Origin: Oscillospiraceae bacterium
GTDB lineage: Bacteria; Bacillota; Clostridia; Oscillospirales; Oscillospiraceae
DNA: 64,000 bases
Direction of reading: 5' to 3'
Assembly: GCA_015068325.1 (NCBI GenBank)
Contig: SVKQ01000002.1
Span: 1-64,000, forward strand
The translations under genes and the position numbers were made by a program. The notes under the pieces were generated by a model. That model had not been told where the DNA came from. It did not search any database and saw only the letters and a list, made by a program, of their open reading frames with translations. The first letter of the stretch is position 1. The number at the start of each line of letters is the position of its first letter. This document shows, piece after piece, positions 1-64,000 of this stretch.

Positions 1-366
1 ATCAATCTGTGGGCCACCTTCTGTGGCCCCTGCATCAACGAGATGCCGGAGCTGGCCGCACTGGAAAAGGCGCTGCCTGACAACGTGCGGCTCATCACCC
101 TATGCCTGGATGCCGGCACACAGGCAGATGAGATGCGATCCATCCTGGATGGTTCCGGATTCACGGGTGTGACGCTGGTCGCCAGTGACGGGGATCTGGC
201 CGAGGTGATGGCGCAGACCATGTATGTGCCCACCACCGTCTTTGTGGACGGGCAGGGAAACATGGTATTGCAGGAACTGATCGGCAGCCCGGAAAACGTT
301 GAGGAGACCTATCGCGCCATGATCAACGACGCCCTTACTCGCCTGGGGAAGGAGGCGCTCGCATGA
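1..366 (+). CDS. TlpA-like thioredoxin-fold protein, C-terminal part (cut by window edge)
   Basis: The reading frame is open from base 1, so the start lies outside the window. The visible part opens with W-A-T-F-C-G-P-C, the CXXC active site of TlpA/ResA-type thiol-disulfide oxidoreductases, and continues with a thioredoxin-like fold including the cis-proline region (YVPTTVFVDGQG). Family members usually act outside the membrane on protein disulfides or cytochrome maturation. The next gene overlaps its stop codon by four bases (ATGA), and a membrane polyferredoxin follows, so the three probably form one redox operon. The missing N-terminus should hold the signal peptide or lipobox. Confidence 0.85.
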   Translation: MNLWATFCGPCINEMPELAALEKALPDNVRLITLCLDAGTQADEMRSILDGSGFTGVTLVASDGDLAEVMAQTMYVPTTVFVDGQGNMVLQELIGSPENVEETYRAMINDALTRLGKEALA

Positions 367-512
367 GTGAAAAAAAGCACGCGCGGCTCCTGCGTATCGC
401 AGCGGCTGCGGTGGGCGCAGCTTTTGTGGCGGCAGGCCTGTGGCAGGGTCAGTACGAGGCCGTGCTGCAAAAGGCGGTGAGAATATGCCTGGAATGCATC
501 GGCATCGGGTAG
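363..512 (+). CDS. CD1871A-family CXXC microprotein (49 aa)
   Basis: A 49-residue protein starting at an ATG that overlaps the previous stop. It has a basic N-terminus (MSEKKHARLLR), one hydrophobic membrane segment (about residues 11-27), then a short tail ending in R-I-C-L-E-C-I-G-I-G. The ICLECIGIG ending is the signature of the small CD1871A-type CXXC proteins. These are found next to thioredoxin-like proteins and 4Fe-4S membrane proteins, as here. The CXXC at the membrane face could relay electrons between its neighbours; that is inference. The following gene overlaps its 3' end in another frame. Confidence 0.75.
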   Translation: MSEKKHARLLRIAAAAVGAAFVAAGLWQGQYEAVLQKAVRICLECIGIG

Positions 513-1408
513 AGGAAGACCGTGTGCGGAGACACGGACGGCTCCGCACGGCCGTCCAGCTGGCGGCGGCCGTGTTTTTCAACGGGTATGCCGCAGGGTT
601 TGTAAAGGGGAAAATCTTCACGGGTGGGACAAAGGGATTCTGCGTCCCCGTGCTGAACTGCTACTCCTGCCCCGGGGCCTTAGGGGCCTGTCCCATCGGC
701 GCGCTGCAGTCGTTGCTGGGCGGCGGCAGCCGCATCCCCTTTTACGCGCTGGGCCTGCTGATGCTCTTTGGCGTGGTATGCGGGCGGCTGCTGTGCGGTT
801 TTCTGTGTCCCTTTGGCTTTCTGCAGGACCTGCTCCACAGGATCCCCGTAAAGAAGGTGCAGGTGCCCAAAAGACTCGATCGCCCGCTGCGTCTGGTGAA
901 ATACATCGTGCTGGTGGTGCTTGTGGTGGGCCTGCCGCTGCTGGCTACCAACACCTATGGCATCGGTACGCCCTGGTTCTGCAAGCTGCTCTGTCCGGCC
1001 GGTACGCTGGAGGGAGGGATCCCCCTGATGGTGCTGAACGGCAGCCTCCGGGCGCTGGCGGGTACACTGTTCCGCTGGAAGGTGCTGGTGTTGCTGACCG
1101 TGGTCATCGCATGCCTGCTCATCCACCGTTTTTTCTGCCGCTATCTCTGCCCGCTGGGGGCGATCTATTCGCTGTTCAACCGCTTCGCCCTCTGCCGCAT
1201 GAAACTGGACAGAACAAAGTGTGTGAGCTGCGGCCGGTGCGAGTCTGCTTGTCCCATGGCGGTGGACGTGACCAGGGACATCAACGGTCCGGAGTGCATC
1301 CGCTGCGGCAAGTGCGCCGCTGTCTGTCCCACGGACGCTATCTCACACGATTGGCCGCTGCACAGCCATGTGGAAAGTCAAAAAAGCAAGATACACAAAC
1401 AGACATAA
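485..1408 (+). CDS. Membrane-bound 4Fe-4S polyferredoxin (NapH/NosR-C-like)
   Basis: About 307 residues with several membrane helices and cytoplasmic cysteine clusters. Repeated C-x3-C-P motifs sit at membrane boundaries (CGFLCPFGF, CKLLCPAGT, CRYLCPLGA). Two classical 4Fe-4S clusters lie near the C-terminus (CVSCGRCESACP and CIRCGKCAAVCP). This layout matches NapH/MauN/RdxA-type electron-transfer proteins. An electron donor role for the extracytoplasmic thioredoxin-like partner is inferred from operon context. The ATG at 485 is preferred (upstream AAGGCGGTGAG); an in-frame ATG at 494 and longer upstream forms are possible. The gene overlaps the CXXC microprotein gene. Confidence 0.8.
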   Translation: MPGMHRHRVEEDRVRRHGRLRTAVQLAAAVFFNGYAAGFVKGKIFTGGTKGFCVPVLNCYSCPGALGACPIGALQSLLGGGSRIPFYALGLLMLFGVVCGRLLCGFLCPFGFLQDLLHRIPVKKVQVPKRLDRPLRLVKYIVLVVLVVGLPLLATNTYGIGTPWFCKLLCPAGTLEGGIPLMVLNGSLRALAGTLFRWKVLVLLTVVIACLLIHRFFCRYLCPLGAIYSLFNRFALCRMKLDRTKCVSCGRCESACPMAVDVTRDINGPECIRCGKCAAVCPTDAISHDWPLHSHVESQKSKIHKQT

Positions 1409-1429
1409 AGTAATATTCCTTTACGGATC

Positions 1430-1696
1430 ATGCGGGAAATAGCGCGCTGCGGTATTGCGGCGCGCTATTTTCGCGGACAAGGCCGTCTGCGCACGATATG
1501 GAGTCGCTCCAGCAACGTTGTGCGGCAGAGAAACTGGCGCTCTGGCGGCATCGGTGCGGGCCCAGTTATGATCCTCCTGTCCATTTTGCTTCGGGACCCG
1601 TGGCACTTGCTGGCAGTCACAGTGACCTCAACTGTCTGGCCCGTTGCCTGTATCGTCGCCTCCCACCATTACTATGAAAAGAAGCAGGAACTTTAA
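1430..1696 (+). pseudogene. Possible remnant of a membrane transporter, otherwise non-coding
   Basis: This covers most of a 350-base gap. The open frame has no convincing start or ribosome site. Its first half (Arg-rich) looks non-coding. The last 40 residues (from about 1568) form a hydrophobic helix followed by a charged end, Y-Y-E-K-K-Q-E-L, resembling the C-terminus of a polytopic exporter such as a MATE protein. I cannot confirm homology; it may simply be a chance open frame. Confidence 0.2.
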
Positions 1697-1722
1697 AAGC
1701 ATAAGATAGGCATATAAAGAAA

Positions 1723-1757
1723 GCACCGCTGCCGCAAAACGCGACAGCGGTGTTTTT
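1723..1757. terminator. Bidirectional intrinsic terminator
   Basis: CACCGCTG (1724-1731) pairs with CAGCGGTG (1745-1752), followed by a T-rich run. On the minus strand it ends the xpt-guaA transcript, four bases after the guaA stop. Confidence 0.75.
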
Positions 1758-1760
1758 GTT

Positions 1761-3293
1761 TTACTCAAACTCTACGGTGGCGGGAGGCTTGCTGGTCACG
1801 TCGTAGAGGACCCGGTTTACATGGCGCACCTCGCCCACGATGCGGCCGGACACCTTGTCCAGCAGCTCCCAAGGCAGGCGGCACCAGGTGGCCGTCATGA
1901 AGTCCTGGGTCTCCACCGCCCGCAGCGCCACAGCGTAGTCGTAAGTACGCTCATCGCCCATGACGCCCACGGAGCGCATGTTGGTCAGCGCAGCGAAGTA
2001 CTGACTGGCAGAGCGCCCCAAGCCGGCCCTGTCCATTTCCTCCCGGAAGATGGCGTCGGCCTCCCGCAGGATTTCCAGCTTTTCCCGGGTGATCTCGCCG
2101 ATGATGCGCACGCCCAGACCGGGACCGGGGAAGGGCTGGCGCCACACCAGACTTTCCGGCAGGCCCAGCTCCATACCCAACTGCCGCACCTCGTCCTTGA
2201 ACAGACGCCGCAGCGGTTCGATGATATCATCAAAATCCACATGCTCCGGCAGCCCGCCCACGTTGTGATGGCTCTTGATGACAACACTCTCACCGCCTAG
2301 ACCACTCTCCACCACGTCGGGGTAGATAGTGCCCTGCGCCAAGAATTCCACCTTGCCGATTTTTTTGGCCTCAGCCTCAAAGACGCGGATGAACTCCTCG
2401 CCGATGATCTTGCGCTTGGCCTCCGGCTCGGTGACACCGGCGAGCTTGCCCAAAAAGCGTTCCTGGGCATTGACCCGGCGAATGTCCACATGGAGCTGCT
2501 CCCTCATAACGCGCTCCACATCGTCGCCCTCGTTCTTGCGCAGCAGGCCGTGATCCACAAAAATACAGGTCAGCTGATCGCCCACAGCCCGCTGCAGCAG
2601 CGCCGCGGCCACAGAGCTGTCCACGCCGCCGGACAGGCCCAGCAGCACCCGGCCGGAGCCGATTCGGGCCCGGCACTCAGCCACCGCCTCATCCACATAG
2701 GAGGACATGGCCCACTCCCGGTCAAAGCCGCAGACGCCGTACAGGAAGTTCTCCAGGATCTGCCGGCCATACTGGGTGTGTACCACCTCCGGGTGGAACT
2801 GCACGCAGTAGAGCTTGTGCGCCGGGTCTTCCACCGCCGCGTGGCGGCAGCCCGCGCTGGAGGCAATCGTCCGGAAGCCGGGGGCGGTCTGCTCCACCTC
2901 GATGCCGTGGCTCATCCAATAGATGGCCTTTTCCGGTACACCGCGGAACAGGGGAGAGCCGCCGGTCTGCGTCAGCTCCGTTTTGCCGTATTCACGGGTG
3001 ACGGAGCGGCGGCAGACGCCGCCCAGTTGCTGCATCATCATCTGCATGCCGTAGCAAATGCCCAGCACGGGGATCCCCATTTCATAGAGAGCCATATCCA
3101 CCATGGGGGCGCCCGCGGCAAAAACGCTGGCATAGCCGCCGGTAAAGATCAGCGCGTCAGGGCCATAGGCGCGCACTTCCTCCATCGTGATGCGGAAGGA
3201 TTTGATCTCGCAGTATACGCCGCATTCGCGGACGCGGCGCGCGATCAGCAGGTTATATTGACCGCCGAAATCGAGGATGAGGACCTTTTTCAT
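1761..3293 (-). CDS. guaA: GMP synthase (glutamine-hydrolysing)
   Basis: 510 residues, the usual family length. It converts XMP, ATP and glutamine to GMP. The N-terminal class I glutamine amidotransferase domain (about 1-190) shows the nucleophile elbow GICYGMQ and the His-Glu pair QFHPEV. The ATP pyrophosphatase domain carries the PP-loop SGGVDSSV (about residues 220-227). The C-terminal dimerisation/XMP domain ends TVEFE. The start ATG overlaps the xpt stop by one base (TGATG), so the two are translationally coupled and give guanine salvage plus GMP synthesis from one transcript. Confidence 0.97.
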
Positions 3294-3874
3294 CAGTCCT
3301 CATCCTCCCGGAAAATAAAACCATCCTCGTCGGCCCGCTCAATCACAGCCAGCGCCTTGTAGTTCACGCCCAAGGCACGGAACTTGTCGCCACCGCCCTG
3401 GAAGCCCTTCTCCACGGCGATGCCGATCCCCTCCAGCGTGGCACCGGCCTCGTTGACGATGTCCACCAGCCCCTGCATGGCAAAGCCGTTGGCCATAAAG
3501 TCGTCAATGATCAGCACACGGTCGTCGGCGCTCAGCCACTCCTGGGACACCAGCAGTGTGACCTTCTTCTTGTAGGTGTAGGAAAAGACCTCACTCTGAT
3601 AGAGGCCGCTTTCAATGTTGTCGCTCTTGGCCTTCTTGGCAAACAGCATGGGCACGCCGAACTTCTCCGCACAAACGGTCGCCAGGGCGATACCGCTTGC
3701 CTCGGCAGTCAGTACGACGGTGATTTTATCGATGTCGAAAAATTTGGCGAATTCATCCGCAATGTCGTGCAGCAGCGCGGTGTCGACACGGTGGTTCAGA
3801 AAGCCGTCCACCTTCACGATGTTGCCGGGCAGAACTTTTCCCTCACGGCGGATGCGCTCTTTCAACTGTTCCAT
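3293..3874 (-). CDS. xpt: Xanthine phosphoribosyltransferase
   Basis: 193 residues, matching the family. It makes XMP from xanthine and PRPP, which GuaA in the same operon then aminates. The PRPP-binding motif is [11 protein letters not shown] (about residues 124-134). The start MEQLKERI at 3874 is chosen because GAGGAG lies just upstream and matches known N-termini; a longer open frame reaches 4033 but would cross the promoter. It is first gene of xpt-guaA. The leader is only some tens of bases and I found no guanine riboswitch in it. Confidence 0.95.
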
Positions 3875-3920
3875 GGGCTCCACTCTCCTCAAAAGAAAAA
3901 TTTCCGGATTATATGTGATT

Positions 3921-3949
3921 ATCATACCTGATGCGCATGGAAAAAACAA
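3921..3949 (-). promoter_or_regulatory. Promoter of xpt-guaA
   Basis: TTGTTT (3949-3944), 17-base spacer, TATGAT (3926-3921) on the minus strand. The implied leader is short, about 40 bases. Confidence 0.5.
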
Positions 3950-4060
3950 GAGCATAATCCGTGAAAAAGAGCCGCATTTTTCTTCATTTTTGTCACTTGC
4001 GACAAGATATGAAGCTTGGCTTATCCCTGTCATAAGACAAACACTTTTTCAGATTGTGCA

Positions 4061-4088
4061 TTGCATTTTTTGCGAAAAGGAGTATAAT
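4061..4088 (+). promoter_or_regulatory. Promoter of the DHHW lipoprotein gene
   Basis: TTGCAT (4061-4066), 16-base spacer, TATAAT (4083-4088), 30 bases before the ATG at 4119. Confidence 0.6.
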
Positions 4089-4118
4089 AGCCCACGGAAA
4101 AAAGCGCTGGAGGTATGT

Positions 4119-5609
4119 ATGAAGAGGAGTTTGCGCTGCGTCGCGTTATCTGTCAGCTGTGTTGTGCTGTTGAGCGTGTTGTCGGGTTGTCACAAGCATG
4201 TGCCGGGACCGGAGGCCACCTGCACGGAGCCTCAGGTCTGCACCGAGTGCGGAGAGGTCCTGGCGGAGGCCAAGGGTCACACGCCGGGGCCGGAGGCCAC
4301 CTGTGCCGCACCCCAGACCTGCACCGTGTGTGGGGAGGTACTGGCCACGGTGGAGCACACGCCGGGGCCGGAGGCCACCTGCACCGCACCCCAGACCTGC
4401 ACAGTGTGCGGGGAGGTGCTGGCCACGGTGGAGCACACGCCGGGGCCGGAGGCCACCTGCACCGCACCCCAGACCTGCACCGTGTGCGGGGAGGTGCTGG
4501 CCACGGTGGAGCACACGCCTGGGCCGGAAGCCACCTGCACGGAACCACAGGTCTGTACCGTATGCGGCGAGGAACTGACACCTGCCAAAGGTCACGATGT
4601 GGGCGATGACGGAGTCTGCACCGTCTGCGGCAAGCAGATCAATACGCCCGTCGGGCAGTACACCCCTGCCGGCAGCGGCGGCGCCGCTTCGGCCGATGTG
4701 ATCCCGGAGACCACGCCGGAGGGACACTACCACAACAATATTTCCGCGTACTACAGCAACAGCGTACTGGTGTGCGGCGACTACGCACTGGAATTCTTCA
4801 ACCTGGGCTCCGACGGCAATTCCTCCTATGCCCAGATCCTGAACGACTTTGCTGCCAGGTACCCCGGCGTCAACGTCACCAGCGTCTTGGTCCCCAAGTG
4901 CTGCGCCTTTGAGAGTCCGGAGGGCTATAAGGATCCCGGCCCCAATGCCCGAGACTACATCGCCAATACTTATGCCATGATGGACGGCACCATCAAAAAG
5001 GCCGACGTGTTCGGCATCATGTCCCAGCATGTGGGCGAGTATATGTTCTACCGTACCGATCACCACTGGACGGGCTTGGGCGCCTACTACGCCTACGTGG
5101 CCTACTGTGACGCCAACGGCCTGACAGCCGCTCCGCTGAGCAGCTACAGCACCGTGATCAACACCGGCTTTATCGGTACGCTCTACGGCTATGCCGGCCA
5201 GCCTGCCAGCCTGACAGCCAATCCGGACTACACGGAGGGTCACCTGCCTCAGACGGGATACCGGATGTCCTACTGCCGCGGCGGCAACTGGTACAACGCC
5301 ACTGCCATCAACACGGGCGCCTCCAGCTATGCCGGCATGTACATCGGCGGCGACCAGCCACTGACGGTCATCGAAACAGATCTGCAGAACGGCAAGACGG
5401 TGGTAGTGGTCAAGGAGTCCTATGGCAACGCATTCGTTCCCTACCTGATCGACCAGTATCAGCGCGTGGTGGTGCTGGATATCCGGGAGAGCGAGGGCAC
5501 CATGAGCGAGGTCATGTCGGAGTACGACGTCACAGACGTGGTAGTCATTAACAACCAGCAGGCGGCTGTCAGCCTGCAGGGCTCTCTGCGCAGCAAGCTG
5601 ATGTCCTGA
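4119..5609 (+). CDS. DHHW-family SGNH-like lipoprotein with tandem CXXC repeats
   Basis: 496 residues. The start at 4119 follows TGGAGG by five bases and gives a lipoprotein signal peptide ending in the lipobox L-S-G-C (Cys24). Residues about 27-175 are five tandem 26-27-residue repeats of the type H-x-PGPEATC-x5-C-T-x-C-G-E plus a half copy, each able to form a zinc-ribbon-like CX5CX2C knuckle. After a short Gly/Ser/Ala linker comes a catalytic-type domain with the DHHW motif (YRTDHHWTGLGAYYAY) and a K-E-S-Y-G-N-A Ser motif near the end. This is typical of AlgX/SGNH-like proteins linked to O-acetylation of cell-surface polymers. The protein should sit on the outer face of the membrane; its substrate is unknown. 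No acetyltransferase partner is adjacent. Confidence 0.8.
   Translation: MKRSLRCVALSVSCVVLLSVLSGCHKHVPGPEATCTEPQVCTECGEVLAEAKGHTPGPEATCAAPQTCTVCGEVLATVEHTPGPEATCTAPQTCTVCGEVLATVEHTPGPEATCTAPQTCTVCGEVLATVEHTPGPEATCTEPQVCTVCGEELTPAKGHDVGDDGVCTVCGKQINTPVGQYTPAGSGGAASADVIPETTPEGHYHNNISAYYSNSVLVCGDYALEFFNLGSDGNSSYAQILNDFAARYPGVNVTSVLVPKCCAFESPEGYKDPGPNARDYIANTYAMMDGTIKKADVFGIMSQHVGEYMFYRTDHHWTGLGAYYAYVAYCDANGLTAAPLSSYSTVINTGFIGTLYGYAGQPASLTANPDYTEGHLPQTGYRMSYCRGGNWYNATAINTGASSYAGMYIGGDQPLTVIETDLQNGKTVVVVKESYGNAFVPYLIDQYQRVVVLDIRESEGTMSEVMSEYDVTDVVVINNQQAAVSLQGSLRSKLMS
4197..4643 (+). repeat. Coding tandem repeat, five copies of 78-81 bp plus a partial copy
   Basis: Copies begin with the His codon at 4197, 4278, 4356, 4434 and 4512; a degenerate half copy starts at 4593. 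Copies 2-4 are nearly identical at DNA level, implying recent duplication or slippage, so copy number may vary between strains. Confidence 0.9.
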
Positions 5610-5623
5610 CATATATGGCAACT

Positions 5624-5660
5624 AAACCGGCCGGCGGAATATCCGCCGGCCGGTTTTACT
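5624..5660. terminator. Bidirectional terminator between the DHHW gene and the LysR gene
   Basis: A perfect 15-bp stem (5624-5638 with 5642-5656) with a 3-base loop and flanking A and T runs serves both convergent genes. Confidence 0.9.
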
Positions 5661-5666
5661 GTCTTT

Positions 5667-6569
5667 TCACGGGGTCTGCCCGGTCAGGTTCTCCTGGACG
5701 AAGCTGACGAACTGCTGCGCCGCCGCGCTCAGGGGCACGTCCCGCAGGGCGCACATATCCACGCTGCGAGGCGGAATCTCAAAGGAAGTCTTCAGCTTCC
5801 GCAGGCGGCCATCCGCCAGCTCCCGGGTGACGAACTCCTCCGTGACGCCTGCCACACCGAAGCCAATGGAAGCCAGGTCCACCAGCAGGCTGCGTGCGCC
5901 CAGTTCAATCTCCGGGTCCAGATGCAAACCGTTCTGCAGGAAATATTTCTCCAAATACAGCCGGGAGGAGGCCTTGCGTTCCAGCAGGATCAGTGGGAAC
6001 CGGGCAATCTCTTCCAAGGAGTACACGTGGTCAAAGTCGCAGGGATATTCGGCGCCTGCCACGAAGATAGCGTGTGTGGAGAAGCAGGGATAGGTGCGCA
6101 GGGAGTTGGACTCGGCAGGGGTGCTTGCGAATGCCACATCCACCTTGCCGGATTGCAGCAGACCAAGCACCTTGTGGCTGCGGCCGGAGATGATCTGGAT
6201 GTGGATGGCCGGATAGCGCCGGTGGAAGCGGTCCAAATAGGGCAGCAGGAACTGGCTGGTCACTGTGTCGCTGGCGCCGATGGTCAGTTGTCCCATCTGC
6301 AGCTCCCGGGTCTGGCTCAGCTTGGCCTCGCCTGTCTCCAGCAGTCCCATGGCGCTGCGGACGTATTCGTAGAGCATCCTGCCCTCGCCGGTCAGCGATA
6401 CGCCACGAGAATTGCGGGAAAAGAGCCGGGTTTGCAGCTCGTTTTCCAGTTGCTTGACGGACTGGCTGACAGCCGACTGGGAGATGTAGAGGGACTGGGC
6501 GGCGGCGGTGATGTTGCCGGCCTCGGCAACCTCCTTGAAGACCTTATAGAGCTCCAGCTTCACAGACAT
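5667..6569 (-). CDS. LysR-family transcriptional regulator
   Basis: 300 residues with an N-terminal winged helix-turn-helix (about 5-65; AAAQSLYISQSAVSQSVKQL) and a periplasmic-binding-like effector domain (about 90-295). AATGAGGT precedes the start. It stands alone, convergent with the DHHW gene and followed upstream by a non-coding stretch before the NrdD-like gene. The target and inducer cannot be read from sequence; LysR proteins often control a neighbouring or divergent gene, but no divergent partner is present. Confidence 0.9.
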   Translation of the reverse strand: MSVKLELYKVFKEVAEAGNITAAAQSLYISQSAVSQSVKQLENELQTRLFSRNSRGVSLTGEGRMLYEYVRSAMGLLETGEAKLSQTRELQMGQLTIGASDTVTSQFLLPYLDRFHRRYPAIHIQIISGRSHKVLGLLQSGKVDVAFASTPAESNSLRTYPCFSTHAIFVAGAEYPCDFDHVYSLEEIARFPLILLERKASSRLYLEKYFLQNGLHLDPEIELGARSLLVDLASIGFGVAGVTEEFVTRELADGRLRKLKTSFEIPPRSVDMCALRDVPLSAAAQQFVSFVQENLTGQTP

Positions 6570-6688
6570 AGATCTACCTCATTATTAGAGTTGATTATTG
6601 AAATGTAATAGATATCGTATTTGATTATACTGATTTTCCGCCGGATTGCAAGAGTAAATTTGGATCGCACACGGCTCTGCCGCGGCAG

Positions 6689-8665
6689 TTACGCCGGCTC
6701 TTTGGTGCAGAGCTGGACGCAGAGAGCGCTGTCATAGAGGGCTTGCAGCAGTGCCATCACCGACTCGGGGGAGGGATCTGCCAACTCTGCGCGGCTGAGG
6801 CCACCGCCGGAGGCGAACTGCTGGAACTGCGCCTCCAGAGCTAGTCGCTGCAGCACGTCGCCGGACGCGTCCTCGGGCAGGCAGCAGCTGTCACTGACGC
6901 CCGGCCGGTCAGTGATGCCCTCCACGGCGCCGAACCGCCGCCGCAGGCATCGGACGAACCGCTCGGAAATAGACTCCGGCGGCGTGCCGTACAGGGTAAA
7001 GGCGATGTTGTGCTGTGCCGTCCACCGACGGCAGGCATCACCCATGGCGCCCATGATCTCCAGAGCGAAGGGCGTGGCGGAGGGGTCTGCAGGGCTTCTG
7101 CCGGTCATATGCAGCACGCACTCATATAGCCCCGCATAGCCCAGCGACAGGGTGGAGCGTCCGCCATAGAGCAGCCGGTCGATGGCCTGGCCCGGCTTCA
7201 GCCGGGCGCAGGCGCCATACTGCCACAGGATGGGCGCCGCATCGGACAGTGTCCCCTTCAGCCGCTCGTGGCGGCACAGCAACGCCCGATGGCACAGCTC
7301 CAGCCGCTCCTCCATGATCTGCCGGAAGCGTTGGATGCTGCCGCCGGAGGAGAGGGCGGCATCCGCCAGGTTGAGGGTGACCACGCCCTGGTTGAAGCGG
7401 CCGTAGGCGAGAGGCCGGTCATACTCGTCGCTATAGGGGGTCAGCAGTGCGCGGGGCCCCATGGGCGGATAGCAGTAGCGCTCGCCGCCGGCCTCCGCCG
7501 CGCGCTCCTTCATCTGCGCTTCACTGAGGAAGACGGGCCCCGTCTGCCCGGTGATACACGCAGCCGCAAGCTCCGTCAGATAGCGGTAGTGACCATCCGG
7601 CCGCAGATTGGATTCCTCCAGCACATAGAGCAGCTGGGGCAGGATGGGGGCGCTCGATTTGCCCTGTTCATTCTGCACGCCCTGACGCCGCTGCAGCAGC
7701 AGTTCCCGGGCGATCAGCGCCAGATCCTCGCGCTCCTGCTCGTCCCTGGCCTCGCCCAAGTGCAGAAAAGCCGCCACCAGGGGCGCCTGCCCGTTGGTGG
7801 TCACCAGCGTCAGCAGCTGGTACTGTATGGTCTGCACACCGCGGCGTACCTCCTGACGCAGCTGCCGCTCGGCGATGGTATCGACGGTTTTGTCATCTGT
7901 GCCGGCACCGGCCGCGGCAAGGCTCTCCCGCACGCTCCGGCGCAGCTTCTCCCGGCTCACCTGCACGAAGGGGGCCAGATGGGCCAGGCTGATGGTCTGG
8001 CCGCCATACTGGTTGCTGGCCACCTGTGCGGCGATCTGGGTGGCGACGGTACAGGCGGTGGCAAAGGAACGGGGCCGCTCGATCCGGGTGCCGTTGATCA
8101 CGGTGCCGTTTTCAAGCATATCCGCCAGATTCACCAGTGTGCAGTTGTGCATGTGCTGGGCGTAATAGCCGGTGTCGTGGAAGTGGAGGATCCCCTCGTT
8201 GTGCGCCTCCACGATATCCTCCGGCAGCAGGATGCGGCTGGTGAGGTCACGGCTGACCTCCCCGGCGATGTAATCCCGCTGGGCGGCGTTGACCATCCGC
8301 CCGTTGCCGGCGGGCAACTGTCCGTCCGGCTCGATACTGCTCTCCAGCAGGGCCAGGATCCGGTCATCGGTGGTGTTGGATCGGCGTACCAGCGAGCGGG
8401 TGTAGCGATAAGTGATATAGTGTTTGGCTACCTCAAAAGCGCCGTGGGCCATGATCTGATGCTCCACCATATCCTGGATCTCCTCCACCGTGGGCGTGCG
8501 CCCCAGCCGCTGGCATTGCAGCTCCACCGACTCGGCGATGCGCCGGATCTGCACCGGCGTCATCCGGTCTGCCTCCTCTACGGAGTCGTTGGCCTTGCTG
8601 ACGGCGACGATGATCTTGGTGATGTCGAAGATGACCTCCGAGCCGTTTCGTTTGATGACCTTCAT
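6689..8665 (-). CDS. Class III ribonucleotide reductase (NrdD) homologue lacking radical-site residues
   Basis: 658 residues. The start MKVIKRNG at 8665 follows GGGAGGGA. An ATP-cone fills about residues 1-95 and the rest aligns by eye with anaerobic NrdD: FHDTGYYAQHMHNC with the substrate-site Cys175, SNQYGGQT, RFNQGVVTLNL, WQYGACARL, STLSLGYAGLYE. Two essential elements are missing. The finger-loop tip that normally reads M-G-C-R is P-M-G-P-R (401-405), so the thiyl-radical Cys is Pro404. The protein stops (TAA) right after QLCTKEPA, before the C-terminal four-Cys zinc site and glycyl-radical motif (R-x-C-G-Y). The frame is otherwise intact. No nrdG lies nearby. It may be an inactive paralogue, perhaps an allosteric or regulatory protein; the function is unknown. 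Confidence 0.85.
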   Translation of the reverse strand: MKVIKRNGSEVIFDITKIIVAVSKANDSVEEADRMTPVQIRRIAESVELQCQRLGRTPTVEEIQDMVEHQIMAHGAFEVAKHYITYRYTRSLVRRSNTTDDRILALLESSIEPDGQLPAGNGRMVNAAQRDYIAGEVSRDLTSRILLPEDIVEAHNEGILHFHDTGYYAQHMHNCTLVNLADMLENGTVINGTRIERPRSFATACTVATQIAAQVASNQYGGQTISLAHLAPFVQVSREKLRRSVRESLAAAGAGTDDKTVDTIAERQLRQEVRRGVQTIQYQLLTLVTTNGQAPLVAAFLHLGEARDEQEREDLALIARELLLQRRQGVQNEQGKSSAPILPQLLYVLEESNLRPDGHYRYLTELAAACITGQTGPVFLSEAQMKERAAEAGGERYCYPPMGPRALLTPYSDEYDRPLAYGRFNQGVVTLNLADAALSSGGSIQRFRQIMEERLELCHRALLCRHERLKGTLSDAAPILWQYGACARLKPGQAIDRLLYGGRSTLSLGYAGLYECVLHMTGRSPADPSATPFALEIMGAMGDACRRWTAQHNIAFTLYGTPPESISERFVRCLRRRFGAVEGITDRPGVSDSCCLPEDASGDVLQRLALEAQFQQFASGGGLSRAELADPSPESVMALLQALYDSALCVQLCTKEPA

Positions 8666-8711
8666 GGCGCTCCCTCCCGCGTACTCTGTAGGATGATGCC
8701 TCACTGTCACT

Positions 8712-8740
8712 ATCATATACTATATATTGTGGTTTGACAA
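8712..8740 (-). promoter_or_regulatory. Promoter of the NrdD-like gene containing an NrdR-like box
   Basis: TTGTCA (8740-8735), 17-base spacer, TATGAT (8717-8712) on the minus strand. The spacer holds CAATATATAGT (8729-8719), which fits the core of the NrdR-box consensus C-W-A-T-A-T-A-T-W-G-T. I did not find a clear second box in phase. Confidence 0.5.
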
Positions 8741-8771
8741 GTGAAAAAGCCATAGGGAGTCCTCGCGGCGC

Positions 8772-8801
8772 TTGCCGCGATGGAGACCGGTGTGGTATAA
8801 T
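8772..8801 (+). promoter_or_regulatory. Promoter of the lipase-like gene
   Basis: TTGCCG (8772-8777), 18-base spacer, TATAAT (8796-8801), about 30 bases before the ATG at 8834. Confidence 0.5.
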
Positions 8802-8833
8802 GAGAGCGATCGACAGGGAAAGGGGCGCAAAGT

Positions 8834-9655
8834 ATGGAACAGAACAGTTGCCGCACGCGGTATCCGCTGCTGCTGATCCACGGCGCCGGCTTTCGCGACC
8901 TGAGATGGCCGGTGTACTGGGGCCGCATCCCGGCCTGGCTGGAGGCGCGGGGCGCACAGATCCACTACGGTTTGCAGGACAGCTGGGGAAGCGTGGAGAC
9001 CAACGCCGCCGAGATCGCCCGCCGGATCAAGACCATCTGCGCTGAGACAGGCTGCGGCAAGGTGAACGTCATCGCCCACTCCAAAGGCGGGTTGGATGCC
9101 CGGATGGCGGCCTCCTCCCTGGGAGTGGGGGAGCGGATCGCCAGCCTCACCACCATTGCCACGCCGCACCGCGGCTCCCATACGGTGGACCGGCTGTTTG
9201 CCGTCCCGCGTCCGGCATTCTCCGCGGCGGCCTTTGCTGTGAACAACTGGATCCGTGCGGTGGGGGACAAGAGGCCGGATTTCTATGCGGTCTGCCGGGG
9301 TTTTACCACCAGTGCCATGGAGCGATTCAACCGGGAAAATCCGGACGTGCCCGGCATATTCTATCAGAGCTATGGCTGTGTGATGTCCCATCCGTTGGCC
9401 GACATTCACCTGTCCATGGCCAATTATGTGGTGAGCCATATCGAGGGACCCAACGACGGGCTGGTCAGCCTGCGCTCCGCCCAGTGGGGCGAGCGGTTTT
9501 GCGTCCTTCGGGGGAACAGCCGCCGGGGCATCTCCCATCTGGATGCCATTGACCTGCGCCGCGCGCCATTGACACGTCGTCGGGGGGAGCATGTATCTGA
9601 TATCTGCGAGGTGTACGAGCAGATCGTCAGCGACCTGCGGCAGCGGGGATTTTGA
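8834..9655 (+). CDS. Alpha/beta hydrolase, triacylglycerol-lipase-like
   Basis: 273 residues. The oxyanion segment LLLIHGAGF (about 12-20) and the nucleophile elbow A-H-S-K-G-G (Ser83) match the EstA/LipA-like lipase family that acts on acyl esters. A late His in the ISHLDAID segment could complete the triad. There is no obvious signal peptide, so it is probably cytoplasmic. AAAGGGG precedes the ATG. It is transcribed divergently from the NrdD-like gene from its own promoter and ends in its own terminator, so it is likely monocistronic. Confidence 0.85.
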   Translation: MEQNSCRTRYPLLLIHGAGFRDLRWPVYWGRIPAWLEARGAQIHYGLQDSWGSVETNAAEIARRIKTICAETGCGKVNVIAHSKGGLDARMAASSLGVGERIASLTTIATPHRGSHTVDRLFAVPRPAFSAAAFAVNNWIRAVGDKRPDFYAVCRGFTTSAMERFNRENPDVPGIFYQSYGCVMSHPLADIHLSMANYVVSHIEGPNDGLVSLRSAQWGERFCVLRGNSRRGISHLDAIDLRRAPLTRRRGEHVSDICEVYEQIVSDLRQRGF

Positions 9656-9709
9656 ATCGAAAGCAGCGGTACCTGGAGCATGGAAGGATACATCGACCAC
9701 AGCAAGAAA

Positions 9710-9745
9710 AAAAGCAGGCGCAGCCATGCAGCTGCACCTGCTTTT
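9710..9745. terminator. Intrinsic terminator
   Basis: A 15-base arm at 9710-9724 pairs with 9731-9745 with one wobble/mismatch, with A and T tracts outside. It serves the lipase gene and, from the other side, the protease remnant. Confidence 0.8.
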
Positions 9746-9766
9746 TGCGCATGTTGAAGCCAAACC

Positions 9767-10210
9767 CTACGGCCTCTCCCGCTCGTCCAGACAAAGCCTG
9801 ATCTCACTGACGGGGATCACTACGCCATATTTGAAAGTCTTCCCATCAAGGGAGAGAGAGGCTCCCGGTGTGATGCCGACGAGCTGCATCTGTTCGCCTA
9901 CGGCCGCACCGCCGCTGCTGCCAACTTGGATATAAGCGCTGTGTTTCATAGCGTTGCAAGGGAAGTCCCGGTATTCGCCAAACTTCTCGATCCCCGAAGT
10001 GATGGTACCGCAGGAGATCGCAAACCATTCACCCTGCGGATTTCCAATGCACAAGATGCGGTCTCCTTTTTCAGGATCGGAGTCGGCCATTTTGATAACG
10101 GACAGGTCCTCATCCGTGAATAAGCGAATGACGGCCAGGTCATCCCGCTGGCTGACATACATGACATCCGCCGCGTACATGGCGTCATATGTTGTCTTCC
10201 TGCTTTTCAC
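9767..10210 (-). pseudogene. Trypsin-like (HtrA/DegP-type) serine protease, C-terminal remnant
   Basis: 147 codons that match only the second half of the protease fold: the Asp region (RDDLAVIRL, about 22-30), the oxyanion/Ser region V-G-S-S-G-G-A (about 97-103) and the last barrel strands. The catalytic His, signal/membrane segment and N-terminal barrel are absent. Its first codons lie inside the end of rsmA (overlap 10185-10210). It probably survives as a fragment after a deletion that fused its upstream region to rsmA; a truncated active protein is unlikely without the His. Confidence 0.65.
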
Positions 10211-11123
10211 TTGGTTGACCCTTTTTGAAGCAGCTATATGTGCCGTTCTTCTGTATAGCGGCCCCTTCCTGCAGAGCCTCCCAGAGTGCGTTGGTCAGCC
10301 GGGCGTATTCCTCCAGACTCAGCCGCTCGCCCCGAACGGTGGGATCCAGTCCACAGGCGGTGACGATTTTCGCAAGACGCTCCTTGGGCAGGGCGTAGCC
10401 GGTCTGCAGAGAGTTCACCAGCGTTTTGCGCCGCAGGGCGAAACCAGCGCGCACCGTCCGCCACAGGGCTGCCTCGCTGACTACCTCTACCGGCGGTGCG
10501 GGCCGCACCGGGCAGCGGATCACCGCCGAGGTGACCTTGGGGGCCGGCAGGAAGCAGGTGCTGGGTACGGTGAACAGCAGCTCCGGCGCGGTGTAATACT
10601 GCATCAGCAGGGAGAAGGCACCATAGTCGGCGGTGCCGGGCGCGGCGCAGACGCGCTCCGCCACCTCTTTCTGGATGAGGACGGTGAGACTGTCGAAGCA
10701 CCGTGCCTCCACGCAGGCGGTCAGCACCGGAGTGGTGATGTTGTAGGGCAGGTTGGCGCAGAGGATGGGCCGCAGGCCACCGAAGTGCTCCACCGCCAGC
10801 GCCGCCAGATTCATCTTTGTCACGTCGCCCGGGACCAAGGTGAAATTGTCGTACCCCGCCATCGTCTCCGCCAGCACCGGATAGAGCCGTTTGTCCAACT
10901 CCACCGACACCACCTTGCCGGCCCGCCTGGCCAGCTCACGGGTGAGGGGACCGATGCCGGGGCCGATCTCCAGCACGCCTGTACCCTCGTCGGCACCGCA
11001 GGCCTCGGCGATGTCCCGGGGCACCCAGTCGGCAATGAGGAAGTTCTGTCCCATGGACTTGCTGAAGCGAAAGCCGTGGCGGGCAAGAAGGGCCTGTATA
11101 TCGCTGCGGTCACAGAGATCCAT
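10185..11123 (-). CDS. rsmA: 16S rRNA (adenine1518/1519-N6)-dimethyltransferase
   Basis: 312 residues. It dimethylates two adenines near the 3' end of 16S rRNA, a late small-subunit maturation step. SAM-binding motif LEIGPGIG (about 50-57) and catalytic N-L-P-Y in ANLPYNITTP. The start MDLCDRSDIQ at 11123 follows GGAAAGGAGG; the open frame extends far upstream but without homology. The last about 25 residues (GAAIQKNGTY onwards) are an atypical tail that runs into the truncated protease gene, which suggests the natural stop was lost in the same rearrangement. Confidence 0.93.
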   Translation of the reverse strand: MDLCDRSDIQALLARHGFRFSKSMGQNFLIADWVPRDIAEACGADEGTGVLEIGPGIGPLTRELARRAGKVVSVELDKRLYPVLAETMAGYDNFTLVPGDVTKMNLAALAVEHFGGLRPILCANLPYNITTPVLTACVEARCFDSLTVLIQKEVAERVCAAPGTADYGAFSLLMQYYTAPELLFTVPSTCFLPAPKVTSAVIRCPVRPAPPVEVVSEAALWRTVRAGFALRRKTLVNSLQTGYALPKERLAKIVTACGLDPTVRGERLSLEEYARLTNALWEALQEGAAIQKNGTYSCFKKGQPSEKQEDNI

Positions 11124-11198
11124 ATGCCGCCTCCTTTCCTGTATATGTCTACTATACCACGTCCCGTTCTGTTTGACAATTCGCAGGCGAAAAAGCGG

Positions 11199-11227
11199 TT
11201 GACAAGCGCACCAAAGAAGTATAAAAT
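11199..11227 (+). promoter_or_regulatory. Promoter of the AbrB-ABC operon
   Basis: TTGACA (11199-11204), 17-base spacer, TAAAAT (11222-11227); an overlapping TATAAA at 11220 gives a 15-base spacer. Confidence 0.5.
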
Positions 11228-11273
11228 CCAAATAGTAAGAAAAGTTATACAAATTGATCGGAAGAGTGAGAAT

Positions 11274-11498
11274 ATGAAAAAGGAGAGAAAGCACTTCATG
11301 GCCAGCGTCAAGCTGGGGCCCAAGGGACAGATCGTAATCCCCAAGGAGGCGCGGGAGATGTTCGGCCTGTCCAGCGGAGATCTTCTGGTCCTGCTGGCGG
11401 ACAGCAAGCGCGGCATCGCGCTGCAGACGCTGGACAAACTGGATCCCGTGCTGCGCAGCGTTTTTGACGGTCTTGCCCCGGAGGGAGAGGAAGCATGA
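11274..11498 (+). CDS. AbrB/MazE/SpoVT-type DNA-binding protein
   Basis: 74 residues with the swapped-hairpin DNA-binding signature V-K-L-G-P-K-G-Q-I-V-I-P-K-E-A-R near the N-terminus. It overlaps the following ABC ATPase gene by four bases (ATGA), the common arrangement in which the small regulator controls its own transporter operon. The start could also be the Met at 11298 (MASVKLGP), which follows an AAGGAGAG at longer spacing. Autoregulation is inferred from context. Confidence 0.8.
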   Translation: MKKERKHFMASVKLGPKGQIVIPKEAREMFGLSSGDLLVLLADSKRGIALQTLDKLDPVLRSVFDGLAPEGEEA

Positions 11499-12232
11499 AC
11501 ACACTGGAGGTCAGAGGTCTGCGAAAGGAATACCCCGGCTTTACCCTGCAGGATGTGTGCTTTGACGTGCCGGAGGGAGCTATCATGGGCTTTATCGGCC
11601 GCAACGGGGCGGGAAAATCCACCACGCTGAAGTCCATCCTCGGCATGGTGCATCCCGATAGCGGGCGTGTGTGTTTCATGGGGCGGGATACCGCCGCCGA
11701 TGAACGGTATATGAAGGAAAACATCGGTGTGGTGCTGGGCGGCATCGACTTCTATCCGAAGAAGAAACTGCGCGTCATCACGGAAGTGACCCGCCGCTTC
11801 TATCCCAACTGGGATGAGAGCAAGTACCAACACTATTCTAAACTGTTTTCACTTGACAAAGAAAAGCGTGTGGATCAGCTCTCCAGCGGCATGCGTGTCA
11901 AGTATCTCATCGCGCTGGCGCTGAGCCACGGTGCGAAACTGCTAATCATGGACGAGCCTACCAGCGGGCTGGATCCGGTGTCCCGGGATGAGCTGACGGA
12001 GCTGTTCCGGGCTATCGTGGCGGACGGGAGCCGCAGTATCCTGTTCTCTACCCACATCACCTCAGATCTGGAGAAGTGTGCCAGCCACATTACGTTCATC
12101 AAGGATGGGGCGATCCTGCATACGGGCACAATGATGTCGTTCCGGGAGGCCTTTGACGACTGCGGCGCCACGCTGGAGGAGATCATCGTCGCTGTGGAGA
12201 GGAGGGAACTGGATGAAGGCGCTATTATATAA
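11495..12232 (+). CDS. ABC transporter ATP-binding protein
   Basis: 245 residues with Walker A GRNGAGKST (about 35-43), a signature segment Q-L-S-S-G-M-R (the unusual S-S-G-M form typical of YtrB/BcrA-like drug or bacitracin-type exporters), and Walker B LLIMDEP. It pairs with the ABC-2 type permease that overlaps its 3' end by 20 bases. The exported substrate is unknown; related AbrB/GntR-ABC operons respond to cell-envelope stress, so a role in envelope stress or peptide export is inference. Confidence 0.9.
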   Translation: MNTLEVRGLRKEYPGFTLQDVCFDVPEGAIMGFIGRNGAGKSTTLKSILGMVHPDSGRVCFMGRDTAADERYMKENIGVVLGGIDFYPKKKLRVITEVTRRFYPNWDESKYQHYSKLFSLDKEKRVDQLSSGMRVKYLIALALSHGAKLLIMDEPTSGLDPVSRDELTELFRAIVADGSRSILFSTHITSDLEKCASHITFIKDGAILHTGTMMSFREAFDDCGATLEEIIVAVERRELDEGAII

Positions 12233-12857
12233 GCAACTCCGGTTGACCAGTCATCCTATGACGTTGGTGTTCCTGCTGTCGGGTGTGTTTCTTTTGATCC
12301 CCAGCTATCCCTATACGATGGCCTTTTTCTATGTGTCGTTAGGGATATTCTTCATGTTCACGAATGGGCGGGAGCAGCGGGACGGCGAATACTGCGCACT
12401 GCTGCCCATCCGCAAGCGTGATGCGGTGCGGGGAGCGTGCCTGTATACCGCCATCATTGAACTGTTGGCCATGCTGCTGGCCGTGCCGTTTGCCCTCTTC
12501 TCATCCCGCATCAATCCTGTGGGCGGCAACCCGGCGGGATTGAATGCCAACGTGGTGCTGTTTGCCGCGGGTTTCGTGCTGTTCACGCTGTTCAACGCAG
12601 TCTTTTTACCGGGATTCTACAAAACAGGGTATAAGACAGGCGTTCCTTTCCTGAAAGCCAACATAGCGATGGCGCTGCTGGTGCTCTGCGATGTGATCCT
12701 GCCGCACGTCCCCGGTCTCGCGTGGCTTGACGGTACGGACGCGCACGCTTGTCTGCGTCAGCTGCCGCTTTTGGCGTCCGGTGCGGTAATCTATGGGGCC
12801 GGTCTGTGGCTGACCTGCCGCCGGGCGGAACAGCGATATCAAAGAGTGGATCTGTAG
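12213..12857 (+). CDS. ABC-2 type transporter permease
   Basis: 214 residues with six predicted membrane segments (VFLLSGVFLLI, FFYVSLGIFFMF, LLAMLLAVPFALF, VVLFAAGFVLFTLF, ALLVLCDVI and a final helix) and a cytosolic N-terminus MKALLYKQLRL. The start at 12213 has GGAGGGAAC upstream and lies inside the ATPase gene, indicating coupled translation. It is the membrane partner of the preceding ATPase and the last gene of the operon. Confidence 0.85.
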   Translation: MKALLYKQLRLTSHPMTLVFLLSGVFLLIPSYPYTMAFFYVSLGIFFMFTNGREQRDGEYCALLPIRKRDAVRGACLYTAIIELLAMLLAVPFALFSSRINPVGGNPAGLNANVVLFAAGFVLFTLFNAVFLPGFYKTGYKTGVPFLKANIAMALLVLCDVILPHVPGLAWLDGTDAHACLRQLPLLASGAVIYGAGLWLTCRRAEQRYQRVDL

Positions 12858-12884
12858 AAGTGCAAACAATAAAAATGGTAAAAG

Positions 12885-12916
12885 CGTCAGCACCTTTTAA
12901 AAACAAGGTGCTGACG
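12885..12916 (+). terminator. Hairpin ending the ABC operon
   Basis: A perfect 12-bp stem (12885-12896 with 12905-12916). The following T-run is weak (TTAAACTTTG), so termination may be partial. Confidence 0.55.
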
Positions 12917-12936
12917 TTAAACTTTGTAAAAACTTA

Positions 12937-12964
12937 TTGACAAAAATAAATTATAAAATATAAT
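12937..12964 (+). promoter_or_regulatory. Strong promoter of the AT-rich islet
   Basis: Consensus TTGACA (12937-12942), 16-base spacer, TATAAT (12959-12964), followed by AAGGAGG at 12980-12986. Confidence 0.75.
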
Positions 12965-12994
12965 AAAAATATAAAAGTCAAGGAGGAGCAAGAT

Positions 12995-13387
12995 ATGGAG
13001 TGGGAAGTTGTTAAAATTGAAAATGAAGCAAAAGGAAGGACATCTCCTTACGCAAGTATCGGATTTGGACGCATTAGTCTTAGTGTTGCCGCATGCAAGC
13101 TTATTACAAACTATCGAGATTATCAGTTTGTGGAACTGCTACAGGGCAAACGGAATGGAAAAAAATGCATTGGAGTTCGATTTTTACATGCAAGCGAGCG
13201 CACACAGCAATCCTTGCCTATCAGAGAAAAGCGTCAGGGTGAAAAGCTTCTTGGCGGAATAGACATTGTCAACAAAGGAACGCTTGAGAAGCTATTTGGG
13301 CCAGCTGCTTCTGCATCGAAGGTGACAAGATATAATGTTGAACTTGACGATAGTGACAATCGAATTCTTGTAATATTTGCTGATTAA
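12995..13387 (+). CDS. Hypothetical protein of an AT-rich islet (130 aa)
   Basis: I do not recognise this family. It is a soluble 130-residue protein (MEWEVVKIENEAKG...) of mixed alpha/beta character with a basic middle (QGKRNGKKCIGVRF, REKRQGEK) and an acidic end (VELDDSDNRILVIFAD). It has its own near-consensus promoter and an ideal ribosome site. Base and codon use is clearly more AT-rich than the genes on both sides, a sign of horizontal acquisition. A ribbon-helix-helix gene follows 68 bases downstream, so the pair may be a toxin-antitoxin-like or plasmid/phage-derived cassette; that is speculation. Confidence 0.7.
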   Translation: MEWEVVKIENEAKGRTSPYASIGFGRISLSVAACKLITNYRDYQFVELLQGKRNGKKCIGVRFLHASERTQQSLPIREKRQGEKLLGGIDIVNKGTLEKLFGPAASASKVTRYNVELDDSDNRILVIFAD

Positions 13388-13455
13388 GTGTTACTCTTAA
13401 GAGAATGATGTGCTTATGTGCCAAATCTCCCAAAGCATATTGAGGAGGAATACAT

Positions 13456-13602
13456 ATGGATAAGAAGAGCGAGTTTATTGGGTTTCGATGCACCATAGAA
13501 GTATCTGAAGCGTTGAAAAGAATTTCAGCTGATCTTGACAGAAGTCAATCATGGATTATTAACAAAGCAATTATTGAGTATATCGAGAGAAGAGAAAATT
13601 GA
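13456..13602 (+). CDS. Ribbon-helix-helix (CopG/Arc-type) protein, 48 aa
   Basis: A 48-residue protein, too short for most gene calls, starting at an ATG preceded by TGAGGAGGAA. It shows the RHH pattern: a beta strand (GFRCTIEVSE), helix A (ALKRISADL), the S-x-S-W-I-I turn and helix B (NKAIIEYIERR). These proteins bind DNA as dimers and are common antitoxins or small repressors. It is AT-rich like its neighbour and shares the stretch bounded by the promoter at 12937 and the terminator at 13691, so co-transcription is likely. Confidence 0.75.
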   Translation: MDKKSEFIGFRCTIEVSEALKRISADLDRSQSWIINKAIIEYIERREN

Positions 13603-13690
13603 GTAATAGAACTCTCGATACTATTCGGATACTTGTGTAATAATTATTGGGTATTGCTTTTGCTGGAAGAACTCACTAAAGGGCAGGAAG

Positions 13691-13732
13691 ATAGGACAAC
13701 CACCTGCTAAATGCAGATGGTTGTCCTATCTT
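13691..13732. terminator. Terminator shared by the islet and the pseudouridine synthase gene
   Basis: A 10-bp stem AGGACAACCA (13693-13702) with 13718-13727 and a near-paired inner part, T-rich on the right. It overlaps the 3' end of the convergent minus-strand gene. Confidence 0.8.
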
Positions 13733-14609
13733 TAACCAATACTCTCATGTCCTCCGGCAGCGGGGCAGTGAGGTGCAGAAGCTCCCCCGACAGCGGGTGG
13801 CGCAGCCACAACTCACAGGAGTGCAGGGCCGGACGGGCAATCAGGGAAGGGTCCTCGGCCCCATATAGCCAGTCGCCGGCCAGCGGATGCCCCACGGCGG
13901 CACAGTGGAGCCGCAGCTGATGGGTGCGCCCGGTGAAGGGACGCAGCCGCAGCAGGGAGAGGCCGCCTGCCGTCCGCAGCGTCTCATATGCCGTGCAGGC
14001 GGGCAGTCCACCCGGATCGATCCGGCGCTTCAGCACCGACTCCGGATCCCGGGCGATGGGCAGGTCGATCGTACCGGCGGCGGGGGAGGGAACGCCCAGA
14101 CAAATGCCGCGGTATTCCCGGCGGAAGTCGTCGGTGTGGAGGATGGCCATGCAGCGATGGTGGATATAGCCGCTCTTGGCCACCACCATGATGCCAGTAA
14201 CACCCCGGTCCAGCCGGTTCACCGGATGGAAGGGCGCGCCGCCCAAGTGATGGGCCACAGCACCCGCCACGGTGGTTGTCTCCTCCGTCAGCGCAGCGGA
14301 ATGGACGGCGATGCCGGCGCTCTTGTTGAGGATCAGCAGGTCTTCGTCCTCATAGAGGATGTCCAGTGGAATGTCCACCGGCGTGATGTGCTCGCTCAAC
14401 ACATTGCTGTCGGAGACGTCCACCGTTACCACATCGCCGGACCGCAGCACCGCAGCCACAGTGGCGGGCGCGCCGTTGAGCAGGATGGCGCTGTCCCTCC
14501 ATTTCAGGCTCTTGAGCAGCGACAAGGAGATGTGCCAGCGGTTTCGCAGCAGCTGTTTCAGTTTTTGCCCCGCCTCGTCGGCGGTAACGGTGGCTGTCAG
14601 AAGTCGCAG
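13707..14609 (-). CDS. RluD-type RNA pseudouridine synthase
   Basis: It isomerises uridines in structured RNA (23S rRNA or tRNA; exact site not readable). The catalytic Asp is in H-P-V-N-R-L-D-R-G, followed by R-x-Y-R-G and the RTHQLRLHC motif. The first ATG in frame (14525) would delete much of the S4-like N-terminal domain; homologous-looking sequence (TATVTADEAGQKLKQLLRN) continues upstream to an in-frame stop at 14618. The only candidate upstream start is a CTG at 14609 with GGAGTGAT at a proper distance, giving 300 residues, the normal family length. The end runs into the terminator stem (last residues RTTICI). Confidence 0.85.
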   Translation of the reverse strand: MRLLTATVTADEAGQKLKQLLRNRWHISLSLLKSLKWRDSAILLNGAPATVAAVLRSGDVVTVDVSDSNVLSEHITPVDIPLDILYEDEDLLILNKSAGIAVHSAALTEETTTVAGAVAHHLGGAPFHPVNRLDRGVTGIMVVAKSGYIHHRCMAILHTDDFRREYRGICLGVPSPAAGTIDLPIARDPESVLKRRIDPGGLPACTAYETLRTAGGLSLLRLRPFTGRTHQLRLHCAAVGHPLAGDWLYGAEDPSLIARPALHSCELWLRHPLSGELLHLTAPLPEDMRVLVKDRTTICI

Positions 14610-14642
14610 GACGGATCACTCCATTCGAAGGGAAAATGTATC

Positions 14643-14670
14643 AAAAAAGTGCCCGCACGGGCACTTTTTT
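14643..14670. terminator. Intrinsic terminator of the BMP-type ABC transporter operon
   Basis: AAAAAAGTGCCCG (14643-14655) mirrors CGGGCACTTTTTT with almost no loop; A and T tracts on both sides make it work in both directions. Confidence 0.85.
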
Positions 14671-14683
14671 GATGGTGCGGTGT

Positions 14684-15664
14684 TTACCGTTCTTCTCGGA
14701 AGTAGCTCAGCCCCAGGGAGGCGGGCGGCTGATTTTCACGCTTCTTGCGCAGCGACACGAAGATCAACACGATCAGCGTGATGGCGTAAGGCAGCATCTT
14801 GAACAACTCCAGAGAGCTGCGGTTCAGGCCGGGGATGTACAGGTAGGCCCAATACACAAAGCCGAACAGGTAGGAGCCCCAGATGGCATTGAGGGGCTTC
14901 CAGGTGGCGAAGATGACCAGCGCCACGGCCAGCCAGCCCAGCCCCTCAATGGTGCCGTCGTTGGCCCAGGTACCCTTGATGTAGTCCATGGTGTAGAACA
15001 GGCCGCCCAGGCCGGCAATGGCCGAGCCGCAGATAATGGAGATATACTTGTATCTTGTCACGTTGATACCCGCAGCATCAGCGGTGGCGGGACTCTCGCC
15101 CACGGCGCGCAGGTTCAGCCCCACACGGGTCCGGTTGAGGAAGCGGGACAGGAGGATCGCCAGAACAATGGCCAGATATGCCATGAAGCCGTGTGCAAAC
15201 AGCAGCTTGCCGACGGTGCCCATGTAGCCCAGCGGTGTGTAGGCGATGTAGGCGCTGGAGGTGATGGGCACGGAGATCTGGCCCACGCCGCCGGCCAGCT
15301 TGTTGAGGCTGCCGCCGAAGAAGTTGGCCACGCCGCCGCCGAAGATCGTCAGCGTCAGACCTGTCACATTCTGGTTGGCCCGCAGCGTGATGGTCAAAAA
15401 AGCGTAGATCAAACCGCCCAACGCGGCAAAGGCGATGCAGCACAAGAGGCTGAGAATCAGGCCCACCACGGGAGAGGAGCCACCGTGAAGCTCATAGAAG
15501 AACGCGGCGATCAAGCCGCCGATGGCGCCCAGATACATGATGCCGGGGATACCCAGGTTCAGGTTGCCGGCCTTTTCGATGAGGATCTCGCCCAGAGCGC
15601 CCAGCATGATGATGGTGCCGAAGGCAATGGCGGAGTTGACCAGCGCCAGAAGCTGTTGCGTCAT
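14684..15664 (-). CDS. BMP-family nucleoside ABC transporter permease 2
   Basis: 326 residues, with about eight to ten membrane helices and the BPD_transp_2 pattern (AGNLNLGIPGIMYLGA near the N-terminus, RAVGESPATADAAGINV in the cytoplasmic coupling loop). Together with the permease upstream it forms the heterodimeric channel of a BmpA/YufNOPQ-type guanosine/nucleoside importer. The start MTQQLLAL at 15664 overlaps the preceding stop by four bases. Last gene of the operon. Confidence 0.9.
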   Translation of the reverse strand: MTQQLLALVNSAIAFGTIIMLGALGEILIEKAGNLNLGIPGIMYLGAIGGLIAAFFYELHGGSSPVVGLILSLLCCIAFAALGGLIYAFLTITLRANQNVTGLTLTIFGGGVANFFGGSLNKLAGGVGQISVPITSSAYIAYTPLGYMGTVGKLLFAHGFMAYLAIVLAILLSRFLNRTRVGLNLRAVGESPATADAAGINVTRYKYISIICGSAIAGLGGLFYTMDYIKGTWANDGTIEGLGWLAVALVIFATWKPLNAIWGSYLFGFVYWAYLYIPGLNRSSLELFKMLPYAITLIVLIFVSLRKKRENQPPASLGLSYFREER

Positions 15665-16776
15665 TGCTTGTCCACCTTCTTTCCCCGCAGATGCACGGTG
15701 TAATTGACAAAGAACTCGCTGCCCAGCAAGAAGAAAAGGATGATACCGGTGATCATCTCGGACACGTCCTTGCTGAGGTTGTAGGAGGAGGCAATGGCCT
15801 GGGCACCCTTCTGCAGGAACACCAGTAGGAAGGAGAAGATCACCATGACCACGCTGTTGAACTGAGCCAGCCACGCCACGATGATGGCGGTGAAGCCGCG
15901 TCCGCCGGCAGTACCGGTGGAGATGGAGTGGGAGGCTCCGGACACAGCCACAAAGCCGGCCAAGCCGCAGATGGCGCCGGAAATCACGATGGTGCGGACG
16001 TAGGCCCGGTTGACCCGGATGCCGGCGTACCGGGCGGTATTCACCGAGTCGCCGATGACAGCGATCTCATAGCCCTGCTTGGACTTGTTCATGTAGAGGT
16101 ACATGGCCACGGTGATCACCATGACGATGATCAGGTTCCAGCCGTAGTCGCCGTTGTAGCCGTCCGAGAGCAGGTTGGGCAGCCAGCCAGCCTTTGTCTG
16201 TGAGTTGATGATGCCCACGGAGTTGGAGCCGAAGGGATTCTCCCATTTGGCCACGAAGAAGCTGGTCAGTTGTATGGCCAGATAGTTCATCATCAGCGTG
16301 AACAGCGTCTCGTTGGTGTTCCAGCGTGCCTTGAACAGGCCGGGGAAGAGACCCCAGATGCCGCCGGCGACAAGGCTGACGACAATCATCACCAACAGCA
16401 GCAGCATGGTGGGGAGATTTTTCAGATAGATCATACAGGCTGCGGAGGCGATGCCGCCTACCAGCACCTGGCCCTCGGCGCCGATGTTCCAGAAGCGCAT
16501 CTTGAAGGCAGGCGCCAGGCCCACCGCGATGCACAGAAGCGTCATGGCGTCGCGGATCGTAACCCACAGACTCTTGTTGGTGCCCACGGCACCCTTGGCC
16601 ATGGTGACAAACACCGCGGCGGGGTTCAGACCGGAGATGGCCACGATCACTAGGCCGCTGACCACCAGACTCAGCACAAAGGCAATGAGGCGGATGCCCC
16701 AGGCCTTCCAGCCGGGCATGGTCCCGCCCCGCTTGGCCATGCGGAGCAGCGGCTCATGAGCGGTATGCTTATGCAT
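15661..16776 (-). CDS. BMP-family nucleoside ABC transporter permease 1
   Basis: 371 residues of the same BPD_transp_2 family: N-terminal hydrophobic block, F-W-N-I-G-A-E-G-Q signature, and coupling-loop sequence AVIGDSVNTARYAGIRV. The start at 16776 lies eight bases inside the ATPase gene, so translation is coupled. With the other permease, the twin ATPase and the separate BMP lipoprotein it completes a nucleoside or purine importer. Confidence 0.9.
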   Translation of the reverse strand: MHKHTAHEPLLRMAKRGGTMPGWKAWGIRLIAFVLSLVVSGLVIVAISGLNPAAVFVTMAKGAVGTNKSLWVTIRDAMTLLCIAVGLAPAFKMRFWNIGAEGQVLVGGIASAACMIYLKNLPTMLLLLVMIVVSLVAGGIWGLFPGLFKARWNTNETLFTLMMNYLAIQLTSFFVAKWENPFGSNSVGIINSQTKAGWLPNLLSDGYNGDYGWNLIIVMVITVAMYLYMNKSKQGYEIAVIGDSVNTARYAGIRVNRAYVRTIVISGAICGLAGFVAVSGASHSISTGTAGGRGFTAIIVAWLAQFNSVVMVIFSFLLVFLQKGAQAIASSYNLSKDVSEMITGIILFFLLGSEFFVNYTVHLRGKKVDKQ

Positions 16777-18340
16777 GGACGGCTTCCTCCTTTCTGTGCT
16801 GGGTCATCAAGAGACCGACCTCTTCCTTGGTGATGGTACGACCGTCCACCACGCCGGAGACCTGGCCGCCGCACAGCACCACGATGCGGTCGCACAGTTC
16901 CAGCAGAACATCCAGATCCTCGCCCACGTAGATGACGGCGCGGCCCTTCAGCTTCTGCTCGGTCAGGAGTTTGTAAATGGTGTAGGATGTATTGATGTCC
17001 AGACCGCGGACAGCATAGGCCGTCATCAGCACGGAGGGCTCTTGGGCGATCTCACGGCCCACCAGCACCTTCTGCACGTTGCCGCCGGACATGCGGCGAA
17101 CGGGGAAGGCGGTGCTGGGGGTGACCACCTCCAGCTCCTGCCAGATGCGCTGGGCCAGGGCTTCCGGCTCCTTGCGCCTGACAAACAGCCCCTTGCCGCT
17201 GCGCCAGGAGCGCAGCATCATGTTGCCGGTCATACCCATGGTGCCCACCAGCCCCATGCCCAGCCGGTCCTCCGGAACGAAGGACATGGCTACGCCGGCC
17301 TTGCGGATGGACATGGGATCCATACCCACCAGTTCTGTGGGCTCGCTGCCGGGCACGCTGTAGTCCACATTGGGATCATAGAAACGGATGGATCCCTCGG
17401 TAACGGGATAGAGGCCTGCAATGGATTCCAGCAGCTCTTTCTGGCCGGAGCCGGCGATGCCGGCGATGCCCAATACCTCGCCAGAATTGGCGGTAAAGCT
17501 CACGTCGTCCAGCCGTTTGACGCCCAACTCGTCGTAGGCGGTCAAATGCTCGACGACCAGCCGGGGCTTGGGATCCACCGGGGCGGGCCGGTCGATGTTC
17601 AAGCTGACGCTGCGGCCTACCATCATGTCGGTCAGAGACTGCTGGTTGGCGTCCCTGGTGGCTACGTCGCCGATGTACTCGCCCTTGCGGAGGATGGCTA
17701 CCCGGTCAGAGACCTCCAGCACCTCGTGGAGCTTGTGGGTGATGATGATCAGGGACTTGCCGTCCTTCTGCATGTTGCGCATGATCTGGAACAGCTTGTC
17801 GGTCTCCTGAGGCGTCAGCACGGCGGTGGGCTCGTCCAGAATCAGGATGTCGGCGCCCCGGTAGAGCACCTTGACGATCTCCACCGTTTGCTTCTGAGAG
17901 ACGGACATGTCGTAGATCTTCTGGTCCGGCCAGATGTCGAAGCCGTATTTCTCGCAGATGTCGGCGATCTTCCGGCCGGCGGCCTTCAGATCCAGCCTAC
18001 CCTCTTCCTCCAGGCCCAGGACGATGTTCTCCGTGGCGGTGAACACGTCCACCAGCTTGAAATGCTGGTGGATCATGCCGATGCCGTTGTCAAAGGCGTC
18101 CTTGGGGGAGGCGATGGTCACCGGCTCGTCGTGGACGTAGATCTGTCCCTCATCGGGGTAGTAGATGCCGGAGAGCATGTTCATCAAGGTGGTCTTGCCG
18201 CTGCCGTTCTCGCCCAGCAGGGAAAGGATCTCGCCCTCGTGCAGCTCCAGGTTGATGGCGTGGTTGGCCACAATGCTGCCGAACCGCTTGGTGATGTTCT
18301 CCATTTTAACGGCGTTCTTCACAACTTCCAAGGCAGTCAT
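16769..18340 (-). CDS. BMP-family nucleoside ABC transporter ATPase (two ABC domains)
   Basis: 523 residues with two ATPase halves. The first has Walker A GENGSGKTT and Walker B ILILDEP. The second is degenerate: its Walker A position reads GIAGSGQKE, the signature RRMSGGNVQKV is intact, and the Walker B region reads VLMTAYAVRG. This asymmetry is usual for the YufO/RbsA type. The start MTALEVV at 18340 has AGAGG directly against it, too close for good initiation; TTG at 18331 or a later Met (MENITKRFG) are alternatives. It is the first gene of the three-gene transporter operon. Confidence 0.88.
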   Translation of the reverse strand: MTALEVVKNAVKMENITKRFGSIVANHAINLELHEGEILSLLGENGSGKTTLMNMLSGIYYPDEGQIYVHDEPVTIASPKDAFDNGIGMIHQHFKLVDVFTATENIVLGLEEEGRLDLKAAGRKIADICEKYGFDIWPDQKIYDMSVSQKQTVEIVKVLYRGADILILDEPTAVLTPQETDKLFQIMRNMQKDGKSLIIITHKLHEVLEVSDRVAILRKGEYIGDVATRDANQQSLTDMMVGRSVSLNIDRPAPVDPKPRLVVEHLTAYDELGVKRLDDVSFTANSGEVLGIAGIAGSGQKELLESIAGLYPVTEGSIRFYDPNVDYSVPGSEPTELVGMDPMSIRKAGVAMSFVPEDRLGMGLVGTMGMTGNMMLRSWRSGKGLFVRRKEPEALAQRIWQELEVVTPSTAFPVRRMSGGNVQKVLVGREIAQEPSVLMTAYAVRGLDINTSYTIYKLLTEQKLKGRAVIYVGEDLDVLLELCDRIVVLCGGQVSGVVDGRTITKEEVGLLMTQHRKEEAVHA

Positions 18341-18400
18341 CCTCTCTTTTGGGCGGGGGAAAATGGAAAAGTCCCGCCCAGGATTTGTATACACTCATTT

Positions 18401-18429
18401 ATTGTATCACATTGCCGGCGCCTTGTAAA
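18401..18429 (-). promoter_or_regulatory. Promoter of the ABC transporter ATPase/permease operon
   Basis: TTTACA (18429-18424), 17-base spacer, TACAAT (18406-18401) on the minus strand. It shows that these genes have their own promoter, separate from the BMP lipoprotein gene. Confidence 0.55.
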
Positions 18430-18501
18430 TCACAATGAACAAAAAAATATTCTGCCCGTCAGAAAAAATGTATGGTTTCCACAAGAAAAAGAAGGGGCCG
18501 C

Positions 18502-18538
18502 CCGAAGGAGACACTTCGTAAAGAAGTGCCTCCTTCGG
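18502..18538. other. Near-perfect 16-bp hairpin without T-run
   Basis: CCGAAGGAGACACTTC (18502-18517) pairs with 18523-18538 apart from one mismatch, loop GTAAA. It lies between the transporter promoter and the Nudix gene; no T tract follows, so it is not a normal terminator. Confidence 0.6.
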
Positions 18539-18619
18539 ATTTGTGGCAGGCCGATTGACCCTGCCGGATAGGGATGATATAATTATCTAAACAAATCGGG
18601 CTTTATGAGGGCAAAACAA

Positions 18620-19138
18620 ATGAGACTGCTGTTTCAAATGGATCAAAGGGATTACGATCAATGTACGCATACTTTTACACGCAATTCTGCAAGAAGCATT
18701 ATTATCAGAGACGGCAAGGTCGCCATGATCCACAGTTTAAAGTATGATTACTACAAATTTCCCGGAGGAGGAATAGAAAACGGCGAAAATCCTATTGAGG
18801 CCATGATACGAGAGACGCGGGAAGAAGCAGGCTTGGTTGTTATTCCCGAGTCAGTTATAGAATATGGATATGTGCATAGGATTCAAAGGAGCGATATGGA
18901 CGCCACAGAATGCTTTATACAGGATAATTACTATTATCTGTGTAAAGCGATGGATCAATTAACATCTCAACAACTGGATGATTATGAGGCGCAGGAATCT
19001 TACAGGCTGGAGTTCGTGGAGCCGCTTGTTGCAATCAGCAAGAACCGCAATGTAAAGAACAGCCCATATAATCAGTTGACGTTTGAAAGAGAAGCACGGG
19101 TGCTCGAAATTCTAATTACGAATAAACTGCTGAGGTAA
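18620..19138 (+). CDS. Nudix hydrolase
   Basis: About 172 residues carrying a complete Nudix box: G-G-G-I-E-N-G-E, then seven residues, R-E-T-R-E-E-A-G-L. The enzyme hydrolyses a nucleoside diphosphate linked to another group; the substrate cannot be predicted. The Met at 18620 (MRLLFQMD) is preferred because GAGGG precedes it; an in-frame ATG at 18605 lacks a ribosome site. The gene is noticeably AT-rich and sits on the strand opposite to the transporter genes that flank it, so it looks like an insertion. Confidence 0.88.
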   Translation: MRLLFQMDQRDYDQCTHTFTRNSARSIIIRDGKVAMIHSLKYDYYKFPGGGIENGENPIEAMIRETREEAGLVVIPESVIEYGYVHRIQRSDMDATECFIQDNYYYLCKAMDQLTSQQLDDYEAQESYRLEFVEPLVAISKNRNVKNSPYNQLTFEREARVLEILITNKLLR

Positions 19139-19176
19139 CAACTTCCGGGTTTCTGAGATACTGCAGAGGGACAGGA

Positions 19177-19231
19177 AAAGCCTTCCCCTTGAGGGGAAGG
19201 TGGCACGGCGCCAGCCGTGACGGATGAGGTG
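19177..19231 (+). repeat. Left terminal inverted repeat
   Basis: It contains two hairpins: CCTTCCCCTTGAGGGGAAGG (19181-19200) and CACGGC-GCCA-GCCGTG (19204-19219), and ends GATGAGGTG. Confidence 0.75.
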
Positions 19232-19601
19232 GAAAGCCTTGAATCAAACAAATAACCCCAAATTAAAAAGAAATGCACAAAAGCTTCGCCGCGAAATGAC
19301 GAAGGAGGAGCGACGCCTTTGGTATGACTTCCTGAAACAACTCCCAGTCACGGTCAACAGGCAAAAGGTCATCGACCATTACATTGTGGACTTCTACTGT
19401 GCCTCGGCTAAGCTTGCGATCGAGTTGGACGGCTCACAGCACTATGAGGACGAGGGTGCTGCTGCCGATCGGGAAAGAGACCATGCCCTGAATCAGCGTG
19501 GAATTACCATCGTGCGATATTCCAATAACGACCTCAACAGGAATTTCGATGGGGTGTGTGCTGACCTTTTGAGGCGGCTCGGCCTGACGGGTATTGAGTA
19601 A
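19224..19601 (+). CDS. DUF559-domain (Vsr/PD-(D/E)XK-like) endonuclease
   Basis: 125 residues. Typical DUF559 landmarks: K-L-K-R-N-A-Q-K-L-R-R-E-M-T near the start, E-R-R-L-W-Y-D-F-L, then the catalytic-type core DHYIVDFYC...LAIELDGSQH with Asp, Glu and Asp residues, and V-R-Y-S-N-N-D-L near the end. The fold is related to very-short-patch-repair nucleases. The ATG at 19224 is inside the left repeat; a TTG at 19239 (after AGGTGG) giving MNQTNNPKL is an equally good start. It is the only gene in the element. Confidence 0.85.
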   Translation: MRWKALNQTNNPKLKRNAQKLRREMTKEERRLWYDFLKQLPVTVNRQKVIDHYIVDFYCASAKLAIELDGSQHYEDEGAAADRERDHALNQRGITIVRYSNNDLNRNFDGVCADLLRRLGLTGIE

Positions 19602-19612
19602 ACGCGGAAAGA

Positions 19613-19665
19613 CACCTCATCAGTCAGCCTTGCGGCTGACAGCTTCCCCTCAAGGGGAAGCCTTT
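19613..19665 (-). repeat. Right terminal inverted repeat
   Basis: It begins CACCTCATC and contains hairpins GTCAGCC-TTGC-GGCTGAC (19623-19640) and CTTCCCCTCAAGGGGAAG (19643-19660). Read on the minus strand it matches the left repeat except in the second hairpin. Confidence 0.75.
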
Positions 19666-19737
19666 GGCGAGTTCACCCCTGTCCACGATTCTAACGAGCA
19701 TCGGATTTTGCACCCCAAAATCCCAAGCAGAGAGACA

Positions 19738-19771
19738 AAACCGGCGTGACCAAAAACGGTCACGCCGGTTT
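19738..19771. terminator. Terminator of the BMP lipoprotein gene
   Basis: A 13-bp GC-rich stem (AACCGGCGTGACC with GGTCACGCCGGTT) and loop AAAAAC, followed on the minus strand by GGTTTTGTCT. The about 110 bases from here to the gene hold nothing else I recognise. Confidence 0.75.
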
Positions 19772-19879
19772 CATGTCATCTTTGCTTCTAGTGACTACCT
19801 CGATGCAGCTTCCTTGCGGAGGGTGCCCCGAGGCGGCCCCTTCTCAGTTTTTACGCGTCGCTTTTGCCCGGAAGCCCGC

Positions 19880-21166
19880 TCAGTTCAGCTCGGTGATGCC
19901 GTCGATCCGCAGACCGAAGGAGGGGGCGGAGATGTACTCGGACTCGTGGTAGTACCCGTCCACAATACCCTCGTTGGTATCGGGAGTGTAGTCACCGTCG
20001 GAGTCGAAGGTCATCGCGGAGGTGACTTCCGCACCGTCCACGGTGAAAGTCTTGGTGTCGAACACATGCAGGGAACCGTCCTTGATGGCGGCCTCGATTT
20101 CGGCTACCTTCTCTGCGGTGCCCTCGGCGACCTCGGGACCCAGCGGGGTGATGCCCACGGCACCGGTCTCATAACCCTCGGCCCAGTCGGTGGCGATCTT
20201 GTCGCCCTTCAGGAAGGTGCTGAAGAGATAGGTGTAGAAGACGCTCCAGTCGTTGGTGGAGGAGGTCAGGGCGGCGGTGGGGGCGGCGCTCAGCATGTCG
20301 ATGTTGTAGCCGACGGAGTAGACGACCTCGCCCTTGTCCTTGGCGGTCTGGACAGCCTTGGGGGCGCCGGTGGAGTCGGCGTGCTGGCCAATGATCACGC
20401 AGCCGCGTGCCATCAGGGCCTCGGCGGCCTTGCCCTCATCCTGGATGTTGAACCAGGAGTTGGTGTACTGCACATCCATGTGTGCCTCGGGGACGATGCT
20501 GCGGATGCCCAGGAAGAAGCCGGTGTAGCCGGAGACCACCTCGGCATAGGGGAACGCGCCCACATAGCCGATATAGGGATCGGTGACCTTGCCCGCATCC
20601 ATCAGCTCCTTCAGCTTCATGCCGGCCACGACGCCGGACACATAGCGGGACTCAAAGGTCATATTGAAGGCGTTGTGGAAGTTGGGCAGGCCGGACTTCA
20701 TGGCGGTATCGCCGGTCATGGCGACGAACTCCACCTTGGGATTCTCCTCGGCAGCCTGCTGGGTATAGGTCTGGTGGCTGTAGGAGTTGGTGATGACCAG
20801 GGTGCAGCCGGCATCCACGCACTCGATGCACTTGTCATAGCACTCCTCGTTCTCGGGGATGTTGTAGTTCCAGACGATGTTGTCGTCGGTCAGACCACAG
20901 GCAGCGGCGGCCTTTTTGATGCCCTCCATGTGGGCAAAGGTGTAGCCTTCGTTCTCGTCGCCGACCAGAACGACGCCGATCTTCACGGTGTTGGTGTCGG
21001 GCGTGGTCTGCTCCTGGTTGTCCTCGTTGTCCTGATTTTGCTCCTGGTTCTCCTCCTGCTGCTGGTTGTCATTGTTGTCGGGAGTGGTGTTGTTATTGTT
21101 CCCACCGCAGGCGACCAGCGCCAGCATCATGACGAACGCGAGGAGCAGTGCAAGAATTTTCTTCAT
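19880..21166 (-). CDS. BMP-family nucleoside-binding lipoprotein
   Basis: 428 residues. A lipoprotein signal ends L-V-A-C (Cys20), followed by a low-complexity Asn/Gln/Glu/Asp linker (about 21-58) that tethers the domain to the membrane. The binding domain shows the BMP pattern (VKIGVVLVGDENEGYTFAHM, VITNSYSH, ADSTGAPKAVQTAKDKG). It delivers nucleosides or purine bases to the permeases encoded at 14684-18340. It has its own promoter and terminator; a Nudix gene and the DUF559 element lie between it and the rest of the transporter. Confidence 0.93.
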   Translation of the reverse strand: MKKILALLLAFVMMLALVACGGNNNNTTPDNNDNQQQEENQEQNQDNEDNQEQTTPDTNTVKIGVVLVGDENEGYTFAHMEGIKKAAAACGLTDDNIVWNYNIPENEECYDKCIECVDAGCTLVITNSYSHQTYTQQAAEENPKVEFVAMTGDTAMKSGLPNFHNAFNMTFESRYVSGVVAGMKLKELMDAGKVTDPYIGYVGAFPYAEVVSGYTGFFLGIRSIVPEAHMDVQYTNSWFNIQDEGKAAEALMARGCVIIGQHADSTGAPKAVQTAKDKGEVVYSVGYNIDMLSAAPTAALTSSTNDWSVFYTYLFSTFLKGDKIATDWAEGYETGAVGITPLGPEVAEGTAEKVAEIEAAIKDGSLHVFDTKTFTVDGAEVTSAMTFDSDGDYTPDTNEGIVDGYYHESEYISAPSFGLRIDGITELN

Positions 21167-21277
21167 CCGTTTTTCCTCCTTTATAGAATACTGCAGCGCG
21201 GCTGAAAGTAGGAAAGATTACCGCGCAGCTGAACAACGGACAAAAGTCCGATATTCACATGCTTTCATGGTGGCTCC

Positions 21278-21306
21278 ATTATACAGGGATGAGCGGCAAA
21301 TTTCAA
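21278..21306 (-). promoter_or_regulatory. Promoter and leader of the BMP lipoprotein gene
   Basis: TTGAAA (21306-21301), 17-base spacer, TATAAT (21283-21278). The leader of about 105 bases has two small hairpins (CGGACTTTTGTCCG and a GCGCGG/CCGCGC arm) and AAAGGAGG before the ATG. No known riboswitch is recognised. The rest of the 390-base gap (21307-21518) shows no gene. Confidence 0.65.
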
Positions 21307-21518
21307 CCGAAAATGAAAAATACGTCAAAGTTCTGAACGGATCACCAAAAAACAGTGGACCCGTAAAGGATACATTTCCGCGTTTCTACAAAAAACGCCG
21401 GCCCGCCATCGTGATTTGTGATCCCTCATATTACAGGAGCGAAAGAACAACAGACGCTGTGTGGTGAACAGATCTCGCACCGTTTGCCGCTGACGGGAAA
21501 ACGGCTGCGTAAGAAGAG

Positions 21519-21550
21519 CGCAGCGGGAGCGCGCGGGCGCTCCCGCTGCG
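21519..21550 (-). terminator. Terminator of ygeW
   Basis: A perfect 13-bp stem (21519-21531 with 21538-21550) just after the gene; the T-run (TCTTCTT) is weak. Confidence 0.6.
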
Positions 21551-21556
21551 GCGAAA

Positions 21557-22750
21557 TCAGAAAGCCTTGCGGGTGTCGTCGGCCTGATCCAACTCCAGCA
21601 GGGCCTTGGCGGGATCCTTGATCTGGGCCAGGAAGATCATGGCTGCAATGATATAGGGCTTGAAGGAAGCCTGCTTGTACAGGGGCACCAGATAGCGGTC
21701 GAACACGGAGGCGTCCACCTCGCCCTCCTCACAGGACACGCCGGTGATGTCGGCGGGCAGGCAGTGGAGATACAGGGCCTTTCCGTCTTTCGTCAGTTCC
21801 ATCATCTCCTCGGTGCAGGCCCAGTCCTTGTGGCGGGCGTTCTCCGCCAACAGCCGCTGCTCCAGCTCGTCTATGCCGTCCTTGTCGCCGGCAGCATAGA
21901 GCTGTGTGCGCTCCTCCATGGCGGCAAAGGAAGCCCAGGACTTGGGGTACACGATGTCGGCGTCGGCGAAGGCCTCTTTCATGTCGTTGGTTTTGGTGAA
22001 GGTGGAACCGTATTTCTCGCAGTTCTGACGGGCAATCTCCTCTACCTCGGGCATCACATCGTAGCCCTCGGGGTGGGCCAGCGTCACGTCCATGCCGAAG
22101 CGAGTGAACAGGCCGATGACGCCCTGGGGCACGGACAGCGGTTTGCCGTAGGAGGGGGAGTAGGCCCAGGTCATGGCCACTTTCTTTCCCTTCAGGTTTT
22201 CCACGCCGCCGAAGTGGTGGATCACATGGAGGATATCCGCCATGCACTGAGTGGGGTGATCCACATCGCACTGCAGATTCACCAGCGTGGGCTGCTGCTC
22301 CAGGATCCCGTCCCGGTAGCCCTCCTTCACGGCGTCCATGAAAGTCTTCTGATACTTGTGGCCCTCGCCGATGAACATGTCGTCCCGGATGCCGATGACG
22401 TCGGCCATAAAGGACACCATGTTGGCCGTCTCACGGACCGTCTCACCGTGGGCGATCTGGGATTTCTTTTCGTCCAGATCCTGCACCTCCAGACCCAGCA
22501 GGTTGCAGGCGGAGGCAAAGGAGAAGCGGGTGCGAGTGGAGTTGTCGCGGAAGATGGAGATGCCCAGGCCGGAGTCGAACACGCGGGTGCTCTTGTTGCG
22601 TTCGCGCAGATCCCGCAGCGCGTCGGCCACGGTGAAAACGGCCTCGATCTCGTCGTCAGTCTTGTCCCAGGTCCAGTAGAAGTTGTTGCGGTACATGTTT
22701 TTGATGTCCAGGGATTCCAGCCGCTTGGCTAGTTCAGCGGTCTTGCTCAT
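21557..22750 (-). CDS. ygeW: Knotted carbamoyltransferase YgeW
   Basis: 397 residues of the aspartate/ornithine carbamoyltransferase superfamily. The carbamoyl-phosphate motif is S-T-R-T-R-F-S-F, followed by H-P-T-Q-C-M-A-D and HCLPADITG. The W-T-W-D-K near the start and the long insert before HPTQ are typical of YgeW. Its physiological substrate is not settled; it is a constant member of purine/urate catabolic clusters, where a carbamoyl transfer linked to ureide breakdown and ATP recovery is proposed. The start follows AAGGAGAG. It lies downstream of ygeY on the same strand. Confidence 0.93.
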   Translation of the reverse strand: MSKTAELAKRLESLDIKNMYRNNFYWTWDKTDDEIEAVFTVADALRDLRERNKSTRVFDSGLGISIFRDNSTRTRFSFASACNLLGLEVQDLDEKKSQIAHGETVRETANMVSFMADVIGIRDDMFIGEGHKYQKTFMDAVKEGYRDGILEQQPTLVNLQCDVDHPTQCMADILHVIHHFGGVENLKGKKVAMTWAYSPSYGKPLSVPQGVIGLFTRFGMDVTLAHPEGYDVMPEVEEIARQNCEKYGSTFTKTNDMKEAFADADIVYPKSWASFAAMEERTQLYAAGDKDGIDELEQRLLAENARHKDWACTEEMMELTKDGKALYLHCLPADITGVSCEEGEVDASVFDRYLVPLYKQASFKPYIIAAMIFLAQIKDPAKALLELDQADDTRKAF

Positions 22751-22893
22751 AGTAAACTCTCCTTGTCTATCGTATTGCTTCGTAGGGCTCCGCCTCCGCG
22801 GAAGGGATCCGATCCTGCTTCACCGCAGGGGTGATGCGGAGCGGGCCGCAAGCCCACCCGGGCAAAGGTAAAGCATGTTTTTTTACTGGAAAC

Positions 22894-24291
22894 TCACTTG
22901 ATGTCGTTGCCGGTCAGCTCCTGGCGGAAGGAGGTGGCGGAGCCATCCTTGTTCTCCGGTCTGTACAGCATGGGCACGGCGGCGTACAGCGCGGCGCAGG
23001 TTACCAGATCCTGCTTCCAGGTGATCTCGTTGGGGGCATGGGCCTGGGACTCGGCACCGGGGCCGAACCCCACGCAGGGGATGCCGTAGCGGCCCTGGAT
23101 GGACACGCCGTTGGTGGAGAAGGTCCACTTGTCGGTCAGCGGACGGCCCACGCGGGTGGAGGCTGCCTTCTCGTCGGCATAGAGCCGCTCGGTGCCCCAC
23201 AGTGCGTGGTGGGCGTCCACCAGCGCCTGGACATGGGGTGCGGAGGCCTTGTTGATCCAAGTGGGGAAGAAGCACTCCGTCTCATATACGTGGCCAGTCC
23301 AGGCGGGACGGTCGTACATGTACATGGAGACCTTCACATCCTTGGCGTACTTGCGGCAGGCGGGCAGATCTGCGATCTCCTGCAGGCAGGACTGGTACGT
23401 CTCGCCGGCGGTCATGCGGCGGTCCACCGAGATGGCGCAGCTGTCTGCCACGGCGCAGCGGGAGGGGGAGGTGAAGAAAATCTCGCTGGTGGTACAGGTG
23501 CCGCGGCCCAGGAAGCGGGCGTCTTCATAGTGGTCGGGGTTGTACTTGGGATCCAGCATCTTCACCAGACCCTTGATCTCCACGGTGTCATCGGCGGGGT
23601 TTTCGTTGAGGTCGCGGACGTTTTCGATGATCTCAGCCATCTTGTGGATGGCGTTGTCGCCTCGCTCCGGGGCAGAGCCGTGGCAGGACACGCCATGGAC
23701 ATCCACCCGGATCTCCATGCGGCCCCGGTGGCCCCGGTAGATGCCGCCGTCCGTGGGCTCTGTGGAGATGACGAACTCGATCTTGCTGCGAGCATCTTCC
23801 GGACCGTCAAAGTACTCGTTGACGATAGACTGCCAGCACATGCCGTCGCAGTCCTCCTCCTGCACGGAGCCCACCACCATGATCTTATAGCCCTCGGGAA
23901 TCAGACCCAGATCTTTCATGATTTTTCCGCCGTAGGCGGCGGCGGCCATGCCGCCCTCCTGATCAGAGCCGCCGCGGCCGTAGATGATGGTGTCGGTCTC
24001 ATAGCCCTGATAGGGGTCGGCCTCCCAGTTGGCGATGTTGCCGATGCCCACGGTGTCGATGTGGGAGTCGATGGCGATGATCCTGTCGCCCTCGCCCAGC
24101 CAGCCGATCACGTTGCCCAGCTTGTCGATTTCCACTTTGTCATATCCCAGCGTTTCCAGCTCCTGCGCGATGCGCCGGATGACGCCCTCCTCCTGGCAGG
24201 ACTCCGAGGGGATGGCGATCATGTCCCGCAAAAAGCGGGTCATGGCATCCCGGTAACCGGCAGCAGCGCGGCGAATGGCTTCATAATCCAT
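22894..24291 (-). CDS. ygeY: YgeY-family selenium-metabolism-linked hydrolase (M20 peptidase-like)
   Basis: 465 residues of the M20 zinc amidohydrolase family: DSHIDTVG with metal ligands, [17 protein letters not shown], and a dimerisation domain around [13 protein letters not shown]. YgeY proteins probably cleave a carbamoyl or acyl amide in the purine/urate pathway; this is family-level knowledge, with the substrate unproven. It begins the ygeY-ygeW transcript, with 143 bases between them containing no gene. Confidence 0.93.
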
Positions 24292-24360
24292 AGCGATGAC
24301 CTCCGTATCTGTTTACTTGTATCCCGGCTCCCGCGAAGGGGAACCGCCTCTTCTGATACC

Positions 24361-24388
24361 ATAATAGCACAGCACCTGTGGATGTCAA
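24361..24388 (-). promoter_or_regulatory. Promoter of ygeY-ygeW
   Basis: TTGACA (24388-24383), 16-base spacer, TATTAT (24366-24361), divergent from the regulator gene promoter. Confidence 0.6.
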
Positions 24389-24430
24389 ACAAAAAATTAT
24401 GAAACCTAAAACTTTTTTTGGAAAAGGGAA

Positions 24431-24458
24431 TTGATTTATCCGCGAAATGTGATATGAT
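24431..24458 (+). promoter_or_regulatory. Promoter of the regulator/PLP-enzyme operon
   Basis: TTGATT (24431-24436), 16-base spacer, TATGAT (24453-24458). Its -35 lies only about 40 bases from the divergent ygeY promoter, so one bound regulator could control both. Confidence 0.55.
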
Positions 24459-24491
24459 AAACGGGAAAAATGCAATAGGGGGAGGAGATAT

Positions 24492-25139
24492 ATGGAGAGC
24501 AAACGGCTGGAGCTGCTCAAACAGATGGCGGACGGCGTGGCCGCCCAGTTCGGCAGCAAGTGTGAAGTGGTGATCCACGACGTGAGCAGCATGGATCACT
24601 CCATCGTCTACATCGTCAACGGCCATGTGTCCGGGCGCAAGGTGGGCGACGGCGGCTCGCGGGTCGTCATCGAGCAGGCGCTCCGCGCGGATGCGCAGCC
24701 CCGGGATGAACTGTGCTATCTGACGCGCACGCCCGACGGCAAGGTGATGAAGTCCTCTTCCATCTATATCCGCAACAGCAAGGGTGTGGTCACGGAGATA
24801 TTCTCCATCAACTACGACATCACCGAGCTGCTGATGCTGCAGCGCGGCATCGATGAGGTGCTGGCCACCCATGACAGCAGGCAGAGCGAGCCGGAAAGGA
24901 TCATCAATGTCAACGACGTGCTGGACGATCTGATCGAGCAGTCGGTGGCGCAGGTGGGCAAGCCGGTGGCGATGATGAATAAAGACGACAAGATCCGGGC
25001 CATCCAGTTCCTGAACCAGAGCGGAGCGTTCCTGGTAACCAAATCGGGAGACAAGGTGGCCAAGTATTTCGGTATTTCCAAATATACACTGTATTCCTAT
25101 ATCGACGCCAATAAAAAGCAGGAGGAAAAGAAGCAATGA
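24492..25139 (+). CDS. YheO/DauR-type PAS-like helix-turn-helix regulator
   Basis: 215 residues. The N-terminal YheO-like ligand domain (about 1-120; CEVVIHDVSSMDHSIVYIVNGHVSGR) is followed by a linker and a C-terminal HTH (about 165-210) with the motif A-K-Y-F-G-I-S-K-Y-T-L-Y-S-Y-I. Relatives include DauR, a repressor of D-arginine catabolism. The gene is divergent from ygeY-ygeW and overlaps the following PLP-enzyme gene by four bases, so it is the best candidate for local control of the catabolic cluster; this is inferred from position. Confidence 0.85.
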   Translation: MESKRLELLKQMADGVAAQFGSKCEVVIHDVSSMDHSIVYIVNGHVSGRKVGDGGSRVVIEQALRADAQPRDELCYLTRTPDGKVMKSSSIYIRNSKGVVTEIFSINYDITELLMLQRGIDEVLATHDSRQSEPERIINVNDVLDDLIEQSVAQVGKPVAMMNKDDKIRAIQFLNQSGAFLVTKSGDKVAKYFGISKYTLYSYIDANKKQEEKKQ

Positions 25140-26611
25140 TCGACCTGACCATCAACAAGGCCGGCCTGGAGCACAATATTCAAAAGGCCAAGGAAAACAA
25201 CGTCATCATCCCCACCTTTGCCCAGATGGAGAATCCGGAGCTGATCCCCGATAAGATCAAAGACAAGCTGACCCGCACAGGCCTTTGGGACGTGGATCCC
25301 GTAAACCTGTTTCGCATCACCTGGAAGAACGAGGCCAAGGAGAGCGGCGGCCTGTTCCAGGCTGTCCCCAACTATGTGGAGATCCCTAGTGAGCTCTCCG
25401 GCGTGCCCTGCCGCATCATCGCCATGGCGGGCAAGTGGTTCCCCACCGGCTGCCACAAGGTGGGCGCCTCCTTCGGTTGCCTGGCGCCCCGTCTGGTCAC
25501 CGGCCAGTTCGACGCCACCTATCACCACGCGGTGTGGCCCTCCACCGGCAACTACTGCCGCGGCGGTGCTTTCAACTCCAAGCTCCTGGCCTGTGACAGC
25601 GTGGCCATCCTGCCCGCCGAGATGAGCAAGGAGCGGTTCGATTGGCTCAGCAAGATCGCCGGTCAGGTCATTGCCACCCCCGGCTGCGAATCCAATGTGA
25701 AGGAAATCTTCGACAAGACTTGGGAGTTGCGCCGGGATCCTGCCATGATGATCTTCAACCAGTTTGAGGAGATGGGCAACCCCCTGTGGCACTACAATGT
25801 CACCGGCCGGGCGCTGGCCGATCTCTTCGAGGCCGTGAAGAAGCCGGGCCAGCGCCTCTCCGGCGCCTGCTTCACCTCCGGCTCTGCCGGCACCATGAGC
25901 GCCGGTGACCTGCTGAAGGAGCGTTATCCCCACCTGAAGCTGGCCGTGGGCGAGGCACTGCAGTGCCCCACCATCCTCAATAACGGCTTCGGCGGCCACC
26001 GGATCGAGGGCATCGGCGACAAGCACATCCCTTGGATCCACAACGTGAAGAACACCGATATGGCCATTGCCATCGATGATGAGGACAGCCAGCGCTTGCT
26101 GCGCCTGTTCAACTGCCCCGAGGGACAGGCTTACATGAAGAATGAGCTGGGTCTCTCTGATGAACTGGTTGAAAAGCTGACCTGGCTGGGTATCTCCGGC
26201 ATTGCCAACGTGCTGTGCTGCATCAAGATGGCCAAGTACTATGAGTTCACCGAGAACGATGTGGTCTGCACCGTGCTGACCGACTCCGCCGCCATGTACC
26301 AGTCCCGCATCGACGAGCTCAACGACATGTACGGCGCCTATGACAACAAGGCCGCAGCCATCGACCACAACCTGCACATGCTGGGACTGCGGACCGACAA
26401 CCTGCTGGAGCTGACATACGCTGAGCGCAAGCGCATCCACAACCTGAAGTATTACACCTGGGTAGAGCAGCAGGCCCGGGACGTGAAGGACCTGAACGCC
26501 CTGTGGTACGACACCGAGGGTACCTGGGACGCCGTGCATGCCCAGGCCGCGGAGCTGGATGAGCTCATCAACGAGTTCAACGAGGCTACCGGCCTGCTGA
26601 AGGCGCTGTAA
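25136..26611 (+). CDS. PLP-dependent enzyme, tryptophan-synthase-beta fold, in the purine cluster
   Basis: 491 residues, long for the fold-type II family. The likely PLP lysine is in W-F-P-T-G-C-H-K-V-G-A-S, resembling the GAHKIN/GSHKIN site of TrpB-like enzymes. The PLP-ring loop is P-S-T-G-N-Y-C-R-G-G, and G-S-A-G-T-M-S-A-G is the phosphate-cradle glycine loop. It is not diaminopropionate ammonia-lyase (YgeX), which normally occupies this cluster. An ammonia-lyase or beta-replacement reaction on a diamino acid derived from the purine ring is possible but is inference. It is translationally coupled to the regulator. Confidence 0.75.
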   Translation: MIDLTINKAGLEHNIQKAKENNVIIPTFAQMENPELIPDKIKDKLTRTGLWDVDPVNLFRITWKNEAKESGGLFQAVPNYVEIPSELSGVPCRIIAMAGKWFPTGCHKVGASFGCLAPRLVTGQFDATYHHAVWPSTGNYCRGGAFNSKLLACDSVAILPAEMSKERFDWLSKIAGQVIATPGCESNVKEIFDKTWELRRDPAMMIFNQFEEMGNPLWHYNVTGRALADLFEAVKKPGQRLSGACFTSGSAGTMSAGDLLKERYPHLKLAVGEALQCPTILNNGFGGHRIEGIGDKHIPWIHNVKNTDMAIAIDDEDSQRLLRLFNCPEGQAYMKNELGLSDELVEKLTWLGISGIANVLCCIKMAKYYEFTENDVVCTVLTDSAAMYQSRIDELNDMYGAYDNKAAAIDHNLHMLGLRTDNLLELTYAERKRIHNLKYYTWVEQQARDVKDLNALWYDTEGTWDAVHAQAAELDELINEFNEATGLLKAL

Positions 26612-26623
26612 AGCAAACCGCCG

Positions 26624-26649
26624 CAGGGCGGGGCCGCGGCCCCGCCCTG
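26624..26649. other. Perfect 26-bp GC palindrome between the two PLP-enzyme genes
   Basis: CAGGGCGGGGCC-GC-GGCCCCGCCCTG. It has only a short T tract (TCATCTTTTG), so it may be a partial terminator or mRNA processing hairpin that sets different levels for the two enzymes. Confidence 0.6.
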
Positions 26650-26675
26650 TCATCTTTTGCAAAGGGGAATACACC

Positions 26676-27917
26676 ATGAGAAATGTAAAGTACGCCAGAT
26701 GTGTCCGCTGCGGCAAGCGCTACGAAGCGGTGCCCGACCTGACTAACTGCTCCTGCGGCGGTATTCTGGACATCGTCTACGACTACGACTATATCCGCTC
26801 GGTGCTGACAAAGGAGAAGCTGGCCCGGCGGGACAACTATACCATGTGGCGCTACCGGGAACTGCTGCCCGTGGAGGAGACCACCCCTGACACACCCCTT
26901 CGGGTGGGCTGGAGCCCCCTCTACGAGGAGCCTCGCCTGGCGGAGTTACTGGGGATCCGCCGTATGTGGATCAAAGACGACGGCCAGAACCCCACCGCGT
27001 CACTGAAAGACCGAGCCAGCGCCATGGCGGTGGCCAAGGCCATGGAGGCCGGCGCAAAGACCATCGCCTGCTCCTCCACCGGCAACGCCGCCTCGTCCCT
27101 GGCGGGCAACGCCGCCGCTGCGGGCCTGAAGACGTATATCTTCGTGCCGGATCGGGCGCCCAAGGGCAAGGTGGCACAGCTGATGATCTTCGGCGCCAAT
27201 GTGATCTCCGTCAAGGGCAACTATGAGGAGACCTTCAGGATGTCCGCCGAGGCCATTGAAAAATACGGCTGGTACAACCGCAACGCCGCTATCAATCCCT
27301 ATCTCAGCGAGGGCAAGAAGACGGTGGCGCTGGAGATCGCCGAGCAGCTGCACTGGAAGATGCCGGATTATCTGGCCATCTCCGTGGGCGACGGCTGCAC
27401 CATCGCCGGCGCGTGGAAGGGACTGAAGGACCTGTACGCCATCGGCTTTATCGACCGGCTGCCCCGTCTGATCTCCGCCCAATCCACCGGGTGCTATCCC
27501 ATCAACCGGGCCATCCAGCAGGGCACGGACTGGGAGCCTATGGAGGAGAACACCATCGCCGATTCCATCTCCGTGGGCGTGCCTCGCAACGCCGACAAGG
27601 CGCTGCAGGCCATTCGGGAGTCCAATGGACTGGCGGTGTGTGTGACGGACGAGGAAATCCTGGCCGCGGCCCGTCTGCTGGGCCGCACCTGCGGTGTGTT
27701 CGGCGAGCCAGCCGGCGTCACTGGCACGGCGGCGTTGAAAAAGGCCTGCCGGGAGGGCCTCATCGAAAAGGACGCCACCGTGGTGTCCGTGGTCACCGGC
27801 AACGGCCTCAAGGACGTAGCCAATGCCATCCAGGCGGCCGGCGAGCCGTTGCACATCGAGCCGGTTCTGGATCTGATGGTAGAGGGCTTTGCTGCACGGG
27901 GTGTGACGGTGGAGTGA
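26676..27917 (+). CDS. Threonine-synthase-like PLP enzyme with N-terminal zinc ribbon
   Basis: 413 residues. A short zinc ribbon (CVRCGKRY...CSCGG, about 9-32) precedes a fold-type II PLP domain. The lysine is in N-P-T-A-S-L-K-D-R-A-S, the ring loop is S-S-T-G-N-A-A-S-S, and the glycine loop is S-V-G-D-G-C-T-I-A-G. The layout is that of threonine synthase type I-like proteins, yet the gene lies in a purine catabolic cluster, not beside thrB or hom. It may act on a related 2,3-diamino or phospho-amino acid. The true substrate needs biochemistry. It is the last gene of the plus-strand operon. Confidence 0.8.
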   Translation: MRNVKYARCVRCGKRYEAVPDLTNCSCGGILDIVYDYDYIRSVLTKEKLARRDNYTMWRYRELLPVEETTPDTPLRVGWSPLYEEPRLAELLGIRRMWIKDDGQNPTASLKDRASAMAVAKAMEAGAKTIACSSTGNAASSLAGNAAAAGLKTYIFVPDRAPKGKVAQLMIFGANVISVKGNYEETFRMSAEAIEKYGWYNRNAAINPYLSEGKKTVALEIAEQLHWKMPDYLAISVGDGCTIAGAWKGLKDLYAIGFIDRLPRLISAQSTGCYPINRAIQQGTDWEPMEENTIADSISVGVPRNADKALQAIRESNGLAVCVTDEEILAAARLLGRTCGVFGEPAGVTGTAALKKACREGLIEKDATVVSVVTGNGLKDVANAIQAAGEPLHIEPVLDLMVEGFAARGVTVE

Positions 27918-27929
27918 GATCGAAAATCA

Positions 27930-27972
27930 AACAGCAGGGGCTGCCTCCGTGGCAGCCCCTGCTGTTTTGCTT
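27930..27972. terminator. Intrinsic terminator after the PLP-enzyme operon
   Basis: A 16-bp stem (27930-27945 with 27951-27966), then TTTTGCTTTTTG. It may also serve the convergent minus-strand operon, which ends at 27983. Confidence 0.9.
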
Positions 27973-27982
27973 TTTGATATGG

Positions 27983-28516
27983 TCACTGCGCGTTCTCTGG
28001 TAATCCGGCGCGTGTCTCCGCCGGCACTTCGACAGGCAGCTCTGCCACAGACTCCGCGGCAGGGAGAGAGGCGTCGGCCTCCTCCGGGACCGTGCGGCTC
28101 TCGGCAGCCATGGCGTCGGCCATGCCGGAGGCATAGGCCTTCTGCCGCACGTCTTCCAGTTCCTTCTGGCGGGCGGTCTCAGCCCGGCTGGCGGCCCGCT
28201 CGGCCCGGTGGCGGTCGGCGGAGCGTTTGATGTTTCGCAGCAGCGTATAGACGGCCAGCACCGCCACGATGCCCATGCCCACCCAGCCCGGGGCGCGCAC
28301 CTGCCAGAAATCCTTGATGGTGAAGGTCTCGTTGCCGATGCCGATGAAGTAGAGGGCGATGCCCAAAGCGATGCACAAAATGCCCAGCATCAGATCCAGC
28401 ACAGCGCGCACATGGTGGCTGCGCCGGCGGACGAAATAGCAGAAAATCAGCACCAGCGCGCCCAGAAACAGGGCGGGGGACTGGGTGAGCAGAATGGTCT
28501 CAAGGGTCTCTTTCAT
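27983..28516 (-). CDS. Hypothetical membrane protein following hyuA (177 aa)
   Basis: I do not recognise a named family. Three membrane helices are visible (about 10-29, 38-62 and 76-94), then a long cytosolic helical region rich in Arg, Ala, Glu and Gln (AERAASRAETARQKELEDVRQ), probably coiled coil, and an acidic proline-containing tail. It lies 25 bases downstream of hyuA on the same strand with GTGAGGT before the ATG, so it is co-transcribed with the cluster. A transport-assisting or scaffold role is only a guess. Confidence 0.7.
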   Translation of the reverse strand: MKETLETILLTQSPALFLGALVLIFCYFVRRRSHHVRAVLDLMLGILCIALGIALYFIGIGNETFTIKDFWQVRAPGWVGMGIVAVLAVYTLLRNIKRSADRHRAERAASRAETARQKELEDVRQKAYASGMADAMAAESRTVPEEADASLPAAESVAELPVEVPAETRAGLPENAQ

Positions 28517-28541
28517 GGCGGATACCTCACTTGTAAAAGAA

Positions 28542-29918
28542 TCAGAGCATATTCTTGCCCCGTGGGATGAACTTGCCGTCTGGCCCGGTCAGCACGGCGC
28601 CGTGGTCCACAGCCAGCGTGCCCCGCAGCCACACCTGCTGGATGCCGCCCCGGACGGCAAAACCCTCATAAGGGGTGTAGCCGGCCCTTCCAATCATTTC
28701 GGCGGCGTGGATCTCGTGGTCGGCGGCGGGATCGTAGAGCACCAGATCGGCGTCGGCGCCGCTGGCGATGACGCCCTTGCGGGGATACATGCCGTAGAGC
28801 TTGGCGGGGTTTTCGCTGAGCGTCTTGCACATGGTGGCCAGACTGATCTTTCGGGTGGTAACGCCATAGGTATAGATCAACTCGCCCCGGGTCTCCACGC
28901 CGGGCACACCGCCGGGAATCTTTGTGAAGTCGTTCCGACCCAACTCCTTCTGTGCCAGGGTGAAGGAGCAGTGGTCGGTGCAGATGGTCTGGATCTCGCC
29001 CCGGCGCAGACCTGCCCACAGGGCCTTTTGGTCGCTGACCTTGCGGATGGGGGGCGAGCAGACGTATTTGGCCGCCTCCCGGAAATCCTCCTGGTAATAG
29101 ACGCTGTCATCCAGTACCAGGTACTGGGGACAAGTCTCTACATAGACCTTCTGGCCCCGCTTGCGGGCAGCCTCGATCTCCTTCAGCGCGGCAGCGTTGG
29201 TCATGTGTACGATGATGACGGGAATGTCCACCGTCTGGGCAATGCGCAGCAGCCGGCTCACCGCCTCGGCCTCCAGTTGAGCGGGCCGGGTTTCCGGATG
29301 GCAGGATACGCGGTTCTCGCCGGCGGCGCGCTTTTCGGCCACCAGCGCGTCGATGACGCCGCTGTTCTCGCAGTGGACGCCGCAGATGCCGCCCTTTTCC
29401 TTCAGCTTTTTCAGCGCCTTGTACATGGCCTCGTCGCCGATCATCATGGCGGGATAGGTCATGTACATCTTGAAAGAGGAGATGCCGGCGGCGTACATGT
29501 CGTCGATCTCCCGTTCGATGGCGTCATTCCAGTCGTCGATGGTCATGTGGAAGCTATAGTCGCAGCTGGACCTGCCGTCTGCCTTCTCGTGCCACAGCCT
29601 GAGCCCGTGCCGGAGGGACTCACCTTTGTTGGGACAGGCGTAATCTACCACGGTGGTGGTGCCGCCTCGCAGTGCCGCCCGGGTGCCGCTGGCAAAGTCG
29701 TCGGCAGTGGTGGTGCCCGCCACGTCCAAGTCGAAGTGGGTGTGGGCGTCAATGAAGCCCGGTAGCAGAAGCTTGCCGGTGATGTCGATGACCCGCGTGT
29801 CCCCCTGGGGGGTGATGGCGCGGGATACCTGGGCGATCTTTTCCCCCTCGATCAGCACGTCGGCCTTCTTGGTGCCCTTGCCGGACACCACCGTGCCGCC
29901 GCGAAACAGCGTCTTCAT
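28542..29918 (-). CDS. hyuA: Dihydropyrimidinase/D-hydantoinase family amidohydrolase
   Basis: 458 residues of the cyclic amidohydrolase family. Metal-binding D-A-H-T-H-F-D at the barrel start, the carboxylated-lysine segment S-S-F-K-M-Y-M-T-Y, H-C-E-N and H-M-T-N ligands, and I-C-T-D-H-C-S-F. It opens a cyclic amide ring (hydantoin, dihydropyrimidine or a purine-derived ring). The set ygeW, ygeY, hyuA, ssnA and ygfK matches the anaerobic purine/urate degradation cluster. The start MKTLFRGG at 29918 has GGGAGGT upstream; an earlier in-frame ATG (29936) would lose it. Confidence 0.92.
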   Translation of the reverse strand: MKTLFRGGTVVSGKGTKKADVLIEGEKIAQVSRAITPQGDTRVIDITGKLLLPGFIDAHTHFDLDVAGTTTADDFASGTRAALRGGTTTVVDYACPNKGESLRHGLRLWHEKADGRSSCDYSFHMTIDDWNDAIEREIDDMYAAGISSFKMYMTYPAMMIGDEAMYKALKKLKEKGGICGVHCENSGVIDALVAEKRAAGENRVSCHPETRPAQLEAEAVSRLLRIAQTVDIPVIIVHMTNAAALKEIEAARKRGQKVYVETCPQYLVLDDSVYYQEDFREAAKYVCSPPIRKVSDQKALWAGLRRGEIQTICTDHCSFTLAQKELGRNDFTKIPGGVPGVETRGELIYTYGVTTRKISLATMCKTLSENPAKLYGMYPRKGVIASGADADLVLYDPAADHEIHAAEMIGRAGYTPYEGFAVRGGIQQVWLRGTLAVDHGAVLTGPDGKFIPRGKNML

Positions 29919-29998
29919 ATGCTCTCGACCTCCCATCCGTCAGCAGATCTGATATGATACCCCATTGTACCATAAAATCTGCAAAAATCCATAGGGAA

Positions 29999-30026
29999 TT
30001 GTATTTGCCGGCGGCTGTGATAGAAT
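29999..30026 (+). promoter_or_regulatory. Promoter of the sigma factor operon
   Basis: TTGTAT (29999-30004), 16-base spacer, TAGAAT (30021-30026). Confidence 0.45.
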
Positions 30027-30097
30027 AAAAATGTGACCGGCGCGCCGCAAAAGGGTACATGAGAAGTGAAAGGACCTTTCATCAGGGAGGTGAGCGT

Positions 30098-30655
30098 GTG
30101 GACGATGGGCGCATCGTGGAGCTGTACTGGCAGCGCAGTGAGCAGGCCATCACCGAGACTGCATCCAAATACGGCGGCTACTGCCGTTCCATCGCCGGCG
30201 GGATCCTCCACAGCGAAGCCGACGCGGAGGAGTGTATCAACGATGTCTGGGCGGGTGCCTGGAACGCCATGCCGCCCCACAGACCGGACGATCTGAAGGC
30301 ATTTCTGGGCAAGATCACCCGCAACCTGGCCCTCAAGCGCTTTCGTGCCATGACAGCGGAGAAGCGGGGCGGGGGAGAGACGGCGCTGGCCCTGGAGGAG
30401 CTGGAGTCGGTGGCCTCCGCCGGCGGCCTGGACGAGCAGATCGAGGCGCGGGAACTGGCCCGGATGCTGGATGCGTTCCTGGCCGGCCTGCCGGCGCGGG
30501 AGCGGCGTGTATTTCTGTGCCGCTACTGGTATTTCGACTCCGTCCGCGACATCGCCCGCCGCTTCGGCTATAAGGAGAGCAGGGTGAAGATGCTGTGCAA
30601 GCGCACGCGTGACAAGCTGTTGCTCTATCTGCAAAAGGAGGGTGTGATCTCATGA
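30098..30655 (+). CDS. ECF-like RNA polymerase sigma factor
   Basis: 185 residues from a GTG start preceded by GGAGGTGA; an earlier ATG at 30059 has no ribosome site and adds unrelated residues. Region 2 (YGGYCRSIAGGILHSEADAEECINDVW, here cited as the YGGYC to NDVW segment) and region 4 (LPARERRVFLCRYW to RVKMLCKRTRDKL) match the small sigma-70 family common in gut Clostridia. The next gene overlaps by four bases and encodes a single-pass membrane protein, so the pair looks like a sigma factor with its membrane sensor or anti-sigma partner. Confidence 0.85.
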   Translation: MDDGRIVELYWQRSEQAITETASKYGGYCRSIAGGILHSEADAEECINDVWAGAWNAMPPHRPDDLKAFLGKITRNLALKRFRAMTAEKRGGGETALALEELESVASAGGLDEQIEARELARMLDAFLAGLPARERRVFLCRYWYFDSVRDIARRFGYKESRVKMLCKRTRDKLLLYLQKEGVIS

Positions 30656-31953
30656 AAACGGAACGACTGCAGGACGCCATGTACCTGCTCCGGGACGACT
30701 ATATCCTGGACGCCCACGGCGAGGGGGCGCCGGCGAAGCGACCCTGGCTGCGCTGGGGCGCGCTGGCGGCCTGTGTATGCCTCGTTGCCGCGGCGGTGAT
30801 CCTGCCGCATCTGCTGTGGCGGGGCGTGGATATTCCGCAAAACGAAGTGACTCCGGGTACCGACGCGGAGCAGACAGATCCGGATGCCGCCGGCCGGCAG
30901 CCGGAGACCAATGCGACAGGCGACTGGCCGGTGATCTATAATCAGGTGACGGAACTTCCCGAGGGAGAGCGAGACGACTTTAACATATGCAGCGAGGCGC
31001 TGACAGAGGAAGAGCGTGCCGCCATCATCCCCGAAGGCCTCCCTGGCTGGCTGGAGCTGTGCGGTGCCACAGCCCAGTATTACGGGTGGAGTGAGGAAGC
31101 GGCACTGGAGTGTGTTTGCCTGCCGCTGGAAAACCCCAAGACGGGCACCCAGGTCTATGTCCGCATCTGCCCCGAGGGGCGCGGACCCTTCTTTGACGAG
31201 GTTCTTATGCCGACGGATGCCCAGCCCACGCATACCCCGGAGATGGACGTGGTATTGTATGACAGCGGCACCCAAGTTTGGACCTCTTTCCCCTGCAGCG
31301 GCGTGCGCTATTACGTGAGTGCATCTTACGCCGGCACCGGCAGAGAAGAACAGGTCAAGGAGGAGTTTTTTCAGGTGGTGGCCAGCCTGACGCGTTCCGC
31401 CACGAAGCCCGATCTGGGTCGGCTCCACATCCATCCGGAGCAGCACGTGTTGCAGGTGAGGGAGCTAACGCCGGCAGAGGCCCGCTTAGACCCCAATTTC
31501 GGCGCGTATTACCCGGCTGCGGAGCCGGATGGCCTTGCCCGTGAGCAGATCAGCCGCCTGCAGAACAGCGACTGGAGCATCAACAGCCTCAGCGCCTTTT
31601 GGAATAGTGGTTACGACTACCTCACCTGGGAGATCCGCTCCATGAGTGAATATGACACCCGGAAGATCGTCTCTTCCGGGGAACGGGAGAGGTATGATCT
31701 GACACTCTATTCGATCCCGCTGGCCGAATCCGTGCCGGAACAGTACCGTGAGACGGTGGAGAACCCCATCTTTCATGCAGAGGAACTGACGGAGGAGATG
31801 GTCCGTGTCCGCTGCGTTCCGGGTGACAGCGGTGAGGGCAGAGACGCCGCCTGGGTCAACTTCAGCGTTGCCTTTGACAGTGTGGTGGTGGATATTACTG
31901 CCAAAAACATCTCCCCGGAGTGGATCTACGCCCAGTTGGACGCCATGCGATAG
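30652..31953 (+). CDS. Single-pass membrane protein, putative anti-sigma/sensor partner
   Basis: 433 residues: a short cytosolic N-terminus (about 1-32), one membrane helix (about 34-56, GALAACVCLVAAAVILP), then a large extracytoplasmic region with an acidic Thr/Asp/Pro linker and no motif I recognise. The short cytosolic segment could hold the sigma factor, as in many two-gene ECF systems, but I see no zinc-binding anti-sigma motif. Its position inside the purine cluster, on the opposite strand, may be chance. Confidence 0.7.
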   Translation: MKTERLQDAMYLLRDDYILDAHGEGAPAKRPWLRWGALAACVCLVAAAVILPHLLWRGVDIPQNEVTPGTDAEQTDPDAAGRQPETNATGDWPVIYNQVTELPEGERDDFNICSEALTEEERAAIIPEGLPGWLELCGATAQYYGWSEEAALECVCLPLENPKTGTQVYVRICPEGRGPFFDEVLMPTDAQPTHTPEMDVVLYDSGTQVWTSFPCSGVRYYVSASYAGTGREEQVKEEFFQVVASLTRSATKPDLGRLHIHPEQHVLQVRELTPAEARLDPNFGAYYPAAEPDGLAREQISRLQNSDWSINSLSAFWNSGYDYLTWEIRSMSEYDTRKIVSSGERERYDLTLYSIPLAESVPEQYRETVENPIFHAEELTEEMVRVRCVPGDSGEGRDAAWVNFSVAFDSVVVDITAKNISPEWIYAQLDAMR

Positions 31954-31966
31954 GTAAAATAAAAGG

Positions 31967-32005
31967 GGAGAGAGGCCTTCGCCCGGTGGGCGAAGGCCTC
32001 TCTCC
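31967..32005. terminator. Bidirectional terminator-like hairpin
   Basis: An 18-bp perfect stem (31967-31984 with 31988-32005) between convergent genes, with A-rich flank on the left that gives a T tract for ygfK. Confidence 0.8.
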
Positions 32006-32022
32006 TGTATAGGGAAAGCACT

Positions 32023-34977
32023 TTACATGTATAGATATCCGTATCGGTCCCGGATGGTGAGGATCAGATCATCCAGCGCCGTGGGCAGACCGTTGTCGCG
32101 CCTGCTGATGTCGTACTCCTTCGGCTCGCCAAAGATGCGCACCCGGACGTGATCGTGGTCCAGGAACAGCACGCCGGCGTTGTGGGAGTCGGCCATGTCC
32201 TCCGCTGTCTGGAACAGGGTGAACTTGTCGTGGCAGGGCTCGGAGTCGTAGGGGCAGAACTGGGTGCAGTTGCCGCACTCGTTGCACATCCTGTCCACGT
32301 GGAGGATCTGGTGGCTGCCGTCAGCCATGGTGATGGCCACGTTGGAGCGGTTGGGGCAGGAGTCCACACAGTTCTCGCATACGGTAGAGCACTGGAGGCA
32401 GCGCTCGCCCTCGCAGCGGGCGTCGCCGCTCATGGCGAGGACGCCCTTTTTGGCAATGGCATCCGCCTTGGTGATACAGGCCGCGGCGGGGATGTCATAG
32501 ACGTACGGCGCGCCGATGACCTCCTGGGCAAAGGCGGCCGCGTCGGCGATGCCCTCCACTACCGTGGCGGGACCGCGCTTGCAGTCGCCGGCGGCGTATA
32601 CGCCCTCGATGTTGGTGCGGAAGGCGGGGCGGCCCCTCTTGTCCAGCTCGATGCCGTTGGCGGTGAAGAGTGCGTCGTCCACCTGTTCGCCCACGGCGGA
32701 GATCACCAGATCGCAGGGGATGGTGAAGTACTCGCCGGTGCCTACTGGGCTGCGGCGACCGGAGCTGTCCGGCTCGCCTAAACGCATCTTCTCACACTTG
32801 AGTAGACCGTCTGCCTGGGCCACGGGGGCGGCCAGCTCGGCGAAGGATACACCGTCAGCCATAGCCAGCGCCAGCTCGTGCTCGTCAGCGGGCATCTCCC
32901 GCCTGGTGCGGCGGTAGACGATGGTCACGTTGGAGGCGCCACTGCGCTTGGCCAGGCGTGCCGCGTCCATAGCGGTGTTGCCGGCGCCCACCACGGCCAC
33001 GCTGCCGGTCACACCGATGAAGCCGGCTTTGACGCCCTTCATCCACTGGATGGCGCCGGCCACGTCGCCGGGAATCCCCAGCTGACCGGCCTTCCAGGCA
33101 CCCACGGCGTAGAGGATGTGGGTATAGCCCTGGACCTTCAGTTCCTCTACCGAGGGGGCAGGCGCGCCGCAGCGCACCTCCACACCGTAGCGCGCCATCA
33201 GGGCAATATCCTTCTCAATGGTCTCGTCGGCGATGCGGAAGGCGGGAATCACATGGCGCGGCACGCCTCCCAGCGTTGCCTCCCGCTCAAAGATAGTGGT
33301 TTCGATGCCGGCCCGGCCCAGGAAATAGGCGGCGGAGATGCCGGTGGGGCCGCCGCCGATGATGGCGGCCTTCTTGCCGCTCACGCGCGTCGGCACCTGA
33401 ATGGAGGCCATCAGCGCCTCGTAGCCGTTTTCGGCGGCCAGCAGCTTGGTGTCCCGGATGTGGACAGACTCGTCGTAGAAGTTGCGGCTGCACTTGCCCT
33501 GGCAGCGGTGGGCGCAGATGGTGCCGGTGATAAAGGGCAGGGGGTTTTTCTCCGTGATAAGCTTCAGCGCCGGGCCGAACAGACCCTTGCGGCACAACTC
33601 CATGTACTCGGGGATGTCCTGCTCAATGGGGCAGCCGCCTTTGCAGGGGGCGATGAAGCAGTCGGTCCAGGGCACCCCGTCCTCCCGCTTGCGGCTGGGC
33701 AGAGGCTTGATGGGTTTCAGATGGTGATAGTCTCTGTGACTGGCGGCAGACAGGGCGCAGATGGCCTCCGTATCCGTGCCGGTGAAGGGTCGGTAGGGAA
33801 GGGACTCCACTTTTTCCACCATCTGGCGCAGACGGTTGTAACCGCCGGGCTTGAGAATAGTGGTGGCCACGGTGATGGGCCAGATACCCGCCTCAAACAG
33901 CTTGTCACAGTTGAAATATTCGGCACCGCCGGCAAAGGAGATCCGTAGCTTCCCCTTGAACTGGCGGGAGATCCGGTGGCACATCTCAATGGTCAGCGGG
34001 AACAGGGAGCGGCCGGACATGTACATCTCGCTGCCGGGCAGCTCACCCCGGGTAGTGTCCACTGGGAAAGTATTGCTGAGCTTCAATCCGAACTCCAGGC
34101 CGTTCTCCTCGGCCAGCGCCTGCAGCCGCTGGAACATGGGCACCGCGTCGGCCCACTGGAGATCCTCCCGGAAATGATGGTCGTCAAAGACGATGTAGTC
34201 GTAGCCCATATCGTCCAGTGTCCGCCGTGCTGTCTCATAGCCCAGGATCGTGGGGTTGCACTTGACGAAGGTGTGCAGGTGCTTCTCAGTGATGAGGTAG
34301 GAGGCGATGCGTTCGATCTCATCCGGCGGACAGCCGTGTAGAGTGGACACGGTGACGCTGCGGCTGACGTGGGGGGAGATGCGGTCGATGTAGCCGGCGT
34401 GGGCGGGAAACAGCTCCTTCAGGACGGCCAGGCACTCGCCCCAGACGGCGGTGGCAGAGGCGTCCTTCATGCCCTCGATATAGGCATCTACCTTCTCTCC
34501 TTTGATGCCGTCCAGGTCGTAGCCCACGGACATGTTGAACACGAATCCGTCGGGATCGCCCAGACCGTATACCTTGCTGATGACCTTCAGGGCGCACCAG
34601 GCCTTGACGTACTCCTCCATGGCCTGGGGCACGGTCAGCTCGGTGGACCACTCCTGGTTGTAGCCCTCGTCATTGGCCAGGATGCAGGGGCGGGGTACAC
34701 AGGCGGCCAGCTCCGCACCGTCCATCTTCTGCACCGTCTTGACCTCAAAGAAGCGTGCGCCGGCAAAGTAAGCGGCGATGATGTTCTGGGCCAGCTGGCT
34801 GTTGGGCCCGGCAGCGGGGCCGAAAGGCGTTTCGATGCGCTCGCCGAAAATGGGCAGGCTCTTGCCAGCGGCGTGGTACGGTTTATGGACGCCGAACATA
34901 TCGCCTGTGCCGGCGTATTCAGTGACCACCCAGTTCATCAGTGAGCGGAAGGGGATGGGGACCATTTTTTCAGACAT
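32023..34977 (-). CDS. ygfK: Putative selenate reductase subunit YgfK (FeS/flavin oxidoreductase)
   Basis: 984 residues, close to the family length. The N-terminal half is a dihydroorotate-dehydrogenase-like barrel. A GltD-like part follows with an FeS-binding stretch (CKGGCPIEQDIPEYM and CAHRCQGKCSRNF), FAD-binding GGGPTGISAAYFLGRAG and NAD(P)-binding VVGAGNTAMDAARLAKRSG. The C-terminus holds ferredoxin clusters (CLQCSTVCENCVDSCP and CNECGNCTQFCPYD). The old selenate name is misleading: the protein belongs to the purine/urate cluster and probably supplies or accepts electrons in a reductive ring step. The start at 34977 follows AAAGGAG. Confidence 0.92.
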   Translation of the reverse strand: MSEKMVPIPFRSLMNWVVTEYAGTGDMFGVHKPYHAAGKSLPIFGERIETPFGPAAGPNSQLAQNIIAAYFAGARFFEVKTVQKMDGAELAACVPRPCILANDEGYNQEWSTELTVPQAMEEYVKAWCALKVISKVYGLGDPDGFVFNMSVGYDLDGIKGEKVDAYIEGMKDASATAVWGECLAVLKELFPAHAGYIDRISPHVSRSVTVSTLHGCPPDEIERIASYLITEKHLHTFVKCNPTILGYETARRTLDDMGYDYIVFDDHHFREDLQWADAVPMFQRLQALAEENGLEFGLKLSNTFPVDTTRGELPGSEMYMSGRSLFPLTIEMCHRISRQFKGKLRISFAGGAEYFNCDKLFEAGIWPITVATTILKPGGYNRLRQMVEKVESLPYRPFTGTDTEAICALSAASHRDYHHLKPIKPLPSRKREDGVPWTDCFIAPCKGGCPIEQDIPEYMELCRKGLFGPALKLITEKNPLPFITGTICAHRCQGKCSRNFYDESVHIRDTKLLAAENGYEALMASIQVPTRVSGKKAAIIGGGPTGISAAYFLGRAGIETTIFEREATLGGVPRHVIPAFRIADETIEKDIALMARYGVEVRCGAPAPSVEELKVQGYTHILYAVGAWKAGQLGIPGDVAGAIQWMKGVKAGFIGVTGSVAVVGAGNTAMDAARLAKRSGASNVTIVYRRTRREMPADEHELALAMADGVSFAELAAPVAQADGLLKCEKMRLGEPDSSGRRSPVGTGEYFTIPCDLVISAVGEQVDDALFTANGIELDKRGRPAFRTNIEGVYAAGDCKRGPATVVEGIADAAAFAQEVIGAPYVYDIPAAACITKADAIAKKGVLAMSGDARCEGERCLQCSTVCENCVDSCPNRSNVAITMADGSHQILHVDRMCNECGNCTQFCPYDSEPCHDKFTLFQTAEDMADSHNAGVLFLDHDHVRVRIFGEPKEYDISRRDNGLPTALDDLILTIRDRYGYLYM

Positions 34978-35089
34978 GGGGAACGCTCCTTTCGTGGAAT
35001 GTATCATAAAAAGCACCGCGCACGGCGTGAAACGGCCTGTAGGCCTGTAAGCGGATTAATCGGAGATCCACAGATTTGGATAAAGCATC

Positions 35090-36433
35090 TCAATACACCC
35101 GGTTGTTCAGTGCACCCCAAAGCTTCTTGGCGCTCTCCAGAATATGGGCGTTCTCCGCCTCCTCGTCGATGCCGACCAACTCCCGATCCCGCATCAGCAC
35201 CCTGCCGTTTGCAATGGTAGTGCGGCACAGCTTGCCTGTCATGCCGAAGAGGATGTGGCCGTCGATGTTCTCGTCGGAGAAGGGGGTGTAGGGCTTGTAA
35301 TCCATCACGATGATATCCGATGCGGCACCGGGTTTCAGCACGCCAAGCTCCACGGGGAAATACTTCTCCGCAATCTTCGCGTTATTGCGGAACAGCATGC
35401 CGGTTACCTCTCCCCAGGCCACGTTGGGCAGACAGGCGTTGAGCCGCTGGACGCACAGCGCCGCCTTCAGAGATTCAATCATGTCGTTGGTCCAGGCGTC
35501 GGTACCCAGCCCCAGCAGGATTCCCTCCTGGCTCAGGGGCAGTACGGGACACACACCCACCGCGTTGGACATGTTGGACTCCGGATTGTTGACCACCATG
35601 GTGCCGGTGTTTTTGATGAGTTCGATCTCGGCGGGGTTGACGTGGATACAGTGTCCCAGCAATGTCTTCCCGCCCAGGATGCCGTGGTCGTGGAGCCTCT
35701 GCACCGGACGGCGACCGTAGTTCTGCAGACTGTCGTATACGTCGTTCATGCCCTCGGACACGTGGATGTGGTAGCCGGTGCGCCCGTTGTTGGCCGCAAC
35801 CATCCTGTCAAAGGTCTTGTCGGAGATGGTGAACAGGGCGTGGCCGCCGAACATGGCCGCCAGCATGGGGTCCTGTCCCTTTTCGCAGTAGGTGATCCAG
35901 TCGGCGTTCTCCTGGATGGCCTGCAGGCACTTTTCCTCGCCGTCCCGGTCGCTGACCTCATAACACAGGCAGGAGCGGATGCCGAACTTTTTGGCGCTCT
36001 CGCCGATCTGGAACAGAGAGCCGGGGATCTCGGCGTAGGCGGCGTGGTGGTCGAAGATGGTGGTGACGCCCTGCTTGATGCAGTCGATGTACAGCGCGTC
36101 GGCGCTGGCGCGGGAACCCTCCAGCGTCAGCTTCCGGTCCATGGCCCACCAGGTGCCGTCCAGCACCTCATAGAAGTTGGTGGGGTTGTTTCCCACGATG
36201 GAGAGGCCCCGCGCCAGTGCGGAGTAGATGTGGGTGTGGGCGTTGATGAAGGCGGGCATGATGACGCCGCCCCGGGCGTCGATGATCCCGGCATCGGGGT
36301 ATTTGGCCCGCAGGGCGGTCTCGTCGCCCACCTCGGTGATGACGGGGCCGTCAAAGGCCACGCCGCCGTGCTCATAGTAGCCTTTGCCCCCGGCATCCCG
36401 GGTGATCAGTCGTCCGTTGGTGACAAGATACAT
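35090..36433 (-). CDS. ssnA: SsnA-type aminohydrolase (purine/8-oxoguanine-deaminase-like)
   Basis: 447 residues of the ATZ/TRZ amidohydrolase family. Metal and catalytic residues occur in N-A-H-T-H-I-Y-S, G-Y-H-I-H-V-S-E-G, L-G-H-C-I-H-V and G-L-G-T-D-A-W. SsnA removes an amino group from a purine-type ring or hydrolyses a related intermediate within the urate pathway. The start MYLVTNGR at 36433 follows AAAGAGGAGG. A promoter and a leader with a terminator hairpin precede it, so it can be regulated apart from upp; ygfK follows 112 bases downstream on the same strand. Confidence 0.92.
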   Translation of the reverse strand: MYLVTNGRLITRDAGGKGYYEHGGVAFDGPVITEVGDETALRAKYPDAGIIDARGGVIMPAFINAHTHIYSALARGLSIVGNNPTNFYEVLDGTWWAMDRKLTLEGSRASADALYIDCIKQGVTTIFDHHAAYAEIPGSLFQIGESAKKFGIRSCLCYEVSDRDGEEKCLQAIQENADWITYCEKGQDPMLAAMFGGHALFTISDKTFDRMVAANNGRTGYHIHVSEGMNDVYDSLQNYGRRPVQRLHDHGILGGKTLLGHCIHVNPAEIELIKNTGTMVVNNPESNMSNAVGVCPVLPLSQEGILLGLGTDAWTNDMIESLKAALCVQRLNACLPNVAWGEVTGMLFRNNAKIAEKYFPVELGVLKPGAASDIIVMDYKPYTPFSDENIDGHILFGMTGKLCRTTIANGRVLMRDRELVGIDEEAENAHILESAKKLWGALNNRVY

Positions 36434-36470
36434 GGCGATCCTCCTCTTTACGATCCACCCCGCCGCGAAC

Positions 36471-36584
36471 AAAAAGTGTTTCAAACCTCCGCTCAGGAGA
36501 TCTGAAACACTCAAGCAAGCAGCCGAGTGATAGTTGCAGCCCGTGCGCGAAGCACTTCCTTACAGCTACCAGTCTTGAATTGTT
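36471..36584 (-). promoter_or_regulatory. Structured leader with intrinsic attenuator upstream of ssnA (candidate riboswitch)
   Basis: From the expected transcript start (about 36584) the leader can form GTGC-loop-GCAC (36555-36543) inside a TGGTAG/CTATCA stem (36571-36566 with 36533-36528), and a CACTC/GAGTG stem (36529-36525 with 36512-36508). It ends in a terminator: 9-bp AGTGTTTCA/TGAAACACT (36511-36503 with 36483-36475), an inner CTCC/GGAG, then TTTTT. The GAGTG arm is shared with the terminator, so the two folds exclude each other. It does not match the purine, ZTP, THF or T-box consensus that I know. Confidence 0.55.
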
Positions 36585-36590
36585 GTACCG

Positions 36591-36619
36591 ATTATACAGC
36601 AGACGGCGGAGAAAAGCAA
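36591..36619 (-). promoter_or_regulatory. Promoter of ssnA-ygfK
   Basis: TTGCTT (36619-36614), 17-base spacer, TATAAT (36596-36591) on the minus strand, just beyond the upp terminator. Confidence 0.65.
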
Positions 36620-36643
36620 CAGAAATTTGTGGAAAAGAGAAAG

Positions 36644-36670
36644 AAACGGCGGTGCGTTGCACCGCCGTTT
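36644..36670. terminator. Terminator after upp
   Basis: AAACGGCGGTGC (36644-36655) pairs perfectly with GCACCGCCGTTT (36659-36670), loop GTT; on the minus strand a T-rich stretch (TTTCTTTCTC) follows. Confidence 0.8.
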
Positions 36671-36683
36671 CCGGGAAAGGCTT

Positions 36684-37319
36684 TTATTTGGTGCCAAAGA
36701 TGCGGTCGCCGGCGTCACCCAAACCGGGTACGATGTAACCATGCTCGTTCAGGTGATCATCCAGCGCACCGGCGTAGATATCCACATCGGGGTGGCGGGA
36801 GGTGATGAGCTCGATGCCCTCGGGGGCGGCCACCAGCACCATCAGCTTGATGTTCCTGCAGCCGCGCCGCTTCATCTCCTCAATGGCCATGTCGGCGCTG
36901 CCGCCGGTGGCCAGCATGGGATCGACGATGATGATGTCACGCTCGGCCACATCCTTGGGCATCTTGCAGAAGTACAGGTGGGGCTCCAGCGTATCCTCGT
37001 CCCGATACATGCCGATATGACCCACGCGGGCGGAGGGCACCATGCGCAGCACGCCCTCTACCAGCCCCAGACCGGCCCGCAGGATGGGGACGACGGCGAA
37101 TTTTTTGCCGGCCAGTGTGGGCATCTCCGCCTCGCACAGGGGGGTCTCGATATGCTTGGTGGTCAGAGGCAGATCGCGGGTGGCCTCATAGGTGATGAGC
37201 ATGCCGATCTCGGATACCAAGTCTCGGAAATCCTTGACGCTGGTGTTCTTGTCGCGCATGATGGTCAGCTTGTGAGCCACCAGGGGGTGATCCATGATAT
37301 GCACTTTCTCTGTAAACAT
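36684..37319 (-). CDS. upp: Uracil phosphoribosyltransferase
   Basis: 211 residues. It makes UMP from uracil and PRPP. The PRPP motif is [10 protein letters not shown] (about 133-142), the uracil-binding end is [22 protein letters not shown] precedes the start. It follows tsaB by 58 bases, a gap that contains the inverted repeat TATAGAA-AA-TTCTATA (37355-37370) and AT-rich promoter-like sequence, so it may have its own control. Confidence 0.97.
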
Positions 37320-37377
37320 CTTGTTTCTCCTCCGTTATGTCGTATATAAAAATATATAGAAAATTCTATAAATGCGC

Positions 37378-38091
37378 TCAATCTGCTGTGATCTTCAGCC
37401 CTCTGGCCAACCGCTCCCGCTCGGCCTGGGACAGCCGCAGGTAGTTGGGCACAAGATCCCGTGCTGGTACAGTCTCGCCCCGTGCCGCCATCTCTGAGGC
37501 CGTCTGGGCCACGCCTACGGCGTTCTGCATCCGCAGCGCCGGCGGCGCCATGCGGCAGTGGATGCCGCTTTCCGACAAATACGCACAGCACGGCGCGGCG
37601 CCGTCGCCCACAATTATTTTCAGCTGATCGTCGTTCTGCAGCTCCTCCGCCAGCTCCGGCAGGCCGATGGCCCGGTCCGGCGTCAGCCGTTCCAACTGTT
37701 CGCTCCGGGCGGCGAACACGGCGTTGTAGATCTGGCTGCGCCGGGCGTCCATGGCGCAGATCACCTCTGCCTCCATGTGCCGTACGCTTTGAGCCATGGC
37801 CTCCAGCGTGGATACAGCGCAGCAGGGGAGGTCCAGCGTCCAGGCCAGCCCCTTGGCGGCGGACACGCCGATCCGCAGCCCCGTGAAGGAGCCGGGACCC
37901 GCCGCCACGGCGATCAGATCCATTTGCCGCAGCTCCAGGCCGCCGTTTTTCAGCATGGCGTCCACCAACGGCATCAGGGTACGGCTGTGGGTCAGTCCGG
38001 TGTTCTGAAAAGTGGAGGCCAGAATGACGCCGTCCTCTGCGACGGCAGCGGAGACACTTTTGGCGGAGGTCTCCAATGCCAGGATCTTCAC
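37378..38091 (-). CDS. tsaB: tRNA t6A37 biosynthesis protein TsaB
   Basis: 237 residues of the ASKHA fold. LALETSAKSVS at the start and A-A-G-P-G-S-F-T-G-L-R-I-G (about 68-80) are diagnostic. TsaB is the non-catalytic scaffold that binds TsaD and TsaE for threonylcarbamoylation of tRNA A37. The GTG start at 38091 overlaps the tsaE stop by four bases (GTGA); longer open sequence upstream is shadow of tsaE. tsaD is not in this window; the Sua5 step is encoded at 46612. Confidence 0.95.
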   Translation of the reverse strand: MKILALETSAKSVSAAVAEDGVILASTFQNTGLTHSRTLMPLVDAMLKNGGLELRQMDLIAVAAGPGSFTGLRIGVSAAKGLAWTLDLPCCAVSTLEAMAQSVRHMEAEVICAMDARRSQIYNAVFAARSEQLERLTPDRAIGLPELAEELQNDDQLKIIVGDGAAPCCAYLSESGIHCRMAPPALRMQNAVGVAQTASEMAARGETVPARDLVPNYLRLSQAERERLARGLKITAD

Positions 38092-38525
38092 AGCTCGTCC
38101 CCTCCCGTGATGGTGATGCGCCGCCAGTTCTCCTGATCGCCGCAGCGCTCGATGGTCACGCATACCGCGTCGGCGGGGATGGCCTCCGCCACGTTCTCGC
38201 TCCACTCTACGGCGCACACGCCGCCCCGGTCCAGATAGTCATCCCAGCCGATGTCGAACAGAGCGTTGCTGTCCGGCAGGCGGTACATGTCAAAGTGGAA
38301 CAGGGGCAGCGGACCGTCGTACTCATTGACGATGGTGAAGGTGGGACTGGTGACGCGGCTCTGACAACCGATCCCCCTTGCCAGCCCGCGGGTGAACGCG
38401 GTTTTTCCCATGCCGAGACCGCCCACATAGGCCACCACGTTGCCGCCGCGCAGACGGCGGCCCAGCTCCTCGCCGATCCGTTCGGTCTCCGCCGTGCTGT
38501 GGGAGATATATGTCACCGCTGTCAC
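38088..38525 (-). CDS. tsaE: tRNA t6A37 biosynthesis ATPase TsaE
   Basis: 145 residues. P-loop-like G-L-G-M-G-K-T-A-F (about 36-44), the family motif F-H-F-D-M-Y-R-L (about 76-83) and V-E-W-S-E. It drives product release or cycling of the TsaB-TsaD complex. Coupled to tsaB. The upstream region to 38591 is divergent intergenic sequence. Confidence 0.95.
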   Translation of the reverse strand: MTAVTYISHSTAETERIGEELGRRLRGGNVVAYVGGLGMGKTAFTRGLARGIGCQSRVTSPTFTIVNEYDGPLPLFHFDMYRLPDSNALFDIGWDDYLDRGGVCAVEWSENVAEAIPADAVCVTIERCGDQENWRRITITGGDEL

Positions 38526-38591
38526 CTCTCTGTCTCAAAATTCGCGTTCAGTATAGCATAAAAAAACACCGTTGAAAAGAGAGAAACCGCG

Positions 38592-38620
38592 TTTACACGG
38601 AAAACTTCTTGTGATAGACT
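38592..38620 (+). promoter_or_regulatory. Promoter of the rodA gene
   Basis: TTTACA (38592-38597), 17-base spacer, TAGACT (38615-38620); the -10 overlaps the start of a perfect inverted repeat. Confidence 0.45.
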
Positions 38621-38652
38621 ATGGGTGCCGCTGCATGAGCGGCACCCATAGT
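38618..38652. repeat. Perfect 15-bp inverted repeat overlapping the rodA promoter
   Basis: ACTATGGGTGCCGCT (38618-38632), loop GCATG, exact complement 38638-38652. A second perfect 7-bp hairpin (CCGCGCC-TGC-GGCGCGG, 38653-38669) follows directly. It could be a DNA operator or an RNA hairpin. Confidence 0.8.
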
Positions 38653-38683
38653 CCGCGCCTGCGGCGCGGCAGATCAAGCACAG

Positions 38684-38714
38684 CGGGAGGGGGCTCCCAT
38701 CCCCTCCCGGTTTT
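38684..38714 (+). terminator. Terminator-like hairpin directly before the rodA ribosome site
   Basis: CGGGAGGGG (38684-38692) pairs with CCCCTCCCG (38701-38709), then TTTT; the rodA Shine-Dalgarno GGGGAGG follows at once. It could act as an attenuator. Confidence 0.55.
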
Positions 38715-38727
38715 CCGGGGAGGCACC

Positions 38728-39879
38728 ATGTTTCAGAGGGTCCGCAATGCGATAGGGGACATCTTCCAGCAGGTCGATCCTGTCCTGCTGGCGCTCTGCT
38801 GCGCCGCCACGCTCTTCGGCCTGGTGGAGATTGCCAGCGCCACCCATTACATGGGTACCTTGCGCTATGTGCTGGTGCAGGGTGGTGCGGCGGTCATCGG
38901 CGTGCTGGCTTACTTTCTAATGTCGCTGGTGGATCTGAATGAGCTGTCCAAGGGCTGGAAGTGGATGCTGCTGTTCAACGTGGTGCTGATCCTGCTGCTG
39001 CGCACGCCGCTGGGCGTGGATGACGGCACGGGAAACCGGGCGTGGCTCTATATTCCCCATTTTCCCGTCAGCTTGCAGCCGGCGGAACTGGTAAAGCTGA
39101 CCTTCGCCGTGATCCTGGCCAGACAGCTGGTGTGGCTGCAGGAGGAAAAGAAGCTGAACGCCGTCCCCTCTGTGGCCTTTTTGGGGGCGCACATCCTGGG
39201 GCTGGTGGGGCTCTACTACATGGCCTCCGGTGATATGGGCAGCGCCTTGGTCTACATTTTCATCTTCGCCTGCATGGCCTTCGCCGCCGGCGTCAAGGCC
39301 CGCTGGTTCGCCCTGGGACTGGCGGGCGGAGGGGCCGCCTTTTATCTGCTGTGGGAGTTGGACAAGATCAGCGACTACATGAAGGACCGCTTCCGACTGA
39401 TCCTGGATCACGACCTGGACCCACAGGGTGTCGGCTGGCACCAGAGCCGCAGCCTGCTGGCGCTGGGCAGCGGCAAGCTGACGGGCCAGGGGCTGTTCCA
39501 CGGCACACAGACCCAGAGCGAGTTCAGCTGGAGCTTGCCGGCCCGGCACACGGACTTCATTTTCTCCGCCATCGGGGAGGAGCTGGGACTGCTGGGCTGT
39601 GTGGCCGCGCTGGCGCTCCTGACGGCCATCGTGATCCGCTGCCTGGTGGTGGCTTACCGGGCCAGGACCCGGCTGGAGAGCTATATCTGCGTGGCCATGG
39701 CCGCCATGCTGATCTTTCAGACGGTCATCAATGTGGGCATGTGCCTGTTCCTGGTGCCGGTCATCGGCCTGACGCTGCCCTTCTTCAGTTACGGCGGCTC
39801 CTCACTGGTGACGCTGTTCGCCGCCATGGGGATGGTGTCCGGTATTCGAAAACGGTCGCTGCCGGAGTGGCTGCGATAG
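38728..39879 (+). CDS. rodA: FtsW/RodA/SpoVE-family peptidoglycan polymerase
   Basis: 383 residues, about ten membrane helices. SEDS-family signatures: S-L-Q-P-A-E-L-V-K-L near residue 110, the F-S-W-S-L-P-A-R-H-T-D-F-I-F-S-A-I-G-E-E loop, and L-P-F-F-S-Y-G-G-S-S near the end. SEDS proteins polymerise lipid II with a class B PBP. The ending and the absence of cell-division partners suggest RodA (elongation) or SpoVE rather than FtsW. The start MFQRVRNAI follows GGGGAGG; a longer upstream open frame crosses hairpins and is ignored. Confidence 0.9.
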   Translation: MFQRVRNAIGDIFQQVDPVLLALCCAATLFGLVEIASATHYMGTLRYVLVQGGAAVIGVLAYFLMSLVDLNELSKGWKWMLLFNVVLILLLRTPLGVDDGTGNRAWLYIPHFPVSLQPAELVKLTFAVILARQLVWLQEEKKLNAVPSVAFLGAHILGLVGLYYMASGDMGSALVYIFIFACMAFAAGVKARWFALGLAGGGAAFYLLWELDKISDYMKDRFRLILDHDLDPQGVGWHQSRSLLALGSGKLTGQGLFHGTQTQSEFSWSLPARHTDFIFSAIGEELGLLGCVAALALLTAIVIRCLVVAYRARTRLESYICVAMAAMLIFQTVINVGMCLFLVPVIGLTLPFFSYGGSSLVTLFAAMGMVSGIRKRSLPEWLR

Positions 39880-39885
39880 ACATGG

Positions 39886-39917
39886 AGTCCCCCGTCTGCA
39901 GACGGGGGACTTTTTTT
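39886..39917 (+). terminator. Intrinsic terminator of rodA
   Basis: AGTCCCCCGTCTG pairs with CAGACGGGGGACT, followed by seven T. Confidence 0.95.
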
Positions 39918-39937
39918 CCCCGTGGGGCGGGCGGCGG

Positions 39938-39966
39938 TTGTAATCGGAACAAAAGCGTGATATACT
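39938..39966 (+). promoter_or_regulatory. Promoter of the ddl-murF operon
   Basis: TTGTAA (39938-39943), 17-base spacer, TATACT (39961-39966). Confidence 0.55.
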
Positions 39967-40031
39967 GCTATGGTAAAATTGGTATATTGTGGGCGGCCCT
40001 GTGGCCGATCATTGAAACAGAGGTGCGATAT

Positions 40032-41090
40032 ATGAAGATCGTTGTTTTGGCCGGCGGCATCAGCACGGAGCGTCATGTCTCCCTGGTCAGCGGCACCGGT
40101 GTGTGCCGGGCGCTGCGGGAGCGGGGACACCGGGCAATCCTGGTGGATATGTTCCTGGGATTGGAGAGCTATCACGGCAGACTGTCAGACATTTTTGATG
40201 CGCCGGACGGCCTGTGCGGCGACGTCCGCATCGAGACCACGGCGCCGGATCTGGAGGCCGTGCGCCGCAGCCGTGCCGACCAGAGTCCGTCCAAATTGGG
40301 CAAAGACGTGCTGGCGGTGTGTGCCATGGCGGATGTAGTGTTCCTGGCACTCCACGGCGAGTGCGGCGAGGACGGCCGCATCCAGGCGGCGCTGGATCTG
40401 CTGGGTGTGCCTTATACCGGCGCTAATTACGTGTCCAGTGGCATGGCGATGGATAAGTCCATTGCCAAGCGCTTTATGGACAGCGAGGGGATCCGCACGG
40501 CACCATGGCGTGACCTGTGGTATACCGAAGCGGACATTCCCCGCCTGGTGGAGGAACTGGAGGTGCCCTGCGCGGTGAAGATCGTCAACGGCGGCAGCTC
40601 CGTGGGTGTAGAACTGCCGGATACAAAGGAGGAACTGGAGCGGGCATTGCACAATGTGCTGCGCTATGGCCATCACGCGGTGGTGGAGAAGAAGATCCGC
40701 GGCCGGGAGCTGACGGTGGCTGTGCTGGGAGACCGGTATCTGCCGGCGGTGGAGATCATCCCCAACGGCGATTTCTTCAACTACGAGACGAAGTATCAGA
40801 GCGGCGGCGCTACCGAGGTCTGCCCGGCGCCCATCAGCGACGAGATGTGGCGCCAGATGGGCGAGATGGCGCTGAAGCTGCACCGGGCGCTGGGGCTCAG
40901 CGTCTATTCCCGTACCGATTTCCTGTTGGATGAGGAGGGGCAGGCCTGGTGCCTGGAGGTGAACACCCTGCCGGGCATGACGCCCACCAGCCTGGTGCCC
41001 AAGGAGGCCGCCGCCGTGGGGATCTCCTACGGCGAGCTGTGTGAGATCATCGTGGAGGAGTCCCTGCGGGCCAGAAAGGCGGGACGCTGA
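40032..41090 (+). CDS. ddl: D-alanine-D-alanine ligase
   Basis: 352 residues, ATP-grasp family. It makes the D-Ala-D-Ala dipeptide for peptidoglycan. Motifs: LAGGISTERHVSL at the N-terminus, ALHGECGEDG, K-I-V-N-G-G-S-S-V-G in the ATP site, and L-E-V-N-T-L-P-G-M-T-P-T-S near the end. The ATG at 40032 follows AGAGGTG. murF starts one base inside its stop, so the dipeptide-forming and dipeptide-adding enzymes are coupled. Confidence 0.96.
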   Translation: MKIVVLAGGISTERHVSLVSGTGVCRALRERGHRAILVDMFLGLESYHGRLSDIFDAPDGLCGDVRIETTAPDLEAVRRSRADQSPSKLGKDVLAVCAMADVVFLALHGECGEDGRIQAALDLLGVPYTGANYVSSGMAMDKSIAKRFMDSEGIRTAPWRDLWYTEADIPRLVEELEVPCAVKIVNGGSSVGVELPDTKEELERALHNVLRYGHHAVVEKKIRGRELTVAVLGDRYLPAVEIIPNGDFFNYETKYQSGGATEVCPAPISDEMWRQMGEMALKLHRALGLSVYSRTDFLLDEEGQAWCLEVNTLPGMTPTSLVPKEAAAVGISYGELCEIIVEESLRARKAGR

Positions 41091-42445
41091 TGTTTGCCTG
41101 TACACTGGCCGAGATCTGCGCCGCCGTGGGCGGCACGCTGCTGCAGGAGTGCGGCGGGACGATTACCTCTGTTGGCACGGACAGCCGGAAAGCTGCGGCG
41201 GGACAGCTGTTCATCCCGCTGGTCGGCGAACGTTTTGACGGGCACGATTACCTCGAAAGCGCCTTGTCAGGCGGCGCGGAGGCCTGCCTGACGGCCCGCC
41301 GCCCGGAGAGATTGCTGTCCGGCAAGGGCTATATCCTGGTAGCGGACACCATGCTGGCGCTGAAGGCGCTGTCCACCTGGTACCGGGAGAAGTTTGAGAT
41401 CCCATTCGTCCAGGTCACCGGCTCCGCGGGAAAGACCACCACCAAGGAGATGATCGCCGCTGTGCTGGGGCGTCGTTTCCGTGTGCACAAGACCCGGGAA
41501 AACCTGAACAACCTCATCGGCACACCGCTGACGCTGCTGGAGCTGGAGGAACAGCACGAGGCCGCGGTGATCGAAACGGGTATGGACCACTTTGGCCAGA
41601 TCCGCTACATGGGCCAGATGGTGCAGCCCGACTTTGCCGTCATTACCAACGTAGGCGATGCCCACGCGGAGAACCTGGGCAGCAGCCGGCAGGGCGTATT
41701 GCGGGCCAAGAGTGAGATTTTTGAAAACCTGCAGCCGGGTGGGATCGCTGTACTCAATGGAGACGACGAGCTGTTAAGGAAAATTGCTTTACGAAAAGAA
41801 ACCCTCTTTTGCGGCCGCGGAGCGAACTGCCAGGTCCGGGTGAGCCGGGTGGAGGAGCTGGGCCTCGAGGGGCTGCGCTGCACCGTGACCACCGGATGGG
41901 ACACCTACGATGTCCGCGTCGCCGCTCCCGGCGCCTATATGATCTATCCCGCCGCCATGGCCATCGCCATCGGTGAGCGGCTGGGGCTGACAAAGGATGA
42001 GATGCTCTCAGGTATCCTCGACTATCGGCCGGTGGGCTCCCGGATGCATCTGATCCGTCTGCCGGAGGACCGCCTCATCATCGACGACTGCTACAACGCA
42101 AACCCCCAGTCCATGGCTGAGGCGCTGCATTTGCTGGCGGGCACGCCCTGCCGTCACCGTCTGGCAGTACTGGGCGACATGAACGAGCTGGGTGAGCTGA
42201 GCATCAGCGCCCACCGGCGCGTAGGCGAACTGACAAAAGAGCTGAAGATTGATACCATCATCGCCATTGGTGACAAGGCAAAATACATGACAGAGACTGC
42301 GGAAAAAGGGATATACTGGTATCCTGATATCGCCGGAGCAATGGAGACGCTGCGCAGTCAGTTCACACCCGGAACGGCGGCGCTGGTGAAGGCGTCCCAC
42401 TCCATGGCATTCGAAAGAATCGTAGCGGAATTGGAAAAGCAGTAA
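41090..42445 (+). CDS. murF: UDP-N-acetylmuramoyl-tripeptide--D-alanyl-D-alanine ligase
   Basis: 451 residues. It adds D-Ala-D-Ala to the muramoyl tripeptide. Mur-ligase landmarks: substrate domain with G-T-D-S-R-K, P-loop V-T-G-S-A-G-K-T-T-T-K-E-M, E-T-G-M-D-H-F-G-Q, and I-D-D-C-Y-N-A-N-P-Q-S-M. It overlaps ddl by one base and is followed without any gap by an ABC-F gene. Confidence 0.96.
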   Translation: MFACTLAEICAAVGGTLLQECGGTITSVGTDSRKAAAGQLFIPLVGERFDGHDYLESALSGGAEACLTARRPERLLSGKGYILVADTMLALKALSTWYREKFEIPFVQVTGSAGKTTTKEMIAAVLGRRFRVHKTRENLNNLIGTPLTLLELEEQHEAAVIETGMDHFGQIRYMGQMVQPDFAVITNVGDAHAENLGSSRQGVLRAKSEIFENLQPGGIAVLNGDDELLRKIALRKETLFCGRGANCQVRVSRVEELGLEGLRCTVTTGWDTYDVRVAAPGAYMIYPAAMAIAIGERLGLTKDEMLSGILDYRPVGSRMHLIRLPEDRLIIDDCYNANPQSMAEALHLLAGTPCRHRLAVLGDMNELGELSISAHRRVGELTKELKIDTIIAIGDKAKYMTETAEKGIYWYPDIAGAMETLRSQFTPGTAALVKASHSMAFERIVAELEKQ

Positions 42446-44353
42446 ATGATCGACATCAGCGTGACCGGACTGGTCAAGTCCTTTGACCTGGAAAAGCGAA
42501 TACTGGATGGGCTGACCTTTCAGGTAGACGCCGGCGAGCGCGTGGGTCTGCTGGGCAGGAACGGCGCCGGTAAAACGACGCTGTTTCACATCCTGACCGG
42601 CGAGCTCTCCGCCGACGAGGGTGATGTGTTGATCGCCCCCGGCAGGCGTGTGGGCCTGATCTCCCAGATCCCGGTGTATCCCGCCGGTTATACGGTGGAG
42701 GACGTACTGCGCTCGGCCTTTGCCCGCATGTCCCGCTTGCAGGAGGAGATGGACACACTGGCGGAGCGGATGGCGGGCGGTGAGAGCGACGTGGGTCTTC
42801 TAAAGCACTATGGAGACCTCACCGCCCGTTTTGAGGGACTGGGCGGCTACGACACCGATACAGCGGTGAACAAGGTGGCCAACGGCCTGTCCATCAGCAC
42901 CGATATGCGCAGCCGCCTGTTCGATGAGCTTTCCGGCGGAGAGAAGACCCGGGTCAACCTGGGCCGTCTGATCCTGGAGGATACGGATATCCTGCTGCTG
43001 GACGAGCCCACCAACCACCTGGACCTGCAGGCCACCGAATGGCTGGAGGACTACCTGACCCGCTTCCGGGGCACGGTGGTGTCCATCTCCCACGACCGCT
43101 ATTTCCTGGACCGCACGGTGCAGCGCATCATCGAGATCGAGGGCGGAAAGGCGGCCTTTTACAGCGGCAACTACAGCTTTTATGCCATCGAGAAGGAGCG
43201 CCGCTATCAGGAGCGGATGAAGCAATACCTGAAGGAGCAGGCCAAGATCCAGCAGCTGGAAAAGGCTGCTGAGCAGCTGCGGCTGTGGGCCTTTCAGGGT
43301 ATGGACAAGACATATCGCCGCGCTGTCTCCATGGAGAAGCGCATCGAGCGGATGCGCACCGTGGAAAAGCCCACAAAGGCCCGGAAGATGGACGCACGCT
43401 TTGCCAGCCGGGAATTCCGGGGCGACGAGGTGCTGCAGATCAAGGGGCTGACCAAGGCTTTCGGCGCTCACACGCTGTTTTCGGACATCTATCTGCGCGT
43501 GACCGGCGGCGAGCGCATCGCTCTGCTGGGGGAGAACGGCACTGGTAAGACCACGTTGCTGAACATGATCGTGGGGCGCGAGGGAGCCGACAGCGGTTCG
43601 GTACGCCAGGGCCCTGCCGTCCGCACGGCCTATCTGGAGCAGGTGATCCGCTTTGACCACCCTGAGCGCTCGCTGGTGGACACCATGCTCTACGAAAAGC
43701 GGAACATGACGCCCCAGAGCGCCCGCAACCGCCTGGCGGCGTATCAGTTTCAGGGCGAGGACGTGTTCAAGAGCGTCAGCGTGCTATCCGGCGGCGAGCT
43801 GAGCCGCCTGCGACTGTGTATGCTGATGGACGAGGAGATCAATTTTCTCATCCTGGACGAGCCCACCAACCATCTGGACATCGCCGCCCGTGAGTGGATC
43901 GAGGAGGCGGTGGAGGCCTATGACGGCACGCTGTTGTTCGTCAGCCATGATCGCTATTTCATCAACCGTTTCGCCACCCGGATCTGGGAGTTGGCGGAGG
44001 GCACCATACACGACTACCCCATGGGCTTTGCCCAATACCACGCGGCCAAGGATGAGGAGCGCCGTGCTTCGCCCGCCGCGCCGGCGGCGGTCAAGCGGCG
44101 CGATACCCGCACGGGGCGCGGCAGCCGAAGCCGGCAGGCTGTCCGAAAGCAACTGACCATCTGCGAGAGTACCATTGCCCGACTGGAATCGTCCGCCGCG
44201 GCGCTGGATGAGGAGATGGTCGTCCACGGCAGCGATGTGGACAAGCTGGCGGAGCTGTACCGGCAGAAGCAGGACGTGGAAGCCCGGCTGGAGGAGGAGC
44301 TGCTCCGCTGGGAGGAACTGTCCGCCCGACTGGAGGAGACGGAGAGTATCTGA
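42446..44353 (+). CDS. ABC-F family ATPase
   Basis: 635 residues with two ABC domains and no membrane segment: Walker A GRNGAGKTT (about 34-42) and GENGTGKTT, signatures L-S-G-G-E-K-T-R and L-S-G-G-E-L-S-R, both Walker B sites L-D-E-P-T-N-H-L-D. A charged linker joins the halves, and a C-terminal basic, coiled-coil tail (RRDTRTGRGSRSRQ, then RLEEELLRWEELSARL) resembles the Uup/YfmR type. ABC-F proteins act on the ribosome; translation-quality or resistance roles cannot be separated from sequence. The ATG follows the murF stop directly. Confidence 0.9.
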   Translation: MIDISVTGLVKSFDLEKRILDGLTFQVDAGERVGLLGRNGAGKTTLFHILTGELSADEGDVLIAPGRRVGLISQIPVYPAGYTVEDVLRSAFARMSRLQEEMDTLAERMAGGESDVGLLKHYGDLTARFEGLGGYDTDTAVNKVANGLSISTDMRSRLFDELSGGEKTRVNLGRLILEDTDILLLDEPTNHLDLQATEWLEDYLTRFRGTVVSISHDRYFLDRTVQRIIEIEGGKAAFYSGNYSFYAIEKERRYQERMKQYLKEQAKIQQLEKAAEQLRLWAFQGMDKTYRRAVSMEKRIERMRTVEKPTKARKMDARFASREFRGDEVLQIKGLTKAFGAHTLFSDIYLRVTGGERIALLGENGTGKTTLLNMIVGREGADSGSVRQGPAVRTAYLEQVIRFDHPERSLVDTMLYEKRNMTPQSARNRLAAYQFQGEDVFKSVSVLSGGELSRLRLCMLMDEEINFLILDEPTNHLDIAAREWIEEAVEAYDGTLLFVSHDRYFINRFATRIWELAEGTIHDYPMGFAQYHAAKDEERRASPAAPAAVKRRDTRTGRGSRSRQAVRKQLTICESTIARLESSAAALDEEMVVHGSDVDKLAELYRQKQDVEARLEEELLRWEELSARLEETESI

Positions 44354-44371
44354 CAGAGCAGGAGAATGACC

Positions 44372-44857
44372 ATGAGCGATATCCTTTGCATGTATTATTC
44401 CCGCACCGGCAATACCCGCATGGCCGTCAAAGAGATCGCTGCGGCGCTGGATGCCGAGGTGGTGCGCATCACCGACGGGGTGGATTACAACGGTTGGGGC
44501 GGCTACGTTCGGGCCGGCATGGAGGCCATGCGTCGTTCCACCCATTCACTCAAGCCTTACAGCACGGAGAAGGAACTAAGCGAATACCGGCTGGTGATTC
44601 TGGGTACGCCCGTGTGGGCAGGCCGCTGCTGTGCGCCGATCCGGGGCTTTTTGAAGCGCCGCGGACTGGAGTTGGAGCGGGTAGCCTATGTGTTGACCCG
44701 GGGCGGCGACCGTCGCTGTGAGGAGATCTTCAGCCAGATGGACCAGTATACGGCGCAAAAGCATCTGCTGGATGTGTCGCTGCGGACGGACAGCGTGGGC
44801 TACGCGTTCTGGCGGGACAAGTTCATCCAGGACGTGAAGCGCTATATGGAGCAGTGA
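44372..44857 (+). CDS. Flavodoxin
   Basis: 161 residues. The FMN-phosphate loop is Y-Y-S-R-T-G-N-T-R at the N-terminus, and the later G-T-P-V-W-A-G-R-C loop stacks on the flavin ring, as in long-chain flavodoxin-like proteins. It is a soluble one-electron carrier or quinone/flavin reductase. The Met at 44372 is chosen since CAGGAG lies seven bases before it; the upstream ATG at 44366 is too close. Confidence 0.9.
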   Translation: MSDILCMYYSRTGNTRMAVKEIAAALDAEVVRITDGVDYNGWGGYVRAGMEAMRRSTHSLKPYSTEKELSEYRLVILGTPVWAGRCCAPIRGFLKRRGLELERVAYVLTRGGDRRCEEIFSQMDQYTAQKHLLDVSLRTDSVGYAFWRDKFIQDVKRYMEQ

Positions 44858-44869
44858 GGGGACCCTGTT

Positions 44870-45976
44870 ATGGACGAGAAACTGGTACAGATCGAAGAGC
44901 GGCTGAGTGAGATTGAGCGTCAGCTGGCTGATCCGGCGGTATACGGCGACCGGGAAAAACTGGCCGCCCTCAGCCGGGAGCAGAAGGAGCTGCAGCCGGT
45001 AGTGGATACTTGGCGTGCGCTGCGCCGCGCCAGAGGCGACCAGGCCGATGCGCAGGCTATGCTGTCCGACCCGGAGCTGCGCCAGCTGGCTCAGGAGGAG
45101 TTGGTCGCGGCGAAGGCCGAGTCGGAGCGGCTGCAGGAGGAACTGAAGCGTCTGCTGCTGCCCCGAGACCCCAATGACGACAAGAACGTGATCCTGGAGA
45201 TCCGCGCCGGTATCGGCGGGGAGGAGGGCGCTCTCTTTGCCGCCGACCTGCTGCGGATGTACACCATGTACGCCGAGCGGAAGGGCTTTACCCTGACGGT
45301 AGTCAGCGAGAGTATGACAGAATTGGGCGGCGTCAAGGAGGCCGTGGCCACCGTGGAGGGCAGCGGCGCCTGGTCCCGGCTGAAGTTCGAGGCCGGCACC
45401 CACCGGGTCCAGCGGATTCCGGAGACGGAGGCCTCCGGCCGGATCCAGACATCCGCCGCCACCGTGGCCGTCATGCCGGAGGCGGAGGAGGTGGAGTTCA
45501 CCATCGACCCCAGGGATCTGCAGATCGACACATATCGCTCCTCCGGCGCCGGCGGACAGCACGTCAACAAGACCGAGTCCGCCATCCGCATCACACACCT
45601 GCCCACCGGCACGGTGGTGGAGTGCCAGGATGAGCGCAGTCAATACAAGAACAAGGACCGGGCCATGAAGATCCTGCGCGCCCGGCTATATGAGGCTGAG
45701 CGGGAGAAGCAGGATGCCGCCATCGCCGCCCGGCGCAGGACGCAGGTGGGCAGCGGTGACCGCAGCGGCAAGATCCGCACCTACAACTTCCCGCAGAACC
45801 GGGTCACCGACCACCGGCTGACAGGGGAAAACAAAAACTTCAATATCGCCGCCGTCATCAACGGCGATCTGGACGCGCTGATCGACGCCCTGACCCTGAG
45901 CGATCAGGCGGAGAAGCTGCGATCTGAAAACAAGGAGGATTCATACCATGCTGGAAGCAAAGAAGAAACTCTATGA
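44870..45976 (+). CDS. prfA: Peptide chain release factor 1
   Basis: 368 residues. The G-G-Q motif ([14 protein letters not shown]) triggers peptide release; the codon-recognition tripeptide is P-E-T (usually P-A-T/P-V-T) in [12 protein letters not shown]. It reads UAA and UAG. The C-terminal tail [15 protein letters not shown] overlaps the next gene by 29 bases, so the last residues are dictated partly by the LUD gene start. Confidence 0.95.
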
Positions 45977-46583
45977 CAAATCCGGACCCAATGTGGTCAA
46001 GGCGCTGCGCAGCCGCTATTTCGAGGCGTATTACTGCTCCACCGGCGCCGAGGCCGTGGAAAAAGTGCTGGAGCTGATTCCCACGGAGGCGGAGGTGGGC
46101 TGGGGCGGCAGCATGACGGTGGACGCCCTGGGCATCAAGGAGGCCCTCTACAGCCGCGGCCAGAAGATGCTGGACCGTGACAGGGTCCCGCCTGAGAAAC
46201 GGTGGGAGACCATGCGCCGTACTCTGACCAGCGACGTGTTTCTGATGAGCAGCAACGCCGTCACCGAGGACGGCCAGTTGTTCAACATCGACGGCAACGG
46301 CAACCGCGTGGGCGCTCTGTGCTTCGGCCCCGACAGCGTGGTCGTGGTGGTGGGCATGAACAAGGTGGTGCCGGATCTGGCGGCGGCTTATGCCCGTGTG
46401 CGGCATCTGGCGGCCCCCGCCAACGCCCAGCGCTTTGATATCACCACCCCCTGCGGCGTCAACGGCCAGTGCGCCGACTGCAAGAGTCCCCAGAGCATCT
46501 GTGCTTCCATGGTGGCCACCCGCCTGTGTAAGCCCACCGGGCGCATCAAGGTAGTACTGGTGGGAGAGGATCTGGGCTTTTAA
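45948..46583 (+). CDS. LUD-domain (LutC/DUF162-like) protein
   Basis: 211 residues. The LUD domain features [10 protein letters not shown] near residue 48, [10 protein letters not shown] and [17 protein letters not shown]-terminal cysteine group ([17 protein letters not shown]) suggests a metal or FeS site. Relatives take part in lactate utilisation, but no lutA/lutB is nearby, so this stand-alone form has unknown substrate. AAGGAGG precedes the ATG, which lies within prfA. Confidence 0.88.
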
Positions 46584-46611
46584 AAGCCGGGCTGGAAAGG
46601 AAACGCTTTCA

Positions 46612-48243
46612 TTGGAAACAAAAGTTTTCCGTCCCGGTCCTGACCGGGACGATATCGCCGCGGCGGCGGAGATCATCCGGTCCGGCGGCCTGCTGGGAAT
46701 CCCCACTGAGACTGTCTACGGACTGGGCGCCGATGCGCTGAACGAGGCGGCCGTGGCACGGATCTTCCAAGCCAAGGGCCGCCCCCAGGACAACCCACTG
46801 ATCCTCCATGTGCCGTCGGTGTCATGGCTGGAGCGGTATTGCCGGGATGTGCCACCCTCAGCCTATGCGCTGGCGGAGCGGTTTTGGCCCGGACCACTGA
46901 CCATGATATTGCCCCGGCGGGAGAATGTGCCCCTGCGCACCACCGGCGGGCTGGATACGGTGGGCGTCCGCTGTCCGGATCATCCGCTGACGCTGGCCAT
47001 CATCGAGGCCGCCGGTGTGCCTGTCGCCGCGCCCAGCGGCAACCTCTCCGGTCGTCCCAGCCCTACCACCGCCGCCCACATGCTACAGGATATGGACGGC
47101 AGGATCGACGCAATTGTGGACGGCGGTCCCTGCCGCGTGGGAGTAGAGAGCACCATCATCGACCTGACGGTGTCGCCGCCCCGCCTGCTGCGCCCCGGCG
47201 GCCTGCCGCTGGAGGAGCTGCGGCAGGTGCTGGGTGACATAGCCGTGGACGGAGCCGTGACCCACCGGATGGATGAGGGGGAGCATCCCCGTGCACCCGG
47301 CATGAAGTACCGCCATTATGCGCCCCATGCGCCGGTGACGGCGGTCGTCGGCGGCGCCGGCCGTTCAGCGGCGTACATACAGGCCCGGTTGGGCCAAAAG
47401 GACGGCGTGATCTGTTTTGATGAGTACGCCGGGCTGTTTGCGGGCCATGTGGTCCACACGCTGGGCCCGGCGGCGGATCGGCGTGCCCAGGCGCAGCATG
47501 TGTTCGATGCGCTGCGCACCTTTGACGAAACCGATGTGCCCCACATCTATGCTCAGTGTCCGGACGATGCCGGGCTGGGTCTGGCGGTGGGCAACCGGTT
47601 GAAGAAGGCGGCCGGCTTCCACGTGGTGGATGCCGGGCCCCTGGTCATCGGCCTCACCGGACCCACCGGAGCGGGGAAGACCAGCGCTCTGCTGGCGCTG
47701 GAGCGTCTGGGGGGCTGTGTGCTGGACTGCGATGCCATCTATCACCGGCTGCTGCAGACGGATGCGGTGCTGCGCGGCGAGCTGACCGCCGCCTTCGGCG
47801 AGGTGTTCAACGAGGACGGGCTGGACCGGCAGCGGCTGGGCAAGCTGGTATTTTCGGATCCGGCCGCCATGGAACGGCTCAACCGTATCGTGTTCCGCCA
47901 CATGTCCGTCGCCGTGCGGGAACGGCTGGACACCGCATCTGAATCGGTGGTGGGTGTCGACGCCATCAACCTGTTCGAGAGCGGGCTGGACGCCATGTGC
48001 CGGCGGACGGTGGGGCTGCTGGCACCGGTGGAGGACCGCGTCCGCCGGATCATGGCCCGGGACGACATCAGCGAGGAATATGCCCGGCTGCGGATCGCCG
48101 CCCAGAAGGATGATGATTTCTACCGGACGCACTGCACGGATATCCTGGTCAACGACGTGGCGTCGGCAGAGGAATTTGAGGAGAGGGCGTATGCGTTCTT
48201 CTCCGTTCTGATCAAGAAATGCAAGGAGGAAAGCGACCAATGA
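46612..48243 (+). CDS. Fusion of L-threonylcarbamoyladenylate synthase (Sua5/TsaC) and dephospho-CoA kinase (CoaE)
   Basis: 543 residues from a TTG start. Residues about 1-345 are a full-length Sua5: the YrdC domain (IPTETVYGLGADA, QAKGRPQDNPLILHV, APSGNLSGRPSPT) and the C-terminal Sua5 domain beginning A-P-G-M-K-Y-R-H-Y-A-P. Residues about 346-540 are CoaE: P-loop L-T-G-P-T-G-A-G-K-T-S, L-D-C-D-A-I-Y-H, and V-N-D-V-A-S. One chain thus joins the first step of tRNA t6A synthesis with the last step of coenzyme A synthesis. No stop or ribosome site is seen between them. The M18 gene overlaps its end by four bases. Confidence 0.9.
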   Translation: METKVFRPGPDRDDIAAAAEIIRSGGLLGIPTETVYGLGADALNEAAVARIFQAKGRPQDNPLILHVPSVSWLERYCRDVPPSAYALAERFWPGPLTMILPRRENVPLRTTGGLDTVGVRCPDHPLTLAIIEAAGVPVAAPSGNLSGRPSPTTAAHMLQDMDGRIDAIVDGGPCRVGVESTIIDLTVSPPRLLRPGGLPLEELRQVLGDIAVDGAVTHRMDEGEHPRAPGMKYRHYAPHAPVTAVVGGAGRSAAYIQARLGQKDGVICFDEYAGLFAGHVVHTLGPAADRRAQAQHVFDALRTFDETDVPHIYAQCPDDAGLGLAVGNRLKKAAGFHVVDAGPLVIGLTGPTGAGKTSALLALERLGGCVLDCDAIYHRLLQTDAVLRGELTAAFGEVFNEDGLDRQRLGKLVFSDPAAMERLNRIVFRHMSVAVRERLDTASESVVGVDAINLFESGLDAMCRRTVGLLAPVEDRVRRIMARDDISEEYARLRIAAQKDDDFYRTHCTDILVNDVASAEEFEERAYAFFSVLIKKCKEESDQ

Positions 48244-49634
48244 GTGAAGAGATGAAGAGCCGCAAGGAAAAGGTGCTGTCCAACGTGAAGAACGGCTATG
48301 ACCGCATCGGGGAGGACGAACTGCAGACCATGGAGGAGTATTGCCGTGTGTACAAGGATTACCTGGACCGCGGCAAGACGGAGCGCCTGTGTGTCAAGCG
48401 CACCGTGGAGCTGGCGGAGGCCGCCGGCTTCGTGGCCTACCGGAGGGGCATGGAGCTGCGGCCTGGCGCCCGGGTGTACACCGTCAACCGCGGCAAAGCC
48501 ATCATGCTGGCCGTGATCGGCCGCAGATCCCTGGCCGAGGGCTGCCAGATCACTGCCTCCCACATCGACTCCCCGCGGCTGGACGTCAAGCCCATCCCCC
48601 TCTATGAGGACGATGGAATGGCCTATTTCAAGACCCACTATTACGGCGGTATCCGCAAGTACCAGTGGGTCACCGTGCCGCTGGAGCTGCGGGGCGTGGT
48701 GGCCCTGAAGGATGGCACCGTGACGGAGGTGGCCCTGGGCGAGGGCGACGAGCCCAAGTATGTCATTACCGATCTGCTGCCCCATCTGGGCGGCGAGCAG
48801 GGCAAGAAACCCCTCAACGAGGCTATCCCCGGAGAGAACCTGAACATTCTGCTGGGCAGCCGCCCCGTAGGCGAGGCGGGCGAGAGCGACCGGGTGAAGC
48901 TGAACGTGATGGAAAAGCTGCATGAGAAGTACGGCATCACAGAGGACGACTTCGCCTCCGCCGAGCTGGAGGCCGTGCCAGCCGCCAACGCCACCGACAT
49001 CGGCCTGGATGCCAGCCTGATCGGCGCCTACGGTCACGACGACCGTGTGTGCGGTTTTGCCGGGCTGCAGGCGCTGCTGGATCTTGATATCCCCGCCAAG
49101 ACCGCCGTGTGCGTGCTGGCCGACAAGGAGGAAATCGGCTCCATGGGCGTTACGGGCATGCAGTCTGCTGCCTTTGACACATTTATCAACGACCTGTGCG
49201 ACGGGCAGGACGTGCTGCTGCGCCAGTGCTACGAGAATGCCTTCTGCCTGAGCACCGACGTGACTGCCGCTTACGACCCCAGCTTCCCGGAGGTCTATGA
49301 GAAGCGCAACTCTGCCCATATCAACTTTGGCCTGGGCCTGTGCAAGTATACCGGCGCCCGAGGCAAGTCCGGCTCCAGCGACGCCGGCGCCGAGACGGTG
49401 GCCTATGTCCGCCGTGTACTGGATGAGAAGGACGTGGTGTGGCAGATCAGTGAACTGGGCCGGGTGGACGCCGGCGGCGGCGGCACCGTGGCTCAGTACA
49501 TGGCCAACCGCAACATCGCCACATTGGACGCCGGCGTGCCGGTGCTGAGCATGCACGCCCCCTTCGAGGTGGTCAGCAAGCTGGACGCATATATGACCTA
49601 TAAGGGCTGTAAGGCCGTCTATGAGGTGGAATAA
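48240..49634 (+). CDS. M18 family aminopeptidase
   Basis: 464 residues from the ATG overlapping the previous stop (AAGGAGG upstream). M18 zinc peptidase motifs: A-S-H-I-D-S-P-R, A-Y-G-H-D-D-R-V, D-K-E-E-I-G-S-M-G-V-T-G, S-T-D-V-T-A and a final S-M-H-A-P-F-E. It is a cytosolic dodecameric aminopeptidase preferring acidic or neutral N-terminal residues (family knowledge). Confidence 0.93.
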   Translation: MSEEMKSRKEKVLSNVKNGYDRIGEDELQTMEEYCRVYKDYLDRGKTERLCVKRTVELAEAAGFVAYRRGMELRPGARVYTVNRGKAIMLAVIGRRSLAEGCQITASHIDSPRLDVKPIPLYEDDGMAYFKTHYYGGIRKYQWVTVPLELRGVVALKDGTVTEVALGEGDEPKYVITDLLPHLGGEQGKKPLNEAIPGENLNILLGSRPVGEAGESDRVKLNVMEKLHEKYGITEDDFASAELEAVPAANATDIGLDASLIGAYGHDDRVCGFAGLQALLDLDIPAKTAVCVLADKEEIGSMGVTGMQSAAFDTFINDLCDGQDVLLRQCYENAFCLSTDVTAAYDPSFPEVYEKRNSAHINFGLGLCKYTGARGKSGSSDAGAETVAYVRRVLDEKDVVWQISELGRVDAGGGGTVAQYMANRNIATLDAGVPVLSMHAPFEVVSKLDAYMTYKGCKAVYEVE

Positions 49635-49660
49635 GAGCGCATAAGAGCGTTATAAAGAGC

Positions 49661-49692
49661 AAAAAACCGGGGAGATGTCTCTCCGGTTTTTT
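49661..49692. terminator. Intrinsic terminator after the M18 gene
   Basis: AAAAAACCGGGGAGA pairs with TCTCTCCGGTTTTTT around a two-base loop with one offset. Confidence 0.85.
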
Positions 49693-49748
49693 GTGCGCGC
49701 GCATAAACGGCGCGCCGCCGTGCACCCTAGACGAAAAGGAGGGTGCGT

Positions 49749-50462
49749 ATGAACAACGAAATCCGGCAGGAAAACGAGAGGGAGCAGGAGAACACCGACA
49801 CACCGCAGCAGCAGATCGTGGACATGGGCTCCTCAGTGGTCAGCAACCGCCACGGTACCATCCACTGCCTGACCATTGTGGGTCAGGTGGAGGGCCACAT
49901 GCTGCTGCCCGGCAGCAGCAAGACCACCAAGTATGAGCATGTTTTGCCGCTGTTGGCGGCCATTGAGGAGTCTGACGAGGTGGACGGCCTGTTGGTGCTT
50001 TTGAACACAGTAGGCGGCGACATCGAGGCGGGACTGGCCATCGCCGAGCTGATTGCCGGCATGGAGACACCCACCGTGACGCTGGTGCTGGGCGGGGGAC
50101 ACTCTATCGGCATCCCGCTGGCGGTGTCCGGCAAGGTGACCATGATCGCGCCGTCGGCCTCCATGACCATCCACCCGGTGCGTATGTCCGGCACAGTGAT
50201 CGCCGCGCCGGCTACCTATCAGTATTTTGACCGCATCCAGGAGCGGATCATCGAGTTCGTAGCCAGGAACTCCAGCATCAGCGCCGACCGGTTCCGCGCA
50301 CTGATGCTGGCGACGGGCGACATGGCCAATGACGTGGGCAGCGTGGTCTACGGGGAGCAGGCGGTGGAGCTGGGCCTGATGGACAGGATCGGCACGCTGT
50401 CCGACGCGCTGCACAGTCTGTACGGGATGATTGACGGTAAAAAGGACGGAGAAGAGGGCTGA
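49749..50462 (+). CDS. ClpP-class serine protease, TepA/YmfB-like
   Basis: 237 residues of the ClpP/SppA crotonase-like fold. The nucleophile Ser is in G-G-G-H-S-I-G-I-P and the His in M-T-I-H-P-V-R. The N-terminal tail is charged. TepA-like proteins are proposed to help protein export or spore development in Bacillus. The ATG at 49749 follows AAAGGAGGG; a GTG six bases earlier is possible. It is a stand-alone gene ending at a hairpin that starts inside its last codons (50453). Confidence 0.88.
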   Translation: MNNEIRQENEREQENTDTPQQQIVDMGSSVVSNRHGTIHCLTIVGQVEGHMLLPGSSKTTKYEHVLPLLAAIEESDEVDGLLVLLNTVGGDIEAGLAIAELIAGMETPTVTLVLGGGHSIGIPLAVSGKVTMIAPSASMTIHPVRMSGTVIAAPATYQYFDRIQERIIEFVARNSSISADRFRALMLATGDMANDVGSVVYGEQAVELGLMDRIGTLSDALHSLYGMIDGKKDGEEG

Positions 50463-50483
50463 CCGGACGGCCGGCCCTCTTTT
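50453..50483 (+). terminator. Terminator of the tepA-like gene
   Basis: AGAGGGC (50453-50459) pairs with GCCCTCT (50474-50480), followed by TTTT; overlaps the stop codon. Confidence 0.65.
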
Positions 50484-50508
50484 GCGGGGAAAGCGCGGCA
50501 GGTTTTGC

Positions 50509-50537
50509 TTGAAAACGGAGGGGTTTCTTGCTATACT
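50509..50537 (+). promoter_or_regulatory. Promoter of the smc operon
   Basis: TTGAAA (50509-50514), 17-base spacer, TATACT (50532-50537). Confidence 0.65.
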
Positions 50538-50577
50538 AAACTAGATATAGAATGCGTGGAATATCGAGGTGAATGGA

Positions 50578-53500
50578 TTGTATCTTCGCGCTTTGGAAAT
50601 TCAGGGTTTTAAGTCTTTTCCCGACAAGACGGTGCTGAACTTCGGAGAGGACATCACGGCCATCGTGGGGCCCAACGGCTCCGGCAAGTCCAACATCGCC
50701 GACGCCATCCGCTGGGTCATGGGCGAGCAGAACAGCCGCCAGCTCCGCGGCAGCAAGATGGAGGACGTAATCTTCGGCGGCACCGAGAAGCGGGGTCCCA
50801 CCGGATTTGCCCAGGTGACGCTGGTTATCGATAACACGGAGCACATCTTCAACCGCGACGAGACGGAGGTGGCGGTGACCCGCCGCTACTACCGCAGCGG
50901 AAACAGCGAATACTACATCAACCGCCAGTCGGTGCGCTTGAAGGACGTGAACGAGCTGTTCATGGACACGGGCATGGGCCGGGAGGGCTATTCCATCATC
51001 GGCCAGGGCAAAATCGATGAGATCCTGTCCGTCAAATCCGGCGAACGGCGGGAGATTTTCGAAGAGGCCGCCGGCATCTCCAAATTTCGCCATCGCAAGG
51101 AGGAGGCGGAACACAAGCTGGAGCACACCGAGGAGAATCTGGTCCGCATCAACGACAAGATCGCGGAACTGGAACTGCAGGTGGAGCCCCTGCGGGAGCA
51201 GGCGGAGAAGGCCAAAAAGTATCTGATCCTGCGGGACGAGCTGCGGGTGCTGGAGATCAGTGTATGGCTGGAGAACCTGCAGAGCATCAAGGCCGCCGCG
51301 CTGAAGCTGCGGACGGACTGTGAAACGGCCCGGTCTGACAAGGAGACGGCCAAGGCGGCGGTGGACGCCGTCTACGACGAGGCCGAGGACTGCGCCGCCC
51401 GGGTGCAGGAGAACGATATCGCCGCCGAGGGCGTGCGGGCGCGGCTTTCGGAGCTGGAGGGCGCCGCCGCCGAACAGGACAGCGCTGCCCGGGTGCTGCA
51501 GACCGCCATGGAGCACAACGACGAGTCCCTGCACCGGTTGGAACTGGAGATGAGCGAAAGCGAAAACCGCACGGAGAATCTGCGGGGCCAGCTGGAGGAA
51601 AAGGCTCAGCGGTTGGAGGAGATCGCCGCGGAGACGGAAAGTCTGGAGCGGGAGATCGACGGGCTGCTGGCCCAGGTGCGCCAACTGGCAGAGAGCGCCG
51701 GCGCTGCCGAGCAGGAGGCTGTGGCGCTGCAGGCCCAGGAGACGCTGGCACTGTCTGCCGCGGCGGACGCGCGGGTGATTCTGTCCGCCCTGCAGGCCGG
51801 CGTGGACGGCATGGCCGAGCGCCGCGCCGCACTGGAGCGCGACATGGGCGAGGCGGTGCAGCGGCTCGCCTCCGCACAGGAGGAGGCCGGGGCCAACCGC
51901 CGTGCGCTGGAGGAGGCCCGGCAGGAGGCTCAGGCGGTGAGCAACATCATCCAGGGCCACAGCCTGAAGATGGACGGCCGCCGCAGACGTGCTGAGGAGG
52001 CCCGGGCAGCCAAGGTGCAGTTGACCATGGATGTGGGTGCTCTGGAAAACCGTATCCACCTGCTGACGGAGATGGAGAAGGAGTACGAGGGCTTCTCCAA
52101 AGCGGTCAAGACGGTGATGCAGGCGGCGGAGCGCCAGGCACTGCGGGGGATCCACGCACCGGTGGCCAGCCTGATGGCCACCGACGAGCCCTACACCGTA
52201 GCGCTGGAGATCGCCCTGGGCGCCGGCATGCAGAACATCGTGGTGGATCGGGAGGAGGACGCCAAGGCCGCTATCGGATATCTGAAACAGCGCGACGGCG
52301 GACGGGCCACCTTTCTGCCGCTGACCACCATCCGCGGCGACGTGCTGCGGGAAAAGGACGTGGAGAACGAATACGGCTTCGTGGGCATTGCCAGCGAATT
52401 GGCACACCACGACAAGCGATACGACGACATCTTCCGGAATCTGCTGGGACGCACCGTGGTGGTGGAAGATCTGGACTGCGGCATCGCCATGGCGCGGAAA
52501 TACGCCAACCGCTTCCGCATCGTGACGCTGGACGGGCAGGTCATCAACCGGGGCGGTTCCATGACCGGCGGCTCGGTGAGCCGCAGTACCGGCGTGCTGA
52601 GCCGTGCCAACGAGCTCAAGCGGCTGCAGGAGAATCTGGGCGGACTGCAGGAGCAGCTGCACCAGGCCGCGCAGCGAGCGGAGGAGACAGAGCGCGAGCT
52701 CCAGAAGGCGCAGTATGAGCTGGAGGTGGCCCGGGAACAGCAGCATAAGGCCGAGGACGACGTGATCGCCTTGGAAGGCACCCAGAAGCAGTACGATGTG
52801 CTGACGGGGGGCCTGGAGGCCAGCCGTGAGAGCATGGCTCGGGAACTGCAGGAGCTGGAGCGGCGCAGAGCTGCCGACGAGGAGCGTATGGAGCAGATGC
52901 GCCGGGAGATCCGGCGGCACGAGGACGAGGGCGACGCGCTGCGCCAACGGCGCGAGAGCAGCCAGGCGGGGCGCAGCGAACTGATGGAGCGCAGCACGAC
53001 CCTGTCCGGGCAGTTGAGCGAGAAACGGGAGCGACAGGCGGCTCTGGCCGCTGAGCATGCCGCCTCCCGGCTGGCGCTGGAGGACCTGCAGCGGCTACGG
53101 GGCGAACTGATGACCGACCGATCCGGCCGGGAGGAGTTGTGCCACCAGTTCCGGCAGGCCAATGAGCAGGCGCAGGCAGAGGCGGCGCAGCACAGCCGGG
53201 CCGCCGAAGAGCTGCGCCGGCAGGCGGAGGAGCAGCGCGCGCAGCTGCAGGCACTGACCCAGGAGAAGCTGACGCTGGAGGGGCGCCGCAGCGCCGCGAC
53301 CCGGGAAATCGAGGCGCGCAACGAGGTGCTGCTCAACTGTGAGCGGGAGTTGGCGCGGCTGGAACAGCGGCTCAATGCCAGCGCTATGGAGGAGAAGAAC
53401 ATCCTGGACAAGCTCTGGGAGCATTATGAGCTGAGCCACTCCGACGCCATGGAGCAGCGCATCGAGCTGGAGAGCGTAGCCAAGGCCACCCGCCGCATTG

Positions 53501-54147
53501 CGGAGCTGAACCGGAGCATCAAAGCGCTGGGCACCCCCAACATCGGCGCCATCGAGGAGTTCGACCGTGTGAACACCCGCTATACATACCTGTCCGAGCA
53601 GCGCACCGACGTGGAAAAGGCCAAGGAGGAACTGCTGGGCGTCATCGAGGAGATCACGAAACAGATGACGGTGATCTTCGCCGAGCAGTTCCGCCTGCTC
53701 AGCGACAGCTTCCAGGAGACGTTTCTGGAACTGTTCGGCGGCGGAAAGGCGCAGCTGGAACTGGAGGATGAGAACGACATCCTCAACTGCGGCATCGAGA
53801 TCAGGGTGCAGCCGCCCGGCAAGCAGCTTAAGACCATCACGTTGCTCTCCGGCGGCGAGAAGGCCTTTGTGGCCATCGCCCTGTATTTCGCCATTTTGAA
53901 GGTGCACCCCACGCCTTTCTGCGTTATGGACGAGATCGAGGCGGCGTTGGACGAGTCCAATGTGGTGCGCTTTGCCCGCTATATGCGGCGCGTGGCGGGG
54001 AAGACCCAGTTCATTGTCATCACCCACCGGCGCGGCACCATGGAGGAGGCCGACGTGCTCTATGGCGTGACCATGCAGGAGCGGGGCGTGTCCCTGGTGC
54101 TGACGGCCAACCTCAACGAGCTGGCCAAGGAGTATAAGATCAAGTAA
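50578..54147 (+). CDS. smc: Chromosome segregation protein SMC
   Basis: 1189 residues. N-terminal Walker A G-P-N-G-S-G-K-S-N, two long coiled coils (about 170-500 and 670-1020), a hinge (about 510-660) and the C-terminal signature L-L-S-G-G-E-K-A-F with Walker B V-M-D-E-I-E-A-A-L-D. It compacts and separates chromosomes with ScpA/B. The TTG at 50578 (MYLRALEIQGFKSF) is chosen because GAGGTG sits six bases before it and the protein then starts like other SMCs; a GTG at 50569 would overlap that site. Confidence 0.95.
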   Translation: MYLRALEIQGFKSFPDKTVLNFGEDITAIVGPNGSGKSNIADAIRWVMGEQNSRQLRGSKMEDVIFGGTEKRGPTGFAQVTLVIDNTEHIFNRDETEVAVTRRYYRSGNSEYYINRQSVRLKDVNELFMDTGMGREGYSIIGQGKIDEILSVKSGERREIFEEAAGISKFRHRKEEAEHKLEHTEENLVRINDKIAELELQVEPLREQAEKAKKYLILRDELRVLEISVWLENLQSIKAAALKLRTDCETARSDKETAKAAVDAVYDEAEDCAARVQENDIAAEGVRARLSELEGAAAEQDSAARVLQTAMEHNDESLHRLELEMSESENRTENLRGQLEEKAQRLEEIAAETESLEREIDGLLAQVRQLAESAGAAEQEAVALQAQETLALSAAADARVILSALQAGVDGMAERRAALERDMGEAVQRLASAQEEAGANRRALEEARQEAQAVSNIIQGHSLKMDGRRRRAEEARAAKVQLTMDVGALENRIHLLTEMEKEYEGFSKAVKTVMQAAERQALRGIHAPVASLMATDEPYTVALEIALGAGMQNIVVDREEDAKAAIGYLKQRDGGRATFLPLTTIRGDVLREKDVENEYGFVGIASELAHHDKRYDDIFRNLLGRTVVVEDLDCGIAMARKYANRFRIVTLDGQVINRGGSMTGGSVSRSTGVLSRANELKRLQENLGGLQEQLHQAAQRAEETERELQKAQYELEVAREQQHKAEDDVIALEGTQKQYDVLTGGLEASRESMARELQELERRRAADEERMEQMRREIRRHEDEGDALRQRRESSQAGRSELMERSTTLSGQLSEKRERQAALAAEHAASRLALEDLQRLRGELMTDRSGREELCHQFRQANEQAQAEAAQHSRAAEELRRQAEEQRAQLQALTQEKLTLEGRRSAATREIEARNEVLLNCERELARLEQRLNASAMEEKNILDKLWEHYELSHSDAMEQRIELESVAKATRRIAELNRSIKALGTPNIGAIEEFDRVNTRYTYLSEQRTDVEKAKEELLGVIEEITKQMTVIFAEQFRLLSDSFQETFLELFGGGKAQLELEDENDILNCGIEIRVQPPGKQLKTITLLSGGEKAFVAIALYFAILKVHPTPFCVMDEIEAALDESNVVRFARYMRRVAGKTQFIVITHRRGTMEEADVLYGVTMQERGVSLVLTANLNELAKEYKIK

Positions 54148-54167
54148 TCACAATCGGGAGGAACCAC

Positions 54168-55037
54168 ATGGGCCTATTCAGTAAAATCAAAAAGGCATGG
54201 GTCGACTATATCACCTGGGAGATGCCGGACGACGATTTCTTTGACGCACTGGAAGAGTCATTGATCCTGGCGGACATGGGCATGGAGCTGTCGGTCGGTG
54301 CAGTGGAGGAGCTGCGGCTGAAGGTCGCTAACAACCAGCTCCGGGGCGAGGAGATCAAAGAGGCGCTGCGTGACATCCTGCGGAAGAAGCTGGAGGCGGG
54401 CAATACAGCGCTGGATCTGTCCACCCGGCCCAGCGTGGTGCTGGTGATCGGCGTCAACGGCGTAGGCAAGACTACCTCTATCGGCAAGCTGGCCCACCGA
54501 CTGAAGGAGCAGGATGGAAAGAAGGTGCTGCTGTGCGCGGCGGATACGTTCCGGGCGGCGGCGGCTGACCAGCTGGAGATCTGGGCGGATCGGGCCGGCG
54601 TGGATATCGTGCGCCAGCACGAGGGCGCCGATCCCGGAGCGGTGCTGTTCGACGCGCTGCAGGCGGCCCGGGCCCGGGGCAGCGACGTGGTGCTGTGCGA
54701 CACCGCCGGGCGGCTGCACAACAAGCAGAATCTGATGAACGAGTTGGCCAAGCTCCGTAAGATTATCGACCGTGAGTGCCCGGACGCCGCCAAGGAGACG
54801 CTGCTGGTGCTGGATGCCACCACGGGCCAGAACGGGCTGATCCAGGCCCGGCAATTCAAGGAGACGGCCGGCCTCACCGGTATCATCCTCACCAAGCTGG
54901 ACGGAACGGCCAAGGGCGGCATCGTCGTCGCCATTGCCAGGGAACTGAGCGTGCCGGTGAAATACGTGGGACTGGGCGAGGGCCTGGACGACCTGCAGCC
55001 CTTCGACGCCGGGGAATTTGTCAGCGCACTGATCTGA
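54168..55037 (+). CDS. ftsY: Signal recognition particle receptor FtsY
   Basis: 289 residues, only the NG GTPase core without the long acidic N-terminal A domain. G motifs: G-V-N-G-V-G-K-T-T-S-I-G-K, A-D-T-F-R-A-A-A, D-T-A-G-R-L-H-N-K, T-K-L-D-G-T-A-K-G-G. It receives SRP-ribosome complexes at the membrane. It follows smc by 20 bases, the usual Firmicute order. Confidence 0.96.
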   Translation: MGLFSKIKKAWVDYITWEMPDDDFFDALEESLILADMGMELSVGAVEELRLKVANNQLRGEEIKEALRDILRKKLEAGNTALDLSTRPSVVLVIGVNGVGKTTSIGKLAHRLKEQDGKKVLLCAADTFRAAAADQLEIWADRAGVDIVRQHEGADPGAVLFDALQAARARGSDVVLCDTAGRLHNKQNLMNELAKLRKIIDRECPDAAKETLLVLDATTGQNGLIQARQFKETAGLTGIILTKLDGTAKGGIVVAIARELSVPVKYVGLGEGLDDLQPFDAGEFVSALI

Positions 55038-55050
55038 CGGAGGATCGACT

Positions 55051-55767
55051 ATGCGGAGAGACGGAAGAGCATATAATGAGTTGCGTCCGGTGACCATCAC
55101 CACCGGCTTTGTGAAATATGCCGAGGGCAGTGTGCTGATCCGGTGCGGCGACACCATGGTGCTGTGCTGCGCCTCCGTAGAGGACCGCGTGCCGCCCCAC
55201 GTGCGGCCCGGCTGCGGGTGGGTGACGGCGGAGTACTCCATGCTGCCCCGGGCCAACCGGGAGCGGAGCCGCCGGGACATCGACAAGCTGAAGCTGTCCT
55301 CCCGCAGCGCGGAGATCCAGCGGCTCATTGGCCGCAGTCTGCGCGCGGCGGTGGACCTGGAGGCGCTGGGCGAGCGCACGATCACCATCGACTGCGACGT
55401 GATCCAGGGGGACGGCGGCACCCGTACCGCCAGCGTTACCGGCGGCTTTGTCGCCCTGGCGCTGGCCTGCAAAAAGCTGGTGGAGAACGGTGAGCTGGGC
55501 CGCTCGCCCGTCCGGCACTATGTGGCCGGCGTCAGCGCCGGCATCGTGGAGGATCAACCGTTGCTGGACCTGCCCTACAGCGAGGACAGCCGAGCCCAGG
55601 TGGACCTGAACTGCGTGATGAACGATCTGGGTGAGATTATCGAACTGCAGGGCACCGGCGAGGGCCGTTCCTTCACCTTGCGGGAGCAGCAGGAGCTGGT
55701 GGAGCTGTGTGCCAAGGGCAACCGGGAGCTGATCGCCAGACAGAGGGAGATTCTGGGTGCGCTGTAA
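55051..55767 (+). CDS. rph: Ribonuclease PH
   Basis: 238 residues. Phosphorolytic 3' exoribonuclease for tRNA trimming. R-R-D-G-R-A-Y-N-E-L-R-P at the start, M-L-P-R-A-N-R-E-R-S and the phosphate-site R-T-A-S-V-T-G-G-F. GGAGGAT precedes the ATG. Together with rdgB and yhbY it forms an RNA/nucleotide housekeeping operon. Confidence 0.96.
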   Translation: MRRDGRAYNELRPVTITTGFVKYAEGSVLIRCGDTMVLCCASVEDRVPPHVRPGCGWVTAEYSMLPRANRERSRRDIDKLKLSSRSAEIQRLIGRSLRAAVDLEALGERTITIDCDVIQGDGGTRTASVTGGFVALALACKKLVENGELGRSPVRHYVAGVSAGIVEDQPLLDLPYSEDSRAQVDLNCVMNDLGEIIELQGTGEGRSFTLREQQELVELCAKGNRELIARQREILGAL

Positions 55768-55778
55768 GGAGGACCGAC

Positions 55779-56138
55779 ATGGAGTGCCCCTATTGCCACA
55801 AAGAGATGCGCCCCGGGTATATCCCCGGCTGGCGAGAGGCGGTGAAATGGATGCCGGCGGGTGTAGATCCCTCGCTGCCGACAAAGGAGGCCGTACCGCT
55901 GACCCACACGCCCTTTGTCACCCCGGCGGAGGCCGAGGCCCATTACTGCGCCGATTGCAGGGTGATCATCCTGCCGGTGCATGAGCTGGAAAACCGCTGG
56001 AACAACGTGAAGGAAAAGTGGAAGTACTTTACAGATATGATCGGCGAGGCCAGGGAGGCCCGCGACGAGCAGCGGGCGGAGAAACGGCGGGAGAAGTCCC
56101 GCGAGAGACGGAGGAAGAAGGACCCCTGGGAGGTTTGA
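55779..56138 (+). CDS. Small zinc-ribbon protein (PF20097-like)
   Basis: 119 residues. It begins M-E-C-P-Y-C-H-K-E-M and has a second pair C-A-D-C-R after residue 60, so four cysteines form a zinc ribbon. A middle part (GYIPGWREAVKWMPAG) fits the PF20097 family. The last 40 residues are strongly basic/acidic helix (AREARDEQRAEKRREKSRER). Function unknown; an RNA-binding or ribosome-linked role would fit its neighbours. GGAGGACC precedes the ATG, and rdgB starts at its stop. Confidence 0.75.
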   Translation: MECPYCHKEMRPGYIPGWREAVKWMPAGVDPSLPTKEAVPLTHTPFVTPAEAEAHYCADCRVIILPVHELENRWNNVKEKWKYFTDMIGEAREARDEQRAEKRREKSRERRRKKDPWEV

Positions 56139-56140
56139 TG

Positions 56141-56731
56141 ATGAAATTCGTATTGGCATCCCACAACCGCGGCAAGCTGCGGGAAATGCAGGAGATCCTG
56201 GCGGAGCTGGGCGTGGAGGTGGTGCTCCAGTCCGACGTGGGGCTGGATCTGGAGCCAGAGGAGACCGGCACCACCTTTGCTGAGAACGCCGCCATCAAGG
56301 CCCGGGCCGTCATGGAGGCCAGCGGCCTGCCGGCCATCGCCGACGACAGCGGGCTGTGTGTGCATGCCCTGGGCGGCGCGCCCGGCATCTACTCTGCCCG
56401 CTACGGCGGGCTGGACGACGACGCGGCCCGTTGCCGGCTGCTGCTGGCCAATCTGCGCGGCGCCACGGACCGGGGCGCACGGTTCCACTCGGCCATCGTG
56501 TGCGCGTTTCCCAACGGGGAGGTACTGCAGGCTGCGGGCGAGTGCGCCGGTACCATCGCTTTTGCTCCCATGGGCGCAGGCGGCTTCGGCTACGACCCGG
56601 TGTTTTTCGTGCCGGAGCTGCGCAAGACATTCGCCCAACTGACAGCGGAGGAGAAGAACGCCATTTCCCACCGCGGCAACGCACTGCGCGCTTTCGCGGC
56701 GGAGTTGAAAACATATCTGGAGAAGGACTGA
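56141..56731 (+). CDS. rdgB: XTP/dITP diphosphatase
   Basis: 196 residues. It removes non-canonical purine triphosphates. S-H-N-R-G-K-L-R-E, T-F-A-E-N-A-A-I-K-A, A-D-D-S-G-L, G-F-G-Y-D-P-V-F and S-H-R-G-N-A-L. Two adjacent ATGs exist (56138 and 56141); the second has better spacing to GGAGG. An open frame further upstream is shadow sequence. Confidence 0.95.
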   Translation: MKFVLASHNRGKLREMQEILAELGVEVVLQSDVGLDLEPEETGTTFAENAAIKARAVMEASGLPAIADDSGLCVHALGGAPGIYSARYGGLDDDAARCRLLLANLRGATDRGARFHSAIVCAFPNGEVLQAAGECAGTIAFAPMGAGGFGYDPVFFVPELRKTFAQLTAEEKNAISHRGNALRAFAAELKTYLEKD

Positions 56732-56732
56732 C

Positions 56733-57053
56733 ATGGAGCTGACAAGCAAGCAGAGAGCCCAGTTGAGGGGCATGGCCTCCACGCTGGACACCATCATCCA
56801 CATCGGCAAGGACGGCATCGGCGACAACTTGGTCAAGCAGGCCAACGACGCGCTGGAGGCCCGGGAACTCATCAAGGGTCGGGTGCTGGAAAACAGCATG
56901 TATACCGCCCGGGAGGCGGCGGAGGAGCTGAGCCGCGCCACCCGCAGCGAGGTGGTGCAGGTGATCGGCAGCAAATTCGTGCTGTTTCGCTACCAGCACA
57001 ACAAGGACAAGCGGAAGATCGAGCCGGTGCGGGATAGGAAGAAGAGCGTCTGA
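56733..57053 (+). CDS. yhbY: Ribosome assembly RNA-binding protein YhbY
   Basis: 106 residues of the CRM domain: L-T-S-K-Q-R-A-Q-L-R-G near the start, I-H-I-G-K-D-G-I and the G-x-x-G-like R-x-x-V-V-Q-V-I-G end strand. It binds pre-50S rRNA. The start codon follows the rdgB stop by one base, and the nadD frame starts two bases after its stop. Confidence 0.94.
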   Translation: MELTSKQRAQLRGMASTLDTIIHIGKDGIGDNLVKQANDALEARELIKGRVLENSMYTAREAAEELSRATRSEVVQVIGSKFVLFRYQHNKDKRKIEPVRDRKKSV

Positions 57054-57054
57054 T

Positions 57055-58617
57055 ATGCGGATCGGTATCTACGGGGGGACATTTAACCCCATCCACCGGG
57101 GCCACGTCACCGCGGCCCGGGCGGCCATGGAGCAACTGGGGTTGGACAGGCTACTGCTGATCCCGGACAATGTGCCGCCACACAAGGAGCTGCCGGAGGG
57201 CAGCCCCACCGGATCCCAGCGGCTGGAGATGGTCGCGCTGGCCACAGCGGAGATCGACCGCCGGGCAGAGGTGCTGGATATCGAGTTGCGCCGCACCGGC
57301 CGGAGCTACACCTGCGACACCATTCGCGCGCTGCACGAGCTGTATCCGGAGGACGAGCTGTGGCTGCTGATGGGCTCAGACATGTTTCTGTCCCTGCATA
57401 CCTGGTATCAGCCGGAGGTGATTCTGTCGCTGGCCGCTGTGGGTGCCTTCAGCCGAGTGGCAGGTGGGGAGGAGGACGATTTCGCCCGCCAGAAGGCGCA
57501 CTTGGAGCAGACCTTTGGGGCCCGGGTAGAGACACTCGTGAACCCGGAGGTCATCGAGGTGTCCTCCACGGAGCTGCGGAAGGCCCTGCGGCAGGGGAGC
57601 GGCCGAGAGTACCTGCCGGAGGCGGTATACGGCTACATCCTGCGGGAGGGACTGTACGGCGTCTCCTGCGACCTGAAGCACCTGACGCCGGAGGAGCTGC
57701 GACCCATCGCGCTGAGTTATCTCAAGCCAAAGCGGATGCCCCACGTGCTGGGCACGGAGACCACGGCTGCGGCGCTGGCGCAGAAATACGGCGCCGATGT
57801 GACCGATGCCCGGATAGCGGCGCTGCTCCACGACTGCACCAAAAAGCTGGACATGGATGAGCAGTTGGCCCTGTGCGAGCACTACGGGATCGAACTGGAC
57901 GACCTGGAGCGGCGGGCCCTGAAGCTGCTGCACAGCAAGACCGGCGCCGCCATTGCCCGGGACGTGTTCGGCGTGAAGGATGAGATCTACAGCGCGATCC
58001 TGTGGCACACCACCGGCAAGCCGGACATGACGCTGTTGGAAAAGGTCATCTATCTGGCCGACTACATCGAGCCCACCCGGGATTTCCCCGGCGTGGAGGA
58101 GCTGCGACGGGCCGTCTGGGAGGACCTGGACAAGGGCATGCTGATGGGCCTGAACGACACTATCCGCGAGATGGAGGAGCGGGGAAACCCGATACATGAA
58201 CACACGCGCATGGCGCGGGATTACTTACTGAAAGAGGGGAGCAACACCGTGAAGTCACCGAAGGAGCTGGCTATTCTGGCCGCCAGGGCGCTGAACGACA
58301 AGAAGGCAAAGGACATCCAGGTGCTGGAAATCACCGATCTGACCACGCTGGCGGATTATTTCGTCATCGCCACCGGCGCCAGCAATACCCAGATCAACGC
58401 ACTGGTGGACAACGTGGAGAAGATGCTCCATGAGCAGGCGGCGGAGGAGCCCCTGCACCGGGAGGGTTACCGGGGCGGCACGTGGGTGCTGCTGGACTAC
58501 GGCTGTATTGCCGTCCATGTGTTCAACGCTGAGAATCGGCAGTTCTACGACTTGGAGCGCTTGTGGAGGGATGGCCGGCAGGTGGATCTGACGGACGTAC
58601 TGGAAGAGCGGGAGTGA
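57055..58617 (+). CDS. nadD: NadD-YqeK-RsfS single reading frame (NaMN adenylyltransferase, HD hydrolase, ribosome silencing factor)
   Basis: 520 codons without a stop. Residues about 1-200 are NadD (G-G-T-F-N-P-I-H-R-G-H, L-M-G-S-D-M-F, I-E-V-S-S-T-E-L-R), which forms deamido-NAD. Residues about 205-395 are a YqeK-type HD phosphohydrolase (L-L-H-D-C-T-K-K, H-S-K-T-G-A, W-H-T-T-G-K, D-Y-I-E-P-T-R), which degrades diadenosine tetraphosphate. Residues about 399-520 are RsfS (LTTLADYFVIATG, VHVFNAENRQFYDLERLW). In relatives these are separate adjacent genes. A GTG at 58249 with GAGGGGAG before it gives a natural RsfS start, so RsfS may also be made by internal initiation. Confidence 0.9.
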   Translation: MRIGIYGGTFNPIHRGHVTAARAAMEQLGLDRLLLIPDNVPPHKELPEGSPTGSQRLEMVALATAEIDRRAEVLDIELRRTGRSYTCDTIRALHELYPEDELWLLMGSDMFLSLHTWYQPEVILSLAAVGAFSRVAGGEEDDFARQKAHLEQTFGARVETLVNPEVIEVSSTELRKALRQGSGREYLPEAVYGYILREGLYGVSCDLKHLTPEELRPIALSYLKPKRMPHVLGTETTAAALAQKYGADVTDARIAALLHDCTKKLDMDEQLALCEHYGIELDDLERRALKLLHSKTGAAIARDVFGVKDEIYSAILWHTTGKPDMTLLEKVIYLADYIEPTRDFPGVEELRRAVWEDLDKGMLMGLNDTIREMEERGNPIHEHTRMARDYLLKEGSNTVKSPKELAILAARALNDKKAKDIQVLEITDLTTLADYFVIATGASNTQINALVDNVEKMLHEQAAEEPLHREGYRGGTWVLLDYGCIAVHVFNAENRQFYDLERLWRDGRQVDLTDVLEERE

Positions 58618-58624
58618 TCTCCAC

Positions 58625-58653
58625 TTGACAAATCCGTTGGCCGCTCGTACAAT
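58625..58653 (+). promoter_or_regulatory. Promoter of leuS
   Basis: Consensus TTGACA (58625-58630), 17-base spacer, TACAAT (58648-58653), placed before the T-box leader. Confidence 0.8.
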
Positions 58654-58659
58654 AAGCAA

Positions 58660-58912
58660 GGTTATCATGTAAACAGCGAGGAAGGGAAAAAGGGCGGGAG
58701 CGTCTGCCCCAAGAGAGCCGGCGGAGGGTGCGAGCCGGCGGAGACGCCCGTCTTACTGGCCCCGGAGCCTCCCACCTGAATAGGGCGGGACGGACCGCGC
58801 CCCGTTACCGGCGCACAGCGAGGCCGCCTTTTGGGCGGTGAAGCAGGGTGGTACCGCGTGGACACAGCAACACGCCCCTGACCGACGTGTTCGGCCGGGG
58901 GCGTTTGCTTTG
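58660..58912 (+). promoter_or_regulatory. T-box riboswitch leader of leuS
   Basis: The 14-base T-box core AGGGTGGTACCGCG is at 58845-58858. Stem I shows the AGAGAGCCGG region and a GCGTCT/AGACGC arm; the specifier is tentatively CTT (Leu) in GTCTTACTGG near 58754. The terminator is CGCCCC...GGGGGCG (58873-58903) followed by TTTGCTTT. Uncharged tRNA-Leu pairing with specifier and T-box permits transcription of leuS. This explains the 340-base gap. Confidence 0.93.
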
Positions 58913-58959
58913 CATCAATGTTTATAAAGTAAAATTACTTTACAGTTAGGAGTGCAGGT

Positions 58960-61467
58960 ATGAAGTACGATTTTGCCGCCATTGAGAAGAAATGGCAGGA
59001 CAGGTGGGAGGCCACCAAGCCCTACGCCGCCGTGACAGGGGATCCCCGGCCCAAGTTCTACGGGCTGATCGAGTTCCCGTATCCCAGCGCCGCCGGACTC
59101 CATGTGGGACACCCCCGGCCCTTTACGGCCATGGATATCGTCACACGAAAAAAGCGTATGGAGGGGTACAACGTGCTGTTCCCCATTGGGTTTGATGCTT
59201 TCGGTCTGCCCACGGAGAACTTCGCCATCAAAAACCACATCCACCCCGCCATCGTGACGAAGCGGAACATCGAGAACTTCACCCGCCAACTGAAAATGCT
59301 GGGCTATGGCTTCGACTGGGACCGGGTGGTAGATACCACCGATCCCAGCTACTACCGCTGGACCCAGTGGATTTTCCTGCAGCTGTTCAAGAAGGGTCTT
59401 GCCTATAAGGCCACCATGCCCGTGAACTGGTGTACCAGCTGCAAGTGTGTGCTGGCCAACGAGGAAGTGGTGGAGGGCGTCTGCGAGCGCTGTGGCAGCG
59501 AGGTGGTGCGCAAGGAGAAGAGCCAGTGGATGCTGGCCATCACCAAGTATGCCGACCGGTTGGTGGACGATTTGGACGACCTGGACTTCATCGAGCGCGT
59601 CAAGACCCAACAGCGCAACTGGATCGGCCGCTCCACCGGCACAGAGGTCACCTTCCAGACCAACATGGGTGACAGCATCACCGTGTATACCACCCGGGCC
59701 GACACGCTGTTCGGCGTCACATACACCGTTATCTCTCCGGAACACCCGCTGCTGAAGAAGTGGCAGGACCGCATTGCCAACTGGGACGAGGTGGCCGCCT
59801 ATCAGGAGGAGGCTGCCCGCAAGTCCGACTTTGAGCGGGGCGAGCTGAACAAGGACAAGACCGGTGTGCGCCTGCAGGGCGTGGAGGTCACCAACCCGGC
59901 CACCGGTCAGGTAGTGCCCATGTTCGTGTCCGACTATGTGCTGATGGGTTACGGTACCGGCATCGTCATGGGCGTGCCGGGCCACGACCAGCGCGACTGG
60001 GAGTTCGCCACCAAATTCAGCCTGCCTATCATCGAGGTGGTCAAGGGCGGCGACATTACCAAGGAGGCCTTTGTGGCCAAGGATGACACCGCCATCATGG
60101 TGAACTCCGGCTTCCTCAACGGCATGAGCGTCAAGGAGGCCATCCCCGCCATGAAGAAGTACGCTGTGGAGCAGGGCTGGGGCCGGGAGAAGGTCAACTT
60201 CAAGCTGCGTGACTGGGTGTTCTCCCGCCAACGCTACTGGGGCGAGCCCATCCCCCTGGTGAACTGCCCCAAGTGCGGCTGGGTGCCCGTGCCGGAGGAG
60301 GAGCTGCCGCTGGTGCTGCCCCAGGTGGAGAGCTACGAGCCTACTGACGACGGTGAGAGTCCCATCTCCAAAATGACCGACTGGGTCAATACCACCTGCC
60401 CCTGCTGCGGCGGCCCCGCCAAACGGGAGACGGATACCATGCCCCAGTGGGCCGGCTCCAGCTGGTATTTCCTGCGGTATATGGATCCCCACAACGGCAA
60501 GGCGCCCGTCTCCAGGGAAGCGGAGGAATATTGGGGCCCGGTGGATTGGTACAACGGCGGCATGGAGCACACCACACTGCACCTGCTGTACTCCCGTTTC
60601 TGGCACAAGTTCCTCTACGACATCGGCGTAGTCCACACAAAGGAGCCCTACGCCAAGCGCACCAGCCACGGCATGATCCTGGGCAAAAACCCCCACTATG
60701 TGGGCAATGTGGAGACCGAGGAGGAAAAGCAGGCCCTCATCGACAAGTACGGCAGCCAGGCCCTGCGTCCGGCGGTGAAGATGTCCAAGTCCCTGGGCAA
60801 CGTGGTCAACCCCGACGACGTGGTGAAGGCCTACGGCGTGGACACCATGCGTCTCTATATCATGTTCATCGGCGACTTTGAGAAGACCGCCACTTGGTCC
60901 GACGAGGCGGTGAAGGGTTCTAAGCGGTTTCTGGACCGCTGCTTCAACCTGCAGGATCTGGTCAGCGACGAGGAGGGCCTGTCCAAAAAGAACGAGTCTC
61001 TGATCCACAAGGCCATCAAGAAGGTCACTGGGGATATCGACGAGCTGAAGCTGAACACCGCCATCGCCGCGCTGATGACGCTGGTCAACGAATTCTACAG
61101 CGGTGGGCTGTCCCGGGGCGACTTGGAGCAGCTGATCCTGCTGCTGAGCCCCTTTGTGCCCCACATGGCCGAGGAGATGTGGGAGAACATGGGTTTTGCC
61201 TCCCGATACGGCAAGATGGCTATGCAGATGCCCTGGCCAAAGTACGACGAGGCCAAGACCATAGACGCCGAAGTGGAGATGGCGGTGCAGGTGGGCGGCA
61301 AGCTGAAGGGCACAGTGGTGGTGCCGCTGGACAGCAGCCAGGACGACGTGGTGGCCGCTGCGCTGGCTGTGGAGAAGGTCAGGCGTGCCACCGAGGGCAT
61401 GGAGATCTTCAAGACCATCCTGGTGAAGAACAAACTGGTAAACCTGATCGTCCGGCCGGCCCGGTAA
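58960..61467 (+). CDS. leuS: Leucine-tRNA ligase
   Basis: 835 residues, class I synthetase with the HIGH-type motif H-V-G-H-P-R-P (about 47-53) and K-M-S-K-S-L-G-N. The zinc domain (CTSCKCVLANEE...CERCGSEV) and editing CP1 domain are in place. Residue numbers fit bacterial LeuRS. GGAGTGCAGGT precedes the ATG. Controlled by the T-box leader. Confidence 0.97.
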   Translation: MKYDFAAIEKKWQDRWEATKPYAAVTGDPRPKFYGLIEFPYPSAAGLHVGHPRPFTAMDIVTRKKRMEGYNVLFPIGFDAFGLPTENFAIKNHIHPAIVTKRNIENFTRQLKMLGYGFDWDRVVDTTDPSYYRWTQWIFLQLFKKGLAYKATMPVNWCTSCKCVLANEEVVEGVCERCGSEVVRKEKSQWMLAITKYADRLVDDLDDLDFIERVKTQQRNWIGRSTGTEVTFQTNMGDSITVYTTRADTLFGVTYTVISPEHPLLKKWQDRIANWDEVAAYQEEAARKSDFERGELNKDKTGVRLQGVEVTNPATGQVVPMFVSDYVLMGYGTGIVMGVPGHDQRDWEFATKFSLPIIEVVKGGDITKEAFVAKDDTAIMVNSGFLNGMSVKEAIPAMKKYAVEQGWGREKVNFKLRDWVFSRQRYWGEPIPLVNCPKCGWVPVPEEELPLVLPQVESYEPTDDGESPISKMTDWVNTTCPCCGGPAKRETDTMPQWAGSSWYFLRYMDPHNGKAPVSREAEEYWGPVDWYNGGMEHTTLHLLYSRFWHKFLYDIGVVHTKEPYAKRTSHGMILGKNPHYVGNVETEEEKQALIDKYGSQALRPAVKMSKSLGNVVNPDDVVKAYGVDTMRLYIMFIGDFEKTATWSDEAVKGSKRFLDRCFNLQDLVSDEEGLSKKNESLIHKAIKKVTGDIDELKLNTAIAALMTLVNEFYSGGLSRGDLEQLILLLSPFVPHMAEEMWENMGFASRYGKMAMQMPWPKYDEAKTIDAEVEMAVQVGGKLKGTVVVPLDSSQDDVVAAALAVEKVRRATEGMEIFKTILVKNKLVNLIVRPAR

Positions 61468-61478
61468 CGACAAGACCA

Positions 61479-61517
61479 GGAAAGGGGCGAATCTCTCCGG
61501 AGATCCACCCCTTTTCC
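61479..61517 (+). terminator. Terminator after leuS
   Basis: GGAAAGGGG (61479-61487) pairs with CCCCTTTTCC (61508-61517); inner ATCTCTCC/GGAGAT strengthens it. Confidence 0.75.
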
Positions 61518-61540
61518 GTGAGAAAACTTGAAAAAACGCC

Positions 61541-61569
61541 TTGACAAGCTTCTCACGCACCTGTATAAT
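61541..61569 (+). promoter_or_regulatory. Consensus promoter of rpsU
   Basis: TTGACA (61541-61546), 17-base spacer, TATAAT (61564-61569). The about 75-base leader includes a TACCC/GGGTA hairpin before GGAGGGAGG. Confidence 0.85.
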
Positions 61570-61648
61570 GCTACTGTTAAAGTCATGTCCCATGACTCTT
61601 AAAGAGTACCCAGGATTGAGCCGGGTATATCGGAGGGAGGGAAAATAG

Positions 61649-61834
61649 ATGTCCGAAGTACATGTCAAGGAAGGCGAGAGCCTGGACAGCGCCCTGAAGC
61701 GTTTCAAGAGGAGCTGTGCCAAGGCCGGTGTTCTGGCGGAGGTGCGGAAGAGAGAGTGCTATGAGAGCCCCAGTGTCAAGCGCCGCAAAAAGTCCGAGGC
61801 CGCCCGCAAGAACAGGAACAAGCGCTACTATTGA
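61649..61834 (+). CDS. rpsU: 30S ribosomal protein S21
   Basis: 61 residues. [19 protein letters not shown] is the standard S21 start, and the C-terminus is the basic [11 protein letters not shown] end. It helps initiate translation on the small subunit. Single gene with strong promoter and terminator. Confidence 0.97.
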
Positions 61835-61841
61835 TGCAGAT

Positions 61842-61876
61842 AAGAGCCGTCTCTTTCGAGGCGGCTCTTCCTTTTT
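61842..61876. terminator. Terminator of rpsU
   Basis: AAGAGCCGTCTC (61842-61853) pairs with GAGGCGGCTCTT (61858-61869), then CCTTTTT. Confidence 0.85.
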
Positions 61877-62652
61877 CAGCCGGACGGCGTATCCCGGCGT
61901 GGAAACAGTGCGTCCAGCAGGTCCTCAATTTCCGGCAGCATGAAAAAGGCGGCGGAGATCCCCAACTCCTCTGCCAGTTGCAGCTTGCGGCGCAGGGTGT
62001 CTGCGTCGTCAAACAGGACAAAGCGGGTGTGCCGGCCGGCGCTGCAGGTGAAATAGCGGGCGCACAGATCCTCGGAGAAGTAGATGCTGCGGCCCTGCTG
62101 CAGCCGACGCAGCTCCTGCATCGTCAGCGGCGCGCCCTCGCCGTTGGGGGTGGGCAGGAGAAAGTCCATGGCCAGCCGCTGGCAGTCCAGCACCACGCAC
62201 CGGGGGGCAAAGCGATCGACGACCTCCTGCAGGCGGAGACGCAGCGAGCCGCCAGAGAGCGCCGTGCAGACCACCACGGCGGCCTGCCGGGTACAGGCGG
62301 CCCAGCGCTCCGGGACGAAGAGCTGTAGCTGCCGCCGCGGCAGCAGATCGTCCAGTTGCCGGACCAGACGGGTCCGATCGGCAACGGGCGGGGCCTCAAA
62401 GTCCAGTACAACGCCGCCATACCGCCTGTCCCGGCAGGTCTGGAGGATGTCGCGGCACAGCACCTCCGGCTCCTGAACGGGCGGCGCCTCCCGGTCGGAC
62501 AGCAGCATCAGACCGCCCTGCAGCCGGGTAGGGAGGGGCAGCGCCGTCAGATGAGATGCCTCGCCGATGCGATAGGCGGCGTGTGCCGTGCCGACCGCAT
62601 AGCGCCGGGCCTCGGCTAGACGGTCAGGCGAGGCGGCCAGATAGAGCTGCAT
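61876..62652 (-). CDS. Hypothetical GH18/TIM-barrel-like protein (258 aa)
   Basis: A soluble protein without signal peptide. The segment R-Y-G-G-V-V-L-D-F-E-A-P resembles the strand-4 D-x-D-x-E region of GH18-type glycosidases, with Asp and Glu preserved but the first Asp replaced. Other alternating strands (LQLFVPER, VVVCTALSGG, CVVLDCQR, HTRFVLFDD, ISAAFFMLPEIEDLLD) fit a TIM barrel as in spore-associated YaaH-like proteins. Substrate unknown and catalysis doubtful. The open frame ends in the rpsU terminator, convergent with it, and divergent from yqeG. Confidence 0.65.
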   Translation of the reverse strand: MQLYLAASPDRLAEARRYAVGTAHAAYRIGEASHLTALPLPTRLQGGLMLLSDREAPPVQEPEVLCRDILQTCRDRRYGGVVLDFEAPPVADRTRLVRQLDDLLPRRQLQLFVPERWAACTRQAAVVVCTALSGGSLRLRLQEVVDRFAPRCVVLDCQRLAMDFLLPTPNGEGAPLTMQELRRLQQGRSIYFSEDLCARYFTCSAGRHTRFVLFDDADTLRRKLQLAEELGISAAFFMLPEIEDLLDALFPRRDTPSG

Positions 62653-62664
62653 TGGGATTCCCCC

Positions 62665-62693
62665 TTGTTTTCCCGCGGGAAGAATGATACACT
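62665..62693 (+). promoter_or_regulatory. Promoter of yqeG
   Basis: TTGTTT (62665-62670), 17-base spacer, TACACT (62688-62693). Confidence 0.5.
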
Positions 62694-62726
62694 GTTACAA
62701 AGATGTATGAGGGAGGGCGGACGTTT

Positions 62727-63242
62727 ATGCGCCTTTTGCTGGTGCCGGACCGGCTGTTTGATACGTATGCGCAGGTGACGCCCGAGTTCCTGCGGCACAG
62801 CGGGATTCGACTGCTGCTGTGCGATTTGGACTACACGTTGGCCCCCAAGTGCGTGCCGGAGCCGGACGAGGCGGTACGCCGCTGGATCGGTGCCATGGGG
62901 GAGGCGGGCGTCACGGTGATGATCCTCTCCAACAATCGCAGTCCGGCTCGGGTGGAGCGGTTCTGCCGGGATCTGGGCATCGGCTACGTGGGGCATGCCG
63001 GCAAGCCGTTGTCCCAGGGCTTCCGCCGCGCCATGGAGCAGACAGGAGTCACCGCTGCCGAGACTGCCATGTTGGGTGACAAGCTGCTGACGGATGTGCT
63101 GTGTGCCAATCTGGGCGGAGCGCTGGCGCTGATGGTAGAGCCGGCCGGCGGACCGAAAACCGTTTGGCAAAAGGCCCTGCATGCGATGCAGGCGCCGTTC
63201 AAGAGAATGAATCGAAATGACAGGAGGAAAACACAGAGATGA
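62727..63242 (+). CDS. yqeG: YqeG-family HAD-IIIA phosphatase
   Basis: 171 residues. HAD motif 1 is L-C-D-L-D-Y-T-L (Asp nucleophile and general acid), motif 2 is I-L-S-N-N-R-S, motif 3 Lys and motif 4 G-D-K-L-L-T-D-V. The start MRLLLVPDRLF at 62727 follows GGAGGGCGG. The substrate is unsettled; homologues act on phosphatidylglycerophosphate-like lipids in some bacteria. The M24 peptidase gene overlaps its stop by four bases. Confidence 0.92.
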   Translation: MRLLLVPDRLFDTYAQVTPEFLRHSGIRLLLCDLDYTLAPKCVPEPDEAVRRWIGAMGEAGVTVMILSNNRSPARVERFCRDLGIGYVGHAGKPLSQGFRRAMEQTGVTAAETAMLGDKLLTDVLCANLGGALALMVEPAGGPKTVWQKALHAMQAPFKRMNRNDRRKTQR

Positions 63243-64000
63243 CCCATCTGGAGCGAATTGCAAACGAACTGGACCATTACGGATTGGACGCCATGCTGCT
63301 GACCAGTGATGCCAGTTGCTTCTACGCCACCTATTTCCACGGCGAGGGCGTGACGCTGGTGACAAAGAGCGGCAGCTTCTACTTCACCGATTCCCGCTAT
63401 ATTGAGGCGGCAGAGAACCGGATCCGGGGCGCGGAGATCGGCATGACCGAGCGCAGCAAGCCCTTTGTCGATTGGATCAACGAGTCTCTGGCCAGGACCG
63501 GCGTAAAAACGGTGGGCTTTGAGGATGACACCATGAGCGTGGCATCCTTCCACACCTACAGAGAGGCACTGCACTGCGAGCTGACGCCTGCCGCCGGACT
63601 GGTACGGGGCCTGCGGGCAGTGAAGGACGCGGAGGAGATCCGCCGCCTCACCGACGCCCAGCGCGTGTCCGAGCGGGCGCTGCAGGACCTGCTGCAGGAG
63701 ATCCGCGCAGGCCAGACGGAGCAGGAAATCGCGGCGCGGCTGCAGTATCTGATGTTGCGCTACGGTGCCGAGCGCATGTCCTTCGACCCCATCGTCGCCA
63801 GCGGACCAAATGGCTCCATGCCCCATGCGGTGCCTTCGGAGCGGCAGATCCAGCGGGGCGATTTCATCACCATGGACTTCGGCTGCGTGTACGAGGGCTA
63901 CTGCTCCGACATGACACGCACCGTGGCCGTGGGCGAGGTCAGCGACGAGCAGCGTGCCGTATACGACATCGTGCTGCGGGCCCAATTGGCCGGTATCGGC
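63239..64000 (+). CDS. Xaa-Pro aminopeptidase (M24 family), cut by window edge
   Basis: 254 residues visible; the 3' end lies outside. The N-terminal creatinase-like domain (SDASCFYATYFHGEG, FTDSRYIEAAENR) is complete, and the pita-bread domain begins R-A-V-K-D-A-E-E-I-R-R-L. Metal ligands D-F-G-C-V-Y-E-G-Y-C-S-D-M-T-R-T are present. It removes N-terminal residues before proline. AGGAGG precedes the ATG, which overlaps the yqeG stop. In relatives efp often follows; not visible here. Confidence 0.92.
   Translation, partial: MTHLERIANELDHYGLDAMLLTSDASCFYATYFHGEGVTLVTKSGSFYFTDSRYIEAAENRIRGAEIGMTERSKPFVDWINESLARTGVKTVGFEDDTMSVASFHTYREALHCELTPAAGLVRGLRAVKDAEEIRRLTDAQRVSERALQDLLQEIRAGQTEQEIAARLQYLMLRYGAERMSFDPIVASGPNGSMPHAVPSERQIQRGDFITMDFGCVYEGYCSDMTRTVAVGEVSDEQRAVYDIVLRAQLAGIG

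Follow-up and report, generated by a model that had tools for sequence, protein, structure and literature searches.

Truncated NrdD1 of an Oscillospiraceae bacterium: a class III ribonucleotide reductase remnant that probably senses nucleotides without radical chemistry

What is the use of an anaerobic ribonucleotide reductase gene whose product has lost its radical machinery? The question is raised by the window, a stretch of 64,000 nucleotides from an Oscillospiraceae bacterium (assembly GCA_015068325.1, contig SVKQ01000002.1; the genome is called G000 here), which contains an nrdD1 gene that ends early. ATP cones switch many ribonucleotide reductases (RNRs) on and off, and the mechanism is under active study, and a gene of this type would give such work a naturally occurring "cone without catalysis" in which to examine dATP sensing. 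In annotation, such genes can pass as anaerobic reductases by similarity, yet they are without the parts needed for dNTP synthesis. The same change has recurred in separate bacteria, which points to continued use of the leftover protein, possibly in sensing nucleotides.

The 658-codon frame, the ATP cone, Cys175 and the motifs SNQYGGQT, RFNQGVV and STLSLGY, all described in an earlier note on this DNA, are found in the protein. The gene lies on the minus strand, which the note did not state; the plus strand over 6689-8665 is interrupted by stops in the same frame. The gene and its parts are as follows.

6689..8665, minus strand: truncated nrdD1 of G000, 658 amino acids; ATP cone and NrdD barrel, without the thiyl-radical Cys or the glycyl-radical domain.
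8390..8665, minus strand: ATP cone, codons 1-92; omega 0.044 on the G000 branch; K5, R6, Y86 and R90 kept, R94 just beyond.
8291..8389, minus strand: codons 93-125, comprising the linker and the region of the NxN flap, whose Asn pair is lost; omega 0.51.
7916..8290, minus strand: N-terminal core, codons 126-250, with HFHD and the specificity-site (s-site) Gln210; constrained, omega 0.08 (126-175) and 0.14 (176-250).
7454..7456, minus strand: codon 404, Pro where the thiyl-radical Cys is expected.
7121..7405, minus strand: core segment from RFNQGVV to STLSLGY, codons 421-515; constrained, omega 0.12 (421-470) and 0.09 (471-515).

Alignment places the ATG at 8665 level with the start of the intact relatives. 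A second in-frame ATG lies upstream at 8716, within a predicted -10 hexamer. The promoter-like pair TTGTCA-17-TATGAT at 8740-8712 makes the ATG at 8665 the likely start codon. The product passes the Pfam cut-offs for the ATP cone (83.7 bits against 25.8; residues 1-91) and for the NRDD barrel (385.3 bits against a curated cut-off of 26.2). The NRDD match ends at profile position 497 of 562, with the barrel reaching residue 646. The two best-scoring NCBIfam NrdD equivalogs, PRK09263 (573.5 against 657) and TIGR02487 (268.2 against 326.35), remain below their cut-offs. The AlphaFold model is of moderate quality only (pLDDT 70.7, pTM 0.63), and its top fold matches, which are NrdD structures, add little.

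The neighborhood of the gene indicates where it came from. The flanking features are listed here.

10185..11162, minus strand: RsmA/KsgA gene, the conserved upstream neighbor, with a putative start.
6570..6688, minus strand: gap of 119 bp, occupied in intact relatives by about 70 codons for the glycyl-radical domain and by nrdG, which has 177 codons in G021.
5667..6569, minus strand: LysR-type regulator, the next gene downstream and a conserved neighbor.

The order RsmA - nrdD1 - nrdG - LysR - xpt - guaA is found in intact relatives in the window's part of the genus, such as G005, G029 and G030, where flanks were read; it was seen whole or up to the contig end, with the gene names confirmed. 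The flanks of the G001 nrdD1 differ from it. G000 and G014, another genome of the genus, have the same order but lack ~70 codons at the end of nrdD1 and the whole of nrdG, and about 120-150 bp remain before LysR. Thus, the absence of the zinc/R-x-C-G-Y end reported in the earlier note is confirmed, with 119 bp from the stop to the LysR gene in G000, and nrdG, which adjoins nrdD1 in the intact relatives of the genus, is absent there as well. The note had allowed for a sequencing error or a frameshift behind the short end. A simple error of this kind is unsupported, because the missing domain would not fit into the space before LysR, nrdG has gone as well, and the separate assembly of G014 has the same architecture. 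The note had also suggested that the gene is perhaps a paralogue, which synteny with the nrdD1 locus of the genus rules out. Judged by gene order, the truncated nrdD1 is an in-place remnant of the genus's own nrdD1, an E. coli-type anaerobic reductase, from which nrdG was lost, and no extra copy. In G004 and G017, RsmA is followed directly by LysR; the nrdD1 locus is dispensable in these related species, since both have lost nrdD1-nrdG outright. Across the genus, the NrdD1 core was matched at E<1e-100 in 27 of 32 genomes, the window's genome counted. The glycyl-radical tail is present in 22 of these matches, contig ends interrupt three (G011, G018, G027), and two are truncated (G000, G014). 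No close NrdD1 match was found in the other five genomes of the genus (G004, G010, G013, G016, G017).

A search for homologues of the truncated form, as proposed in the earlier note, yielded three further genes: in G014 of the same genus, in G169 of another genus, and in G1082 of another family. They share the missing end, but not the Pro at position 404 by which the note had proposed to search. The G169 protein (639 aa, lacking both tail and finger-loop Cys) came from a family sample of 400 genomes, 140 of which matched at 1e-100. The G1082 protein (654 aa, MGC changed to MGY, no tail, no adjoining nrdG) came from a class sample of 391 genomes with 121 matched. An order sample (394 genomes, 86 matched at 1e-80) gave no additional case by open-frame length; three short rows in it (G147, G537, G210) start or end less than 30 bases from a contig edge. 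The samples overlap, and their numbers are not additive. Screening was by open-frame length, and full-length proteins that lost only the Cys are detectable just among the 90 aligned intact proteins described below. Genes cut by contig ends were left unassigned, among them five family rows (G331, G414, G278, G232, G389) that all reach the contig end, and G933:C13, a partial match with a 621-aa frame, was kept outside the set. Nine of 20 fetched loci were unused because the frame chosen in them was partial or antisense (G338, G366, G129, G145, G117, G085, G375, G545, G561). Many of the relatives are metagenome bins. No stops or frameshifts were found within the four truncated genes. The truncated, chemistry-less type of NrdD is rare.

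How often did this form arise? A single clade for all four genes was rejected (AU p = 2.4e-20, cost 217 log-likelihood units) in a test on 35 of the 94 aligned rows, with columns picked after the slow parts were known. The tree on slowly evolving columns needs three changes to the truncated form. The trees conflict over G000 and G014: protein trees unite them (99/98; 96/98; 98/87), whereas the flanking-gene tree (99/100) and third codon positions (97/98) place G014 among species whose genes are intact. Forcing the two together on third positions gave a p-AU of 0.071, and the species-like grouping on protein gave 0.029. At 98 sites both genes have changed, in 34 of them to the same state. Because of this conflict, G000 and G014 may represent one truncation event or two, the three changes on the tree may be four, and the truncated form has arisen about three times or more.

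The losses and retentions were read against an intact set of 90 rows. Of these, 76 had been picked for the ARRTCGY tail without regard to Cys404 (76 of 80 fetched loci passed the filter), and 259 columns were counted as conserved, each in at least 98% of the intact rows. The finger-loop Cys, whose replacement by Pro404 had been noted earlier and is confirmed, is present in 90 of 90 intact homologues and has become Pro, Gly, Asp and Tyr in G000, G014, G169 and G1082, respectively. In the same order, flap Asn118 is replaced by Pro, Glu, Gly and His, flap Asn120 by Gly, Pro, Glu and Ala, and Asn592 by Asp, Ala, Asp and Asp; all three are unchanging in the 90 intact proteins. The G000 protein, with P at 118 and G at 120, has no NxN substrate flap, an additional lost element that the earlier note did not mention. 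It also stops short of the zinc/R-x-C-G-Y glycyl-radical segment, with 33 of 36 conserved C-terminal columns gone. As the note proposed, it is without the parts on which a normal NrdD depends.

The positions that contact nucleotides have a different fate. All seven that were tested in the ATP cone and the s-site are retained in the four truncated proteins. Cone positions K5, R6, Y86, R90 and R94 correspond to Lys7, Arg8, Tyr83, Arg87 and Arg91 of Prevotella copri NrdD. In the s-site, Q210 and Q283 correspond to Gln225 and Glu293 of Streptococcus thermophilus NrdD, the second being Gln in intact and truncated proteins alike. These equivalences were mapped by hand on alignments to PDB sequences, with structural roles from parts of PMC11226230 and PMC12662201. 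HFHD is retained in three of the four proteins (G1082 has Gly, losing the Asp of HxHD), as is Cys175 (Ser in G169), and loop 2 (TTNGQAP) is lost in G014. Counted as conserved columns lost in G000, G014, G169 and G1082, the cone has 0, 0, 0 and 1 of 18, codons 421-515 have 2, 1, 0 and 1 of 37, codons 126-250 have 2, 7, 3 and 3 of 54, and codons 561-646 have 19, 21, 18 and 12 of 34. The case of G1082 is weaker: conservation of its cone falls short of that in near intact proteins (0.649 identical to 15 of them, which are 0.787 identical among themselves).

Selection on the two parts of the gene was estimated with codon models covering G000, G014 and G169. The pairwise omega of G000 and G014 is 0.19 (LRT against 1 = 180), with 0.03-0.08 for five intact pairs, which bears out the earlier view that the frame is probably selected. 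In a branch model of 13 taxa, the cone has an omega of 0.035 in the truncated genes (G000, G014) versus 0.071 in the intact ones, and the barrel 0.305 versus 0.050. For the truncated genes, this model rejects equality of cone and barrel (LRT 110.7), a neutral barrel with omega 1 (LRT 130.3) and an unrelaxed barrel (LRT 154.1); their cone is, if anything, tighter than the intact one (LRT 4.8). An alternative topology gives 0.05 for the cone and 0.273 for the barrel, with an LRT of 73.6 against equality. For G169 alone, the values are 0.059 versus 0.18 intact in the cone and 0.181 versus 0.086 intact in the barrel (LRT 12.1 against equality, 29.7 against a barrel omega of 1). By region (G000 / G014), the linker and flap (0.51 / 0.65), the finger loop (0.52 / 0.54) and codons 561-610 (0.54 / 0.89) are relaxed, the value of 0.89 being indistinguishable from 1 (LRT 0.4). 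Codons 126-175 (0.08 / 0.24), 176-250 (0.14 / 0.23) and 421-515 (0.09-0.15) are constrained.

Were a neutral phase after truncation the source of all the excess dN, the G000 and G014 genes should each have gathered about five stops. None is present, and the probability of a stop-free barrel after such a phase, with phase lengths derived by hand from the regional omegas, is p = 0.005 for G000 and p = 0.004 for G014. Regional omegas were computed with fixed branch lengths, and the optimiser was limited to 30-60 iterations in all codon models. Codons were used to 658 in the 13-taxon model and to 646 (G000/G014) in the G169 run, and the likelihoods of the two are not comparable. The topology of the G169 test came from a tree that retains seven wrong-frame rows and was used solely for this purpose, with 12 rows excluding them. 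The tip branch of the truncated genes may take in time preceding truncation. In G000, G014 and G169, purifying selection on the cone is undiminished, and selection on the barrel is weaker but real. Neither neutral codon evolution nor a broken frame, the marks of a pseudogene, was found in the truncated nrdD1 of G000. Of the two outcomes that the earlier note named as fatal to its reading, neutral dN/dS did not appear, and a conserved family does exist in the sense of about three recurrent origins, not as one clade.

The genome of the window probably has other means of making dNTPs. As the earlier note suggested checking, a complete NrdD2-NrdG2 pair is encoded elsewhere: NrdD2 (PRK08270, 1156 bits against a cut-off of 548), whose C-terminal extension looks glutaredoxin-like, is adjoined by NrdG2 (TIGR02495, 201 against 131). 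This pair presumably supplies dNTPs. A separate NrdR is also encoded (model score 113.1 against a cut-off of 124.65, the cone part alone having been submitted), and NrdD2, NrdR and the truncated NrdD1 are the only proteins of the genome in which ATP cones were found. NrdD2 is present in G014 too, split in two pieces at contig ends. In G169 (assembly 77% complete), no other NrdD was detected; thus, a background with a redundant second reductase applies to G000 and is not shown for G169.

The promoter region of the truncated gene contains one candidate regulatory site.

8717..8732, minus strand: NrdR-box-like 16-mer, 14 of 16 to the consensus, between the -35 (from 8740) and the -10 (to 8712).

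The 14/16 match to the NrdR-box consensus was reached by none of 1000 shuffles. No partner box 31-32 bp away is recognisable for the truncated genes of G000 or G014; the latter has a single NrdR-like box (12/16), and that of G169 has none scoring above 9. Several intact genes have two such boxes 31-32 bp apart (13 and 13 of 16 in G024, for example), the second being weak (8-9 of 16) in intact G029, G021 and G005. NrdD2 of the window's genome has boxes of 14 and 12. In E. coli, strong NrdR binding requires two boxes, according to an excerpt of PMC12051234. Since a partner box is unrecognisable and two are needed in E. coli, the coupling of the truncated gene to NrdR may have been lost, which is suggestive only.

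Among the readings, the nucleotide-sensing role raised in the earlier note fits best. We consider it fairly probable that the truncated protein is a recurrent pseudoenzyme of the "allostery without chemistry" type, made in place from NrdD1 and retained to serve as a regulator or scaffold that responds to ATP/dATP and is probably a dimer. The presence of the second reductase NrdD2 would have freed NrdD1 from catalysis. The thiyl Cys, the NxN flap, the zinc/glycyl-radical domain and the neighboring nrdG have gone, and the tested allosteric contact positions have stayed. The protein may still fold as a dimer with ATP cones, binding ATP or dATP and perhaps a dNTP in the s-site at the dimer interface. 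As far as the sections consulted of PMC9110341 and PMC11226230 describe it, ATP cones act via oligomeric state in RNRs and NrdR. Here the nucleotide state might likewise be signaled via the position of the cone or the oligomeric state, altering contact with another protein. Because the flap is gone, the output would be contact with something else; and any cone output would take another route, since the regions in which the truncated genes change fastest include the linker and flap, through which the cone is known to act in NrdD. The most plausible setting is dNTP homeostasis, involving the surviving NrdD2, NrdR, or replication and repair; NrdD2 or NrdR would be the obvious partner candidates in the window's genome. 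With slightly more reserve, we also lean toward a general statement, that class III RNRs repeatedly become dimeric sensors of ATP/dATP (possibly dNTP) that keep both sensing sites and shed the radical machinery, forming a bacterial class distinct from NrdR. If the chemistry was removed about three times and the switch was kept, this would show that a cone-plus-body protein is useful in its own right.

The main competing account is slow decay, in which NrdD1, redundant beside NrdD2, has been stripped of nrdG and of its own 3' end and is heading for full loss, the open frame and the cone being left over. The outright loss of the locus in G004 and G017, the six-fold rise of the barrel omega, the near-neutral segment 561-610 in G014 and the unrecognisable partner box would all fit it, and decay does occur, as seen outside the genus in G561, whose NrdD1 has an internal stop. 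It does not explain, however, why the cone is unrelaxed in three genomes, why the expected stops are absent, why the barrel stays below an omega of 1 (LRT 130), or why the same pattern is seen in about three origins. We regard decay as unlikely, though worth some weight. An assembly or gene-calling artefact, which the fragmentation of the assemblies (~20 to 180 contigs in the four genomes) might suggest, is scarcely credible: four assemblies have the same combination, and the gene is contig-internal in each.

Two further accounts keep the protein closer to reductase chemistry. It might assemble with the cell's active NrdD2 into mixed dimers or oligomers, adding a second ATP/dATP control to that enzyme. 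The two coexist in G000 and G014, the N-terminal core and codons 421-515 are still constrained, and P. copri NrdD is an asymmetric dimer with one active monomer (in the portion of PMC11226230 at hand). Yet truncated NrdD1 and NrdD2 are just ~24-28% identical over aligned parts, NrdD2 has an ATP cone of its own, and no second NrdD was detected in the 77% complete G169, making such mixing improbable. The truncated protein might instead remain a radical enzyme, through a separate glycyl-radical part, as the earlier note considered, or through another cysteine. Spare-part rescue is known for pyruvate formate-lyase (from an extract of PMC8683613), and Cys398, to which the note drew attention, is near the lost Cys404. 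However, all four proteins have lost both the Cys that would accept the radical and the Asn pair of the flap, and Cys398 is unconserved (Cys in 69 and Val in 21 of the 90 intact proteins; Cys in three truncated ones, Val in G169). A PF01228 search of the window's genome found no glycyl-radical domain, a result of limited sensitivity, as the genome's own NrdD2 was also missed, the model having picked up the tail of one intact NrdD1. In S. thermophilus NrdD, furthermore, deletion of the cone together with the flap-bearing connector abolishes turnover and deletion of the cone alone does not (PMC12662201, in part). Continued radical chemistry is thus very improbable.

The truncated protein shares the locus, ATP cone, barrel core, HFHD, s-site positions and Cys175 with NrdD1, the E. 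coli-type class III RNR (PRK09263, PF13597), but is without the thiyl Cys, the NxN flap, the Zn/glycyl-radical domain and the adjoining nrdG, and falls below the NCBIfam cut-offs. The NrdDs of P. copri and S. thermophilus (8p23 series; 9d3x, 9dau, 9dca) are among its best sequence and fold matches and have the same cone contact positions. Those NrdDs are catalytically active and use the cone to move the flap, whereas the flap and active-site residues are gone from the truncated protein. NrdR likewise uses an ATP cone for sensing without RNR chemistry. It has a zinc ribbon; the G000 protein has no Pfam match to such a domain ahead of the cone, which begins at residue 1, and carries a barrel part of ~560 residues instead. 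The spare-part glycyl-radical protein of pyruvate formate-lyase, named YfiD, also separates the radical domain from the enzyme body. The truncated NrdD1 is its mirror image, keeping the body without the radical domain or the receiving Cys. Among the papers listed by searches of an open-access library, which leaves out preprints and most subscription papers, no report of such a truncated NrdD pseudoenzyme was found. Herpesvirus R1 homologues belong to class I. Among them, HCMV UL45 and MCMV M45 are described as inactive homologues of the RNR large subunit with another role; they are viral and act on host signaling (both points from a part of PMC5469499), and their analogy to truncated NrdD1 is by description, not sequence. 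RNR-derived pseudoenzymes are already known in the inactive cytomegalovirus R1.

Among intact relatives in the same part of the genus as the window's genome (G000), the genes follow the order RsmA-nrdD1-nrdG-LysR-xpt-guaA, and in this genus the interval between xpt and LysR may hold an additional gene, encoding a DHHW/AlgX-like protein. The following features of the window are considered here.

3615-5609, plus-strand frame: DHHW/AlgX-like protein (PF14286, 154 bits)
36528-36575, minus strand: ssnA RNA (Rfam RF03031, 69.6 bits)

The DHHW/AlgX-like protein contains near-identical repeats of the type EATCTAPQTCTVCGEVLATVEHTPGP. Its gene is present between xpt and LysR in G000 and in four other genomes of the genus (G029, G030, G017, and G004), and is absent from this interval in G014, G005, and G021. 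The LysR gene beside the nrdD1 locus of G021 is spread across two frames (L122:10427-11327) and is possibly broken. In two species, G004 (L172) and G017 (L187/L171), the RsmA-LysR interval has lost both nrdD1 and nrdG. These two are mutual nearest neighbours in the flanking-gene tree. The ssnA RNA is the sole Rfam match across the window at gathering thresholds.

Beyond the genus, a dUTPase gene (PRK00601, 165.8 bits; L195:804-1241) lies directly 3' of the truncated nrdD of G169, a member of the same family, on the same strand. In G098, from the family sample, a distance of about 5.6 kb separates two NrdD1 genes (L133), whose products share 62% and approximately 52% identity with the window's NrdD1.

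At the class level, the NrdD1 frame of G819 (1092 aa; L246:877-4155) carries an intein-like insertion, flanked by MG on one side and the radical-accepting thiyl Cys on the other. The inserted stretch matches two models above their cut-offs, LAGLIDADG_3 at 49.8 bits and Hom_end at 26.3; Intein_splicing scored 31.2, below its cut-off of 35.8. In G1060, also sampled at this level, approximately 640 bp interrupt nrdD 3' of 'PPMG' (L245), and an Rfam search of this interrupted gene at gathering thresholds gave no match. The interruption falls at the thiyl Cys codon or adjoining it, as in G819.
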